A stretch of 48,507 bases of DNA, from NCBI GenBank assembly GCA_025358085.1, contig JANYKT010000036.1, positions 1-48,507 of the forward strand, in the 5' to 3' direction. The translations under genes and the position numbers were made by a program. Positions 1 through 48,507 of the stretch are shown here, piece by piece (position 1 is the first letter of the stretch; each line of letters starts with the position of its first letter). The stretch is from Deltaproteobacteria bacterium. GTDB taxonomy: Bacteria; Myxococcota; Myxococcia; Myxococcales; 40CM-4-68-19. Below the pieces are notes generated by a model that made no database searches, was not told where the DNA came from, and saw only the letters and a program-made list of their open reading frames with translations.

Positions 1-135
1 CGAGCTGCCGCCGTCAGACGACATCGAGCCCGAGCCGCTGGTCGACGTGTCGCCCATGGCAGTGGTGGATTTACAAGCAGAGAATGAGGCTGCGGCGACG
101 ATCGCGGCGGCCAGAGCAAGAGTTGTGAAGCGCAT
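1..135 (-). CDS. Lipoprotein, N-terminal part only (gene runs off the window)
   Basis: Seen: ATG at 135 reading leftwards, preceded by a good ribosome binding site (GGAAGGA, about 7 bases upstream). The 45 visible codons begin MRFTTLALAAAIVAAASF, a positively charged start and a hydrophobic stretch, followed by SAC at about residue 21, a plausible lipobox with Phe at -3. After the cysteine comes a Ser/Gly/Thr-rich stretch typical of a tether between lipid anchor and folded domain. Inferred: a signal-peptidase-II processed lipoprotein of unknown function. The C-terminal domain lies outside the window, so no family can be named. Confidence 0.7.
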   Translation of the reverse strand, partial: MRFTTLALAAAIVAAASFSACKSTTAMGDTSTSGSGSMSSDGGSS

Positions 136-289
136 TTTTAAATTCCTTCCGTAAGGAGCGCGACGATAGGTCGCGAGCATCTAATAACCGCCCCTCTAAC
201 AGAGGCGCGATTCAATCGAAAGAATTTAATTGAAAGAGTGTTGAGCAGGCGTCCATTCGCTCGCGGTTCGTTGTGGTAGCTTCCGCGCC

Positions 290-1333
290 GTGCACAGCGC
301 CGCTGAGGACGATGAGGACCCGCGGGAGGTTTCGCCCGAAAAGCTTGGCGAGGAAGTCCGCTTCGATGGGACGCTGCGCCCGCGCAATTTCGCCGAGGTC
401 GTAGGCCAGCGGGCGCTGATCGACAACCTGACCGTCTTCGTCAAAGCCGCCAAGGCGCGCAAGGAGCCGCTCGATCACGTGCTGTTCTGCGGCCCTCCGG
501 GCCTGGGAAAGACATCGCTCGCCCACGTCATCGCCACCGAATTGGGCAGCCTGATCCACGTCACCAGCGGTCCTGCACTGGAGCGCAAGGGCGACCTTGC
601 AGGCATCCTCACGAACCTCGGCGAAAACGACGTCCTCTTTATCGATGAGATTCACCGGATGAATCCCGCCATCGAGGAGAATCTGTATCCGGCGATGGAA
701 AGCTTCACCTTTGACATCGTGATCGGCGACGGTGCTGGCGCCCGCGCCATCAAGCTGCCGCTGAAGCCGTTCACGCTGATCGGCGCGACTACCCGCACCG
801 GTCTCTTGACCGGCCCCCTCCGCGACCGCTTTGGCATCGTCAATCGGCTCGATTTCTATCCGCCCAAGGATCTCGAGGAGATCGTTCGGCGGTCCTCCCG
901 GAAGCTGGGCGTCTCACTCGACGACGGCGGCGCCCGCGAGATCGCGCGCCGGGCTCGCGGCACCCCGCGCATCGCCAACCGGCTGCTGCGGCGCCTGCGC
1001 GACTTCGCCGAAGTGGAGGGCGACGGCAGCATCACGCAGCAGGTCGCCGACCGCGCGCTGCAACGCCTGGAGGTGGACGCCGCAGGTCTCGACCCGATGG
1101 ACCGGCGCATCCTCAGCACGCTGGTGGACAAGTTCGGCGGCGGGCCGGTGGGTCTCGACACCATCGCCACCGCGGTGGGCGAGCAATCTGACACGCTCGA
1201 GGATGTCTACGAGCCCTATCTACTGATGGAGGGCTATCTCTACCGGACCCCGCGCGGCCGCGTCGCCACTCCGCGCGCCTACCAGCACCTGGGCCGCAAG
1301 GTCCCCGCCGGCCTGCAGGGCGCGCTGCTCTAG
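290..1333 (+). CDS. ruvB: Holliday junction branch-migration ATPase RuvB
   Basis: RuvB is the hexameric AAA+ motor that drives branch migration of Holliday junctions with RuvA in recombinational repair. The 347-residue length fits the family. Visible motifs: Walker A GPPGLGKT at residues 68-75, Walker [10 protein letters not shown] near 117-124, sensor 1 GATTRTG, the arginine-finger region GPLRDRFG, and a C-terminal winged helix ending in the typical YLYRTPRGR segment. The start is GTG at 290; I see no strong Shine-Dalgarno and no better start. No ruvA or ruvC is adjacent. The last codons (GLQGALL) form the first unit of a short DNA repeat that continues past the stop. Confidence 0.97.
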
Positions 1334-1400
1334 CCGCAACTGCAGGGCGCGCTGTACAGCAACTGCAGGCGCGCTTGGCATCAACCTGCAGGGCACGCCG
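1313..1400 (+). repeat. Four degenerate tandem units starting with CTGCAGG, spanning the ruvB stop codon
   Basis: Units begin at 1313, 1340, 1363 and 1386. The first two share the 15-mer CTGCAGGGCGCGCTG exactly; the third lacks one G and the fourth has substitutions. Spacing is 27, 23 and 23 bases, and CAA or CAAC precedes units 2-4. The first unit encodes the last residues of RuvB and the others are non-coding. The likely origin is tandem duplication of the 3' end of ruvB. Confidence 0.6.
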
Positions 1401-1508
1401 GATCCGCCGTCTGCGACGCGCGCTGCTGGAATCGCATCCGCTTCGAGCGCGGGACCACAGCTGGCCGCGAACTCGCATTGTGCATCTGCTTGCGCCATAA
1501 CTCGCGCC

Positions 1509-2963
1509 GTGGACAGGCGCAGCTTCGCGCAGGATTTCTTTTTCGAGCTGATGCGCGACTCGCAGCGCGTGCGCGCCGTCTACCTCGCCGAGCGCGAGCG
1601 CTGGATCCGCACGCTCGCCGTCAGCGGCCGCGAGGAGATCCTCTTCGAGCTGGAGATGCTGTTGCGCGGGCTCGACCGCTTCTTCAACCTGCGCAGCCTC
1701 TTCGGCGAAAGGCAGCCGGCGCAGGACCGGGACTACCGCGAGGAGCTGAAGGCGGCGCGGGACGCAGTCCACCGCGCGGTCCAGCTTTCGCGCAAGCTCA
1801 TCGTCCAGAAGCAGGAGCAGGTGCTGCTCTTCCGCAGCTTCGTCGAGGGCAGCCTCGCTGACGACCGCGCGCGCGCGCGGCTGGGCGCGGAGCTTCGCGA
1901 GCAGCGGACGCCCGAGGAAAGCCTCTTCCTGCTGCGCTCGGGGCTGGTCGCGCACCAAGGCATCCTCGACAACCTGCTGCGCCTCGACTCGGCCCCGCAG
2001 TCGCTCTTCCTCGATGTCGGTCGCGCCCTGCAACATGAGCTCTTTGTCTCGCGCTATTTCGGACCGCCGTCGGCCCTGGAGTTCCGCGCCGAGTACGACC
2101 GGGTCGGCTCGGTGCGGCTGCTCGAGGCGCTACGGGCGATGGCGGACGAGAAGAAGCGCAAGGCGTTCGCGCTGGCGCTGCTGGCCGCGTTTCGCACTCT
2201 GCGCAGCCTGCGCTATGTCCCGGCGCCGCCCAACGCGCACTCGCGGCGCGTGCTCATCATTCTCTCCCTCGTTCGCAGCGAGTTGGTCGCCCTCATGGGC
2301 TATCTGGAGAATGACCTCCCCCGGCTCTGCGCCACGGTCGAAGGCGTCGGCGAGGCGGCGGCAGCGGGTCGCGCGGCCGCGCTGCCCATCCGCGAGGTGT
2401 TGGAGCAGGTCGCTCCCATCCTCTCGATCCCGCTGACCGACCGCGCGCAATTGGACGACCAGCGGGACCGGCTGGTCCTTGCCACCAAGCAGGCGATCGG
2501 GTCGATCGCGTCGGCGCTCGACCCGGGGCTCGGGGTCGCACAGCTGTTCGAGGATCAGGGCGCGCGCGCCGAACAGTCGGAGCGGCTGCGACGCGATCTG
2601 TGGCTCTTCCGCGAGATGTGCGTCGAGACCGCGAACAAGCTCGAGCGCCCGGGCGAGGGACCTGAGGCCGCAGAGCCTCTGCGGCGTTTTACAACTGCAT
2701 TTCGCGACATCGGCTACCAGCTGCTTCGCCATTCAGATCGCGAACTTTTCGACCGCTTTCTCGACCTGCTTGAAGGTTGGTCTGCCGGGCGCGGCGAAAG
2801 CGTCACCACCCGCATGCAGCGCCTCGGCGACGACTGCCGCCGCTTTGCGGTGATCCTCGAGCGTGCTCTGCAGATGGTTGGAAAACGTGCGGAGCTGCAG
2901 CGGCTCCCTGTCGATGAGCTGTCATACCGGGAAGCGCTTGCACGGGCCCTGCTAGGGGGGTAA
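1509..2963 (+). CDS. Large helical protein of unknown function
   Basis: I do not recognise this 484-residue protein. It starts at GTG 1509 (an in-frame ATG at 1551 is an alternative). The sequence is rich in Leu, Arg, Glu and Ala with few Gly or Pro, consistent with an all-alpha protein containing long amphipathic helices. No signal peptide, transmembrane segment, nucleotide-binding motif or Cys/His cluster is visible, so it is probably cytoplasmic. The N-terminal part (residues 1-60) has an aromatic patch, DFFFELM, followed by a charged helix with RAVYLAERERW. It stands alone between ruvB (176 bases upstream) and lpxC (227 bases downstream), with a possible terminator after it. Third-position G/C preference matches its neighbours, supporting a real gene. 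Confidence 0.75.
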   Translation: MDRRSFAQDFFFELMRDSQRVRAVYLAERERWIRTLAVSGREEILFELEMLLRGLDRFFNLRSLFGERQPAQDRDYREELKAARDAVHRAVQLSRKLIVQKQEQVLLFRSFVEGSLADDRARARLGAELREQRTPEESLFLLRSGLVAHQGILDNLLRLDSAPQSLFLDVGRALQHELFVSRYFGPPSALEFRAEYDRVGSVRLLEALRAMADEKKRKAFALALLAAFRTLRSLRYVPAPPNAHSRRVLIILSLVRSELVALMGYLENDLPRLCATVEGVGEAAAAGRAAALPIREVLEQVAPILSIPLTDRAQLDDQRDRLVLATKQAIGSIASALDPGLGVAQLFEDQGARAEQSERLRRDLWLFREMCVETANKLERPGEGPEAAEPLRRFTTAFRDIGYQLLRHSDRELFDRFLDLLEGWSAGRGESVTTRMQRLGDDCRRFAVILERALQMVGKRAELQRLPVDELSYREALARALLGG

Positions 2964-3106
2964 GCAAGCGCACCTTCGCATCCGCTCTCACGAAACCGCG
3001 ACACACCTGTCGCAGTTCTCTGGAATTGAACGGTCTTAGGGCTCGTTTCCATCATGCCGTCGGAGACAACTCGAGCTGTAAGTACTAGGTTTTCTGGCCT
3101 TCAGGG

Positions 3107-3130
3107 CCCTCGGGCACGGGGGTTGCTTTT
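3107..3130 (+). terminator. Possible Rho-independent terminator after the 1509-2963 gene
   Basis: A six-pair stem CCCTCG / CGGGGG (one G-U pair) with the tetraloop GGCA at 3113-3116 is followed by TTGCTTTT at 3123-3130. It lies about 145 bases after the upstream stop and about 60 bases before lpxC. The T-run is interrupted, so this is a moderate candidate. Confidence 0.4.
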
Positions 3131-3190
3131 AACTTGCGAACGTTCTCAGTGCCTTAGAACCCGCGCAGCAAAATCCCGGAGGGGAATTTT

Positions 3191-4141
3191 TTGAAGATGG
3201 ATCTCCACCCTTTCCGCCAGAGGACGCTGAAGCAGCGAGCAACCCTGGACGGAATCGGCCTGCACTCCGGGGCGAAGGTTCGGCTCACGGTCGCGCCGGG
3301 ACCGGCCGACAGCGGCATCGTCTTCATCCGCACCGACATTTCCCCGCGGGTCGAGATCGCGGCGCTCTCCGAGCACGTCGTCGACACGACCATGAACACC
3401 TCGCTCGGCAAGGAGCGCGTTCGCATCGGCACCGTCGAGCACTTGCTCGCCGCGCTCGCCGGCTGCAGCATCGACAATGCGCGTCTCGAGGTTGAAGGCC
3501 CGGAGGTGCCCATCCTCGACGGCAGCGCTGAGCCCTTCGTGGCGCTCGTCCAGGAGGCCGGCGTTCATGAGCAACGCGCCACGCGCCGCTACCTCATGGT
3601 GCGCAAGCCAGTGGTCGTTACCGACGGCGACAAGCAGGCCCGCCTCTCGCCCACGCGCGGCACTTTCTCGGTCAGCTACACCATCGACTTCCAGCACCCG
3701 CTGATCTCCGATCAGACTTACGCGCTCGAGCTTTCCAACCGCGCCTTCCAGCGTGAAATCGCGGGTGCCCGGACTTTCGGTTTCAAGCGCGACGTCGAGC
3801 GGCTGCACCTCGCTGGCCTCGCCCGCGGCGGCTCGCTGGACAACGCGGTCGTGGTCGACGACTTCAACATCCTGAACCCGGAAGGCCTCCGCTTTCCCGA
3901 CGAGTTCGTGCGCCACAAGATCCTGGACGCGCTCGGCGACCTCTCGCTGATCGGTCTGCCCATCATCGGTCATCTGCACGCCGTGAAGTCCGGCCATGCG
4001 TTGAACCACCAGCTCGTGCGCAAGGTGCTGGCCGAGCGCGAGGCGTGGGAAGTCGTGCAGCCCCGCGCGGAGCACGAGCTCCACGCGCTGCAAGAGCGCC
4101 TGCTCCCCGTGCTCTCGATGGAAGAGCCCCAGGTCGCCTGA
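3191..4141 (+). CDS. lpxC: UDP-3-O-acyl-N-acetylglucosamine deacetylase LpxC
   Basis: LpxC is the zinc deacetylase catalysing the committed step of lipid A synthesis in the cytoplasm, so its presence implies an LPS-bearing outer membrane. Visible signatures: QRTLKQRATLDGIGLHSG near the N-terminus; TVEHLLAAL with zinc ligand H84; LDGSAEPF; HKILDALGDL with ligands H242 and D246; and SGHALNH carrying the catalytic histidine region. Length is 316 residues, slightly above the usual ~305. Start choice: TTG 3191 sits six bases after GGAGGGG (3178-3184), ideal spacing; ATG 3197 is the alternative with a 12-base gap. The other raetz-pathway genes are not in the window. The next gene begins about 40-60 bases downstream. 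Confidence 0.96.
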   Translation: MKMDLHPFRQRTLKQRATLDGIGLHSGAKVRLTVAPGPADSGIVFIRTDISPRVEIAALSEHVVDTTMNTSLGKERVRIGTVEHLLAALAGCSIDNARLEVEGPEVPILDGSAEPFVALVQEAGVHEQRATRRYLMVRKPVVVTDGDKQARLSPTRGTFSVSYTIDFQHPLISDQTYALELSNRAFQREIAGARTFGFKRDVERLHLAGLARGGSLDNAVVVDDFNILNPEGLRFPDEFVRHKILDALGDLSLIGLPIIGHLHAVKSGHALNHQLVRKVLAEREAWEVVQPRAEHELHALQERLLPVLSMEEPQVA

Positions 4142-4201
4142 AGGCTGTGCACCCGTCGCGCCCGCAAGCTTCCAGCGCTAGTGAAACTGCAAAAGCTGGT
4201 G

Positions 4202-6868
4202 ATGGCGACTCCCGCGGCGCGTAAATGCTTTGCCTGGGATGAGGAACCGGCGCACAAGTGGTCCTTGTCCTTACTCGTTGCCCCTGACGCCGCCGAGACT
4301 CCCGAGCAGCGGGTGCTGCTGCTCCAGGAGATCACGCAAGCCGCGGACGAAGCTCGCACGGTGCAGGATGCCCTCCGCGCCATACTCGCGCGCGTCTGCG
4401 AGCGAATGGGCTGGCAAGCCGGCCGGCTGCAATTCACCAGCGAGGCCGGCGACCTCGCGCAGCGCACGTTCTGGCATCTGGTCGACCCGGAGAAGCTGGT
4501 CAACTTCCGCTCGCTGGCCGAAGAGCGCCGCCAGCCCAACCAGACTGGCCTGCTGGCGCGCGTGGTCCGTGAAGGCAAGCCAACCTGGACCGTGTTGCCC
4601 GAAGGGCCGGAAGCAAATGCCACCGGTACGCGTGCCGTCTTCGCCTTCCCCATCCTCGCCGGCAAGCGTGTCTTCGCGGTGCTGGAGTTCTTCTCCGAGC
4701 ATGCGCACGAGCCGCGCGCGGCTCTGCTCGACACCCTCGGCATCGTTTGCGCTGGCCTCGGTGGCATCCTCCAGCGCAAGCCGGCCGAGGACGAGCTGCG
4801 CAAATCGGAGCGCGACTACCGTGCGCTCTTCGAGAGCGCGCACGATGCCATCCTGATCGTCGACCCGGTCGAGGCAATCGTCCTCGATGCGAACCGCCGC
4901 TGCTCGGAGATCTACGGCTTCTCTCGCGACGAGCTGATCGGACTGCCCCTCGACCGAGTCTGGCGGAACCCGGATCGCGCGCGCCTGCTGCAGTCGGCGC
5001 GGGGCGAGGGCGGTGACTTCGAAGCGCAGCACCTGCGCAAGGACGGCCGCGTGCTGGCCGTGGACGTTGCCGCCGGACCGGTTGAGTTCCGTGGCCGTCC
5101 CGCGGTCTGGATGTCCAACCGCGATGTCACCGACCGCGCGCGAACGCTTGCGGCACTGCGCACCAGCGAAGAGCGCTATCGGCTCCTCTTCGACGCGAGC
5201 CCCCTGCCGATGTGGGTCTTTGATCTGGAGACGCTGGTCTTCCTCGCAGTCAACGAGGCCGCGGTCGCCCGCTACGGCTATTCGCGCGAGCAATTCATGC
5301 GCATGACCGTGGCGGAGATTGGCCCCACCGAAGGCTTCGACGGCTCGGTCACCGACCACGCCGCGCGCGAGGTCACAGGCGCTGCCAGCGTCTGGCGCCA
5401 CAAGCGCGCGAGTGGTGACCTGATCGACGTCGAGATCACCTCGCACGAACTGGAATGGGGCGGAAAGCCTGCGCGGCTGGTGGTCGCGAACGACGTGACC
5501 GAGCGGCTGCGTGCCGAGCAGAAGCTGTGGCACGCGGCCTTCTACGACGGCCTCACCGGCCTGCCCAACCGCCAGCTTTTCATGGAGCGACTGGGCCAGG
5601 CGCTGGAGCGCACGCGGGGCCGCGACGCCGCCAGCTTCGCGGTGTTCTACCTCGATCTCGACCGCTTCAAGATCGTCAACGATTCGATGGGCCACCGCGC
5701 TGGAGACCAGCTGCTGGTGTCGATTGCGCGAAGGCTCGAACGTACCCGCCGCGCCGGTGACACCGTGGCGCGGCTGGGCGGCGACGAGTTCGCGGTGCTG
5801 GTCGAAGGGGTCGAAGATCCGCAGGCGGCGGGCCGCGTGGCCGAGCGCGTGCAACACGAGCTCTCGTCCCCGTTCGAGGTGAACGGGCAGGAGGTCTTTA
5901 CCAGCGCCTCGATCGGCATCGCGCTCGGGGGCTCGCCGTCGAGGCGCCCAGAGGATTTGCTGCGCGACGCCGACACGGCGATGTACCGCGCGAAGGCGCT
6001 GGGCGTCGCGCGGCACGCGGTGTTCGACATCAGCATGCATGACCATGCGGTGGCGACGCTGCAGCTCGAGAACGACCTGCGCCGTGCCATCGATCGCAGT
6101 GAGCTGCGGGTGATGTACCAGCCCATCCTGAGGCTGTTTCCAGGCCGTGCGGCGCCCACCATCGTCGGCTTCGAAGCGCTGGTCCGCTGGCAGCACCCCA
6201 AGCGCGGGCTGGTGTCCCCGGCCGAGTTCATCCCGATGGCCGAAGAGACCGGCGTCATCGGCGCGGTCGGAAAGTGGGTGCTGGCGGAAGCGTGCGGGCA
6301 GATGCGTTCGCTGCAACAGCTCTTCCCGCGGACGCCACAGCTTTCCCTCAGCGTCAATCTGTCCGGCCGGCAGATCCTGCAGCCCGGTCTGGTCGAGCAG
6401 ATCGCAGCGGTGCTGGAGAAAGCCCGGATGGATCCGCGCACGCTGCGGCTGGAGCTGACCGAGAGCGTGCTGGTCGAGAACGAGGCGGCGGCGCTGCGCT
6501 GCCTGCTGCGACTGCGTTCGCTGGGGCTGAAGCTCGCCATCGATGACTTTGGAACCGGCTACAGCTCGCTCAGCTACCTCCACCGCATGCCCATCGACGT
6601 GCTGAAGATCGACGCCTCGTTCGTGCGGACCATGGGCGTGGATGAGAAGAATCGGCGCATCGTCGAGACCGTCCTGCTGCTCGGCAAGAACCTGGGCGTC
6701 GAGGTGATCGCGGAAGGGGTCGAGACGCAGACGGAGGCGCAGACGCTGCAAGTGATGGGCTGCGAGCTGGTGCAGGGCTTCCTCTACTCGGAGCCGGTGG
6801 ACATCGACGCTATGACCACGCTGCTGCGCGAGGAGGCCGCGGCGCTGCGCGCCCTCAAGGTCGTCTGA
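4202..6868 (+). CDS. GAF-PAS-PAS-GGDEF-EAL bifunctional cyclic-di-GMP enzyme
   Basis: A sensor protein that should make and/or break cyclic di-GMP. Domain order by approximate residue: GAF 30-195, PAS 200-315, PAS 320-440, GGDEF 445-610, EAL 620-875. No transmembrane segment is seen, so it senses in the cytoplasm. The cyclase motif is intact (GGDEF at about 526) with an inhibitory RxxD site (RAGD) five residues before it. The phosphodiesterase also looks intact: EALVRW at about 658, SVNLSG, ELTES, DDFGTGYSS, LKID and AEGVET. Either activity is therefore possible. ATG 4202 was chosen; GTG 4181 gives seven more residues. It lies close behind lpxC and may be co-transcribed with it. Its last four codons overlap the proposed left end of a repeated element. 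Confidence 0.95.
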   Translation: MATPAARKCFAWDEEPAHKWSLSLLVAPDAAETPEQRVLLLQEITQAADEARTVQDALRAILARVCERMGWQAGRLQFTSEAGDLAQRTFWHLVDPEKLVNFRSLAEERRQPNQTGLLARVVREGKPTWTVLPEGPEANATGTRAVFAFPILAGKRVFAVLEFFSEHAHEPRAALLDTLGIVCAGLGGILQRKPAEDELRKSERDYRALFESAHDAILIVDPVEAIVLDANRRCSEIYGFSRDELIGLPLDRVWRNPDRARLLQSARGEGGDFEAQHLRKDGRVLAVDVAAGPVEFRGRPAVWMSNRDVTDRARTLAALRTSEERYRLLFDASPLPMWVFDLETLVFLAVNEAAVARYGYSREQFMRMTVAEIGPTEGFDGSVTDHAAREVTGAASVWRHKRASGDLIDVEITSHELEWGGKPARLVVANDVTERLRAEQKLWHAAFYDGLTGLPNRQLFMERLGQALERTRGRDAASFAVFYLDLDRFKIVNDSMGHRAGDQLLVSIARRLERTRRAGDTVARLGGDEFAVLVEGVEDPQAAGRVAERVQHELSSPFEVNGQEVFTSASIGIALGGSPSRRPEDLLRDADTAMYRAKALGVARHAVFDISMHDHAVATLQLENDLRRAIDRSELRVMYQPILRLFPGRAAPTIVGFEALVRWQHPKRGLVSPAEFIPMAEETGVIGAVGKWVLAEACGQMRSLQQLFPRTPQLSLSVNLSGRQILQPGLVEQIAAVLEKARMDPRTLRLELTESVLVENEAAALRCLLRLRSLGLKLAIDDFGTGYSSLSYLHRMPIDVLKIDASFVRTMGVDEKNRRIVETVLLLGKNLGVEVIAEGVETQTEAQTLQVMGCELVQGFLYSEPVDIDAMTTLLREEAAALRALKVV

Positions 6869-7069
6869 TTCAGGAGGCCTCTCACTTGGGCAACAAACGC
6901 CGCAGGAGAAGCGTGGGGGTCGCCGCCCTCAGACATACGCGAAGCCCCTGACCGGTGTTGCGGGATGACGCGGGTCGCGAGGGGCGTCGCGAACTCGTTC
7001 GTCGACCCCACCACGGTCTCCCGGCGGCGTTCCTTGCAGAGAGAAGGCGCTGCTAACTGAGAGGCCTTG
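6856..7069. mobile_element. MITE-like palindromic element, copy A
   Basis: Non-coding DNA between two convergent genes. Nested inverted arms lie at 6890-6922 and 7003-7037. Each carries the block GCAA..AACGCCGC on the outside and a CGTGG..GGGTCG block on the inside. They enclose an ~80-base centre that can itself pair (CGCGAAGCCCC with GGGGCGTCGCG). The same sequence recurs at 45211-45422. When copy B is reverse-complemented, the outer flanks also match, including GGCGCTGCTAACTGA at 7046-7060, so homology extends well past the arms. Proposed ends are CAAGGTC (6856-6862) and GGCCTTG (7063-7069); no flanking duplication is visible here. The left end overlaps the last codons of the GGDEF-EAL gene. 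No transposase is encoded. Confidence 0.6.
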
Positions 7070-7100
7070 GAGCCAGGGCCATCACCTTGAATGCTCGTAA

Positions 7101-10100
7101 TCACTCGCCGCGAATGAGCGCGGCGAGCTGGGTGGTGGAGAGCTTGCCGGCGGCGTCGGCGCCCGAGAGGAACGAGTCGACAAGTTCGCGCTTCTCGCGG
7201 TGCAGCGAGAGGATCTGCTCCTCGATGGTGCCCTGCGCGATGAGCCGGTAGACGGTCACCGGCTTGTCCTGGCCAATGCGGTGGGCGCGATCCGAGGCCT
7301 GGTCTTCCACCGCGGGGTTCCACCAGGGGTCAAGGTGCACCACGTAGTCCGCCGCCGTCAGCGTCAGGCCGGTGCCGCCCGCCTTCAGCGAGATGAGGAA
7401 GAGTTCGCCGCCTTCGCCCTTCTGGAAGGATTCGACCCGGCGCTGCCGCTCTGCCAGCGGCACCTGGCCGTCGAGGTACGAGAAGGCGATCCCTTCGGTG
7501 CGCAACGCCTCCGCGACCAGCGCTAGATGAGAGGTGAACTGCGAAAAGACGAGGGCGCGGTGTCCAGAGGCGATCAGCTCGCGCGACAATTCCAGAAGCC
7601 GCGAAAGCTTGGAAGCGGGGCCGTCCCAGCCCACCTCCACCAGGCGCGGATGACAGGCCCCGAGACGCAGCCGCGTCAGCGCCGCCAGCACCTGGAACCG
7701 CTGGTCGTTGCCGGTCACCTCGCCCAGGTTGGCGACCGCCGCCAGACGGAGATCCTGGTAGAGCGACTTCTCGGCGTCCGAGAGCGGGACCACGACGTCG
7801 ATGTTGGTCCGCGGCGGCAGCTCGGGCGCCACCTGCGCCTTGGTCCGGCGCAGGATGAACGGCTTCGCCAGAGCCGCGAGCGCGCGGACCGCTTCGCCTT
7901 CCGCGCCGCCGAAGCGCCGGCGGAACGATTCCTCGCTGCCGAGCAGCGACGGCAGCACCGCGCGAAAGAGGCTCCACAGCTCGCCGAGATGGTTCTCGAC
8001 CGGAGTGCCCGACAGCGCCAGCACGAATTCGCCCTGGAGCCCATGCGCCGCGCGCGCCCGCTTGGTGGCGGCGTTCTTGATGGCGTGCGCCTCATCGAGC
8101 ACGACGGTCGCGAACCGTGCCTCCGCGAAGAGTTCGCTTTCGCGGGTGAGGAGGCCCCAGCTCACCACCACCACGTCTGCGGCCTGCAAGCCGCCCAGAG
8201 CGCGGTCGCCCTCGTGGAACAAGTGCATGCGCAGCGATGGCGCGAAGCGGGCGGCCTCGGCGCGCCAGGTGTGCAGCACCGAGGCCGGCGCGACCACCAG
8301 CGCAGGTCCGAGCGGCGCGCGCGCGAGGAGCAGCGTCAGCGCCTCCAGGGTCTTGCCGAGGCCCATGTCGTCGGCAAGGACTGCGCCCGCGCCCCAGTGA
8401 GCCAGTCGCGAGAGCCAGCGAAATCCCTCGACCTGGTAATCGCGCAGAGTGGCGGTGAGTCCCGCGGGGAGCTCGATGTGCAGCGCCTCTGCTCCCGCCA
8501 TTTTCTCGGACATGCGCCGCCAGCCCTCGGCCGCGGCCAGCTCCAGGACTTGTGGCACCAGCGCTTCAATGAGCGGCACCGTGCCCAGGGTCAGCGTCGG
8601 CGACGCTTCGCCTTCGCTCAGGTGGGCAAGCGGCGCGAGCTTCTCGAGCAGGTGGTCCGAGAGCTGCGCATAGTCGCCCTCGCCGAGCTTCACCCAGCGC
8701 CGGCGCAGGCGGGCGGCCTCCAGCAGCGCGGCGAGCGCCACCCGCCGGTCGTCCACCTCCACCTCGCCTTCGAGCCCGAACCAGTCGCGCTTTTTGCTCA
8801 CCGACAGCCGCAGCCGGTCGAGCTTCGCCTCGGAGGTGAAGCGCGGCTTCGGCACTTTCCATTCCACCGGCAGCCCCGACTGGGCGATGCGTCGCAGGGT
8901 CTCGACATGCCGATCGGTCCGGTCGAGATGCCAGGTGTAAGGCTCGGCAGCCGCCGTCGGATCGAGCCCGAGCAGCCCGGCGGCAGCGGTGGCCGCCGCA
9001 AGCTCCTGCTCGAAGTCGCGTCGCGCGAAGGTGCGCTTGTGGCCTTCGAGTCCCACTGACATGGGCACGCCCTGCCCGGGCAAGAAAAGCGGTCCGTGCG
9101 GCAGCGGCTCGATGCGCAGCGCAAGCAAGAGGCCCTCGCCCCGAGCCTCGACCCGCAGCGTCGGCCGGCTGGCGGTGGGGCGCTCCTCGCCGCGCAGCTC
9201 TTCGGGTAGCTCGACCGGCAGCGCTGCCTCCAGCCTGGGCAGAACGGCGGCCAGCGCGGGCAGGGCCTCGCGGGGAAAGTCGGGCCCGTGGTCGCGCAGC
9301 GTGATCAGGAAGCGCAGCGCCGGGTCGGGGACTTTCACCAGCAGGATGTGCCCGCCTTCCAGCTGCGGAAGAACCATGCCGCCCGTGCACGGGAAGCCTT
9401 CGCGCGGCACATTCGAAAGCTCGGTCAGGCCTGCGAAAACGCGAAACCGCAGGCCGTCCGCGGTCTCTTCCGCCACCACCCGCGCCGACGCAACCTCGAC
9501 GGGCAGTGGGCCCTCCTGGCGCCACCGGACGTCGGGATGTCCCGCGAGCTGCAGGAGAGCGTCGCCGAAAAAACTGCTCTCACGGGTCGCGTACGGCGCC
9601 TCGGCCTCGGCAAGCATGAACAGCTCGGCCAGGCGACGGTCGTGTCCGTCGAGGCGCCGGATGGACTCTGAAAGGCGCGAGAGGAGCCGGCCGCTCCTGC
9701 CTTTGCCGCGCTTGCCGATAGCGTGAAGGCGAATGTCCACGCCGCGATCGCTGAAGGTGAAGGAGAGCGCGCCCGGCTGATCGCGCGAAGGTGGCGGCGC
9801 GTCTTCCTTGGCCAGATATTCTTCGATGGCGCGCTTCCACCGCGGCTGCATCGAGGTCACGATCAGTCTGGCAAGCGGCGCATCGGGCCGAGCTGTCTCG
9901 TCGAGCAGGACGTCGAGCGAAATGGCGCGGTGGATGCACTGGGGCCGGCCGCAGTCGCAGGAGAGCTGCTCGGGACCCCGCCAGGTCGCAAGCGGCGGAA
10001 ACGCGACGGTCGCGGGCTGGTGGGCGCCGCGCAAACGCAGCTGGGAGCGCAGCCGCTCCGCCTTGAAAGCGAAGTGCAGCCGCAGATCGAGCAGGCGCTC

Positions 10101-10727
10101 CGGCCAGATCTGGATGGTGGACTGCCGCGTGAGAGCGGCAGCGCGGCGGACCGCGTCCAGCGCTTCGTTTCCGGAGGCCTGGACGCTGTCCACGAGTGGT
10201 GCTTCAGCCAAGCCCTGCGCGCGCCTTTGCTCAAGGTCGGCCTTGAAGTTGCGCACCGCCTTGGTGGCTAGCTCAACCTCGTTCCGATGCCAGCCTCCGC
10301 CGCGTGCCACCTGTCCGAGCGGCGTGTCGCTGACGTAGGCGTTCTCGGGGAGCAGGGCCGCGACCGGCCAGTCCGCGAGGTCGGGAATGCCGGTGGCCTC
10401 CAGCAGCTCGCTCAAGGTAGGCGCGGCGCGGACCGAACTGGCGGGGCGATGCGCGTTCGCGGCCAGCCAGCGCTCGAAGGCGCGCCGGAGCTGCACTCCC
10501 CGGGCGTCCAGGGAGCCGTGCGGTTCAGGGCTGCTCAGAAACTCCCCCACCGTGAGCTGTCCGGCGCGCCCGATGCCGGCCAGCCGTTCTCGCAGGTCGT
10601 TTGAGAGCATCAGCTCGCCGGCCACCGCATCCAGCGAGCGCTTCAGCGCGGGCGCGTCCGGAGCCCGCCGCGCCAGATCTGCGAGGCCGTTCGAGGCGGG
10701 GTCTTCCGAGTCGAACCAGCTTGGCAT
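7101..10727 (-). CDS. SWIM-zinc SNF2/Rad54-family helicase
   Basis: A 1208-residue DNA-dependent ATPase of the SNF2 superfamily, predicted to translocate on duplex DNA and remodel protein-DNA complexes. The N-terminal ~250 residues are unrecognised. A short SWIM-like zinc motif CDCGRPQCIH (CxC-x4-CxH) is at about 256-265. The motor begins with DDMGLGKT at about 785-792, then LDEAHAIKN at about 875. The C-terminal lobe has GGTGLTLT, HLDPWWNPAVEDQA and DRAHRIGQ, all intact. SWIM-SNF2 proteins are widespread and can be housekeeping or part of defence islands. Here the neighbours are ordinary metabolic genes, so nothing indicates defence. ATG at 10727; 98 bases separate it from the next gene upstream. 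Confidence 0.93.
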   Translation of the reverse strand: MPSWFDSEDPASNGLADLARRAPDAPALKRSLDAVAGELMLSNDLRERLAGIGRAGQLTVGEFLSSPEPHGSLDARGVQLRRAFERWLAANAHRPASSVRAAPTLSELLEATGIPDLADWPVAALLPENAYVSDTPLGQVARGGGWHRNEVELATKAVRNFKADLEQRRAQGLAEAPLVDSVQASGNEALDAVRRAAALTRQSTIQIWPERLLDLRLHFAFKAERLRSQLRLRGAHQPATVAFPPLATWRGPEQLSCDCGRPQCIHRAISLDVLLDETARPDAPLARLIVTSMQPRWKRAIEEYLAKEDAPPPSRDQPGALSFTFSDRGVDIRLHAIGKRGKGRSGRLLSRLSESIRRLDGHDRRLAELFMLAEAEAPYATRESSFFGDALLQLAGHPDVRWRQEGPLPVEVASARVVAEETADGLRFRVFAGLTELSNVPREGFPCTGGMVLPQLEGGHILLVKVPDPALRFLITLRDHGPDFPREALPALAAVLPRLEAALPVELPEELRGEERPTASRPTLRVEARGEGLLLALRIEPLPHGPLFLPGQGVPMSVGLEGHKRTFARRDFEQELAAATAAAGLLGLDPTAAAEPYTWHLDRTDRHVETLRRIAQSGLPVEWKVPKPRFTSEAKLDRLRLSVSKKRDWFGLEGEVEVDDRRVALAALLEAARLRRRWVKLGEGDYAQLSDHLLEKLAPLAHLSEGEASPTLTLGTVPLIEALVPQVLELAAAEGWRRMSEKMAGAEALHIELPAGLTATLRDYQVEGFRWLSRLAHWGAGAVLADDMGLGKTLEALTLLLARAPLGPALVVAPASVLHTWRAEAARFAPSLRMHLFHEGDRALGGLQAADVVVVSWGLLTRESELFAEARFATVVLDEAHAIKNAATKRARAAHGLQGEFVLALSGTPVENHLGELWSLFRAVLPSLLGSEESFRRRFGGAEGEAVRALAALAKPFILRRTKAQVAPELPPRTNIDVVVPLSDAEKSLYQDLRLAAVANLGEVTGNDQRFQVLAALTRLRLGACHPRLVEVGWDGPASKLSRLLELSRELIASGHRALVFSQFTSHLALVAEALRTEGIAFSYLDGQVPLAERQRRVESFQKGEGGELFLISLKAGGTGLTLTAADYVVHLDPWWNPAVEDQASDRAHRIGQDKPVTVYRLIAQGTIEEQILSLHREKRELVDSFLSGADAAGKLSTTQLAALIRGE

Positions 10728-10825
10728 GCGCGAGGTCTAACACCTCCGCCTGACATCCCGCTGCGCGCCGACGATGGAGATTGGCGGAATCACGCTCACG
10801 CGCGCGCGTGGTCGTCAGCGCAACA

Positions 10826-11263
10826 TCAGATCTTGGGCCGCGAGTTGGAGAGGCCTGCCTTGCGGTGTTCCTTCAGCAGGCAGAGGTCCATCACGGCGAG
10901 CAAACCGGCCTCGCGCGCCCGCAGCACAGCCGCCTCGTCGATGACCCCCTCCTGGAGCCAGACGCAGCGCGCCTTCACCGCGATGGCTTCGTGCACGTGG
11001 GCGCCGGCAAACTGCGACGCCCGGAAGATGTCGACGATGTCGATAGGGAAGGGGATATCGGCAAGCCGCGCGAACGCACGCTCGCCCAACAGCTCTCCGC
11101 CTCCCGGCCGCACCGGCACGATGCGGTAGCCGTTATCCTGGAGATAGAGCGCCACGCTGTAGGAGGGACGGTCGGGGTCGGGCGAGAGGCCCACCACGGC
11201 GATGGTCCTTGCGCTGCCCAGGAAGATGCGGAACTCATCGCGGGTCGGATTCCCGAAGGCCAA
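10826..11263 (-). CDS. CoA-binding (YccU-type Rossmann) protein
   Basis: A 145-residue CoA-binding-domain protein of the YccU type. Seen: TIAVVGLSPDPDRPSYSVA, the nucleotide-binding loop, then VDIVDIFRASQF and VWLQEGVIDEAA, and a C-terminal MDLCLLKEH, all hallmarks of the family. The biochemical role of these stand-alone domains is not established; they resemble the CoA-binding part of acyl-CoA synthetases. Start choice: TTG 11263 follows GGGGA by six bases and gives the usual family length. A longer frame upstream would run through the divergent promoter and the start of the next gene, so I rejected it. Transcribed divergently from the DsbA-fusion gene. Confidence 0.88.
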   Translation of the reverse strand: MAFGNPTRDEFRIFLGSARTIAVVGLSPDPDRPSYSVALYLQDNGYRIVPVRPGGGELLGERAFARLADIPFPIDIVDIFRASQFAGAHVHEAIAVKARCVWLQEGVIDEAAVLRAREAGLLAVMDLCLLKEHRKAGLSNSRPKI

Positions 11264-11281
11264 AGTTGATCCCCGATTGGG

Positions 11282-11310
11282 TTGACGCAGGGGCTTGCGC
11301 AACCTATAGG
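11282..11310 (+). promoter_or_regulatory. Sigma70-type promoter for the SurA/DsbA lipoprotein gene
   Basis: TTGACG (11282-11287), a 17-base spacer and TATAGG (11305-11310) lie about 30 bases before ATG 11340, with GGAG as ribosome binding site just upstream of the ATG. The spacing is optimal and the hexamers are close to consensus. Confidence 0.7.
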
Positions 11311-11316
11311 GTGCGC
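11297..11316. promoter_or_regulatory. 20-bp near-perfect palindrome over the -10 box
   Basis: GCGCAACCTATAGGGTGCGC reads nearly the same on both strands (nine of ten paired positions) and is centred on the -10 hexamer. It could be a repressor operator. It could also be a coincidence of a TATAGG box and the GC-rich discriminator common in high-GC relatives. Confidence 0.4.
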
Positions 11317-11339
11317 CGTCCCTACCTGCGGAGATTGTC

Positions 11340-12413
11340 ATGAAGAGCCGTACTTTGCACGCCCTCGCCTTGTCCGTCGCCCTCGCCGCCTGCAAGACGG
11401 GCTCCGGCTCTCCCTCGGGCAAGGGAGGCGCCTCGACCGGCGTGTCGATCGATCCGGCCAGCAAGGTGGCCGAAGTCGATGGCAAGCCCATCACCTACGC
11501 AGAAGTGCAGACCGACAAGGAGACTGGCCCCAAGCTGCGCCAGGCAGAATCCAAGGTGCTCACCGAACTGTATGAAGCGCGCAAGGGGCTGGTCGACGAG
11601 ATGATCAGCCGCCGCCTGCTGGAGAACGAGGCCAAGGCCAAAGGCAAGTCGCTGGACGACTGGTTCAAGCAGGACTTCGCCAACTCAGTTGCCGAACCGG
11701 GCGAGGCAGAAGTGAAGGCTTTCTACGAGGAGCACAAGGGCCAGATTCCGCCGGGACAGTCTTACGAAGAGCTCAAGCCGCGCCTCACCCAGGCAGTCAA
11801 GCAGCAGAAGATGCGCGGCAACATGACCACCATGCTGGAAGAGCTGAAGAAGAAGCACAACGTCACCGTCGCACTCGTGGCGCCCGACTTGCCCCGCGTG
11901 GACGTCGAGGCCAAGGGCCCGGCACGCGGCCCTGCAGGGGCCAAGGTCACCATCGTCGAATTCTCCGACTTTCAATGTCCCTTCTGCGGCCGCGAGGCGC
12001 CGGTGATCGAGAAGCTGATGAAGGAATACGACGGCAAGGTGAAGCTCGTCTTCCGCCAGTTCCCGCTCGACTTCCATCCATTCGCCGAGAAGGCAGCGGA
12101 AGCGGGCATGTGCGCCGCCGACCAGGACAAGTTCTGGCTGCTGCATGACAAGATGTTCAGCAACCAGGCAAAGCTCGCGGTCGAGGATCTCAAGTCGTAC
12201 GCGAAGGAGCTGGGCCTCGACTCGACGAAGTTCGAGAAGTGCCTGGACAGCGGAGAGAAGAAGGCCGCGGTCGCCGCCGACCAGAAGGCAGGCAGCGAGG
12301 CGGGCGTGAACGGCACGCCGGCGTTCTTCATCAACGGCGTCTTCATCAACGGCGCGCAGCCGTACGAGCAGCTGAAAGAAACGGTCGACCGCGAACTCAA
12401 GAGCAAGGGATAG
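11340..12413 (+). CDS. Lipoprotein fusing a SurA-like chaperone segment to a DsbA thioredoxin domain
   Basis: 357 residues. The N-terminus [18 protein letters not shown] ends in a clean lipobox (LAAC), so it should be a membrane-anchored periplasmic lipoprotein. Residues ~40-175 resemble the SurA_N/trigger-factor-like helical chaperone region ([11 protein letters not shown], then [15 protein letters not shown]), with no parvulin isomerase domain visible. Residues ~190-355 are a DsbA-type thioredoxin fold with active site CPFC at 213-216, [10 protein letters not shown] and the cis-proline segment [12 protein letters not shown]. Inferred role: binding unfolded secreted proteins and oxidising or reshuffling their disulfides. 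The type II system further along may supply clients. It has its own promoter and proS starts five bases after its stop. Confidence 0.9.
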
Positions 12414-12417
12414 CTCG

Positions 12418-14163
12418 ATGCGCATGTCTCGGAGCTTCGTCCCGACCCTCAAGGAGGTGCCGGCGGACGCGACCGTGGCGTCCCACCAGCTCCTGGTGCG
12501 AGCGGGCTTCATTCGCCAGCTGGCGGCGGGCATCTACTCGGTCCTGCCGCTCGCGCAGCGATCGTTGTTGAAGATCACCGACGTCGTTCGCGAGGAGATG
12601 AATGCGATTGGCGGGCAGGAGTTTTATCTGCCCGCGCTCAACCCGCGCGAGGTCTGGGAAGAGTCGGGCCGCTGGTCGGTGATGGGCGAGAACATGTTCC
12701 GCCTCAAGGACCGCAAAGGCGCTGACCTCTGTCTCGCCATGACTCACGAGGAAGTCTTCACGGTGCTGGCGCGCGCCGAGCTGCGCTCCTATCGGCAGCT
12801 GCCCCAGACCTGGTACCAGATCCAGACCAAGTTCCGCGACGAGCCGCGCCCCAAGAGCGGCCTGCTCCGCGTGCGTCAGTTCACCATGAAGGACTCCTAC
12901 TCCTTCGATAAGGACAACGCCGGGCTCGACACCGCTTTTGAAAGTCATCGGCAGGCCTATGCGAAAATCTTCGGGCGCTGCGGACTCAAGACCATCCAGG
13001 TCGACGCGCACTCGGGCGCCATGGGCGGCTCCGGCTCGACCGAGTTCATGGTGCCGACCGACGCGGGCGAGGACCTGATTGCCTCGTGCGAGAGCTGCGC
13101 CTATGCGGCCAATACCGAGAAGGCCGAATCGAAGGTCGAGACGCCCAATACCTATGCCGAGTCCGGGGGCACCGCTGCTTTGCAAAAGTTTGCTACACCG
13201 GGCGTGACGACTATCGAAGCATTATCGAAACCTCCGCACGGCGTGAAGGCCGATCAGCAGCTCAAGACGCTGATTTATATGGCCGACGAAAAGCCGGTCA
13301 TTGCCATTGTTCGCGGCGACGACCAGCTCAATGAAGCGAAGCTGCAGACCGCTTCGGGCGCGCAGATCCTGCGGCCGGCGCACGCGGAGGAGATCCTCAA
13401 ACTGCTGGGTGCGAAGCCAGGCTCGCTGGGAGGCGTCGGGCTGGGCGAGAAGAAGTTTCCTCTGTTCATCGATGCGCGGCTCGCAGGGCTGTCCGGGCTG
13501 GTCACCGGCGCCAACGAGGACGGCTTCCACCTGCAGCACGTCTCGGTGCCGCGCGACCTTGCCTATGCGGTGAGCAGAGACCTGCGCATGGTCAATGCCG
13601 GCGAGGGTTGCCCGAAGTGCGGCAAGCCGCTGGTGGTCGGCAAGGCGCTCGAGGTCGGCCACATCTTCAAGCTCGGCACGCGCTACTCCGAAACCATGGG
13701 CGCGCGCGTGCTGGACGAGGCGGGCCGCGAGCAGCCCATCGTGATGGGCAGCTACGGCATCGGGGTCGAGCGCATCCTCGCCGCTGCCATCGAGCTGCAC
13801 CACGACCAGGACGGCTGCAAATGGCCGATGAGCATCGCGCCGTTCCACATCGCGCTCTTGCCGTTGCAGATGCAGGACGCGCTGGTTCGCGAGGCCGCCG
13901 AGAAGCTCTACCTGGAGCTGACCAAAGCTGGTGTCGAGGTGCTGCTCGACGACCGCGATGAGCGTGCCGGCGTGAAGTTCAAAGACGCTGACCTGATCGG
14001 CATTCCGGTGCGCATTGCGGTGGGCAAGAAGGGTCTCGCCGAGGGCAAGATCGAATGGAAGCTGCGCGGCAGCAAAGACTTCGAGCTGGTGACGCTCGCC
14101 GACGTGGTCGCCCGCGCGCAGCAGGCGGTGCGCGACGGCGGCGGCAAACTCGCGCGGGCGTGA
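12418..14163 (+). CDS. proS: Prolyl-tRNA synthetase (bacterial type with editing domain)
   Basis: Class II synthetase charging tRNA-Pro. 581 residues, as usual for the bacterial ProS type. The N-terminal catalytic half has [21 protein letters not shown] and [25 protein letters not shown] (motif 2; given in parts here: [11 protein letters not shown], then RQFTMKDSY). An INS editing domain occupies about 225-400, bounded by two CxxC pairs (CESC and CPKC), with [19 protein letters not shown] inside it. Motif 3 ([10 protein letters not shown]) and the anticodon-binding domain with [20 protein letters not shown] ([18 protein letters not shown]) follow. ATG 12418 was chosen; ATG 12424 is close behind. 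The gene sits directly after the DsbA fusion and seven bases before pyrF, so these three probably share a transcript. Confidence 0.97.
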
Positions 14164-14170
14164 CTTGAGC

Positions 14171-14893
14171 ATGGCGACGGGGCGCGAGCGCATCATCGCG
14201 GCGCTCGACGTCCCCGATCTGGCTGCGGCCGCGGCCCTGGCAAAGAAGCTCGCGGGGCACGTCGGGCTCTTCAAGATCGGCCTCGAACTTTTCGTCGCCC
14301 ACGGCAAAGCGGCGCTGGACGCGGTCGCCCCGTACGGGTTGCCGATCTTCCTCGACCTCAAGCTCCATGACATCCCGCAGACAGTCGAGAGCGCGGCGCG
14401 CGGGGTGGGCAGGCTCGGGGTCGCCATGGTCACCGTCCACGCGAGCGGCGGCGCGGCCATGGTTCTGGCGGCGCGGCGCGGACTGCACGCGGGTGCCCTG
14501 GATGCGGGAAAGCCAGCGCCAGCGCTGCTCGCCGTTACGGTCTTGACCTCCTTGGGCGAAGACGAGCTTTCCTCCATCGGGCTGCAGGGCCCCGCCGGCG
14601 ACGCGGTGCTGCGGCTGGCGCGGCTGGCGGTCGGTGCCGGGGCAGACGGACTCGTCTGTTCGCCCGCCGAGGTGGGCCGCCTGCGCCAGGCGCTGGGCCC
14701 CGCGCCCCTCCTGGTGGTCCCAGGCATCCGGCCGGCAGGTGCGGACAAGGGAGATCAGCGCCGGACCGGCACGCCCAGCGAGGCGATCGTTGATGGCGCG
14801 ACATATCTCGTGATCGGTCGTCCACTTAGAGACAGCCCCGACCCCGCGGCGGCTGCGGACGCCATCGCCAGCGCGATCCCCGGAATCCTTTAA
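14171..14893 (+). CDS. pyrF: Orotidine 5'-phosphate decarboxylase
   Basis: Catalyses the last step of de novo UMP synthesis in the cytoplasm. 240 residues from ATG 14171 (TTG 14165 is two codons earlier). The TIM-barrel signatures are visible: ALDVPDL near the N-terminus, FKIGLELF, the catalytic DxKxxD signature [20 protein letters not shown], and the phosphate-binding end VVPGIRP ... YLVIGRPL. The C-terminal GRP-type loop with arginine is present, so the enzyme should be active. The gene follows proS by seven bases, suggesting co-transcription. No other pyr genes are present. Confidence 0.95.
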
Positions 14894-14918
14894 TCCGGTT
14901 CATGCGTAGTCTGGATTC

Positions 14919-15770
14919 ATGGACGCAAGAGTTTCCTGGGAAAGCGGCACGCACGAGCGCCGCGTCGAGGCGTTTTACTCGCGCGGCGCGGACGGTTTTG
15001 GCGACTGCCACGGGGGCTATCTCAACTTCGGCCTCTGGGAGCCCGGCTTCAGTTACCTGCAAGCTGCAGAGAACCTGGTCACCCGGCTGGGCCGTTGGGG
15101 CGAACTTGGGTCCGACTCGAATTTGCTCGATGTCGGCTGCGGGTTCGGCGCCCAGGACATCCTGCTCGCGCAGAAGTTCGCGCCGTCCCTGATCACTGGA
15201 ATCGACGTGACTTATCCCCATGTGCTGGCCGGCCAGCGCCGCGCGCAAGAGGCAGGTCTGACCCTGTCGGTGCGCTTCCAGCACGGCAGCGCCACCGAGC
15301 TGAGCTTTCCCGACGCGAGCTTCTCGCACGTGCTTTCCATCGAGGGGGTGGTGCACTTCAATACGCGCGAGAAGTTCCTCCGTCAGGCGAGCCGCGTCTT
15401 GCAGCCCGGCGGGGTCTTGCTGCTCGCCGATTACGCTCTGGCGCGCGAGCCGCGCAAGCTCGTCGACCGCGCCTTCCTCAAGGCGGCCTGCAAGGGCTGG
15501 CAGGTGCCCGACGAAAACATCGACACCATCGAAAGCTATCGAAACAAGGTGCTGCGATCGGGCTTTGCCGAGGTCGAGATCGAGCAGGTCGGTGGCCGCA
15601 CCATCCCGCAGTACTGGGACGAGCAGAAGAGCCGCGCGCACCGGAAAGCGATGATGAAGATCCGCGGCATGGTGGGCGCGGCGGGAGGGCTCGCCATCGA
15701 CTGGTTTGCGTACCAGGCGTGGAAGCGCGGGCAGCTTGATTACGTGCTGGTTCGCGCGGTCAAGAAGTAG
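14919..15770 (+). CDS. Class I SAM-dependent methyltransferase
   Basis: 283 residues with a Rossmann-type methyltransferase fold. Motif I LLDVGCGFGAQDILLA is at about residues 67-82. An acidic residue that should bind the SAM ribose follows in ITGIDVTYP, then SIEGVVHFNTREKFL and the post-motif segment VLQPGGVLLLADY. The general shape (an N-terminal segment with GGYLNFGLW and a long C-terminal tail) resembles small-molecule O- or N-methyltransferases acting on sugars, lipids or polyamines. The substrate cannot be read from sequence. It follows pyrF by 25 bases and ends 24 bases before a convergent lipoprotein gene. Confidence 0.9.
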   Translation: MDARVSWESGTHERRVEAFYSRGADGFGDCHGGYLNFGLWEPGFSYLQAAENLVTRLGRWGELGSDSNLLDVGCGFGAQDILLAQKFAPSLITGIDVTYPHVLAGQRRAQEAGLTLSVRFQHGSATELSFPDASFSHVLSIEGVVHFNTREKFLRQASRVLQPGGVLLLADYALAREPRKLVDRAFLKAACKGWQVPDENIDTIESYRNKVLRSGFAEVEIEQVGGRTIPQYWDEQKSRAHRKAMMKIRGMVGAAGGLAIDWFAYQAWKRGQLDYVLVRAVKK

Positions 15771-15794
15771 CGCGCTGATTGGCTTCTAGCCCGG

Positions 15795-16346
15795 CTAGCG
15801 GCGGTCGCGGTATTTCAGGTCCAGCCGCGCGCGCTCCGCGTCCAGCGAGACCGGCAGCGTCCGGGCGCGGTTCAGGAGGCCGGAGACGATCTTCCGGGCG
15901 GCATCGTCGGGACCGGTCGCATCGACGCGGCCCTTCAGCTTGCCAAGCTGCACGTCCCAGCTGACGCCGTGCTCGCCCGCCCAGCGCTGCAATTCCGAGA
16001 GCGCGAACTGCGCGTCGGCGGCGGCCGCCAGCGCGTCGTCCTCGGGATTCACTTCGCGGAAGTGGCCCGGGTCGGTTTCGTATTCGACCAGGAAGAGGCG
16101 CACCTCGCCGAAGAGGTATTTCGCCGTGCCGTCGCCAATCGGCCCGTCGCTGCCGTGCATATGCAGTGATTCATTCCAGGACGGCCGGCGGCGCGCATCG
16201 CCCACGGCTTCGGCGGCGATCTGCTTCGCGGCGGCGTCGTCAACGGGCGCGCGGCTGCGATACGCGAGCGCCTGTGGATCGGCGTGCAGCGCGGGGGGCC
16301 GCGAGGAGCAGGCGGCAAGGGAGAGCAGGAGGAGCAACCAGCGCAC
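15795..16346 (-). CDS. Lipoprotein of unknown function downstream of gspN
   Basis: 183 residues beginning MRWLLLLLSLAAC from a GTG at 16346, with a short hydrophobic stretch and a canonical lipobox (LAAC). The mature part is mixed alpha/beta-looking, with HMHGSDGPIGDGTAKYLFGEVRLF (HMHGSDGPIGDG and KYLFGEVRLF) and a Glu/Ala-rich helix; I recognise no family. It lies 55 bases after gspN on the same strand, so it may be the last gene of the secretion operon, for example an accessory outer-membrane lipoprotein. It is not similar to the pilotin GspS by anything I can see. Confidence 0.75.
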   Translation of the reverse strand: MRWLLLLLSLAACSSRPPALHADPQALAYRSRAPVDDAAAKQIAAEAVGDARRRPSWNESLHMHGSDGPIGDGTAKYLFGEVRLFLVEYETDPGHFREVNPEDDALAAAADAQFALSELQRWAGEHGVSWDVQLGKLKGRVDATGPDDAARKIVSGLLNRARTLPVSLDAERARLDLKYRDRR

Positions 16347-16401
16347 GCAGGTGACTTAGCACAGCGTCCGGCGCAAGCAGCGTTAAGGCGACGTGAAGCG
16401 C

Positions 16402-17313
16402 TCACCGTCCTGGGCGCGGGGTCATCCGCGAGAGCGGACCCGTGAAGGTGAAGACATAGCTGCCGTCGCCCTGCCGCGCATTCGAGATCAGCCCGAGAGC
16501 GCCTTTGATCAAAGCATTCTCATTGAGCCACTTGTCTCCCAGATGGAAGCGCACGTGCAGGTCTGCTTGCGAGAGCGATAGCAGGGGCCGCAAGTGCACG
16601 TTGCCATCGACGTCGGCATCGACGTCGCCGCCGCGCGCGCTGCACTTGTCCACTTTGGCCACGCCCTTATCGATGGTAATGGCTCCCTCGATATCGCCGA
16701 GCGCAACCGGGGGCAGCGTGAAGCCCTGTACATTGCCGGTGGTCAGCCCCGCCCCTTTGATGGACAGGCTGACCGCGCCGTTCGCCACGTCCAGCGGCTC
16801 GAGCGCGGGCAGATCGACCTTGAAATGCAGCTTACCGGCGAGGTCGAGGCCGGCCAGTTCCTTCAACGGCAGCGCGTGCAGATCGAGGTCCGTGGCCGTC
16901 ATCCGCAAGGATGCGAGAGTCTGCGCCTTCGACAGCGCCGCGTGCCCGCTCGCGGTCCCGCCGTAGCCGTGGGCCGCGAAGGAGAACGAGGTCCTCCGCA
17001 CGAGCAGCGCGAGCAGGTCTGGCTTGAGGTCGACGCGGTCCAGCTTGATCTCGGGCAGGGCATCGCTGCCCGGCATCGGCGCCATCCGCAGGCGAACATC
17101 GCGCGCCCGCAGCCCGAACAGGCCCGTGGGCCCGAGCGTGCCCAGGGTGAGGTCGGTGCCGGCACTGCGCGCCTCCACCTCGAGGCGGCGCGCGAGCGAA
17201 TCGAACGGAAAGGTCAGCGGTAAAAGCAGAAGGAAGGAAAGCAGGAACAGCGCAGGCAGCGCAAAGCGCCGCAGCAGCGGATGGCGCGCAATGATGTCCA
17301 GAAGTTTGGCCAT
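16402..17313 (-). CDS. gspN: Type II secretion protein GspN
   Basis: 303 residues from ATG 17313, one base after the gspM stop. One N-terminal transmembrane segment (about 18-40, ALPALFLLSFLLLLPLTF) is followed by a long periplasmic beta-rich region with AsmA/GspN-like character (LDLAGKLHFKVDLP, SLSIKGAGLTTG, DVDGNVHLRPLL). GspN is an optional T2SS component found in some proteobacteria and deltaproteobacterial-type operons; its exact role is unsettled. Placement at the end of the gsp operon supports the call more than sequence identity does. Confidence 0.82.
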   Translation of the reverse strand: MAKLLDIIARHPLLRRFALPALFLLSFLLLLPLTFPFDSLARRLEVEARSAGTDLTLGTLGPTGLFGLRARDVRLRMAPMPGSDALPEIKLDRVDLKPDLLALLVRRTSFSFAAHGYGGTASGHAALSKAQTLASLRMTATDLDLHALPLKELAGLDLAGKLHFKVDLPALEPLDVANGAVSLSIKGAGLTTGNVQGFTLPPVALGDIEGAITIDKGVAKVDKCSARGGDVDADVDGNVHLRPLLSLSQADLHVRFHLGDKWLNENALIKGALGLISNARQGDGSYVFTFTGPLSRMTPRPGR

Positions 17314-17314
17314 C

Positions 17315-17875
17315 TCAGGTCGCCTGCCACGCACTGACCACAATGTTGACATCGAGCACATCTTTGTTATCGAACGTCTTGCGGATACGCAGGCGCCGCA
17401 CCCGCACCACGCCGGGGCTGCGCTCGATGGACTGGACCAGCTTCAACACCTTCTCGAGCGGTACCTTGCCCAGGTTCACTTCAACCGAAGACTCCTGCGG
17501 CTTGCCACTCTTGCCGGCGACCACCACGCCGCGGTCCGCCATGCCGGCAACATCGACGCCCTCCTGCTTCGCCATGCCGTCCACGAACGCCATCAGCGTG
17601 GGCGGGCTCTGCCGCAGCCGCGCTTCCAGCATCTGCCGCTCCTGCTCCTGCGCATTGTAGCCGGCGGACAGCCGCGACACCTTCTCGAAGTCCTGCCGCT
17701 TCTCGTCGAGCGCGCCTTCGGCCTTGCGCACCGCACTGGCGAAGCTCGCATACACAATCAATACGATAAAGAGGGCGACGCCCCCACCGGCGAGCGAGAT
17801 CAAACGCTTCTCGCGTGGCGACGCCGCCGAGAGGTATTCCTGCAAATCAGTCAGCAATCCACGCAGCTTTTCCAT
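17315..17875 (-). CDS. gspM: Type II secretion protein GspM
   Basis: 186 residues. A short cytoplasmic N-terminus, one membrane segment (about 28-50, GGGVALFIVLIVYASFA), a coiled-coil-like stretch (AEGALDEKRQDFEKVSRL) and a periplasmic ferredoxin-like domain. GspM pairs with GspL in the inner-membrane platform. The ATG at 17875 overlaps the gspL stop (TGATG), suggesting translational coupling, and a longer upstream frame lies entirely inside gspL. Length is close to the family norm (~160-190). Confidence 0.9.
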   Translation of the reverse strand: MEKLRGLLTDLQEYLSAASPREKRLISLAGGGVALFIVLIVYASFASAVRKAEGALDEKRQDFEKVSRLSAGYNAQEQERQMLEARLRQSPPTLMAFVDGMAKQEGVDVAGMADRGVVVAGKSGKPQESSVEVNLGKVPLEKVLKLVQSIERSPGVVRVRRLRIRKTFDNKDVLDVNIVVSAWQAT

Positions 17876-19326
17876 CAAGCCCCCCCGCCCAGCTCGCCCG
17901 AGCAGATATAAGCAAAGTCGAGGGAGAAATTGATCTTGCTCCCTTGCGCCTGCTTCTCGCTGCGCGGCTGCTTGATATCGCCAAAGCACTTGTCCTTCTT
18001 CAGCGCGGAGGTGACCTCGTCCACCTTGCTGAAGCTCTCGGCCACGCCTTTGATTCGAATGGCGGTGGTGCTGATATCGATATCATCGAGAATCGGCAGC
18101 GACTCCTCCGGCAGGTGTGCGGCCAGCTCGGCGAGTACGTCCGCCGCCGAGACGCGCGGAATGCCGGCAGCCTTTGATTTGCCGCCCGACAAGGCTCCCA
18201 GGGCCTGGCGATAGTCGGTCATACAAGTGCCGAGGATGCGCTTGGTGGCGGTGCAGAGCGCGGCGTCATAGTCGGTGGCCTGGCGCCGCAGTGAGCCGAC
18301 GTGTGCCGTGCCCAGCCCGAAGGCGAGCAGGAGCAGCACCGCTGCCGCCACCGCCAGCCGTCCCAGCTGCCCTTTGACCTGGGACAGGTCCTTGGTGAAA
18401 GCGAATTCGCCTTTGCGGAAATTAATATGGCCGCGCGGCTGCTGCGCCCGCAGCGCGAGACCCAGCGCCAGCGCGTCGCCGGGCGCGCCGTTCTGCAAGG
18501 CAATGGTCTCGATGGGAAGCTGCAGCTCCGCGCCCAGCCGAAGGGCCGCGTCGGGCAAGCCGGCAATGGCGCCGGCGAGCAGCAGCTTTGACGGCGTAAG
18601 TCCACGCCGCGAGCGCAAGGTGATTTTCAAATCGCGCGCCAGGACAGTGAGCAATCGCTCGCGCGCGGCGGGATCGTTTTCCCAGAGCGTCGGGCTCGAG
18701 GTTGCGAGGGCGCGGGCAATCACCGCCTTGCCCTTCTCCAGGAGCGCGAGGTCGGCGCGGCCCGGGCCGGCGTCGAGCAGCGCAATCGGCTCATCGTCCG
18801 CCGAGGGGGTGCCGCCCTGGCCCAGGAGCTGCTGCCGCTCGGCGAGCGCCGACAGCGCCAGTGGCGCGAAGGTGACTACGCGTGGGTCGATCCCCGCGGC
18901 GGCGAGCGTCTGCAGCAGCTCCTTCAACATCGTCTTGCGCACGATGCCGACCAGCACCTCGGTGCGCCCGGGCGTCTGCGAGAGCACGGCGTGGTCCCAG
19001 ACGACGTCGCCCAAGTCGAAAGGAATGGCACCCTCCACCTCGGCGGGGAGCACCTGCTCAATGCGGCGCGAGTCGCTGAAGGGCAGGGTGACCAGGTGAC
19101 TCGCCACCTGCGCGCCGGGCATCGCCACTGCGATGGTGTCGTCCGCGCTCAAGGGCGGCGTAAGCTCCAGCGCGGCGAGAGCTGCTTTCAGCCGCTCGGC
19201 CTGCGACGCGCCCGGGGGCATGGCCACCGAGCGCGTCTCCTTGACTTCAAAGCCGCGAAAGCTGCTTGAAAGCGCGACCAGCCCCACGCGATCCGAGGCG
19301 ATGTCGAGTCCCACGATCCGGTGCAT
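17875..19326 (-). CDS. gspL: Type II secretion protein GspL (actin-like/PilM-like platform protein)
   Basis: 483 residues. The N-terminal half is an actin-like fold with MHRIVGLDIASDRVGLVAL (MHRIVGLDIASDRVG), AMPGAQVASHLV, LPAEVEGAIPFDLGDVVWD (PAEVEGAIPFDLGD) and LLDAGPGRADL. One membrane segment follows (about 330-350, LAVAAAVLLLLAFGLG), then a periplasmic domain. GspL links the cytoplasmic ATPase GspE to the periplasmic part of the machine. ATG 19326 overlaps the gspK stop (TAATG). It is somewhat longer than proteobacterial GspL (~400) and resembles PilM+PilN fused, as is usual for this family. Confidence 0.9.
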   Translation of the reverse strand: MHRIVGLDIASDRVGLVALSSSFRGFEVKETRSVAMPPGASQAERLKAALAALELTPPLSADDTIAVAMPGAQVASHLVTLPFSDSRRIEQVLPAEVEGAIPFDLGDVVWDHAVLSQTPGRTEVLVGIVRKTMLKELLQTLAAAGIDPRVVTFAPLALSALAERQQLLGQGGTPSADDEPIALLDAGPGRADLALLEKGKAVIARALATSSPTLWENDPAARERLLTVLARDLKITLRSRRGLTPSKLLLAGAIAGLPDAALRLGAELQLPIETIALQNGAPGDALALGLALRAQQPRGHINFRKGEFAFTKDLSQVKGQLGRLAVAAAVLLLLAFGLGTAHVGSLRRQATDYDAALCTATKRILGTCMTDYRQALGALSGGKSKAAGIPRVSAADVLAELAAHLPEESLPILDDIDISTTAIRIKGVAESFSKVDEVTSALKKDKCFGDIKQPRSEKQAQGSKINFSLDFAYICSGELGGGA

Positions 19327-20690
19327 TACTCTTCCTTCCAATAAAGCAGCTTGCCGAGCAGGTCGTCATACCGGATGACGGCGGTCACCGTCTTCTCCAC
19401 CCGGCCCACCTTTCCGGTAGCGGTGATGCGGAACGTGTCGCTGGTGGAGCCGAACATGCTGCCCGGGTCGCCATTGATCTTGGGGTCGATTCGCGGATTG
19501 AGCTGGATGCCATTGGCCTGCAGCACCGAGACGAAGTCCTGCGCCGACATGCCAAAGAAGGAGAACATCTTGCGGAGCTGGATCTCCTGCAGGATGGTCT
19601 GCAGCAAGCGCGGGTCGCGCAGGGACGGGTCGTTGGGATTCTTCGCCGCCGTCAGGATATTGGTAATCATCTGCATGGGATCATTGGTGTTGATGTTCAA
19701 GTGCGAGTTCACGTCCGGCCAGATGGTGAGTCTGTCGCCAAAGGCCGCCATGAACCGGTCATTGACACCGCGGACCATATAGAGTTCGTCCAGGCTGTCG
19801 AAGTTGGCGTTCTTCGCCTTATAGCGCGGCGTATAGCGGTCATAAGCCGAATTCTCGTCGCTGAAGGCATTCACGAAGGGGTTGGAAGTATTGGTCGGAT
19901 CGAGTCCAGAGGCGGTCTCGTCGATGTCGATCCAGTCTTTCATCGCCAGGATCACGTCGTCGCGCCGGACGCGGTCGTGGTTGGCGTCCTCGTCGTCAAA
20001 GATGAAGTCGTACTTCGGGTCGGCCATCATTGCCCGCAGCTGAATCAAGCTGGAGAGGGGACTCCCGGTCAGCCCGTTGAGGCCGACCACATTGATGCGG
20101 CTGTTCTCGTCGACGACTTTGGCGTGGTAGCTGCCGTCGAAGGCGCCAAAGGAATGCTCGACCACGGGCGCGCCTCCGGGTGGCGGCGGCGCGGGTGCTT
20201 CCTTCTCCGTCGCGGCCGCGCTGTCGGCGCCTGGAATCGAGGTGGCGCCGGTGAGCACGGCGCCCATGGCGTTCGAGTCGATGGGCAGGATCTCCCAGAG
20301 GCGGATACCCAGGCTGGCCGCGCCCGCCCCGCCGGCTCCCGACGACATGCCGCCGGGCGATGGCAAGGGCTTCGGCGTTATCGCCGGCGAACCGCCATTT
20401 CCTCCGAGCGCCGTCTGGAGGCCAGCCGTGAGCTGCCCGCCGAGGCCGTCGACCTGCTTCTGGAAGTGGAGCAGCAGGCGCGAAAGGTTCACCGCCGACC
20501 GCGCCAGGTAATAGGCCCGCATCTCGTCGCGCGCGGTCTCGGCCAGCCGCAGCGACACCCGCGTGGAGTAGCTGAAGTCCACGCCAATGCTGGTGAGGAT
20601 GGCGATGGTGGTCAGAACGAGAATCAATGCCACGCCGCGATTGGAGCGGATGCCGGTGCTGCGCGCGAACTTCGGGGATACTTTGCGCAT
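19326..20690 (-). CDS. gspK: Minor pseudopilin GspK
   Basis: 454 residues. The prepilin leader ends in SNRG with cleavage before VALIL; glutamate +5 is absent (Leu instead), as is characteristic of GspK, the pseudopilus tip protein. The hydrophobic helix VALILVLTTIAILTSIG is followed by a large alpha domain with DLNI/Helix-hairpin-type elements and a calcium-site-like acidic loop (FIFDDEDANHD). It is longer than E. coli GspK (~320) because of a Gly/Ala/Pro-rich insertion around residues 100-180 containing SPGGMSSGAGGAGAASLG. ATG 20690 lies one base after the gspJ stop. Confidence 0.92.
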   Translation of the reverse strand: MRKVSPKFARSTGIRSNRGVALILVLTTIAILTSIGVDFSYSTRVSLRLAETARDEMRAYYLARSAVNLSRLLLHFQKQVDGLGGQLTAGLQTALGGNGGSPAITPKPLPSPGGMSSGAGGAGAASLGIRLWEILPIDSNAMGAVLTGATSIPGADSAAATEKEAPAPPPPGGAPVVEHSFGAFDGSYHAKVVDENSRINVVGLNGLTGSPLSSLIQLRAMMADPKYDFIFDDEDANHDRVRRDDVILAMKDWIDIDETASGLDPTNTSNPFVNAFSDENSAYDRYTPRYKAKNANFDSLDELYMVRGVNDRFMAAFGDRLTIWPDVNSHLNINTNDPMQMITNILTAAKNPNDPSLRDPRLLQTILQEIQLRKMFSFFGMSAQDFVSVLQANGIQLNPRIDPKINGDPGSMFGSTSDTFRITATGKVGRVEKTVTAVIRYDDLLGKLLYWKEE

Positions 20691-20691
20691 A

Positions 20692-21351
20692 TCAAAAGTC
20701 CAGCGGTGCGCCGAGAAAGATCTTCGCCTGCGTCGAGTACTTCTTGTCTTTGCCCTGCTCGTCCTTGATGGTCAGCGAGATCCTGACGCGCGGCGGAAGC
20801 AGCACGCCGCCCGAGCGCGTGGGCGAGGCCGAGTCCCACTCGTCGCGCCACTCACGGTCTTTCGGGTCCCACGCCTGCACTGAAAAGTGCAGCACGTCGT
20901 CGGCGAGCACCGCCTTCTCGCCCCCGCGCGTGGGCTCCTCATCAATCACTCCTTTGACGCGGCGGAAGACGCTCTCCAGGCCCGTCTCGGCGTCATGCTC
21001 CAGGTGATATTCAAAGACCGCCTGATCCGACTCTTTGGCATCGACCTGCAGCCGCTCGTGCGCGAAGGAGGTGAAGCTCACGTCGGCCTCGCCGCGACCG
21101 TCCTTGAGCTTGAAGAAAGTGGGCCGCTCGCGGAAGCGTTTGCGGTCGAAGTGCTCGGAGAGGAAGGCCATCGAGATCTCGCGCGACATGCGGGTCAGCG
21201 CGCCGCGCACAGCCTGGTCGCGGTCTTCGGCGTGCTCGATGCGCGACTTGAGATCATAGGCACCTTCGAAGGCTTTATAAGTAGCGGCGCCAATCATCCC
21301 CATCACCGCGACGGCGATCATCACCTCAATCAAGGTAAAGCCACGCTTCAT
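20692..21351 (-). CDS. gspJ: Minor pseudopilin GspJ
   Basis: 219 residues beginning MKRG with cleavage before FTLIEVMIAVAVMGM, including the required glutamate at +5. The rest is a globular pseudopilin head with DQAVRGALTRMSREIS, as in GspJ proteins. It should form the tip complex with GspI and GspK. The ATG at 21351 overlaps the gspI stop by four bases (ATGA), indicating translational coupling. Length is normal for the family. Confidence 0.92.
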   Translation of the reverse strand: MKRGFTLIEVMIAVAVMGMIGAATYKAFEGAYDLKSRIEHAEDRDQAVRGALTRMSREISMAFLSEHFDRKRFRERPTFFKLKDGRGEADVSFTSFAHERLQVDAKESDQAVFEYHLEHDAETGLESVFRRVKGVIDEEPTRGGEKAVLADDVLHFSVQAWDPKDREWRDEWDSASPTRSGGVLLPPRVRISLTIKDEQGKDKKYSTQAKIFLGAPLDF

Positions 21352-22103
21352 TGCGAATCCGGATCGCTGCTGGTTGGTTTCGGTCCCGGCGGCTGTTGAC
21401 CAGGGACCTGGCCCGGCGACTGCCCCGGAAGCTGCGGCCCCCCGCCCGGCACCTGCGGCGGACCTGTCACGGTCTGCCCGGCCTTGCCCACCGACTCGGG
21501 GAGAATCACGATCTGCTGCGAGGCCGTGATGCTGCGCGCCTGCTTTCCGTCCTGCCAGCTCACCGTCAGCCGGACCTCGCGCACGCTCTTCTTCAATGTC
21601 TCGATGAAGGTCTTCGCCTGTCCCTGCAGGATGCCCCCGAGCGGGCCGTTCATCATCGCCGCCGCGCCACCGCCCAGCGGGCCGCCGGCGCCCCCGCCGC
21701 CCAGCTGCGTCGCCAGCGCCGTGGCCGCGCCCGCGATACCAGCGTTGCCCGAGGACTTCGACCCGCCGCTCCCTCCAACCCCCAGCATTCCCAGCAATTG
21801 CGACGGGTCCAGCTGGATATCGGGCTTGATGATCTCGGCCTGCCAGCTGAAATCGGGAGAGCCGTCGTCTTCGAAGCTGCCATGCCTCTCGTCATTGAAG
21901 TCGTGAAACCCGTCCTTGTGCAGGTCGTCTTCGATATCGAGCATCTTGCTTCTGAGCAGCAGGGTCGCTTCCGTGGCTCGCCGGGCATAGGCATGCATCG
22001 CCACCGCCCCACCATTCAAGTCGCTGATGGCGACCAGGCCAATCGCAAGGATGGCGAGGCTGATCATCACCTCTAATAGTGTAAATCCCGCAGACCGCTT
22101 CAT
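21348..22103 (-). CDS. gspI: Minor pseudopilin GspI with an unusual Gly-rich insertion and Pro/Gly/Gln tail
   Basis: 251 residues, about twice the usual ~125. The leader MKRSAG and cleavage before FTLLEVMISLAILAIG (glutamate +5) are standard. About residues 105-160 form an insertion dominated by Gly, Ala and Ser (for example VGGSGGSKSSGNAG and GGGGAGGPLGGGAAAMM). The last ~40 residues are Pro/Gly/Gln-rich (QLPGQSPGQVPGQQPPG). The globular parts on either side look like GspI. Coupled by four-base overlaps to gspH upstream and gspJ downstream. Confidence 0.88.
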   Translation of the reverse strand: MKRSAGFTLLEVMISLAILAIGLVAISDLNGGAVAMHAYARRATEATLLLRSKMLDIEDDLHKDGFHDFNDERHGSFEDDGSPDFSWQAEIIKPDIQLDPSQLLGMLGVGGSGGSKSSGNAGIAGAATALATQLGGGGAGGPLGGGAAAMMNGPLGGILQGQAKTFIETLKKSVREVRLTVSWQDGKQARSITASQQIVILPESVGKAGQTVTGPPQVPGGGPQLPGQSPGQVPGQQPPGPKPTSSDPDSQ

Positions 22104-22741
22104 TGCCGCTGCTCCGGCGCATCGACGCGCTGGCCCACCACTTTGGCCCGGCCGGTGAGCGGCGCGACCAGGATCGAATAGACATCATCGGCCTGCGCCA
22201 GGTGAATGGACGCCGACTCGGTCAAGCCGCTGGACCAGAAATAGAGATAGGCCTTGCCGCTCGTATAGCGCTCGGGCTGGTGCTGCACCCAGACGTCGGT
22301 GATCTTCACCGAAGGGCCCAGCTCGGTCCGGGGGATCTCACCCGACGGCGTGAACGCGCTCTTCTGCGCGAGCGCCTGCTTCTCGCGCTCTTCGGCCGTC
22401 ATTCCCTCGCGTCCGGTATCGGCGGCCAGATCTTCATCGCGGGTGGCGACGCGGGCGCCGTTCTGCGAGCGCTCGCCCTCGCGATCCAGGCGCACGTTGG
22501 TCTTGGCGCACTCCGACCAATAGGCATTGACGTCGAGGTCGAAGGTCAACCGGCAGGTGCGGCCGCCGATGGCGGCAGCGCCATAGAGCGCGCGGACGCC
22601 GCCGGCGAGCTGGCCGGTCTTCTGCCTCAACTGCGCGCGGGTGACGGTATTCATCGCGGGGATGGCGAGCGCCAGCATCAGGCCCGCGACCGCCAATGCA
22701 ATCCCCACTTCAATGAGGGTCATACCCCGCGCCTTCGCCAT
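22100..22741 (-). CDS. gspH: Minor pseudopilin GspH
   Basis: 213 residues. The short leader MAKARG is cut before MTLIEVGIALAVAGLMLALA, with glutamate at +5 and Met rather than Phe at +1. The head domain contains RTCRLTFDLDVNAYW, the GspH-type strand pair. A charged, probably disordered region (about 85-125, DREGERSQNGARVATRDEDL) makes it a little longer than usual. GspH caps the pseudopilus between the major pilin and the GspIJK tip. Its ATG overlaps the gspG stop (TAATG). Confidence 0.88.
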   Translation of the reverse strand: MAKARGMTLIEVGIALAVAGLMLALAIPAMNTVTRAQLRQKTGQLAGGVRALYGAAAIGGRTCRLTFDLDVNAYWSECAKTNVRLDREGERSQNGARVATRDEDLAADTGREGMTAEEREKQALAQKSAFTPSGEIPRTELGPSVKITDVWVQHQPERYTSGKAYLYFWSSGLTESASIHLAQADDVYSILVAPLTGRAKVVGQRVDAPEQRQ

Positions 22742-23157
22742 TACTTGCCCTGCGCCGAGGGAGGCCCCTCTCCTCCGTGCGCGGTGATGTCGTCGCCGCC
22801 GCCCTGGGCCTTGTCCGGTCCATAGGAATAGACGTCATAGCCGTCGCCGCTCTTGACGTAGGCGTAGTCCTGGCCCCAAGGGTCCTTGTGCAGGTCCTTG
22901 ACGAACTTGGGGACCAGCTGGGACAGGGACTCGGGCCATTGACCGGTCTCGACATGATAAAGATCGACGCTGTTCGAGATCTGCTTCAGATCGAGTCCGG
23001 CCGTCCGGATCTGGGCGTCTTTTAATGAGTTAAAGACGTTGATTCCAATCGCACCCGCAATCAGGCCGAGGATGACCAGCACCACCATGATCTCGATCAG
23101 CGTCATGCCCCGCGCGCGCCGAAGGGTTGCTTCCTTGATGAGTTTGTCTCGCAGCAT
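22741..23157 (-). CDS. gspG: Major pseudopilin GspG
   Basis: 138 residues, the normal size. The leader MLRDKLIKEATLRRARG is cut before MTLIEIMVVLVILGLIAG, with glutamate +5. The head carries the typical GspG string: DLKQISNSVDLYHVETGQWP (starting DLKQISNSVDLY), then KDPWGQDYAYV and a C-terminal GDGYDVYSYGPD calcium-loop region. GspG polymerises into the pseudopilus that pushes substrates through the secretin. ATG 23157 is preceded by GAGG and lies 11 bases after gspF; a longer open frame upstream is antisense-like overlap with gspF and was rejected. Confidence 0.96.
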   Translation of the reverse strand: MLRDKLIKEATLRRARGMTLIEIMVVLVILGLIAGAIGINVFNSLKDAQIRTAGLDLKQISNSVDLYHVETGQWPESLSQLVPKFVKDLHKDPWGQDYAYVKSGDGYDVYSYGPDKAQGGGDDITAHGGEGPPSAQGK

Positions 23158-23168
23158 GGCTGCCTCGC

Positions 23169-24421
23169 TTACTTCGGGATGAAGGTATTGAGTTGCATGA
23201 TGGGCATCAGGATGGAGAAGACGATGAAGGCAACGCCGATACCCATGCCGACAATCATGATGGGCTCCAGCAGGCTGGTCATGGCGGTGATGCGCATCTC
23301 CACCTGGGAGTCGTAGCTGCGCGAGACGTTCTCGAGCATTTGCTCCAGCTGCCCGGACTTCTCGCCAATCGCAATCATATGATAGACGAGCGGCGGGAAA
23401 TGACCGCTGCGCTTCAGTGGCGCGGCGATGCTTTCGCCCTCGCGGATGGCGTCGCGAGCGTCCTCGATGACACCCGCCAGGAGCGTATTGCTGACGATGT
23501 TCTTGACGATGTCCATGGCCGTCAGGAGCGGCACGCCCGACGCCAGCAGCGTGGACAGCGTCTTGGCGAATCGGGAAATGGCCAGCATTCGGATCAGTTC
23601 GCCAAAGACCGGCGCTTTCAATTGGGTGCGGTCCCACCAGGTACGGCCCTTGGGCGTCTTCACCCAGCTGCGGGCGCCGATGATCATCAAAGGCACGCCA
23701 ATCAGGATGAGATACCAATAGTTCTGCGCGAAGGTGGAGACGATGATCAGTGAGCGGGTGGTCCACGGCAGCGCCACGTTCATGTCATCGAAGATCTTGG
23801 TGACCTTGGGAATGACGACGATGAACAGGATGGTCACGATGGCGATGCCGACGACGATCATGATCGCGGGATAAAGCATGGCGCCAATCAGCTTGTTCTT
23901 CAGCTGGGCCTGCGCCTCGGTGAGATCGGCGAGGCGAACCAGCACCACGTCCAGGGCGCCCGAGCTCTCGCCGGCGCGAATCATATTGACGTAAAGATTG
24001 GTGAATACTTTAGGGTGCTCGCCCAGCGCGTCGGCGAGCGACGAGCCCTCGTTCACTTTTTGTTTCACCACCCCAAGAATCTTCTTCAGCCGCGCCTGCT
24101 CCACCTGATCGACCAGCGCGGTCAAGGACTCGACCAGCGTGATGCCGGCGCCCAACAAGGTAGCGAGTTGGCGCGTACAGATGGCGAGGTCCTGCGCCGA
24201 CACGCCGCCGAAGCCGAGCGCGGCGCCCACGTCCACCTCGCGCGCCATCCCCGACCTGGACGGGCCGTTGGCGATGGCGGCGGCATCGGCCGAGCGCGCC
24301 TCGGTGAGGAAGACGCCGTCCTTGCGCAAGATCAGGCGCAGCGTCTTGGAGCTCTCGGCGTCTCGCAGCCCGCGGACGTTCTTTCCTGCTTCGGTGAGGC
24401 CGCTGTATTCAAAGACCGGCA

Positions 24422-24422
<1 letters not shown>
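23169..24422 (-). CDS. gspF: Type II secretion inner-membrane protein GspF
   Basis: 417 residues, standard length. Opening MPVFEYSGLTEAGKNVRG is typical. Two T2SSF repeats occur (about 75-200 and 280-405), each with the pattern LATLLGAGITLVESL / LSTLLASGVPLLTAMD. Three membrane segments can be seen (near 175-195, 215-235 and 385-408). GspF is the polytopic core of the inner-membrane platform. The ATG overlaps the gspE stop (TGATG). Confidence 0.96.
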
Positions 24423-26212
<1,790 letters not shown>

Positions 26213-26218
26213 CGTTAC

Positions 26219-28966
26219 TCAACGCTTCCCGTTCGGTTTCGCTTCCGGCAATGGAGGCGTGGCATTGGGCGGCTGCTGCACGCCTGGGGCGGGCTCTTCC
26301 TTCGGGTCGGTCGGCAGCGGGGCTGGCGCCGGCTCGGGTGCCGGCCGGGTTTCAGGACTGTCCATCTGACTCGGCTGGTACTTCTGCTGTGGACCGATCA
26401 CTCGCTCGCCTTTGCCACCGGCTCCGCCATTCTCGGCCTTGCTCAGCTCGTCCTCGATCCCCTTGTGCAGACGTGACCCGGGTCCCTGCTTCTTGTCGTA
26501 GTTGATGACTGTCTGGTAGCCGGTCTCGTCGCCATAAAAGCGACGGACGAACTCGGCGCGCTCGGCCATCTTGCGTTCAAAGATGCGCCGGTAATCGGAT
26601 TGATCCCGGATGATGTACGGCGTGAGGAAGAGCAGCAGATTCGTGCGCGTCTTGGTGGTAATTTCGCTGCGGAAGAGCCAGCCCAGGACCGGCAGCGAGC
26701 CCAGCAGCGGGATCTTATTGACGCTCTTGATCACCCGCTCCTGGATGAGTCCACCCAAGACGACCGTTTCCTGATCCTTGGCGACGACCGTGGTCTTGGC
26801 GGTTCGCTTGGAAGTCGTGGGACCGAGCTGCGGGTCGTTGCTGGCGATCTCCTCTGTCTGCTCGTCCACCTCGAGGCGCACAAACTCGCCTTCATTGATC
26901 TGGGGCTTGATGCGCAGGCGCAGCTCGACGTTCTGCCGCTGGATAGGCGCGAAGAGCGAACCGAGTCCGCCGCCGAGACCGAGGCCCAGGCCGGCTCCGA
27001 CTCCGCCAGCGGCGCCGCCGGCCGCGCCAGCCAGCCCGCCCAGCGAAGGCGAGAAGCCCGCCTTGAAAGGCACATTCTGGCCGACGGTGATTTCACCCTC
27101 GGTGTTGTCGGTCATGATGACGTGAGGGGTGCTGATGACGTTCACGTCGCTCGAACTTTGCATTGCATTGAGCAGTATGGCGAAGGAAGGCAGCGTGAAG
27201 CTGGTACCCGGAATGGTCAGCGGCGGCCCCTGCAGCCCTGCGAGAAAACCACTCTGGCCGAGCAGGCCACCCAAGCCTCCAATCGAGTTCAGCGAGCCAA
27301 ATTCACTACCCAGGACCAGCGGGGCCGACCCGGCGTTGCCGCGGAAGTTGACGTTGTCGAAGACCGACCCGCCGTGCAGCGAGGTACCGATCGAAAGCTC
27401 GTTCTTGAGGTTGACCTCCATGATCACCGCTTCGACAAAGACCTGCCGGCGCCGGAGATCGAGCTGCTGCACGACTTTGACCAGGTTGCGGTAATCAGCC
27501 TGGCTGGCAATCACCACCAATGAATTGGTGTTCTTGTCAGCGGTGATCTTGACCTCACCGCTGAAGAGGTCGGCGCCCACCGGCCCGCCCGCGGCGCCCG
27601 TTCCGCCCGCCGGAGCCCCGCCCGCGCCCGCGCCCGGCCCACCTTTGCGCTTGCCCGAAGTTCCCTGCGCCAGGTTCTGCATGGTCGCGGCGACGTCTTC
27701 CGCCTTGGCATTCTCAAGGTAATAGACGTGCACGCCGCCTTCACCCGAGGGAACGTCCAGCTGCTTGATCAACTCACGCACGCGCTCGAATGACTTGCCG
27801 CCCGCGATGACGATGAGCTTGTTCGTGCGCTCCTCCGGAATGATCTTGCTGACCGAGACGGGGCCGCCCTGCTGGGCGCCTTGCGCTCCGCCCTGCGGCG
27901 GCTGGCCGGGAATGATGGGCTCGGCAACACCCAGCTGCCGCTGTCCGCCGCCGCCCTTCTGCTGCTGCGCCTGGAAGATCTCGGTGAGCTTCTGCGCCAG
28001 CTCCTGCGCGCCGGCGTATTGCACCGGGACGATATGAATCTCTTCCGCGCCGCCCGGCTGATCGAGCGTGTCGACCAGCCGCTCCAGACGCCTCATATTG
28101 AGTCCCAGATCGCTGACAATCAAAGTATCGGGCGGGAAGATCTGGAAGTCGGAATCGCGCGAGGTGAATTGATTGAGCGTATTCCGCATCTGGTCGGCTT
28201 CGACATATTTGAGCTTGAAGAGCTTGGTCACCATCTGCTCGGTGGCTGGCACCTCCTGGCCGGGCTCCAGGAAGGTAGGGATATTGGCGCGAGCCGATTG
28301 CTTCTTCTCAGAGAGCTTCCAGTAACGCCCAACCGGATAGACGGACCAGTTGTTCGCGTCCAGGGCGGCGACGAAGACATTCCAGACCTCGTCGGCCGGA
28401 ATGGGCGAATTCGACAGGATGGTGATCTTTCCCGAGACCCGCTCGGGAAGGATGAAGTTGCGCTGGGTGAACTGGGAGACGAATTGAATAACCTCGGCGA
28501 GGTCGCGCTTGTCGAACGACATCACGACGGTTTTCGCTTTGTTGTGGATGTCCTTGTGATCGACCGCGCCGCTGTCGACGGGTTCGGTGCTGGGGCTGGT
28601 TCCGGCCGGTGCTCCTGCTGCCGGCGCGGCCGCGGCAGGCGGGACCTTGCCGCCCTTGAGCCGGGTCGCCGCGGCATTGGGGACGATCGAGTTCTGGTAG
28701 GGTGCAGAAGGCGGCGCCGCGGGCGGCTGCGCGACGGGCTTCAGCAGCAGCAAGGGTCTGCCAACGCGCCGCACCGGTTCGTCGGTCGAGCCGTCGTCGG
28801 GCGGCGTGTGCGCGCGCGGGCGGATCAAGGCACCTCGAATGGGAGGCGCAGGAGGGACTCGCGGCTGCACCGCCGGAGCCTGATCCGGCGCGTCGGCGTC
28901 GTCCTGCGCGAGGGCCGTCGTGGTGGTGAGCAGCGCTGCGAGGAGGCAGAGAGCAAAAGCGCGCAT
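26219..28966 (-). CDS. gspD: Type II secretion outer-membrane secretin GspD
   Basis: 915 residues from ATG 28966 with signal peptide MRAFALCLLAALLTTTTALA; GTG 28984 adds six residues. Next comes a ~110-residue Pro/Ala-rich segment, then periplasmic N0-N3 domains (MSFDKRDLAEVIQFVSQFTQ start, later VQYAGAQELAQKLTEIF and YLENAKAEDVAATMQNLA). N2/N3 carry Gly/Gln-rich loops. The secretin core has VEAVIMEVNLKNELSIGTS, VISTPHVIMTDN and GGLIQERVIKSVNKIPLLG, split here by Gly-rich insertion near the gate. The C-terminus is Pro/Glu-rich. It forms the outer-membrane channel. Starts 25 bases after gspC. Confidence 0.95.
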   Translation of the reverse strand: MRAFALCLLAALLTTTTALAQDDADAPDQAPAVQPRVPPAPPIRGALIRPRAHTPPDDGSTDEPVRRVGRPLLLLKPVAQPPAAPPSAPYQNSIVPNAAATRLKGGKVPPAAAAPAAGAPAGTSPSTEPVDSGAVDHKDIHNKAKTVVMSFDKRDLAEVIQFVSQFTQRNFILPERVSGKITILSNSPIPADEVWNVFVAALDANNWSVYPVGRYWKLSEKKQSARANIPTFLEPGQEVPATEQMVTKLFKLKYVEADQMRNTLNQFTSRDSDFQIFPPDTLIVSDLGLNMRRLERLVDTLDQPGGAEEIHIVPVQYAGAQELAQKLTEIFQAQQQKGGGGQRQLGVAEPIIPGQPPQGGAQGAQQGGPVSVSKIIPEERTNKLIVIAGGKSFERVRELIKQLDVPSGEGGVHVYYLENAKAEDVAATMQNLAQGTSGKRKGGPGAGAGGAPAGGTGAAGGPVGADLFSGEVKITADKNTNSLVVIASQADYRNLVKVVQQLDLRRRQVFVEAVIMEVNLKNELSIGTSLHGGSVFDNVNFRGNAGSAPLVLGSEFGSLNSIGGLGGLLGQSGFLAGLQGPPLTIPGTSFTLPSFAILLNAMQSSSDVNVISTPHVIMTDNTEGEITVGQNVPFKAGFSPSLGGLAGAAGGAAGGVGAGLGLGLGGGLGSLFAPIQRQNVELRLRIKPQINEGEFVRLEVDEQTEEIASNDPQLGPTTSKRTAKTTVVAKDQETVVLGGLIQERVIKSVNKIPLLGSLPVLGWLFRSEITTKTRTNLLLFLTPYIIRDQSDYRRIFERKMAERAEFVRRFYGDETGYQTVINYDKKQGPGSRLHKGIEDELSKAENGGAGGKGERVIGPQQKYQPSQMDSPETRPAPEPAPAPLPTDPKEEPAPGVQQPPNATPPLPEAKPNGKR

Positions 28967-28991
28967 GGGCTCCTGGTGTTTCACTCGGGTA

Positions 28992-29915
28992 TCATTCGAT
29001 GGAATAGGACTTGCGGACGGTGTCGCCGCGCCGCTCGAGTTCGATCTCGATGCGAGTCGCGTCGCGCAGCTTCTGATAGATTTCCAGCGCCTTGTCGGGA
29101 CTGTTCATCTCATAGCCGTTGATCTTGCGGATGACGTCGCCATTCTGGACGCCAATCTTCGAATAGAGCGAGTCGGGCACAATGGAAAAGAGCTTGAATC
29201 CATTGGCCACGCCGTTCTTGAACGACGGCACGATGCGCGCCTTGGTGGCGAGGTCCGACAGGTTGGTGAGTGCGTTGTTGATTTCAGCCTTGGCAATGAC
29301 GTACTGGTTTTCGGAAAGCTGCTTGACGCCCTCTCCGCCACCCGGCGCCACCGGCCCTGGCATCGGGGTCATCCCCAGATTGGGCGCCGCCGCGGCATTG
29401 TTGTCGATGTATTCATTGCGTCCGTCGTTGTCGATGAGCACGCGCTCTTTCTCGACCAGATAGAGGCGCGCGCCCTGGTACCTGTCACCAATCGAATAGA
29501 CCTGCGTCTCATTCACGTCGGGATTGGTGATTTGGCATAAGGAATAACGCGCCGGGTCCGCCATGGCGGTTCCGACCAGCGTGCCATGCAGCGACGAGCG
29601 GACCGGTGTCGCGCTCCAGCTGGCCTTCTGCTCGGGAGCTGCAGGGCCCGACTCCTGGCCCGCCGCGACCGGCTTCGGCAGCGGGACATCCAAAAGCTTT
29701 GCGAGCCGGTCCTGGTCCAGGTCTACGTGTTGCGCGTTGACACCTGCTTGCGGTGCCGCCGCCCCCGCTTGCTGAACCAGCGCGGGTTTGGGCGAGATGG
29801 CCTGCGCTGCGAGCGTATTGACGATGCGCGCGGCGAGGAAAGCCGCGATGATCGCGGCGACGGCCATCACCGCCCACGAGTACCGCTGCAGCGCCTGCTC
29901 CATGGAGTCCGCCAT
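28992..29915 (-). CDS. gspC: Type II secretion protein GspC
   Basis: 307 residues from ATG 29915 (ATG 29903 is an alternative). One N-terminal membrane segment (about 15-40) is followed by a Pro/Ala linker. A homology region comes next (about 105-165, LHGTLVGTAMADPARYSL, then YSIGDRYQGARLYLVEKERV). A C-terminal PDZ domain occupies about 220-305 (SLYSKIGVQNGDVIRKINGYEM). GspC couples the inner-membrane platform to the secretin. As first gene of the operon it should sit next to the promoter, in the 140 bases before 30057, but I see no convincing box there. Confidence 0.93.
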   Translation of the reverse strand: MADSMEQALQRYSWAVMAVAAIIAAFLAARIVNTLAAQAISPKPALVQQAGAAAPQAGVNAQHVDLDQDRLAKLLDVPLPKPVAAGQESGPAAPEQKASWSATPVRSSLHGTLVGTAMADPARYSLCQITNPDVNETQVYSIGDRYQGARLYLVEKERVLIDNDGRNEYIDNNAAAAPNLGMTPMPGPVAPGGGEGVKQLSENQYVIAKAEINNALTNLSDLATKARIVPSFKNGVANGFKLFSIVPDSLYSKIGVQNGDVIRKINGYEMNSPDKALEIYQKLRDATRIEIELERRGDTVRKSYSIE

Positions 29916-30056
29916 GAGCAAGGCTCATGCCACGCGCGTGCACACCGTCAGCCGCCTCGCAGGGCGTCCGAGCAGAGGCAGGGCGACAACGTGACAGGCG
30001 CCCGCGCTGCTGGCGCTGACAAATTGTCCAAGCCCGCGAACCGGAAGGCCAGGCAA

Positions 30057-31454
30057 CTACTCCTTCTCGCGGTTCAGCTTTCGATAGATGGTGCGCACCG
30101 AAATCTTGAGCAGCTGCGCCGCGAGGTTCTTGTCCTCGTTGGCGTGCCGCAAAGTCTCGAGGATGACGCGCAGCTCGATTTCGTCGAGCGTGGTACCGAG
30201 CGGAACCGTGAGCGTGCGCCCTTCAATCAGTGCCTGCATGGCCTGCCCAGCGAGGCCGCCCGGCGCGCCCGCGCGCAGGTTCGGGCCGCCCGCGCGCACC
30301 TGCTCGGGCAGATCGGAGAGGTCGATCTCGGGATTCCTGGACAGCACCACCGCGCGCTCGATGGCGTTCTCCAACTCACGCACGTTGCCCGGCCACGTAT
30401 AGGCCGCGAGCGCCTGCTGCGCCGCGGCCGTCAAGCCGCGCATCGGCTTGCCGTTCTTGGCGGCGAATCGCGCGACGAAGTGGTCGGCCAGGAGCGGGAC
30501 ATCGCCTTCTCGATCGCGCAGCGGAGGTAAGACGACTTGAATGACATTGAGTCGATAAAAGAGATCTTCGCGAAACTTTCCCTCGCGGACGCGGGCGGTC
30601 AGGTCCTGATTCGTCGCGGCCACCACGCGGCAATCCACCTTGATGGCGCCGGTGCCCCCGAGCCTTTCAATCTCGCCCTCTTGCAGGACCCGCAGCAGCT
30701 TGACCTGCATGGGCAGCGTCAGCTCGCCCACTTCGTCGAGGAAGAGGGTGCCGCCATTGGCCCGCTCGAAGCGGCCCTCCTTGCGCTGGACCGCGCCGGT
30801 GAAGGCGCCGCGCTCATAGCCAAACAATTCGCTCTCGAGAATGGTCTCGGGAATGGCCGCGCAATTGATTGGAACGAAGGGCGCCTGCGCCCGGCCCGAG
30901 TGGTCGTGCACCGCGCGGGCAAAGAGTTCCTTGCCGGTGCCGCTCTCGCCCAAGAGCAAGACCGTCGCGCTCGAAGGTGCCGCCTGCGCGATGAGGTCCA
31001 GCGTGCTGCGCAGCGCCGGACTCTGACCCACGATGCTGGTCGTGCCTCCGGCGAGGCGCGCGCGCAATTGCCGGTTCTCCTGCACCAGGCGCCGCTTCTC
31101 GAGCGCCTGGGCAACGGACTTGAGCACGGCATGCCGCTTCAGCGGCTTGGTCAGGAAATCATAGGCGCCGTCCTTCATTGCCGATACCGCGGCCTCGACC
31201 GTGCCATAAGCGGTCATCAAGACAGTCTCGGCCTCCGGGGCGACCGCCTTCACGGCGCGAAGAAGCTCCTGCCCGCTCATACCCGGCATCATCAAATCGG
31301 TCAGCACCACGTCGACCGGCTCATCGCGCAAGAGCGTGAGTGCGGTCTCGCCTTTGGCCGCAAGCAACACGCGATATCCCTCGCGCGTGAAGACGCGTTC
31401 GAGCGAGTCGAGATTGGCTTGCTCGTCGTCGACGACCAGAAGGGTACCGGGCAT
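30057..31454 (-). CDS. NtrC-family sigma54-activating response regulator
   Basis: 465 residues. The receiver domain (1-120) has acidic pocket D9 D10, phospho-acceptor D53 in VLTDLMMPG and K105-region LTKPL. The AAA+ domain has GESGTGKE, the sigma54-contact loop GAFTGA, GGTLFLDEVGEL and the arginine-finger region. A Fis-type helix-turn-helix ends the protein (NLAAQLLKISVRTIYRKL). It should activate sigma54 promoters when phosphorylated. No histidine kinase is in the window, so it is an orphan here. It lies upstream of gspC on the same strand and divergent, by 67 bases, from the glycan module. ATG 31454 is the start because earlier in-frame codons add a non-family extension. Confidence 0.95.
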   Translation of the reverse strand: MPGTLLVVDDEQANLDSLERVFTREGYRVLLAAKGETALTLLRDEPVDVVLTDLMMPGMSGQELLRAVKAVAPEAETVLMTAYGTVEAAVSAMKDGAYDFLTKPLKRHAVLKSVAQALEKRRLVQENRQLRARLAGGTTSIVGQSPALRSTLDLIAQAAPSSATVLLLGESGTGKELFARAVHDHSGRAQAPFVPINCAAIPETILESELFGYERGAFTGAVQRKEGRFERANGGTLFLDEVGELTLPMQVKLLRVLQEGEIERLGGTGAIKVDCRVVAATNQDLTARVREGKFREDLFYRLNVIQVVLPPLRDREGDVPLLADHFVARFAAKNGKPMRGLTAAAQQALAAYTWPGNVRELENAIERAVVLSRNPEIDLSDLPEQVRAGGPNLRAGAPGGLAGQAMQALIEGRTLTVPLGTTLDEIELRVILETLRHANEDKNLAAQLLKISVRTIYRKLNREKE

Positions 31455-31521
31455 TGGAGGGCCGGGACTGTAAGCGGTTTTGGCTGGACAGCAAGCTCGC
31501 AGTGCGCGATTTCCCAAGGCT

Positions 31522-32580
31522 ATGTACGACGCCATCGTCGTGGGCGGCGGTTTCTTCGGCTGCAGCCTCGCGCTGATGCTGGCGCGGGGAGGCGCCCGGG
31601 TGCGGCTTCTCGAGCGCTCATCAGACCTGCTCACGCGCGCTTCGCTCAACAACCAGGCGCGAGTTCACCATGGATATCATTACCCGCGCAGCGTCCTGAC
31701 CGGCCTGCGGTCGCGGGTGAATTATCCGCGCTTCACCGAGGACTTTTCTGCGTGCATCGAAAGCGGCTTCCGTCATTACTATGCGGTAGCGGCGCGGCAA
31801 TCGCACGTGACGGCGCGGCAGTTCGAAACTTTCTGCCGGCGAATCGAGTCGCCGCTGCAGCGCGCGCCGGTGGCGGTGCGGCGCTGGTTCAATCCGGCCC
31901 TGGTTGAACAGGTGTATGAGGTCGAGGAGGTTGCCTTCGACGCTCTAAAGCTGCGCGCCGCGCTGCAATCAAGGCTCCAGACCGCGAAGGTCGAAGTGTC
32001 GCTGTCAGCCGAAGTCTCGCGCGTGGTGACGGCCGGCGTCGAACTCGCTACCGGGGAACTGCTGCTTGCGCCCCGGGTCTTCAATTGCACCTATTCCGGT
32101 TTGAATCAGCTGCTGTCGCGCTCGGGTGCAGAGCCCATTGCCCTGCGTCACGAGCTGGCCGAACTCTGCATCGTCGAAGTGCCGCCAGAACTAAAGTCTG
32201 CCGGCGTGACGGTGATGTGCGGGCCTTTCTTTTCGCTGATGCCGTTTCCGTCCTTGCAGGCACACAGCTTGAGTCACGTCCGGTATACCCCGCACTGCGC
32301 CTGGGAAGACTCTGCCGCAGCCACGGGCGTAGCGGCCGCACCGCGGCCCTCGCGATTCGAGCATATGAGGATGGACGCATTGAGATACCTCCCGGCTTTG
32401 GGCCAGCTTCGGCATCTGCAATCGATCTGGGAGACGAAGACCGTGCTGCCGTCGAGCGAGCAGAACGATTCGCGGCCCATCCTGTTCCGGCCCAGCGCGG
32501 TCTTGCCGGGCCTCGTCTCGGTGATGGGCGGCAAGCTGGACAATGTCTACGACCTGCCTGCCGAACTGGAGCGCTTGTGA
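31522..32580 (+). CDS. FAD-dependent oxidoreductase (DAO fold)
   Basis: 352 residues. The N-terminus MYDAIVVGGGFFGCSLALML is a Rossmann dinucleotide loop (VGGGFFGCSLA), followed by LLERSSDLLTRASLNNQARV and HHGYHYPRS, which resemble the DadA/DAO branch of flavoproteins. The remaining substrate-binding domain is not diagnostic. Related flavoproteins are found in surface-polysaccharide clusters, where they may oxidise a sugar or amine. No signal peptide, so cytoplasmic. Its stop overlaps the next start (GTGA), making it the first gene of a coupled operon. ATG 31522 was chosen because a TTG/ATG-containing extension upstream overlaps the divergent regulator's leader. Confidence 0.88.
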   Translation: MYDAIVVGGGFFGCSLALMLARGGARVRLLERSSDLLTRASLNNQARVHHGYHYPRSVLTGLRSRVNYPRFTEDFSACIESGFRHYYAVAARQSHVTARQFETFCRRIESPLQRAPVAVRRWFNPALVEQVYEVEEVAFDALKLRAALQSRLQTAKVEVSLSAEVSRVVTAGVELATGELLLAPRVFNCTYSGLNQLLSRSGAEPIALRHELAELCIVEVPPELKSAGVTVMCGPFFSLMPFPSLQAHSLSHVRYTPHCAWEDSAAATGVAAAPRPSRFEHMRMDALRYLPALGQLRHLQSIWETKTVLPSSEQNDSRPILFRPSAVLPGLVSVMGGKLDNVYDLPAELERL

Positions 32581-33554
32581 TCCTGTCCGCCCTCTTCGTT
32601 TCGGTGGTGTGCCGGCTGCGCGACCAGGCGGCGCTGGTCGAGCCGTTGATTGCCGAGCTGTCGAGTGTCCTCGGCGATCACTACGAGAACTATGAGATCG
32701 TACTGGTGGACGACGGGTCCGTGGACGGGACTGCTGCGAAGATCAAAGAGCTGCTGTCGCGCTTCGAATGCGTCCGCCTGTTGCGGCTCTCGCGGAAGTT
32801 TGGGGTGGACGTCGCGCTGACCGCAGGGCTGGAGAGCGCGATTGGCGACTATGTCGTCACCTTGACGCCCGGGATGGACCCGCCGGCACTGATTCCCGAG
32901 ATGATCGCGCTCGCGCAACGCGACAACGCGGCCGTCCATGGGCTGGCCGCCCGGCCCTCGCGGCCGCTCCTGCACCGCGTCGGTGCGCGCCTCTTTCATT
33001 GGGCCTGCGTGCGACTGCTCGATCTCCCGCTGCAACCCGGCGCCACCCACTTCCGCGTGCTCAGCCGGCAGGCGGTCAATGCCATCAGCGAGATCAAGGA
33101 CAACTATCGATACCTGCGCGCGTTGACGCCCTATATCGGCTACGCGACGCGGACGTTTCCTTATCAGCCCTTGCCTTCGACGCCGAAGCCCGAGAGCCTG
33201 CTGGAGGCGGTCGATACCGCCATCGCGCTGGTGGTGAGCAACTCCTCGCGGCCGCTGCGATTCGTCAGCTGGCTGGCGGTTTTGGCGAGCGCGCTGAATA
33301 TGGCCTATATCGGTTATGTGTTTCTGGTGAACGTCTTCAAGCACTCCGTCGCCGAAGGCTGGACCACGCTGTCGGTGCAGAACGCGGGAATGTTCTTCCT
33401 GCTCTTCCTCATCCTGGCGGTGGTGACCGAATACGTGGGCCGCATTTTGAACGAGACGCGCGAGCGGCCGCTCTATTACATCGCCGAGGAGGCGAACAGC
33501 TCAGTCCTGATCCCCGGGCGAGATCGCCGCAATGTGGTCACGGACTCGCAATGA
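32577..33554 (+). CDS. Membrane-associated family-2 glycosyltransferase (DPM/GtrB type) with an altered DXD motif
   Basis: 325 residues from GTG 32577, overlapping the previous stop by four bases. The N-terminal GT-A domain has the nucleotide-binding VDDGSVDGT. Two membrane segments (about 225-250 and 280-300) lie at the C-terminus, as in polyprenyl-phosphate glycosyltransferases that load a sugar onto a lipid carrier. Where the family normally has DADLQDPP, this protein has TLTPGMDPP, so the first acidic residues are lost; the second conserved acidic position is also changed (GATHFRVLS). Either a divergent subfamily with other metal ligands or reduced activity is possible. Confidence 0.88.
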   Translation: MILSALFVSVVCRLRDQAALVEPLIAELSSVLGDHYENYEIVLVDDGSVDGTAAKIKELLSRFECVRLLRLSRKFGVDVALTAGLESAIGDYVVTLTPGMDPPALIPEMIALAQRDNAAVHGLAARPSRPLLHRVGARLFHWACVRLLDLPLQPGATHFRVLSRQAVNAISEIKDNYRYLRALTPYIGYATRTFPYQPLPSTPKPESLLEAVDTAIALVVSNSSRPLRFVSWLAVLASALNMAYIGYVFLVNVFKHSVAEGWTTLSVQNAGMFFLLFLILAVVTEYVGRILNETRERPLYYIAEEANSSVLIPGRDRRNVVTDSQ

Positions 33555-34300
33555 TCCCTTCGTTCACCGTGCGGGAGTTCGCGCCCCGGCGGACGCGCTA
33601 TTGCATCATCATACCGGTGATCAACGAAGGCGAGCGCATCCGCCGCCAGCTCACGAGGATGACTTCAGGCCTCGCCGATCTCATCATATCCGACGGCGGC
33701 TCCACGGATGATTCACTCGATGATCTGCCCGCCCAGGTCCGCACCCTCCTGGTAAAGACCGGCCCGGGAAAGCTGGGCGCGCAGCTGCGGATGGGCTTCG
33801 CTTATGCGCTCGAGCAGGGATACGAAGGCCTGGTGCTGGTCGACGGCAACGACAAGGATGACGTCTCGGCCATCCCGCGCTTCATCGCGCTCCTGGAGCA
33901 GGGAATCGATTACGTGCAGGGCTCTCGCTATGCGCCGGGAGGGCAGGGCGTCAATACGCCGCTGCACCGCCACCTGGGCGTCAAGCTTCTGCATGCGCCG
34001 CTCATCTCCCTGGCGGCGCGGGTTCGATACACCGATACCACCAATGGCTTTCGCGCCTGCTCCGCGCGGCTGCTGAGCGACCCGCGCGTGGCGCCGTTGC
34101 GCGACGTCTTCATGGGATATGAGCTGCATTACTATCTGGCCATCCGCGCGGCGCGGCTGGGCTTCCGCGTAGCCGAGGTACCGGTGACCCGCAGCTACCC
34201 GGCTGCCGGTCCGGTGCCGTCCAAGCTCAGTCCAGTGCGCGGCAGCCTGACCGTCCTGCGCGCGCTGTTTGCCGCGGTCTCGGGGAGGCTGAATCCATGA
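33551..34300 (+). CDS. Soluble family-2 glycosyltransferase
   Basis: 249 residues. A GT-A fold with CIIIPVINEGERIRRQL, IISDGGSTDDS (nucleotide binding) and an intact acidic motif LVDGNDKDDVSAI, then VQGSRYAPGG and a C-terminal acceptor half with DTTNGFRACS. No membrane segment, unlike its upstream partner, so it is probably a cytoplasmic transferase acting on a lipid-linked or nucleotide-linked sugar. The ATG overlaps the previous stop by four bases (ATGA). Confidence 0.88.
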   Translation: MIPSFTVREFAPRRTRYCIIIPVINEGERIRRQLTRMTSGLADLIISDGGSTDDSLDDLPAQVRTLLVKTGPGKLGAQLRMGFAYALEQGYEGLVLVDGNDKDDVSAIPRFIALLEQGIDYVQGSRYAPGGQGVNTPLHRHLGVKLLHAPLISLAARVRYTDTTNGFRACSARLLSDPRVAPLRDVFMGYELHYYLAIRAARLGFRVAEVPVTRSYPAAGPVPSKLSPVRGSLTVLRALFAAVSGRLNP

Positions 34301-35028
34301 AGGCCCTGATCGGCAACACCGGCTTTGTCGGCGGCGCGCTGCTCAGGCAGACTGCTTTTGACGCGGTCTATGCCTCGCGCAATATCGACTCCATTCGCGG
34401 CCAGCACTTCGACCTCATCGTCTGTGCCGGCGTCTCCGCCGAGAAATGGAAAGCGAACCAGGATCCGGCCGCCGACCGACTGGCGCTGGAGCGGCTGATC
34501 GATCCGCTGCGCGAGGTGTCTTGCCAGCGCTTCGTGCTCGTCTCCACCATCGATGTCTACCAGCGGCCGCTGCTGGTGGACGAGTCTTCCCCAGCCGACG
34601 CGACGCACCCCTATGGCCGTCACCGGCGCCTGCTCGAAGAGTTCGTCCAAACGCGGTTTCCGCAAAGCTTCGTACTGCGGCTGCCGGGGTTGTTCGAGCA
34701 CGGGCTGAAGAAAAACGTCATCTTCGACCTGTTGCACGATCACCAGGTCGAGCGCATCCACCCTGACGGCGTCTATCAATACTATCCGCTTGCGTATCTC
34801 TGGACCGATATCCAGCGCTGGATACCGCTGCTGAACGTCGCCACCGAACCGATTGCGACGCGCGAGCTCTCGCTGCGCTGCTTTGGCCGCGAGCTGACGG
34901 AATATCCTGCGAGCCCGCCCGCGCGGTACGATGTCCGCACCCGGCACGCGCCTTCCGGATATCTCTACGACCGCACGACTGTCTTGCGCGAACTGCAGGA
35001 GTTTGTCGCGCGCGAGCGCGCGCTGTGA
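34297..35028 (+). CDS. NAD(P)-dependent sugar epimerase/dehydratase-like SDR
   Basis: 243 residues. The N-terminus MKALIGNTGFVGGALL is an extended-SDR nucleotide loop (GNTGFVGG), then FVLVSTIDVYQ with the catalytic Ser/Thr region. The usual YxxxK is YGRHR, so the lysine is replaced by arginine. It is shorter than typical extended SDRs (~310-340). Substrate unknown. The role is inferred from neighbours: forming or altering the sugar used by the adjacent transferases. ATG overlaps the previous stop by four bases. Confidence 0.82.
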   Translation: MKALIGNTGFVGGALLRQTAFDAVYASRNIDSIRGQHFDLIVCAGVSAEKWKANQDPAADRLALERLIDPLREVSCQRFVLVSTIDVYQRPLLVDESSPADATHPYGRHRRLLEEFVQTRFPQSFVLRLPGLFEHGLKKNVIFDLLHDHQVERIHPDGVYQYYPLAYLWTDIQRWIPLLNVATEPIATRELSLRCFGRELTEYPASPPARYDVRTRHAPSGYLYDRTTVLRELQEFVARERAL

Positions 35029-35066
35029 CCGGACCGGGAGCGCGTGTGAGCGGACCGGGAGCGCGT
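35025..35066 (+). repeat. 21-bp tandem duplication that copies a start codon
   Basis: Two 21-base units (35025-35045 and 35046-35066) are identical except one base (GTGACC versus GTGAGC). Each unit begins with GTGA, so both offer a GTG start. The protein begins M-TGPGAR-V-SGPGAR, a seven-residue repeat with the second Thr changed to Ser. Confidence 0.85.
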
Positions 35067-35879
35067 CCGGCGAAGCTGGCGGTCTCCAGCATTGCCTGGA
35101 ATCCCGCGGAAGAGGGCGCGGTCGCCGACCTGCTGGCCGCGCACGGCGTGCCTGGTGTCGAACTCGCCCCGACGAAGCTCTTTACCGGCAGCCCGCTCGA
35201 CGCGACCACCGCGCAGCTGGCCGCGGTGCGCGATTTCTGGCAATCGCGCGGCATCGAGATCGTGGCGCTGCAGGCGCTGCTGTACGGCCGCCCCGAGCTG
35301 CGCGTCTTCGACTCTTCGCGGCCGGATACGCTTGAATACCTGAAAGGCATCATCCGGCTGGGCGGCGCGCTGGGCGCGCGAGCGCTGGTGTTCGGTGCGC
35401 CGAGGAATCGCGCACGCGGGGCGCTGCCCGCCGCGGACGCCTGGTCGATCGCAATCGAGTTTTTCCACCGGCTCGGCGAAGAAGCGCGGAGCGCGGGGAC
35501 CTGTCTGTGTATCGAGCCCAATCCGATTCAATATGGCGCTGACTTCTGCACCGACTCTGTTCAGGCGCTGGCTCTGGTGCGCGCTGTCGCCTCGCCCGGC
35601 TTCGGGCTGCATCTGGACAGCGCCTGCGCGCTTCTCGCCGCGGAAGACTTTCCAGCGCGCATTGCCGCTTCGGCTCCCCTGCTGCGCCACCTGCACATCT
35701 CCGAGCCACAGCTTGCGCCGGTCGGACCGGGCGGCACCGCGGACCTGCACGCAATCGGTCTTGCCTTGCGGGGGATCGACTACCAGCACTCCGTCTCGAT
35801 TGAGATGGTGGCCGCGCCGGAGGGCGGGAATGTCGCGCGCGTCCAGACGGCGCTTTCCTACGTCCTTGAAAGGATTTGA
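35025..35879 (+). CDS. Sugar-phosphate isomerase/epimerase-like TIM-barrel protein
   Basis: 284 residues. A xylose-isomerase-like TIM barrel (AP endonuclease 2 family) with LAVSSIAWNP, VELAPTKLF, ALVFGAPRNR, CLCIEPNPIQYGADF, GLHLDSACALL and LRHLHISEPQL, where the acidic and histidine residues that should ligate metal are visible. It is likely to isomerise or epimerise a sugar or sugar phosphate. GTG 35025 overlaps the SDR stop (GTGA). A second GTG 21 bases later arises from a tandem duplication, so either could serve as start and the N-terminal GPGAR repeat may be cosmetic. Confidence 0.85.
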   Translation: MTGPGARVSGPGARPAKLAVSSIAWNPAEEGAVADLLAAHGVPGVELAPTKLFTGSPLDATTAQLAAVRDFWQSRGIEIVALQALLYGRPELRVFDSSRPDTLEYLKGIIRLGGALGARALVFGAPRNRARGALPAADAWSIAIEFFHRLGEEARSAGTCLCIEPNPIQYGADFCTDSVQALALVRAVASPGFGLHLDSACALLAAEDFPARIAASAPLLRHLHISEPQLAPVGPGGTADLHAIGLALRGIDYQHSVSIEMVAAPEGGNVARVQTALSYVLERI

Positions 35880-35883
35880 ATTG

Positions 35884-36343
35884 ATGAAACCAATCGAGGC
35901 AAAGAGCGCCCCGGCGCAAACCGGCAGCAACTATCCCGAACCGTTCCGCGCTTAGCGTCCAGGGCCGCGAGAGGCGCAGGCTTGGCGACCTTTTCGGTTT
36001 GCGCACCTTCGGAGTCAACCTCACGCGGCTCCCGCCGGGCGTGCAGTCGGCCCTCTTGCACAGCCACTCCGTGCAGGAAGAGTTCGTCTATATCCTCGAA
36101 GGCGAAGGCACCCTGATCACCGACGCAGGCGAGACGCCACTCTGCGCCGGGATGTGCATGGGCTTCTCTCCCGCGGGCGCCCCGCACCAGGTGGTTAACC
36201 GGTCTTCAGGGGACCTGGTCTTCCTTGAAGTCGGCACCCGCGAGACGGCGGACGAGGGGTCCTATCCCAACGACGACTTGAAGGTCGTGACGAACGCAGA
36301 GGGCAAGCGATTGAGCGCTCATAAGGATGGAACTCCGTATTGA
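35884..36343 (+). pseudogene. Cupin-domain gene broken by a one-base frameshift
   Basis: ATG 35884 follows a good ribosome site (AAAGGA) four bases after the TIM-barrel stop. It encodes MKPIEAKSAPAQTGSNYPEPFRA, read as MKPIEAKSAPAQTG then SNYPEPFRA, and stops at TAG 35953-35955. The rest of the cupin continues in the +1 frame from about 35954 to 36343: VQGRERRRLGDLFGLRTFGVNL, then HSHSVQEEFVYILEGEGTL and a second cupin motif. Removing one T at 35952-35953 (GCTTAGC to GCTAGC) restores a continuous 152-residue cupin of usual length with the family N-terminus YPEPFRA. A TTG at 35999 could start a truncated product. A genuine pseudogene, a sequencing error or recoding are all possible. Confidence 0.72.
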
Positions 36344-36346
36344 AAC

Positions 36347-37792
36347 TCAGCCGAACAGCGCTTCGACGAACTCATGTGGATCGAATGGCTTGAGGTCCGG
36401 GATTTTCTCGCCGACGCCGACATAACGAACCGGGATCTTCAATTCATCGCAGATACCGATGATCACACCGCCCTTGGCGGTCCCGTCGAGCTTGGTCAAG
36501 ACGAAGCCGGTCACGCCCAGCGCCTCGTGAAACTGCCGCGCCTGCTGGATTGCGTTCTGTCCATTGGTGGCGTCGACCACCAGCAAGACTTCGTGCGGCG
36601 CTCCCGGGTGCGCTTTCCCAAGCGTGCGCTTCAAGCCTTTCAATTCATCCATCAGATTTGCTTTGGTATGCAGCCGGCCCGCGGTATCGCAGAGCACCAC
36701 CTGGACGCCATCAGCCCTGGCTCTGGTGATGGCATTGAAAAGGACCGCGCCCGGATCGGAGCCGTCCTTGCCCCGCACCATAGGCACTTGCGCGCGCTCG
36801 GCCCAGACGTCCAGCTGCTCGCCCGCCGCGGCGCGGAAGGTATCTCCGGCGCCGAGCAGTACGCTGCGCCCGCCGATCTTCAGGCGCGCCGCGAGCTTTC
36901 CAATCGTGGTGGTCTTTCCCGTTCCATTGACGCCCACCACCATCACCACCTGTGGCGCGGCGACGCCGGGCGCGAGTTCTGGCAGCCCGCCGTGACCGGC
37001 CTGCGAAAGAGTGGCGCCGAGCGAAAGAATGCGCTCGATCTCCTCGCGCAGGGCCGCCTTGACTTTGGATAAGTCCGACAGCTCCTTGCGCTTGAGCCGC
37101 TCGCGCACCGACTCCAGCAGCGCCGTCGCGGTGCGCACTCCGACATCGGCGGAGAAGAGGATCTCTTCCAGTTCGCCCAGCGCGGCCTCGTCCAGCTCCT
37201 TGCCGGTGCCGAGCAGCGCATTGAGCCGCGCCATGAAACCGCCGCGCGTCTTGGCGAGGCCCTCGGACAGGGTGCGGCCGGTCTCCAGATCGGCCAGCTT
37301 CTGCCGCCGGTCGGCCTCGATGCGCCGCGCCTCTTCCGCCTGCGCCAACAGCTGCGCGCGGGCCTCTGCCTCGGCTTGTTCTCGCGCCGCGGCCTCGGCC
37401 TGCCGACGCAGCTTCTCGACGGTCTCCTGGCTCTTGCGCTGCTCGTATTCGAGCTTGCGGCGGGCGTCCGACAGGTCGCGCTGGTAGCGCGCAATCTCGG
37501 CCCGCGCGGCGGCGGAATTGCCGGCCGCCTGCGCTGCCGCCAGCGACTTCTCGGCCGCCTCGACCGCGCCACGAGCCTTCTCCTCGCGCGCGAGGCGCTC
37601 GGCGGGCGTATGGACTTCCGGCGCCGCGATCTCGAGGCGCTCCTTCGGCGCTGCCTCCGGCAATTCTGCTGGCGGCGCCTTCGCCGGGGGACGGACAAGG
37701 AATTGCGCAAGCAGCGCGAAGAGGATCGCCAGCGCCACGAGCAACGCGACGACGAGTGCGATCTGTTGAGCGGTAACGGCGGCTAGGAGCAT
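36347..37792 (-). CDS. ftsY: Signal recognition particle receptor FtsY with N-terminal membrane anchor and coiled coil
   Basis: 481 residues from ATG 37792. FtsY is the SRP-receptor GTPase for co-translational membrane targeting. The N-terminus MLLAAVTAQQIALVVALLVALAIL is a membrane segment (TAQQIALVVALLVALAI), followed by a ~130-residue Ala/Glu/Arg/Gln-rich coiled coil. The NG domain then has GVNGTGKTT, the DTFRAAAGEQL box, DTAGRLHTKANLM and TKLDGTAKGG, all intact, ending FDPHEFVEALFG. ATG 37807 and TTG 37831 are earlier starts, but the putative promoter overlaps them. The stop lies three bases from the cupin stop on the other strand. Confidence 0.95.
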   Translation of the reverse strand: MLLAAVTAQQIALVVALLVALAILFALLAQFLVRPPAKAPPAELPEAAPKERLEIAAPEVHTPAERLAREEKARGAVEAAEKSLAAAQAAGNSAAARAEIARYQRDLSDARRKLEYEQRKSQETVEKLRRQAEAAAREQAEAEARAQLLAQAEEARRIEADRRQKLADLETGRTLSEGLAKTRGGFMARLNALLGTGKELDEAALGELEEILFSADVGVRTATALLESVRERLKRKELSDLSKVKAALREEIERILSLGATLSQAGHGGLPELAPGVAAPQVVMVVGVNGTGKTTTIGKLAARLKIGGRSVLLGAGDTFRAAAGEQLDVWAERAQVPMVRGKDGSDPGAVLFNAITRARADGVQVVLCDTAGRLHTKANLMDELKGLKRTLGKAHPGAPHEVLLVVDATNGQNAIQQARQFHEALGVTGFVLTKLDGTAKGGVIIGICDELKIPVRYVGVGEKIPDLKPFDPHEFVEALFG

Positions 37793-37802
37793 GAGGCCGC
37801 GC

Positions 37803-37831
37803 ACCATAGGGTGCGCGCAACGCACCTTCAA
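37803..37831 (-). promoter_or_regulatory. Possible promoter and palindrome in front of ftsY
   Basis: On the minus strand TTGAAG (37831-37826), a 17-base spacer and TATGGT (37808-37803) resemble a sigma70 promoter. Around it, GCGCACC-ATAG-GGTGCGC (37799-37816) is a perfect 7-bp inverted repeat. The arrangement echoes the promoter at 11282-11316. If used, the mRNA for the ATG at 37792 would have only a few leader bases. Confidence 0.35.
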
Positions 37832-38405
37832 GCGCTACGGAGCTGTTGCTACTCAGCTCAGTACTCGCGCGCACCACACTGGGTCCCTCCGTACACCAGC
37901 TCCGCCGCGGACCCGGGCACCCCGCGCGCCCTCCGGATGCCGGCCGCGGACCGCTGCTGCGACTTGCAAAGATGCGGGCGGGCGGCCTTGCAAACGTCGG
38001 GCTTGCAGGGTGCCCGGTCCCGCGGCTCAAGCGGCGCCGGGACGAGACCCCGTGGGACGCTGCACGCTGTTCGCGGGCGCCGCACCTCGCGGTCGCTGTC
38101 CCGGGTCGTCCGCTGGACGGAATTAAAGAAAGTCACAAACCGCCAGTTGTCCCAGTGCTCCCTGAGGTGAACGATGCGAATTCAGCAGCTCGATCAGTGC
38201 GAGTTGCACGATCGAAATCAACGCCGGTTGCAGCGGTCCCTATCCGCACGACTTGCGGTACACGACGTCCAGACCCGATGCGGCGCCCGTGAACAGCGTG
38301 CAGCGCTCCGCGGGGTCTCCCGTGAGGCGCCCGGATCCGCGGCGGAGATAGCGTCGCCGAGCAGAAGCCCGCGCGCCCGCCGGTTCGTAAGCAGGAAACA
38401 GCTGC
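37832..38405. other. 574-base gene-free stretch upstream of ftsY
   Basis: No supported gene lies here. Open frames occur on both strands, but they are short, Arg/Pro/Cys-rich and mutually exclusive, as expected from GC-rich non-coding DNA. The stretch holds a ~64-bp inverted repeat (38021-38084 and 38279-38341), described separately. Three CTTGCA words lie at 37969-38016, and there is an AT-rich patch near 38120-38145. Both repeat arms would translate to a RCTLF.GAA-like string, so decayed coding DNA is a possibility. Confidence 0.6.
38021..38341. repeat. ~64-bp inverted repeat, arms about 195 bases apart
   Basis: Arms are 38021-38084 and 38279-38341. The best-matching block is GCTGCACGCTGTTCGCGGGC (38059-38078) against the complement of the segment ending at 38304, differing by one base. 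Similarity extends to CGCGG at the outer edges with several mismatches. The region between the arms is unrelated to either. It could be a non-autonomous insertion with long terminal repeats or an inverted duplication. Confidence 0.65.
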
Positions 38406-39686
38406 TCAGTCTGGGAGCGACGCCGGCGCCTTGGACGAAGAAGCATTCAAAGGCAGCGGCACCTCCGACCCCTTCTCGCCGACCGCCGTCCCGTGCCACT
38501 TCTTCTTGCTGCCAGTATCAACAGCGCACTTCGTGCCGGCGTCGTCGCAGGCGACGATTTGATAGTAGACGGCGCCGTCGGCCTGCGCCGGCAGCTCGGC
38601 CTTGAAGCCGCCGAAGCCGCCGTTCGGATCCGGCAGCATGTTGGCCTGCTGGTCCTGCCCGTCATTGCCACGGAAGAGAACCATCGCTTTGTCCGGAACC
38701 TGGCCGTCCTCGCCCGCCGGCGCGATCTGCGCGCGGATCAGCAGCGGCTGGTTCGGGTCTACGCGGTTGACCGACCAGTGCGTGAAGGACCAGCCGCCCT
38801 TGTCGGCCACGGCACCGGCCGCCGCGGTTCCTGCCTTGAAGGTCACCGTGTACGGCGTCTTCGAGTCGCCGTCCCCCTGGTGCGTCATCAGGCCCGCCTC
38901 GTTCTTGGCGACGATGAAATATTCGACGGTACCTTTGGCGGCGGCAGCGGTAATTTTCGCTTCGTAGTTGTCGCCGTCGATGTGCTGGAGAGGCGCATTG
39001 GTGAAGGAGGACGTGCCGGCTGCTTTGGACTGCAGGACGGCCACCGGGACCGGAACTTCGGAGTGGATCTTGACTCGCACGGTAAAGTCCTGGCCTTCGG
39101 GCGGCTGCGCTGCCGGCTTGCGGTGCTCGATCGTGGGCGGCTCGGCGGCTGCCTTCGAGCCGTGGTGGGCCTTGTGCGGCGCGCGCTCCCCCGAAGCAGA
39201 CTCCCGGTGGTGCCGGGTCTCGGTCTCAACCCTGGGCGGCGGCTCTGCTTTCGGCGCCGGCTCGGTCGTCGGCGTGAACTCCTTCGTGGCGACCGCGGTC
39301 GACGACCTGGCTGCTTTTCCGTTCGCGGCCATCGGCTTGGAAGAGCTGCCGTAATTGGAGGGGCCGTTGCCGAGGATGTCGCTCGCATCGATCCAGTATT
39401 CGGTCTCGGCGCTGCCCGGGAACGTCGCCTTGAAGACGTCGTCGTATTCGTTCTTCACCATGGTGGTGTCTTCCACCTTTCCGCTCTTGCCGCGGTGATG
39501 AACGGTGGCGCTCATCACGCCGGTCTCGTCGGTGATCGTTGCTTCGATCGTTACATTGCCGCCCTTGATAGCGGGCTTCACGTCGGTGATGGCCGGGGGC
39601 TTGGTGTCCTCGGCGTGCGCGGCGGAAAGGAACAACAGCACCGACGCAAGGCTCAAGAGAAACGCGGCAAGTTTCGACGTTCGCAT
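38406..39686 (-). CDS. Secreted protein with three Ig-like repeats and a His/Pro-rich linker
   Basis: 426 residues from ATG 39686 with signal peptide MRTSKLAAFLLSLASVLLFL then SAAHA, cut before ED. Three similar beta-rich segments (about 29-115, 196-285, 300-400) each end in a strand like EYWIDASDILGN, EYFIVAKNEAG or YYQIVACDDAG, the pattern of FN3/Ig-like domains. Residues ~116-195 form a Pro/Glu/His/Lys-rich linker (HRESASGERAPHKAHHGSK). No catalytic motif is visible. It may be an extracellular or periplasmic binding or structural protein and a possible type II substrate; that is inference. Confidence 0.82.
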   Translation of the reverse strand: MRTSKLAAFLLSLASVLLFLSAAHAEDTKPPAITDVKPAIKGGNVTIEATITDETGVMSATVHHRGKSGKVEDTTMVKNEYDDVFKATFPGSAETEYWIDASDILGNGPSNYGSSSKPMAANGKAARSSTAVATKEFTPTTEPAPKAEPPPRVETETRHHRESASGERAPHKAHHGSKAAAEPPTIEHRKPAAQPPEGQDFTVRVKIHSEVPVPVAVLQSKAAGTSSFTNAPLQHIDGDNYEAKITAAAAKGTVEYFIVAKNEAGLMTHQGDGDSKTPYTVTFKAGTAAAGAVADKGGWSFTHWSVNRVDPNQPLLIRAQIAPAGEDGQVPDKAMVLFRGNDGQDQQANMLPDPNGGFGGFKAELPAQADGAVYYQIVACDDAGTKCAVDTGSKKKWHGTAVGEKGSEVPLPLNASSSKAPASLPD

Positions 39687-39754
39687 GGCGCGAACATACA
39701 AGGACGCCCGCGGGAATCAATCATTAGGTAACTCCCCGATCTCCCGAGCGCGGT

Positions 39755-42700
39755 TCAGGCGGCCGCGGTGGCGCCCTGCCTGGAGAGCTTGACGCTGACG
39801 ATCTTCGAGATGCCGGGTTCTTCCATGGTGACGCCATACAGCGAGTCGGCGACTTCCATGGTCCGCTTGTTGTGGGTGATGACGATGAACTGCGACTGGC
39901 GCGACATCTCCCGCACCATCTCGTTGTAGCGGCCGACGTTTGCCTCATCGAGCGGCGCGTCGACTTCGTCCAGCAGGCAGAACGGCGTCGGCTTGATCAG
40001 GAAGATGGCGAAGATCAGCGAGACCGCGGTGAGCGCCTTCTCGCCGCCCGAGAGCAAGCCGACGCTGGTGAGCTTCTTCCCGGGCGGCTGGGCGACGATC
40101 TCGACGCCGGGCTCGGCACCCGGATTGGCCGGATCCTCCACCAATTGCAGCTCGGCCATGCCGCCGCGGAAGAGCCGCGGGAAGACCTGGGTGAAGCGCT
40201 CGTTGACCAGCACGAAGGTCTCCCTGAAACGCTCCTTCGAAGCGCGGTCGATGCGCGCGATAGCCGAGCGCAGCTTGGTCAGCGACTCGTCGAGATCCTG
40301 TTTCTGGGTGGTCAGGAAGGTGTAGCGCTCATTGACCTCGCGGGCCTCGTCGATGGCGGTCAGCGAGACCTCGCCGAGCGCATCGATCTTCTCGCGCAGG
40401 CGGGTCATCTCGGCGTCCGCTTCGGCCGTGTCGACCTCAGCCGCGGCTTGTTTCCGCGCGGCCGCGACGTCGGCGAGCTCCATCAGGTTTCGCTCGCGCA
40501 CGCTTTGTTCGAGGTGGGTCAGCGCAAGCCGCGTGCCCTGCAGCACAAGCTCTGCGCGGTTGCGGCGATCGCTCGATTCGCGAGACTCGGCGCGGGCCGC
40601 GTGGACTTCGCTGTCGCCGCCCTGCAGCCGGGTCTGCGCCGTGTCGTAGAGAGCGCGGGCGCGGCCCAGTTCGGCGCGGAGCCGCTCGCTCTCGGTCAGG
40701 AGCCGGGTCACGTCAGCGCGAGTGATCTCGACCTTCGCTTCCAGCGCCGCCGCGCGCTCCTTGCCCTGCTCAATCTCGCCCGACAATTTCGCGCGCCGTT
40801 GCTCGACCTCCTTCCTCTGCTCGCTCAAGCGCTGCAGCGAGCGGCCCACGCCCTCGCGCCGCTCCGCCACCGCCGCGGCCGACACCTTGTGCTTGGTCAC
40901 CTCGGCCTGCACCGCCTCGGCGCGCTCGCGGGCCCTGAGCAGCTCGGCCTGCAGCGCCCGCAGCCGCGCCTCGCGGTCGCTCTGCTCGCCCTCGCCCACG
41001 GCCACCGCCTCGCGGCTCTGGGTCTCCTCGCGCGCGACTTCTCCGATCGCGTTCTCGAGCGCGCGCTGCTCGGTCTGCAGCACCTGCTCGCGCTGGCCCA
41101 GCCGCGCGATCTCGTCCTGCAGCCGGGTCACGTCGCGCTCGAGCCGCAGCTGCGACAGCTCCTCCTCGCGCTCTTCATGCACGAGCCGCTTGACTGCGGC
41201 GTCCGCCGTCTGCACCCGCGCGGCGATCTGCGCTACCTGCGCGTTGGCGAGCTGCAGCTTCGCCTCCAGCTCCCGCACCACGTCGGCGAGTTCCAGCAGC
41301 TCGCGGCGCTTGTGCAGGAGGCCGTCGCCGACGCCGTTGAGCTGGCCACCGGAGACGATGCCTTCCTTGTCGACCACCTCGCCCTCGACGCTGACGAAGG
41401 TGCGCTCGCCCGGATTGCGCGCCCAGAGCGACAGGGCCGCGGCCATCGAATCGCAGATGAAGACATCGGCGAGCAGGAAGCGCTTGAGCCGGTCGTGCTC
41501 GGGCGCGCAGTCCACCACGTCGACCGCGCGCAGGCAGCCCTCGGGCGCCTCGAGCTGCAGCGGCACCAGCGGGAGCTGCTCCATCTCGGTGAGGGGCACG
41601 AAGCTCGCGCGGCCTTGCGAGGCCCGGCGCAGGTACTCGGTGGCGCGCAAGCCGGCGGCGTGGCTCTCCACCAAGATGAGCTGGAGCCGGTCGCCCAGCA
41701 CGGCCTCGATGCTGCGCTCGTAGCGCGGGTCGGTGCGCAGCACGTCAGCGACCAGTCCGTAAACGCCGTCGCGGCGGCGCTCGTCCTCGTCGCGCAGCAT
41801 GACGGCTTTCACGCCGCGGCCATAGCCCTCGAAGTTGCGCTGCAGCTCGAGCAGGCTGGTCAAGCGGCTGCGCCGGTCGGCCAATTCTTCGCGCAGCCGG
41901 ATGAGCAGCGCCTCGGTCTCGCGCAGCTCGCCGCGGCCGCGCTGCAGCTCGTCCTCAGTGGCCCCCTTGCGCTCGCCCAGCACCTTGCGGCTGCGCTGCG
42001 TCTCGAGCAGCCGGTGCTGCAAATCATCTCGCTGCAGCGAGATCTCGGTGCCGCGCGCGATCAGCTGTCCGCTCTCGGCTGCGGCCGTCTGCAGCCGCCC
42101 GTCCAGGTCCTTCCGCCTGCGCTCGAGATTGACCAGATTGGTGCGGTGATTCGCCAGCCGGGTCAGCACGCTCACCGCCAGATGCCGCTCTGCCTCGACC
42201 GCCTGCTGCGCCGCGTGGATCTGCAGGCTGGCCTCCTGCAAGCCTGACTCCGCCTGCTTCATCCGCGCGCTGTCGTCCGCACTGGTGTCGGCGAGCTTCT
42301 GCCGGTCGAGCTGCAGCTCCTCCTCTTCGCGGCCGAGGAACTCGAGCCGCACACCGAGCAGCTGAACTTCCTCCTCGTGCTGTGACTTGCGCGCGGCGAT
42401 GGTCTCGCGCTCACGCTGTGCAAACTGCAGCTCTTGTTCAGCGAGGCGCAGCTGCTTGTCGAGATTGTGCGAACTCTCGGCCAGGTCCTGGACCTTGCGG
42501 TCGTCTTCCAGCAGCTGCAGCCGCTCAGCGGAGAGGCCCGCTTCCAGCCGCGCCACATGCGCCTCGGCCACCTTCCCGGCCTCGCTCGCTTGCGAGAGCT
42601 CGTGCGCCTGCGCTGTCTCCTCTTCCTTGGCGGCGACAAACTGCTGAACCGCCACCAGCAGCTCCAGGTCTTTCAGCTGGCCCCGCAGCTCGCGGAACTT

Positions 42701-43348
42701 CTCGGCCTTTTTTGCCTGCCGCTCGAGCCCGCCCAGCCGCTTCCCGATCTCGCCGACCACATCGCTCAGCCGGAGCAGGTTCTGCTCGGTGGCTTCCAGC
42801 TTGCGCTCGGCCTGCTTGCGCCGCGCCTTGTACTTGGTGACCCCCGCGGCCTCCTCGATGATGGACCGCCGGTCCTCGGGCTTGCTCGAGACGATGAGGC
42901 CGATGCGTCCCTGCTCGATGATGGAGTAGGCGCGGGTGCCGACCCCGGTGCCGAGGAACAGCTCGGTGATGTCGAGCAGGCGGCAGGAGGTCTTGTTGAT
43001 TTCGTACTCGCTGTCGCCGTTGCGGAAGAGCCGCCGGGTAATGGTGATCTCGCCAAAGCCCGCGTACTGCGCGGGCGCGCCGCCGCCCTCGTTCGAGAAG
43101 GTGAGCGCTACTTCCGCCATGCTGGTTGCGGCGCGGCTCTCGGAGCCGGCGAAGATCACGTCCTCCATGGCGCGGCCGCGCAGGTGCTTGGCGCTCTGCT
43201 CGCCCATGGCCCAGCGGATAGCGTCGACCACGTTCGACTTCCCGCAGCCGTTCGGACCGACCACTCCGGTGACGCCCTCGTCGAAAGAAAAGACGACGCG
43301 GTCCGCAAACGACTTGAAGCCGGTGATTTCGAGGCGCCTGATTTTCAT
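39755..43348 (-). CDS. smc: Chromosome segregation ATPase SMC
   Basis: 1197 residues, the full-length bacterial SMC size. Walker A GPNGCGKS at 31-38, the Q-loop region, two long coiled-coil arms (about 165-520 and 650-1020) and a hinge (about 520-650, with YGLVADVLRTDPRYERSIEA). The C-terminal head has the ABC signature LLSGGEKALT and Walker B CLLDEVDAPLD, both intact. SMC with ScpAB compacts and resolves origins; scpA and scpB are not in the window. ATG 43348 is used. The promoter must lie in the 83 bases shared with the divergent FHA gene. Confidence 0.97.
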   Translation of the reverse strand: MKIRRLEITGFKSFADRVVFSFDEGVTGVVGPNGCGKSNVVDAIRWAMGEQSAKHLRGRAMEDVIFAGSESRAATSMAEVALTFSNEGGGAPAQYAGFGEITITRRLFRNGDSEYEINKTSCRLLDITELFLGTGVGTRAYSIIEQGRIGLIVSSKPEDRRSIIEEAAGVTKYKARRKQAERKLEATEQNLLRLSDVVGEIGKRLGGLERQAKKAEKFRELRGQLKDLELLVAVQQFVAAKEEETAQAHELSQASEAGKVAEAHVARLEAGLSAERLQLLEDDRKVQDLAESSHNLDKQLRLAEQELQFAQRERETIAARKSQHEEEVQLLGVRLEFLGREEEELQLDRQKLADTSADDSARMKQAESGLQEASLQIHAAQQAVEAERHLAVSVLTRLANHRTNLVNLERRRKDLDGRLQTAAAESGQLIARGTEISLQRDDLQHRLLETQRSRKVLGERKGATEDELQRGRGELRETEALLIRLREELADRRSRLTSLLELQRNFEGYGRGVKAVMLRDEDERRRDGVYGLVADVLRTDPRYERSIEAVLGDRLQLILVESHAAGLRATEYLRRASQGRASFVPLTEMEQLPLVPLQLEAPEGCLRAVDVVDCAPEHDRLKRFLLADVFICDSMAAALSLWARNPGERTFVSVEGEVVDKEGIVSGGQLNGVGDGLLHKRRELLELADVVRELEAKLQLANAQVAQIAARVQTADAAVKRLVHEEREEELSQLRLERDVTRLQDEIARLGQREQVLQTEQRALENAIGEVAREETQSREAVAVGEGEQSDREARLRALQAELLRARERAEAVQAEVTKHKVSAAAVAERREGVGRSLQRLSEQRKEVEQRRAKLSGEIEQGKERAAALEAKVEITRADVTRLLTESERLRAELGRARALYDTAQTRLQGGDSEVHAARAESRESSDRRNRAELVLQGTRLALTHLEQSVRERNLMELADVAAARKQAAAEVDTAEADAEMTRLREKIDALGEVSLTAIDEAREVNERYTFLTTQKQDLDESLTKLRSAIARIDRASKERFRETFVLVNERFTQVFPRLFRGGMAELQLVEDPANPGAEPGVEIVAQPPGKKLTSVGLLSGGEKALTAVSLIFAIFLIKPTPFCLLDEVDAPLDEANVGRYNEMVREMSRQSQFIVITHNKRTMEVADSLYGVTMEEPGISKIVSVKLSRQGATAAA

Positions 43349-43431
43349 CGCGCGCGAGCATCAGCAGATCCGGCTTTCGCTCGCAAGCTTGATTCGGGAG
43401 CCGAAATTGTGGGTGATGGCGCGCGACCTAT

Positions 43432-44481
43432 ATGAGCCGGAGAAAAGCGCAGCCCGAAACGTGGTCGGCGGTGCTCGAGGTCCTGGACCCCGACGGCACC
43501 CGCACGCGCCATCCTTTCCATCGACCGCGGATGAACGTCGGGCGCAAGGAGCACAACTTCATTGCCTTGAAACTGGACGAGGCCGTGAGCTCCGACCATT
43601 GCGAGTTTCTCGAGGAGAACGGGGTGCTGATCGTCCGCGATCTGCGCTCGGCCAACGGCACCTGGGTCAACGAGAAGCGCATCGACCAAGCGCGGCTGCG
43701 CGACGGGGACGAGGTCCGCATCGGCGCAACGAAGGTGCGGGTGAGCTTGCGCGGTCCGGAGCCACGGAGGCGGCCGCGCTGGCTGAACTCCCGCAACATC
43801 TGGGTCGCGGGTGCCTTGCTGGTGCTGGTGATTCTTTCGGCGCTGCTTGCGCTCCGGGAGCGGGCAGCGGCGCGGTCCGACGCGCGGCTGCGCGAGCGCT
43901 TTGCGCAGCAGGTGCGGGAGCTGGTGGGGGACGACCTGTGCACCTCGCTTGACGGACCCGTGATTCAATTGCGCGCAATCGATCTTGCGGTTGGCAATCG
44001 GAGCATCGCCATTGCACTCGACCACGGCGACGTGAAGATCGCACCGCAGGATCGCAAGACCGACATCGAGCTGGTGGCGGCGTACCGGCAGAAGCTGGAA
44101 GTCTACGCGCGCGCGACTCGGCTCTTGACCGCGCGGGAGCAGGCGCAGCGCGAGGCGCTGGAGCGGCTCTCGCGCCTCGGGCAGCGTTTTCGTGCGGACA
44201 AGGATCGCAAAGTGAGTGTTTGGGCCGAGGGGCTGCTTAATGAGCGGCTCGCGCGCTGCGATGATCTGCTGCTCGGCGTCAAAGGGCTGATCGCCGAGAC
44301 GGAGCGCTTTGTCGAACTGGTCGAGGCGGTGGCGATCCGCGGCGAGGCGCCTTCGGCGGCGCAGTTGGCGCACTTTCGCTTTACGCGCGACTTGCCTGGG
44401 CTCGTTAGCGCATGCAGCGAAAGCAGCAGGCGCGACGGAGCGGGAGCGCTTTCTGCTTTGAGCGCGCTTCTCGAAGAATAG
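43432..44481 (+). CDS. FHA-domain membrane protein
   Basis: 349 residues. An N-terminal FHA phosphopeptide-binding domain (about 1-105) has the key residues NVGRKEHN, SSDHCEF and NGTWVN. One membrane segment follows (about 122-142, WVAGALLVLVILSALLAL). The C-terminal ~205 residues are a helical, probably coiled-coil, extracytoplasmic region without recognised motifs. FHA proteins bind phosphothreonine on partners of Ser/Thr kinases, so it may tether a kinase-regulated complex to the membrane. Divergent from smc, separated by 83 bases. ATG 43432; no strong ribosome site. Confidence 0.88.
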   Translation: MSRRKAQPETWSAVLEVLDPDGTRTRHPFHRPRMNVGRKEHNFIALKLDEAVSSDHCEFLEENGVLIVRDLRSANGTWVNEKRIDQARLRDGDEVRIGATKVRVSLRGPEPRRRPRWLNSRNIWVAGALLVLVILSALLALRERAAARSDARLRERFAQQVRELVGDDLCTSLDGPVIQLRAIDLAVGNRSIAIALDHGDVKIAPQDRKTDIELVAAYRQKLEVYARATRLLTAREQAQREALERLSRLGQRFRADKDRKVSVWAEGLLNERLARCDDLLLGVKGLIAETERFVELVEAVAIRGEAPSAAQLAHFRFTRDLPGLVSACSESSRRDGAGALSALSALLEE

Positions 44482-44629
44482 AAGCCTGCTTGCAGGGACG
44501 CCGCGCTTGCGATCTGTCCACGCGATTGACGAGCGCGCCGGCGTTCTTGCGGGGAGAGATGACGAGTGGCGCGCGGCCGGCAGCGGCGGCGCACGAACTC
44601 AATCGCTCCGCTGCGATTTCGGCTGAGGG

Positions 44630-45193
44630 CTAAGGACGGGAGACCGCGGGGTTGCCGGCCTCGCAGAAGCGGAGCAGTTCGGTCGCCCAAGGGCCGCTGT
44701 AGTCGACACCGATGCGAGGCGTGCGCAGGAGCTTCGGCTTCGCGCGCTCAGCGCGGGGCGCAATGAAAAGCGCGGAAGCGGGGTCGCAGAGGTCCAGGCG
44801 GTTGTCACGCAGGCCGACACCGAGCGCCTTGGTGAGGTTGCCTGGCCCTCTCGCGCTCGGGTGCAGCCAGGGCTCGGAGCCCGCGCCGGGGACGAATTCA
44901 GCGGCGCGGATGAGCACGGCGTTCGCCGCGGCGCCCGGTCCGCAGACCGCGTTGAGCATCGGGTGAATCCCGTAAATCAAATAGACGTAAGCGGTGCCGG
45001 GGTCGCCATACATCACCTCGGTGCGGGCGGTGCGGCCGGCGCGCGAGTGGCAAGCGAGGTCGTGCTCGCCCACGTAGGCTTCAGTCTCGACGATGCGCGC
45101 CACCCGGCCGCGACAGACAACGCGGCAGCCTACCAGCGCGGGCGCGACCTGGACGGCGTTCCGGTCGTAGAATTTCCTCGGCAGGGGGTGCAC
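44630..45193 (-). CDS. 3-methyladenine DNA glycosylase (AAG/MPG family)
   Basis: Base-excision repair enzyme removing alkylated purines. 187 residues from GTG 45193; a TTG at 45202 adds three residues but falls in a repeated sequence. Family signatures: LPRKFYDRNAVQVAPALVGC, RIVETEAYVGEHDLACHS with the catalytic Glu, YVYLIYGIHPMLNAVCG, VLIRAAEF and GPGNLTKALG. Length is normal for bacterial AAG. The neighbouring MITE-like element begins directly upstream, so the original promoter and leader are probably displaced. Confidence 0.93.
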   Translation of the reverse strand: MHPLPRKFYDRNAVQVAPALVGCRVVCRGRVARIVETEAYVGEHDLACHSRAGRTARTEVMYGDPGTAYVYLIYGIHPMLNAVCGPGAAANAVLIRAAEFVPGAGSEPWLHPSARGPGNLTKALGVGLRDNRLDLCDPASALFIAPRAERAKPKLLRTPRIGVDYSGPWATELLRFCEAGNPAVSRP

Positions 45194-45200
45194 GGGTTGC

Positions 45201-45210
45201 AATCTAGGCT
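45201..45210. repeat. Left copy of the 10-bp direct repeat AATCTAGGCT
   Basis: Exactly repeated at 45423-45432, on the two outer edges of the palindromic element. This is the expected footprint of a target-site duplication. Confidence 0.6.
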
Positions 45211-45422
45211 CAATGCCGATCAGTTAGCAGCGCCCTCTCTCTCTGCAACGAACGCCGCCTTAGAGACCGTGGGGGTCGTCGCCCTCAGACAGGTGCTCAC
45301 CCCCTGGCGGGTTGCGCATCGGCGTGGTTGCTGGGGGGCTCCGCAGCTCGTTCGCCGACCCCCACGCTCCTCCTGCGGCGTTCGTTGCACAGATGAAAGA
45401 CCTCCTTGATTGAGTGGCATTG
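45211..45422. mobile_element. MITE-like palindromic element, copy B
   Basis: A 212-base non-coding element beginning CAATGCC (45211-45217) and ending GGCATTG (45416-45422), which are exact inverted repeats. Inside, long arms at 45245-45278 and 45356-45388 carry perfect 14-base (GCAACGAACGCCGC) and 11-base (CGTGGGGGTCG) inverted blocks separated by a variable 8-9 bases. They enclose a ~77-base centre. Homologous to 6856-7069 over its whole length, with the outer part in inverse orientation and the centre in the same orientation. It is flanked by a 10-bp direct repeat and has no coding capacity for a transposase. Confidence 0.68.
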
Positions 45423-45432
45423 AATCTAGGCT
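45423..45432. repeat. Right copy of the 10-bp direct repeat AATCTAGGCT
   Basis: Matches 45201-45210 exactly. It contains TAGGCT, a plausible -10 box for the gene starting at 45445, only about 13 bases before that ATG. Confidence 0.6.
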
Positions 45433-45444
45433 ACAGTTTCGCCC

Positions 45445-45957
45445 ATGGCTGTGCTTCGCGCTGTGCCCCCGGATGTGAGCCCGCAGGAATCCGTTACTTT
45501 CCGCAACGACGCGCGGCCTTCGCTGTGGAGCGCGGCCCTCCTTGCATTCGCGTCGGTGACGGCTGCGGGGCTGGGTTTTGCGGATCGCGTGCCCCCTCTG
45601 CCTTCGGCCATAGCCGCGGCTCTGCTGCTCTTCAGCGCGCTCTGGCTCCTCGCGGCCGGCGTCGGACAGCGCGCGGTACGCTACACGCTGAGCGGAGCGC
45701 GTCTCGAGATCGAGCGGGGCCTGCTGGGCCGGCGCCTCGAAAGCATGGAGCTGTGGCGCGTGCGAGATGTCGTGCTCGAGCAATCGCTGTTCGAGCGCGT
45801 TCGCGGGGTGGGGCGGCTGACGCTCTACTCGACCGATAAAGTGGAGCCGGTTCTCACCATCGGACCGGTGGCCTCCTCGCGCGCGCTGTTCGACCGGGTG
45901 CGCGACTTGGTCGCGGCGGCGCGCAAGGACGCGCGGATCGTGGCGGTCGACGGTTGA
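45445..45957 (+). CDS. Membrane protein with bacterial PH (bPH2) domain
   Basis: 170 residues. Two membrane segments near 28-45 and 52-72 (AAALLAFASVTAAGLGF, AIAAALLLFSALWLLAAG) are followed by a PH-like domain with RYTLSGARLEIERGLLGR, WRVRDVVLEQSLFERV and GRLTLYSTD, the usual YdbS/bPH2 strand pattern. The function of these widespread proteins is unknown. ATG 45445 is the start. The promoter may include sequence brought by the adjacent element. Confidence 0.85.
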   Translation: MAVLRAVPPDVSPQESVTFRNDARPSLWSAALLAFASVTAAGLGFADRVPPLPSAIAAALLLFSALWLLAAGVGQRAVRYTLSGARLEIERGLLGRRLESMELWRVRDVVLEQSLFERVRGVGRLTLYSTDKVEPVLTIGPVASSRALFDRVRDLVAAARKDARIVAVDG

Positions 45958-46047
45958 GTGACCATCGTTTCTCGCTGTGAGGATTCCACCGCGACCAAGC
46001 GCACTGCGGGCGAGCGCCAGAGCGCCTGAGAATACTGCCGCGGACCG

Positions 46048-46380
46048 TCAGGAATCTTCGGGAAACATTTCCGGCTTGCCGAAGCGGTCGTCCAGGAAGA
46101 TCTCGTAAGTGATCGAGTTCTCCACGTACGGGAGCGCATTGTTCATCTTCGCGTGCTCGGGGTCGGCCTCCAACTCGCGCTCTTCCTGCTCGAGCCGTCC
46201 GAGGTCGGGAAAAGCAAAGCGGAGCAGCACCGTATTCATCGCGCCCGACAGGCCATAGAGCACCTCGGGAACGCAGTAAGCGCGCTTGCGGCGGTGTTCC
46301 TGCAACGCCTTGACGGCCCGTACGAACTCGTGGAGCCGGCCCTGTTTCACCACGCCGCGGCTGAAGAGAAACGCCGCCAT
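46048..46380 (-). CDS. Small protein with possible dimeric alpha-beta barrel (ABM/NIPSNAP-like) fold
   Basis: 110 residues. The pattern MAAFLFSRGVVKQGRLHEFV, LLRFAFPDLGRLEQEEREL and ITYEIFLDD looks like a ferredoxin-like alpha/beta barrel; no catalytic residues can be identified. The ATG overlaps the stop of the Cys/Met PLP-enzyme gene by one base (TGATG), so translation is probably coupled. Its role may be linked to that enzyme. This assignment of fold is inference. Confidence 0.7.
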   Translation of the reverse strand: MAAFLFSRGVVKQGRLHEFVRAVKALQEHRRKRAYCVPEVLYGLSGAMNTVLLRFAFPDLGRLEQEERELEADPEHAKMNNALPYVENSITYEIFLDDRFGKPEMFPEDS

Positions 46381-47534
46381 CAGGACTCCAGTGCCTGCGC
46401 GAGGTCGGCCCGTAGATCGCGCACGTCCTCGAGGCCGACGCTCATCCGCACCATGCCCTCGTCGACCCCCGCCCGCGCGAGCTCCTCGGCGGAGTAGCCG
46501 GTGTGGCTGAAGAGGATGGGCAGCGAGGTCAGCGTCTCGGGCCCGCCCAGGCTGGCTGCGCGGGCGCAGAGCTTGAGCCGGTCCCAGAAGCGGAAGGCCC
46601 GCTCGCGCGTGCCGACGCTGAAGGTCACCATGCCGCCGAAACCGCGCTGCATCTGCCGCGTGGCGAGCGCGTGGTCCGGGTGGCTGGCGAGGCCCGGGTA
46701 CCAGACTCGCACGACGCCTTTCTGCTGCTCGAGAAACCGCGCCAGATCGAGCGCTGACTGAGAGTGGCGCTCCATCCGCAGCGCGAAAGTCTTCAGGCCG
46801 CGCAGCAGATCGTACGCGGCCTGCGGGTCGAGCGCGGCGCCGAGCTTACGGGACAGCACACGGATGGACTCGATGCGTTCGCGCGAGCCAACCAGCGCGC
46901 CGACGAGATGGTCGGAGTGACCATTCAGGTACTTGGTCGCGCTGTGCATGACCACGTCCACGCCGCTCTCTAGCGGTCGTTGCGTGTAGGGCGTCCCGAA
47001 GGTCGAGTCGATCAGCGACACGGTGCCGGCTTTGCGGCAGGCCGCGGCGATGGCGGCGATGTCGAGTACGCGGAGCGTCGGATTGGTGGGCGACTCGAAG
47101 ACGCAGAGCTTTGCGCCGGCGCACGACTGGGCGAGTTTCTCCGGTGCGGCGTATCGGGTGCGGACTCCGAAGCGGGCGAGCACATCGCGCAGCAGCTTGT
47201 ACGTGCCGCCGTAGAGTGCGGCCGGCGCGATCACCTCGTCGCCCGCCGACACGTTCGCCATGATCGCGCAAGTCATCGCGCCCATGCCGCTGCCAAAAAG
47301 GATGCAGTCCTCGCCGCCCTCGAGCCCGGCGACGGCTCGCTCGGCGGCGCGCACGGTCGGATTCTCGTCGCGGCTGTACATGAAGAGCGGCGAGCCGCCC
47401 TGCAGGTACTCCTGCACCGCTGCGGCGCTCGGGAAGCGGAAGGTCGTCGATTGGACGATGGGGACCGTCAGCGGCGCGTTGTCGCCATGCGGCTCGCCAG
47501 CGTGAACAGCTTCGGTGTCGAAATGAGCGTGCAT
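46380..47534 (-). CDS. Cys/Met-metabolism PLP-dependent enzyme (trans-sulfuration family)
   Basis: 384 residues from ATG 47534. A longer open frame upstream (MGAFFFAAFSGRPRC) runs through a predicted terminator and was rejected. PLP lysine K201 lies in HSATKYLNGHSDHLVG. Other motifs: DTEAVHAGEP at the N-terminus, TTFRFPSAAAVQEYL, YSRDENPTVRAAERAVAGLE (YSRDENPTVRAAE) and GSGMGAMTCAI. The family covers cystathionine gamma-synthase, cystathionine beta/gamma-lyase and methionine gamma-lyase, all acting on sulfur amino acids in the cytoplasm; the exact reaction cannot be fixed from sequence alone. Confidence 0.9.
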   Translation of the reverse strand: MHAHFDTEAVHAGEPHGDNAPLTVPIVQSTTFRFPSAAAVQEYLQGGSPLFMYSRDENPTVRAAERAVAGLEGGEDCILFGSGMGAMTCAIMANVSAGDEVIAPAALYGGTYKLLRDVLARFGVRTRYAAPEKLAQSCAGAKLCVFESPTNPTLRVLDIAAIAAACRKAGTVSLIDSTFGTPYTQRPLESGVDVVMHSATKYLNGHSDHLVGALVGSRERIESIRVLSRKLGAALDPQAAYDLLRGLKTFALRMERHSQSALDLARFLEQQKGVVRVWYPGLASHPDHALATRQMQRGFGGMVTFSVGTRERAFRFWDRLKLCARAASLGGPETLTSLPILFSHTGYSAEELARAGVDEGMVRMSVGLEDVRDLRADLAQALES

Positions 47535-47560
47535 GCAGCGCGGTCTACCGGAGAACGCCG

Positions 47561-47597
47561 CAAAGAAAAAGGCCCCCAAGCGAGATGCCTGGAGGCC
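47561..47597 (-). terminator. Rho-independent terminator for the TPR gene
   Basis: On the minus strand an eight-pair stem GGCCTCCA / TGGGGGCC (one G-U pair) with an 11-base loop is followed by TTTTTCTTTG. This is a strong intrinsic terminator, about 205 bases after the TPR stop and just before the next gene's ATG at 47534. Confidence 0.75.
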
Positions 47598-47802
47598 AGA
47601 GAAAATGAAGCGCGGCGCGGTCGAGCGGCGGGGGGGGGACCGACTACCCGACCATTGCGATGCGCTTCAAGGCCAAGTGCTGCGAATGTCGTGCCAATTG
47701 CCTGAACGTCCGAGTCACGAGGAGATGCGCAATATTGAGCAGCCGGCGGGCCGCGAAACCTTGCAGATTTGAAATCCGGGATTGCAAAGCTGCGAGGTCT
47801 CG

Positions 47803-48507
47803 TTACTGCAGCGCCAACAGTGCCTTGAATTCGGATTCGCCCCGGAGGCCTTCGAACATGGGGTCGGCGGCGATCCATCCGCGCACCTTGGTTGCGTCCT
47901 TCTCCAGCGCTTTCTTCAACGCCTCGTAAGCGTGCTCGTGCTTGTCCCAGAGCGTGTAGAGAGCCGCGACATTGTAATTCAGCAGCACGTCCTCGGGGTC
48001 CAGCTCGCGCGCACGGCCGTAGCACTTCTCGGCCTCGTCGTAGAAGCCCTTCTGCGCGTAACAGATGCCGAGGTCCAGGTGAGCCTCGTAGTTTTCAGGC
48101 TCGAGCCGCACGGCTTCTTTTAATTGGCTGATGGCGGCGCGATAGTCGCCTTCGTCCATCAGCAGCGCCGCAAGCTCGTGCCGCGCCAGCGGGTCGGACG
48201 GGTCCAGATCGATGGCAGCCTTGAACTCCACCTTCGCCTCCTCGTGCTGGTCGAGGTCGGCGTAGGTCATGCCCAGATTCAGGTGCGCGTCCGGGTACTC
48301 GGGGTCGAGCTCGATGGCCTCCTTGTATTCGTCGATGGCCATGTCCTGCCCATGCGTGGCGAGGAAGCAGGCCAGATTGTAGTGGGCGGTGGCGCTGTCG
48401 GGCTCGAGCTTCAGCGCCTCTAAGTACTCCTGGAGCGCCTCCCGGTAGAGCTTCTTCTCGCTGTAGACCGTGGCGAGGTTGTCGTGCGCGTGCGCCGATT
48501 CGGGGTC
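47803..48507 (-). CDS. TPR-repeat protein, C-terminal part (gene runs off the window)
   Basis: 234 visible codons, open to the window edge at 48507, so the start is missing. About six tetratricopeptide repeats are seen, with spacing of ~34 and typical AHYNLA, AHLNLG, ARHELA and AHLDLGICYAQKG motifs. The C-terminus ends with a helix pair containing DPMFEGLRGESEF. The protein is acidic, has no visible membrane segment in this part, and likely acts as a protein-interaction scaffold. A homologous region in many bacteria is annotated as TPR-containing protein; no partner can be named. Confidence 0.9.
   Translation of the reverse strand, partial: DPESAHAHDNLATVYSEKKLYREALQEYLEALKLEPDSATAHYNLACFLATHGQDMAIDEYKEAIELDPEYPDAHLNLGMTYADLDQHEEAKVEFKAAIDLDPSDPLARHELAALLMDEGDYRAAISQLKEAVRLEPENYEAHLDLGICYAQKGFYDEAEKCYGRARELDPEDVLLNYNVAALYTLWDKHEHAYEALKKALEKDATKVRGWIAADPMFEGLRGESEFKALLALQ

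Follow-up and report, generated by a model that had tools for sequence, protein, structure and literature searches.

A conserved five-gene sugar-modification module with overlapping reading frames and its possible role in editing a lipid-linked hexose

The window, that is the whole 48,507-nucleotide stretch of DNA analysed, contains a compact block of five genes, here called FAD, GTA, GTB, SDR and TIM, followed by a cupin gene and framed by two genes on the opposite strand:

30057 to 31454, minus strand: left flank, divergent gene of an NtrC-type sigma-54 response regulator (domain matches)
31522 to 32580, plus strand: FAD, DAO-family flavin oxidoreductase, 352 aa (Pfam, NCBIfam)
32577 to 33554, plus strand: GTA, GtrB-like GT2, two hydrophobic segments close to its C-terminus (Pfam, NCBIfam)
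33551 to 34300, plus strand: GTB, soluble DPMS/AglJ/PpgS-like GT2, no hydrophobic segments (Pfam, NCBIfam)
34297 to 35028, plus strand: SDR, short extended-type, with Y-x3-R instead of Y-x3-K (Pfam, NCBIfam)
35025 to 35879, plus strand: TIM, xylose-isomerase-like TIM barrel resembling ketose 3-epimerases (Pfam, NCBIfam)
35884 to 36343, plus strand: cupin gene, frame-broken, outside the module (reading frames, Cupin_2)
36347 to 37831, minus strand: right flank, convergent ftsY (TIGR00064, E 2e-100)

Four 4-base start/stop overlaps couple the five genes (31522-35879), and 67 bases separate the start of the regulator gene from that of FAD. A promoter scan of positions 31300-36600 found 0 promoters versus 0.6 expected, an uninformative difference, and inspection of genes and ORFs revealed neither a flippase nor a GT-C gene in the block. 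Pfam and NCBIfam bore out the families named in the original prediction (FAD oxidoreductase, two glycosyltransferases, SDR and TIM barrel). Its claim of coupling by overlaps or near-zero gaps holds for these five genes, but not for the cupin, which it had included in the gene set.

The cupin ATG (35884) lies 4 bases past the TIM stop codon and opens a frame that closes after 23 codons (TAG, 35953-35955). The cupin domain, which extends to 36343 (Cupin_2, E 2e-15 in 35999-36340), sits in a different frame from this ATG. Thus, the gene is frame-broken as assembled, and the break may be real or an assembly error. Among 137 compared loci, the only cupin matches were the two of the window itself (L001, L115). 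Cupin relatives (33-56% identity) were found in 10 of 13 other genomes, always on a separate contig from the ftsY junction or the module. Since the cupin is frame-broken and was not found beside the modules of relatives, we rejected it as a sixth member.

We compared the gene set across genomes, as the original prediction had suggested. One peptide pattern gave 401 loci, and the 80 named ones scored best among these in the SDR match; the shares given here are therefore no census. All five families occurred together in 59 of these best 80 loci, covering about 11 phyla according to the record titles, and 10 of the five-family loci keep the gene order of the window. For 51 loci within the same best 80 of 401 the full flanks were available; the five families were clustered in 42 of them, while nine were without at least one family (L035, L037, L053, L062, L063, L064, L070, L097, L109). 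This clustering exceeds chance. A failure of the genes to co-occur in any relative had been named as evidence against the module; instead, the families co-occur across phyla, and this conservation lends good support to a coupled sugar-modification module. Among 72,556 plasmid records, 12 contained SDR relatives, and exactly these 12 also contained full-length FAD relatives. At 1e-30, GTB relatives were found in 10 records, every one of them within this set, and Psychrobacter harbours a small plasmid-borne copy of the module (pA22P4). Searches of open-access PMC text yielded no description of the module and no title naming it.

Membrane proteins accompany the module in many relatives. SMR-like genes were present in 36 of the 80 named loci and GtrA in 2 further ones (best 80 of 401). 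A genome with the same gene order (G132) encodes, immediately upstream of FAD, a frame of about 1029 aa with 11 hydrophobic segments; relatives of this frame occur in 12 of 85 loci. The genome of the window gave no match to this protein or to the SMR gene in searches run without a positive control, and its sole GtrA domain lies elsewhere, away from the block. In many relatives, SMR or GtrA genes and a gene for a large membrane protein lie close to the module, so that the lack of a flippase characterises the window copy. The predicted lack of a flippase or polymerase nearby thus applies to this block (no flippase or GT-C), but not to the module in general.

These observations bear on whether the window copy is a relic under loss that makes nothing, with the module being functional elsewhere. 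Such a relic would fit the ftsY/ntrC junction in 12 genomes of the window's family, which is empty in 5 (gaps of 28-140 nt) and holds SDR alone in 2, as well as the broken frame of the adjoining cupin and the flippase and GT-C genes not found nearby. However, all five frames are open, with a GC3 of 0.78-0.84 versus 0.80-0.82 in four neighbouring genes; FAD, GTA, GTB and SDR share 55-67% identity with their counterparts in G004; and the window deviates at just 6 of 193 positions conserved to at least 95%. The five-gene block is real, and we consider it very unlikely that it is a decaying remnant.

Conserved residues were read from alignments of the window protein with homologues aligned over 80% or more of the query, drawn from 85 loci with the rest dropped (77 rows for FAD, 65 for GTA, 66 for GTB, 83 for SDR and 70 for TIM). 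The closest relative of GTA was the Und-P-glucose synthase GtrB, and those of GTB were DPMS/AglJ/PpgS. GTA matched GtrB sll0501 (5eke) over residues 7-304 of 325 (phmmer E 7e-32) and shows the GtrB layout of a GT-A domain plus two subsequent TM helices (in a simple scan, the hydrophobic segments begin at 232 and 263). The DxD metal motif of GtrB consists of D94 and D96 (PMC4728340). In this region the window GTA reads TPGM-DPP, and none of the 65 aligned sequences retains both aspartates; the second is present in 2, and an out-of-register D-x-D string occurs in 5. At the position of the GtrB catalytic acid D157, judged by eye from the alignment, the window has H158, and D is found in 6 of 65. 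As a small control, further GT2 frames in these loci were searched for canonical DxD, and only 3 such motifs were found.

Since GTA is without residues that GtrB needs, the soluble GTB is the stronger candidate for catalysis. GTB matched AglJ (TIGR04182) with an E of 1e-16, yet with 60.8 bits versus a cut-off of 325, and DPMS (5mlz) with an E of 1.5e-6. Its motifs D98-G-N-x-K-D103 and D162-T-T-x-G-x-R168 are invariant (66/66), the second DxD position being N in all 66. Judging from these sequences, we propose that GTB may act as a catalytic polyprenyl-phosphate sugar synthase, and GTA as its catalytically dead membrane platform; GTA is not proven to be dead, because the first DxD aspartate is kept in 44 of 65. 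The enzyme families are compatible with making, oxidising and attaching a sugar, as originally predicted, but with GTA, the lipid-carrier glycosyltransferase of that prediction, as the weaker candidate for catalysis.

The remaining three proteins are proposed to edit the sugar. FAD matched Pfam DAO (PF01266, E 6e-19), with no DprE1-type family among the seven matches listed. Its profile had a single PDB match at 1e-6, L-alpha-glycerophosphate oxidase (4x9m, E 8e-10), an enzyme that oxidises the secondary alcohol of a phosphate ester. The AlphaFold model (pLDDT 90.5) superposed on GlpD (VIA Z 29.7, rmsd 2.9, 336 aligned), tying with glycine oxidase and others, amine oxidases included. Against the glycerol-3-phosphate oxidase/dehydrogenase family NF033460, FAD scored 18.7 bits versus a cut-off of 460, indicating a shared fold only. 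We propose that FAD oxidises a hydroxyl group on the sugar ring, leaving a ketone. TIM matched PF01261 (E 3e-20) and, in the PDB, D-psicose/D-tagatose/L-ribulose 3-epimerases (best E 4e-6). E164, D198, H224 and E260 are invariant in all 70 sequences, and we take them to be the Glu-Asp-His-Glu metal ligands of ketose 3-epimerases. Scores against curated epimerases were 39.2 bits for IolO and 31.6 bits for psicose epimerase, below the cut-off of 300. TIM is proposed as a putative ketose-3-epimerase-type enzyme, which would epimerise the carbon adjoining the ketone. The SDR model (pLDDT 97.1) was nearest in fold to the NDP-sugar enzymes MoeE5 (VIA Z 23.1, rmsd 2.7, 238 aligned), GalE, which ties, and RMD. 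In all 83 aligned SDRs the GxxGxxG cofactor motif (G6, G9, G12) is present and S83, Y106, R110, K139 and N140 are invariant. In a separate comparison, the window SDR was without 4 residues that the other SDRs compared there have. YxxxR replaces the catalytic YxxxK pair in 83/83, so reductase activity is uncertain, and the role of keto-sugar reductase is a proposal.

This atypical YxxxR, together with the tie between the FAD fold and amine oxidases, would also suit a triad that inverts no carbon and instead yields a sugar or cyclitol changed in another way (keto, dehydrated, ring-contracted or isomerised), the more so as xylose-isomerase-like TIM barrels include isomerases and dehydratases. Nevertheless, TIM is best matched in the PDB and NCBIfam by 3-epimerases or epimerases, though always far below the NCBIfam cut-offs, and we regard a product formed without inversion as distinctly improbable.

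In one genome (G135) a GHMP kinase gene (Pfam) and genes judged by eye as heptose genes precede the module. The kinase and a SIS-type gene from G135 had no relative at 1e-8 in 85 other loci; a heptose link is therefore not general, and heptose was rejected as the general substrate. Of 85 loci, 18 contain a mixed cluster of GalE/RmlB-like SDRs, and some carry RmlD-like genes. Both are compatible with common polysaccharide gene clusters and do not point to a particular sugar.

Building on the gene linkage, the enzyme families, the predicted FAD and SDR folds, the TIM metal site and the loss of the DxD pair from GTA, we tentatively propose, at somewhat less than an even chance, that the five-gene cassette makes a rare epimerised hexose while the sugar is held on polyprenyl phosphate. 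We infer a substrate, an acceptor, a sequence of chemical steps and roles for GTA and the membrane proteins as follows. GTB, anchored to the membrane through the degenerate GtrB-like GTA, would take a hexose from a nucleotide sugar and load it onto polyprenyl phosphate. FAD would turn one secondary hydroxyl of this hexose into a ketone, TIM would invert the carbon beside it in a metal-dependent step, and SDR would reduce the ketone. The product would then be turned outwards by a flippase (in relatives, SMR or GtrA), and a GT-C enzyme might add the sugar onto a surface glycan.

The triad of FAD, TIM and SDR could alternatively act on a cytosolic nucleotide sugar, with GTA and GTB just using the finished donor. 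The nearest SDR folds, all of NDP-sugar enzymes, agree with this, and so do two Rhizobiaceae loci (L109, L110) and phage contigs that carry the triad but neither GTA nor GTB, which suits a nucleotide-sugar substrate; in L029 the triad lies near a weak GT4 match below the GT4 cut-off. Yet triad-only members are divergent (FAD with 23-35% identity to the window, partly over short stretches), whereas GTA and GTB go together in the main group: among the best 80 of 401 loci, 60 have both, 8 a single one and 12 neither (Fisher test, relatedness ignored, p 2e-8). Both also co-vary with the triad (r 0.84-0.95 in 56 sets, shared ancestry not removed). Editing of a nucleotide sugar thus appears unlikely. 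Returning to the lipid-linked hexose, we see its extension to a general pathway in about 11 phyla, with a split synthase of GTB and dead GTA feeding oxidase, 3-epimerase and reductase to yield rare hexoses for the cell surface, and with phages sharing the editing trio, as rather doubtful but worth stating. If true, the module would be a hexose counterpart to DprE1/DprE2, a genetic marker for rare sugars of many bacterial surface glycans and a natural example of a glycosyltransferase that became a membrane platform.

In mycobacteria, DprE1/DprE2 convert decaprenyl-P-ribose to arabinose, in a gene set with Rv3789 and AftA. The likeness to the module lies in a flavin oxidase and an SDR next to a GT-C and a small gene of the flippase type, and in the redox epimerisation on polyprenyl phosphate that is proposed for the module. 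However, DprE1 belongs to the vanillyl-alcohol-oxidase type, whereas the FAD of the module is a DAO enzyme outside that family; the module adds TIM as a third enzyme, and would start from a GT2-made hexose rather than PRPP-derived ribose. GtrABC O-antigen glucosylation and Arn (ArnC, ArnE/F, ArnT) resemble the module in having a GtrB/ArnC-like protein, and also the SMR/GtrA-type gene plus large membrane protein that many relatives carry. In contrast to these systems, the GtrB-like protein of the module is without the DxD pair and is accompanied by a soluble GT2, FAD, TIM and SDR are additional, and the window block does not contain the flippase and GT-C of a GtrABC-type cluster. The proposed division between GTB and GTA resembles DPM1/DPM2-DPM3 and Ppm1/Ppm2, where a soluble catalytic subunit has a separate membrane partner, but here the partner would itself be a degenerate glycosyltransferase.

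For ORF13, the authors expect action following transfer to Und-P (PMC11127046); by analogy, ORF13 and DprE1/DprE2 may serve as precedents for the editing of a lipid-linked sugar. The three-component pentofuranose systems (GT136; Citrobacter ORF12-15; PMC11127046) combine, as is proposed for the module, a polyprenyl-P donor, a flippase, a GT-C and an auxiliary epimerase that sets the sugar. They differ in using a DPPRS-like synthase, a MATE flippase and one YxxxK SDR for Xylf, whereas the module has GT2 proteins and three redox/isomerase enzymes. In their Discussion, Kelly and others state that, besides their own systems and DprE1/E2, they know of no further epimerases in O-antigen side-chain glycosylation (PMC11127046), and the module therefore presents itself as a set of candidate epimerases.

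The window is contig C54 in a 5.4 Mb genome of 217 contigs, and the module consists of five genes:

31522-32580, + strand, FAD, a DAO-family flavin oxidoreductase
32577-33554, + strand, GTA, a GtrB-like GT2 with two C-terminal hydrophobic segments
33551-34300, + strand, GTB, a soluble DPMS/AglJ/PpgS-like GT2
34297-35028, + strand, SDR, a short extended-type SDR
35025-35879, + strand, TIM, a xylose-isomerase-like TIM barrel

The original prediction of six coupled genes stands for these five, with a four-base overlap at every junction, but not for the cupin gene behind them. This gene (35884-36343) starts four bases past TIM, but its frame stops at 23 codons and the cupin domain lies in another frame; the split reflects either a real mutation or an assembly error. 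A divergent NtrC-type regulator gene flanks the module on one side and convergent ftsY on the other.

We scanned a genome collection once with the SDR alignment, which confirmed 401 of 421 pattern matches as relatives; the 80 best were retained. Near SDR in these best 80 of 401, FAD and TIM were found in 72 loci each, GTA in 66 and GTB in 62. Conservation of the five-gene set across genomes was borne out: all five families occur together in 59 of the 80 loci, and in 42 of the 51 with full flanks. By record titles, complete sets span about 11 phylum-level groups (Bacillota, Bacteroidota, Cyanobacteria, Acidobacteria, Planctomycetes, Kiritimatiellae, Chloroflexi, Actinobacteria, Patescibacteria, Myxococcota and Proteobacteria), many records being MAGs. 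The order FAD-GTA-GTB-SDR-TIM on a single strand, as in the window, was found in 10 of the best 80 of 401; two genomes of the same taxonomic order, G132 and G135, and a Myxococcota-named record (L091) show it. A match to the GspC_delta model and the arrangement in L091 suggest that the window comes from Myxococcota. Two Planctomycetes-named loci (L062 4455-11626 and L097 4662-9658) carry only FAD and SDR of the module, near a MutY-like gene (Pfam, both loci) and an NAD-dependent DNA ligase gene (recognised by Pfam in L062 and visually in L097).

Among 72,556 plasmid records, 12 contained SDR relatives. FAD relatives occurred in 16: four were partial, and the 12 reaching 80% coverage or more were the SDR records; all 10 records with GTB relatives at 1e-30 fell within the same 12. 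One very small plasmid, Psychrobacter pA22P4 (L031, 10.8 kb), holds the whole set plus an SMR and a membrane protein gene, its GTA gene (about 5407-6357) being absent from the gene table. A single phage record, MT839812, combined SDR and FAD.

Of 195 genomes belonging to the phylum, 6 had SDR (1e-25), 5 had FAD (1e-40) and 4 had both; SDR stood alone in two, and one carried a fragment of FAD where its contig ends. We compared the ftsY/ntrC junction in 12 genomes of the window's family, where FAD occurs in 2 and TIM in 1. The gap measures 4.9 kb in the window and 28-140 nt in five genomes (G001, G002, G003, G005, G009), while in G011 (about 790 nt) and G007 (701 nt) it holds SDR alone. These lone copies lie at L008 7578-8321 and L010 2605-3273, respectively, the latter without an internal stretch. 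In G004, FAD-GTA-GTB-SDR runs to the contig end. Three junctions could not be judged, as the contig ends at ftsY (G006, G008) or ftsY had no match (G010). The simplest reading is that relatives lost an ancestral cassette and some kept its SDR gene, though the cassette may instead have been gained repeatedly at one site.

GTA aligned to GtrB across residues 7-304 of 325. According to PMC4728340, the DxD of GtrB holds the metal and an Asp to Asn change at the catalytic Asp abolished activity. None of 65 GTA homologues has both DxD aspartates; 44 have the first alone and 2 the second, the window's GTA carries T at the first position, and the D157 equivalent is Asp in 6 of 65. On one Sagittula and one Cereibacter plasmid the GTA homologue is still more degenerate, with its position kept (profile E 4e-30 and 6e-29). 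All 66 GTB sequences retain D98, N100, K102, D103 and the DTTxGxR motif, with N at the position of the second Asp in DPMS. Both genes occur in 60 of the best 80 of 401 loci, one alone in 8 and neither in 12. Given the motif loss in GTA, the motif conservation in GTB and their co-occurrence, we read GTA as a putative membrane platform and GTB as the probable catalyst.

TIM matched ketose 3-epimerases, whose four metal ligands are kept in every one of 70 sequences. FAD is a flavoprotein of the DAO fold, and the sole PDB match of its profile at 1e-6 was L-alpha-glycerophosphate oxidase; comparison of its predicted model was headed by E. coli GlpD (Z 29.7, rmsd 2.9, 336 aligned), with glycine oxidase and a proline dehydrogenase level with it. 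For SDR, the predicted model shows an extended fold of the NDP-sugar type, with MoeE5 (Z 23.1, rmsd 2.7, 238 aligned) and GalE level at the top. The protein is short, and its catalytic K is replaced by R in 83 of 83 sequences. These features suit a sequence in which FAD would oxidise the sugar, TIM would epimerise the neighbouring carbon and SDR would reduce the product.

Occurrences of this triad without GTA and GTB speak against a lipid-linked substrate; there it may act on a nucleotide sugar rather than on a hexose carried by polyprenyl phosphate. Five loci show this arrangement (L032, L070, L077, L109, L110; some stretches short or disrupted), as do phage contigs. FAD was present in 13 of 18 viral loci, TIM in 7 and all three genes in 6 (L029, L014, L016, L017, L020, L021); contig ends truncate many of the 18. 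In L029 2238-10088 (IMGVR_UViG_3300034012_002457), SDR and TIM are divergent, FAD lies on the opposite strand, and the neighbours are a portal protein (Pfam PF06381) and a weak GT4 match.

Candidate membrane partners accompany many modules. SMR-like small membrane genes were found in 36 named loci of the best 80 of 401 and on the Psychrobacter plasmid, and GtrA genes in 2 further loci of the 80 and on two plasmids. Across 86 loci, 49 of 60 complete sets had an otherwise unassigned multi-segment membrane frame within 3.5 kb, by the loose criterion of at least seven hydrophobic segments in a simple scan. Relatives of one such frame, from G132 (about 1029 aa, 11 segments), occur in 12 of 85 loci; no Pfam family was recognised in the G132 frame or in its L057 relative, and from shape only the family appears GT-C-like. 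A plasmid fusion in L034 matched PMT_2 (Pfam). A search of the window's genome gave no match to the 1029-aa family or the SMR gene. Its sole GtrA domain match lies within an 809-aa frame on contig C55 (L157 3895-6321), the N-terminal part of which resembles, by eye, CDP-alcohol phosphatidyltransferase.

A description of the module was not found in the open-access text searched. The closest described systems are DprE1/DprE2, the pentofuranose three-component systems (PMC11127046), GtrABC and Arn. The module misses a tested defining feature of every system put to test, and we therefore class it as a putative novel variation on lipid-linked sugar modification rather than as a member of any of them.
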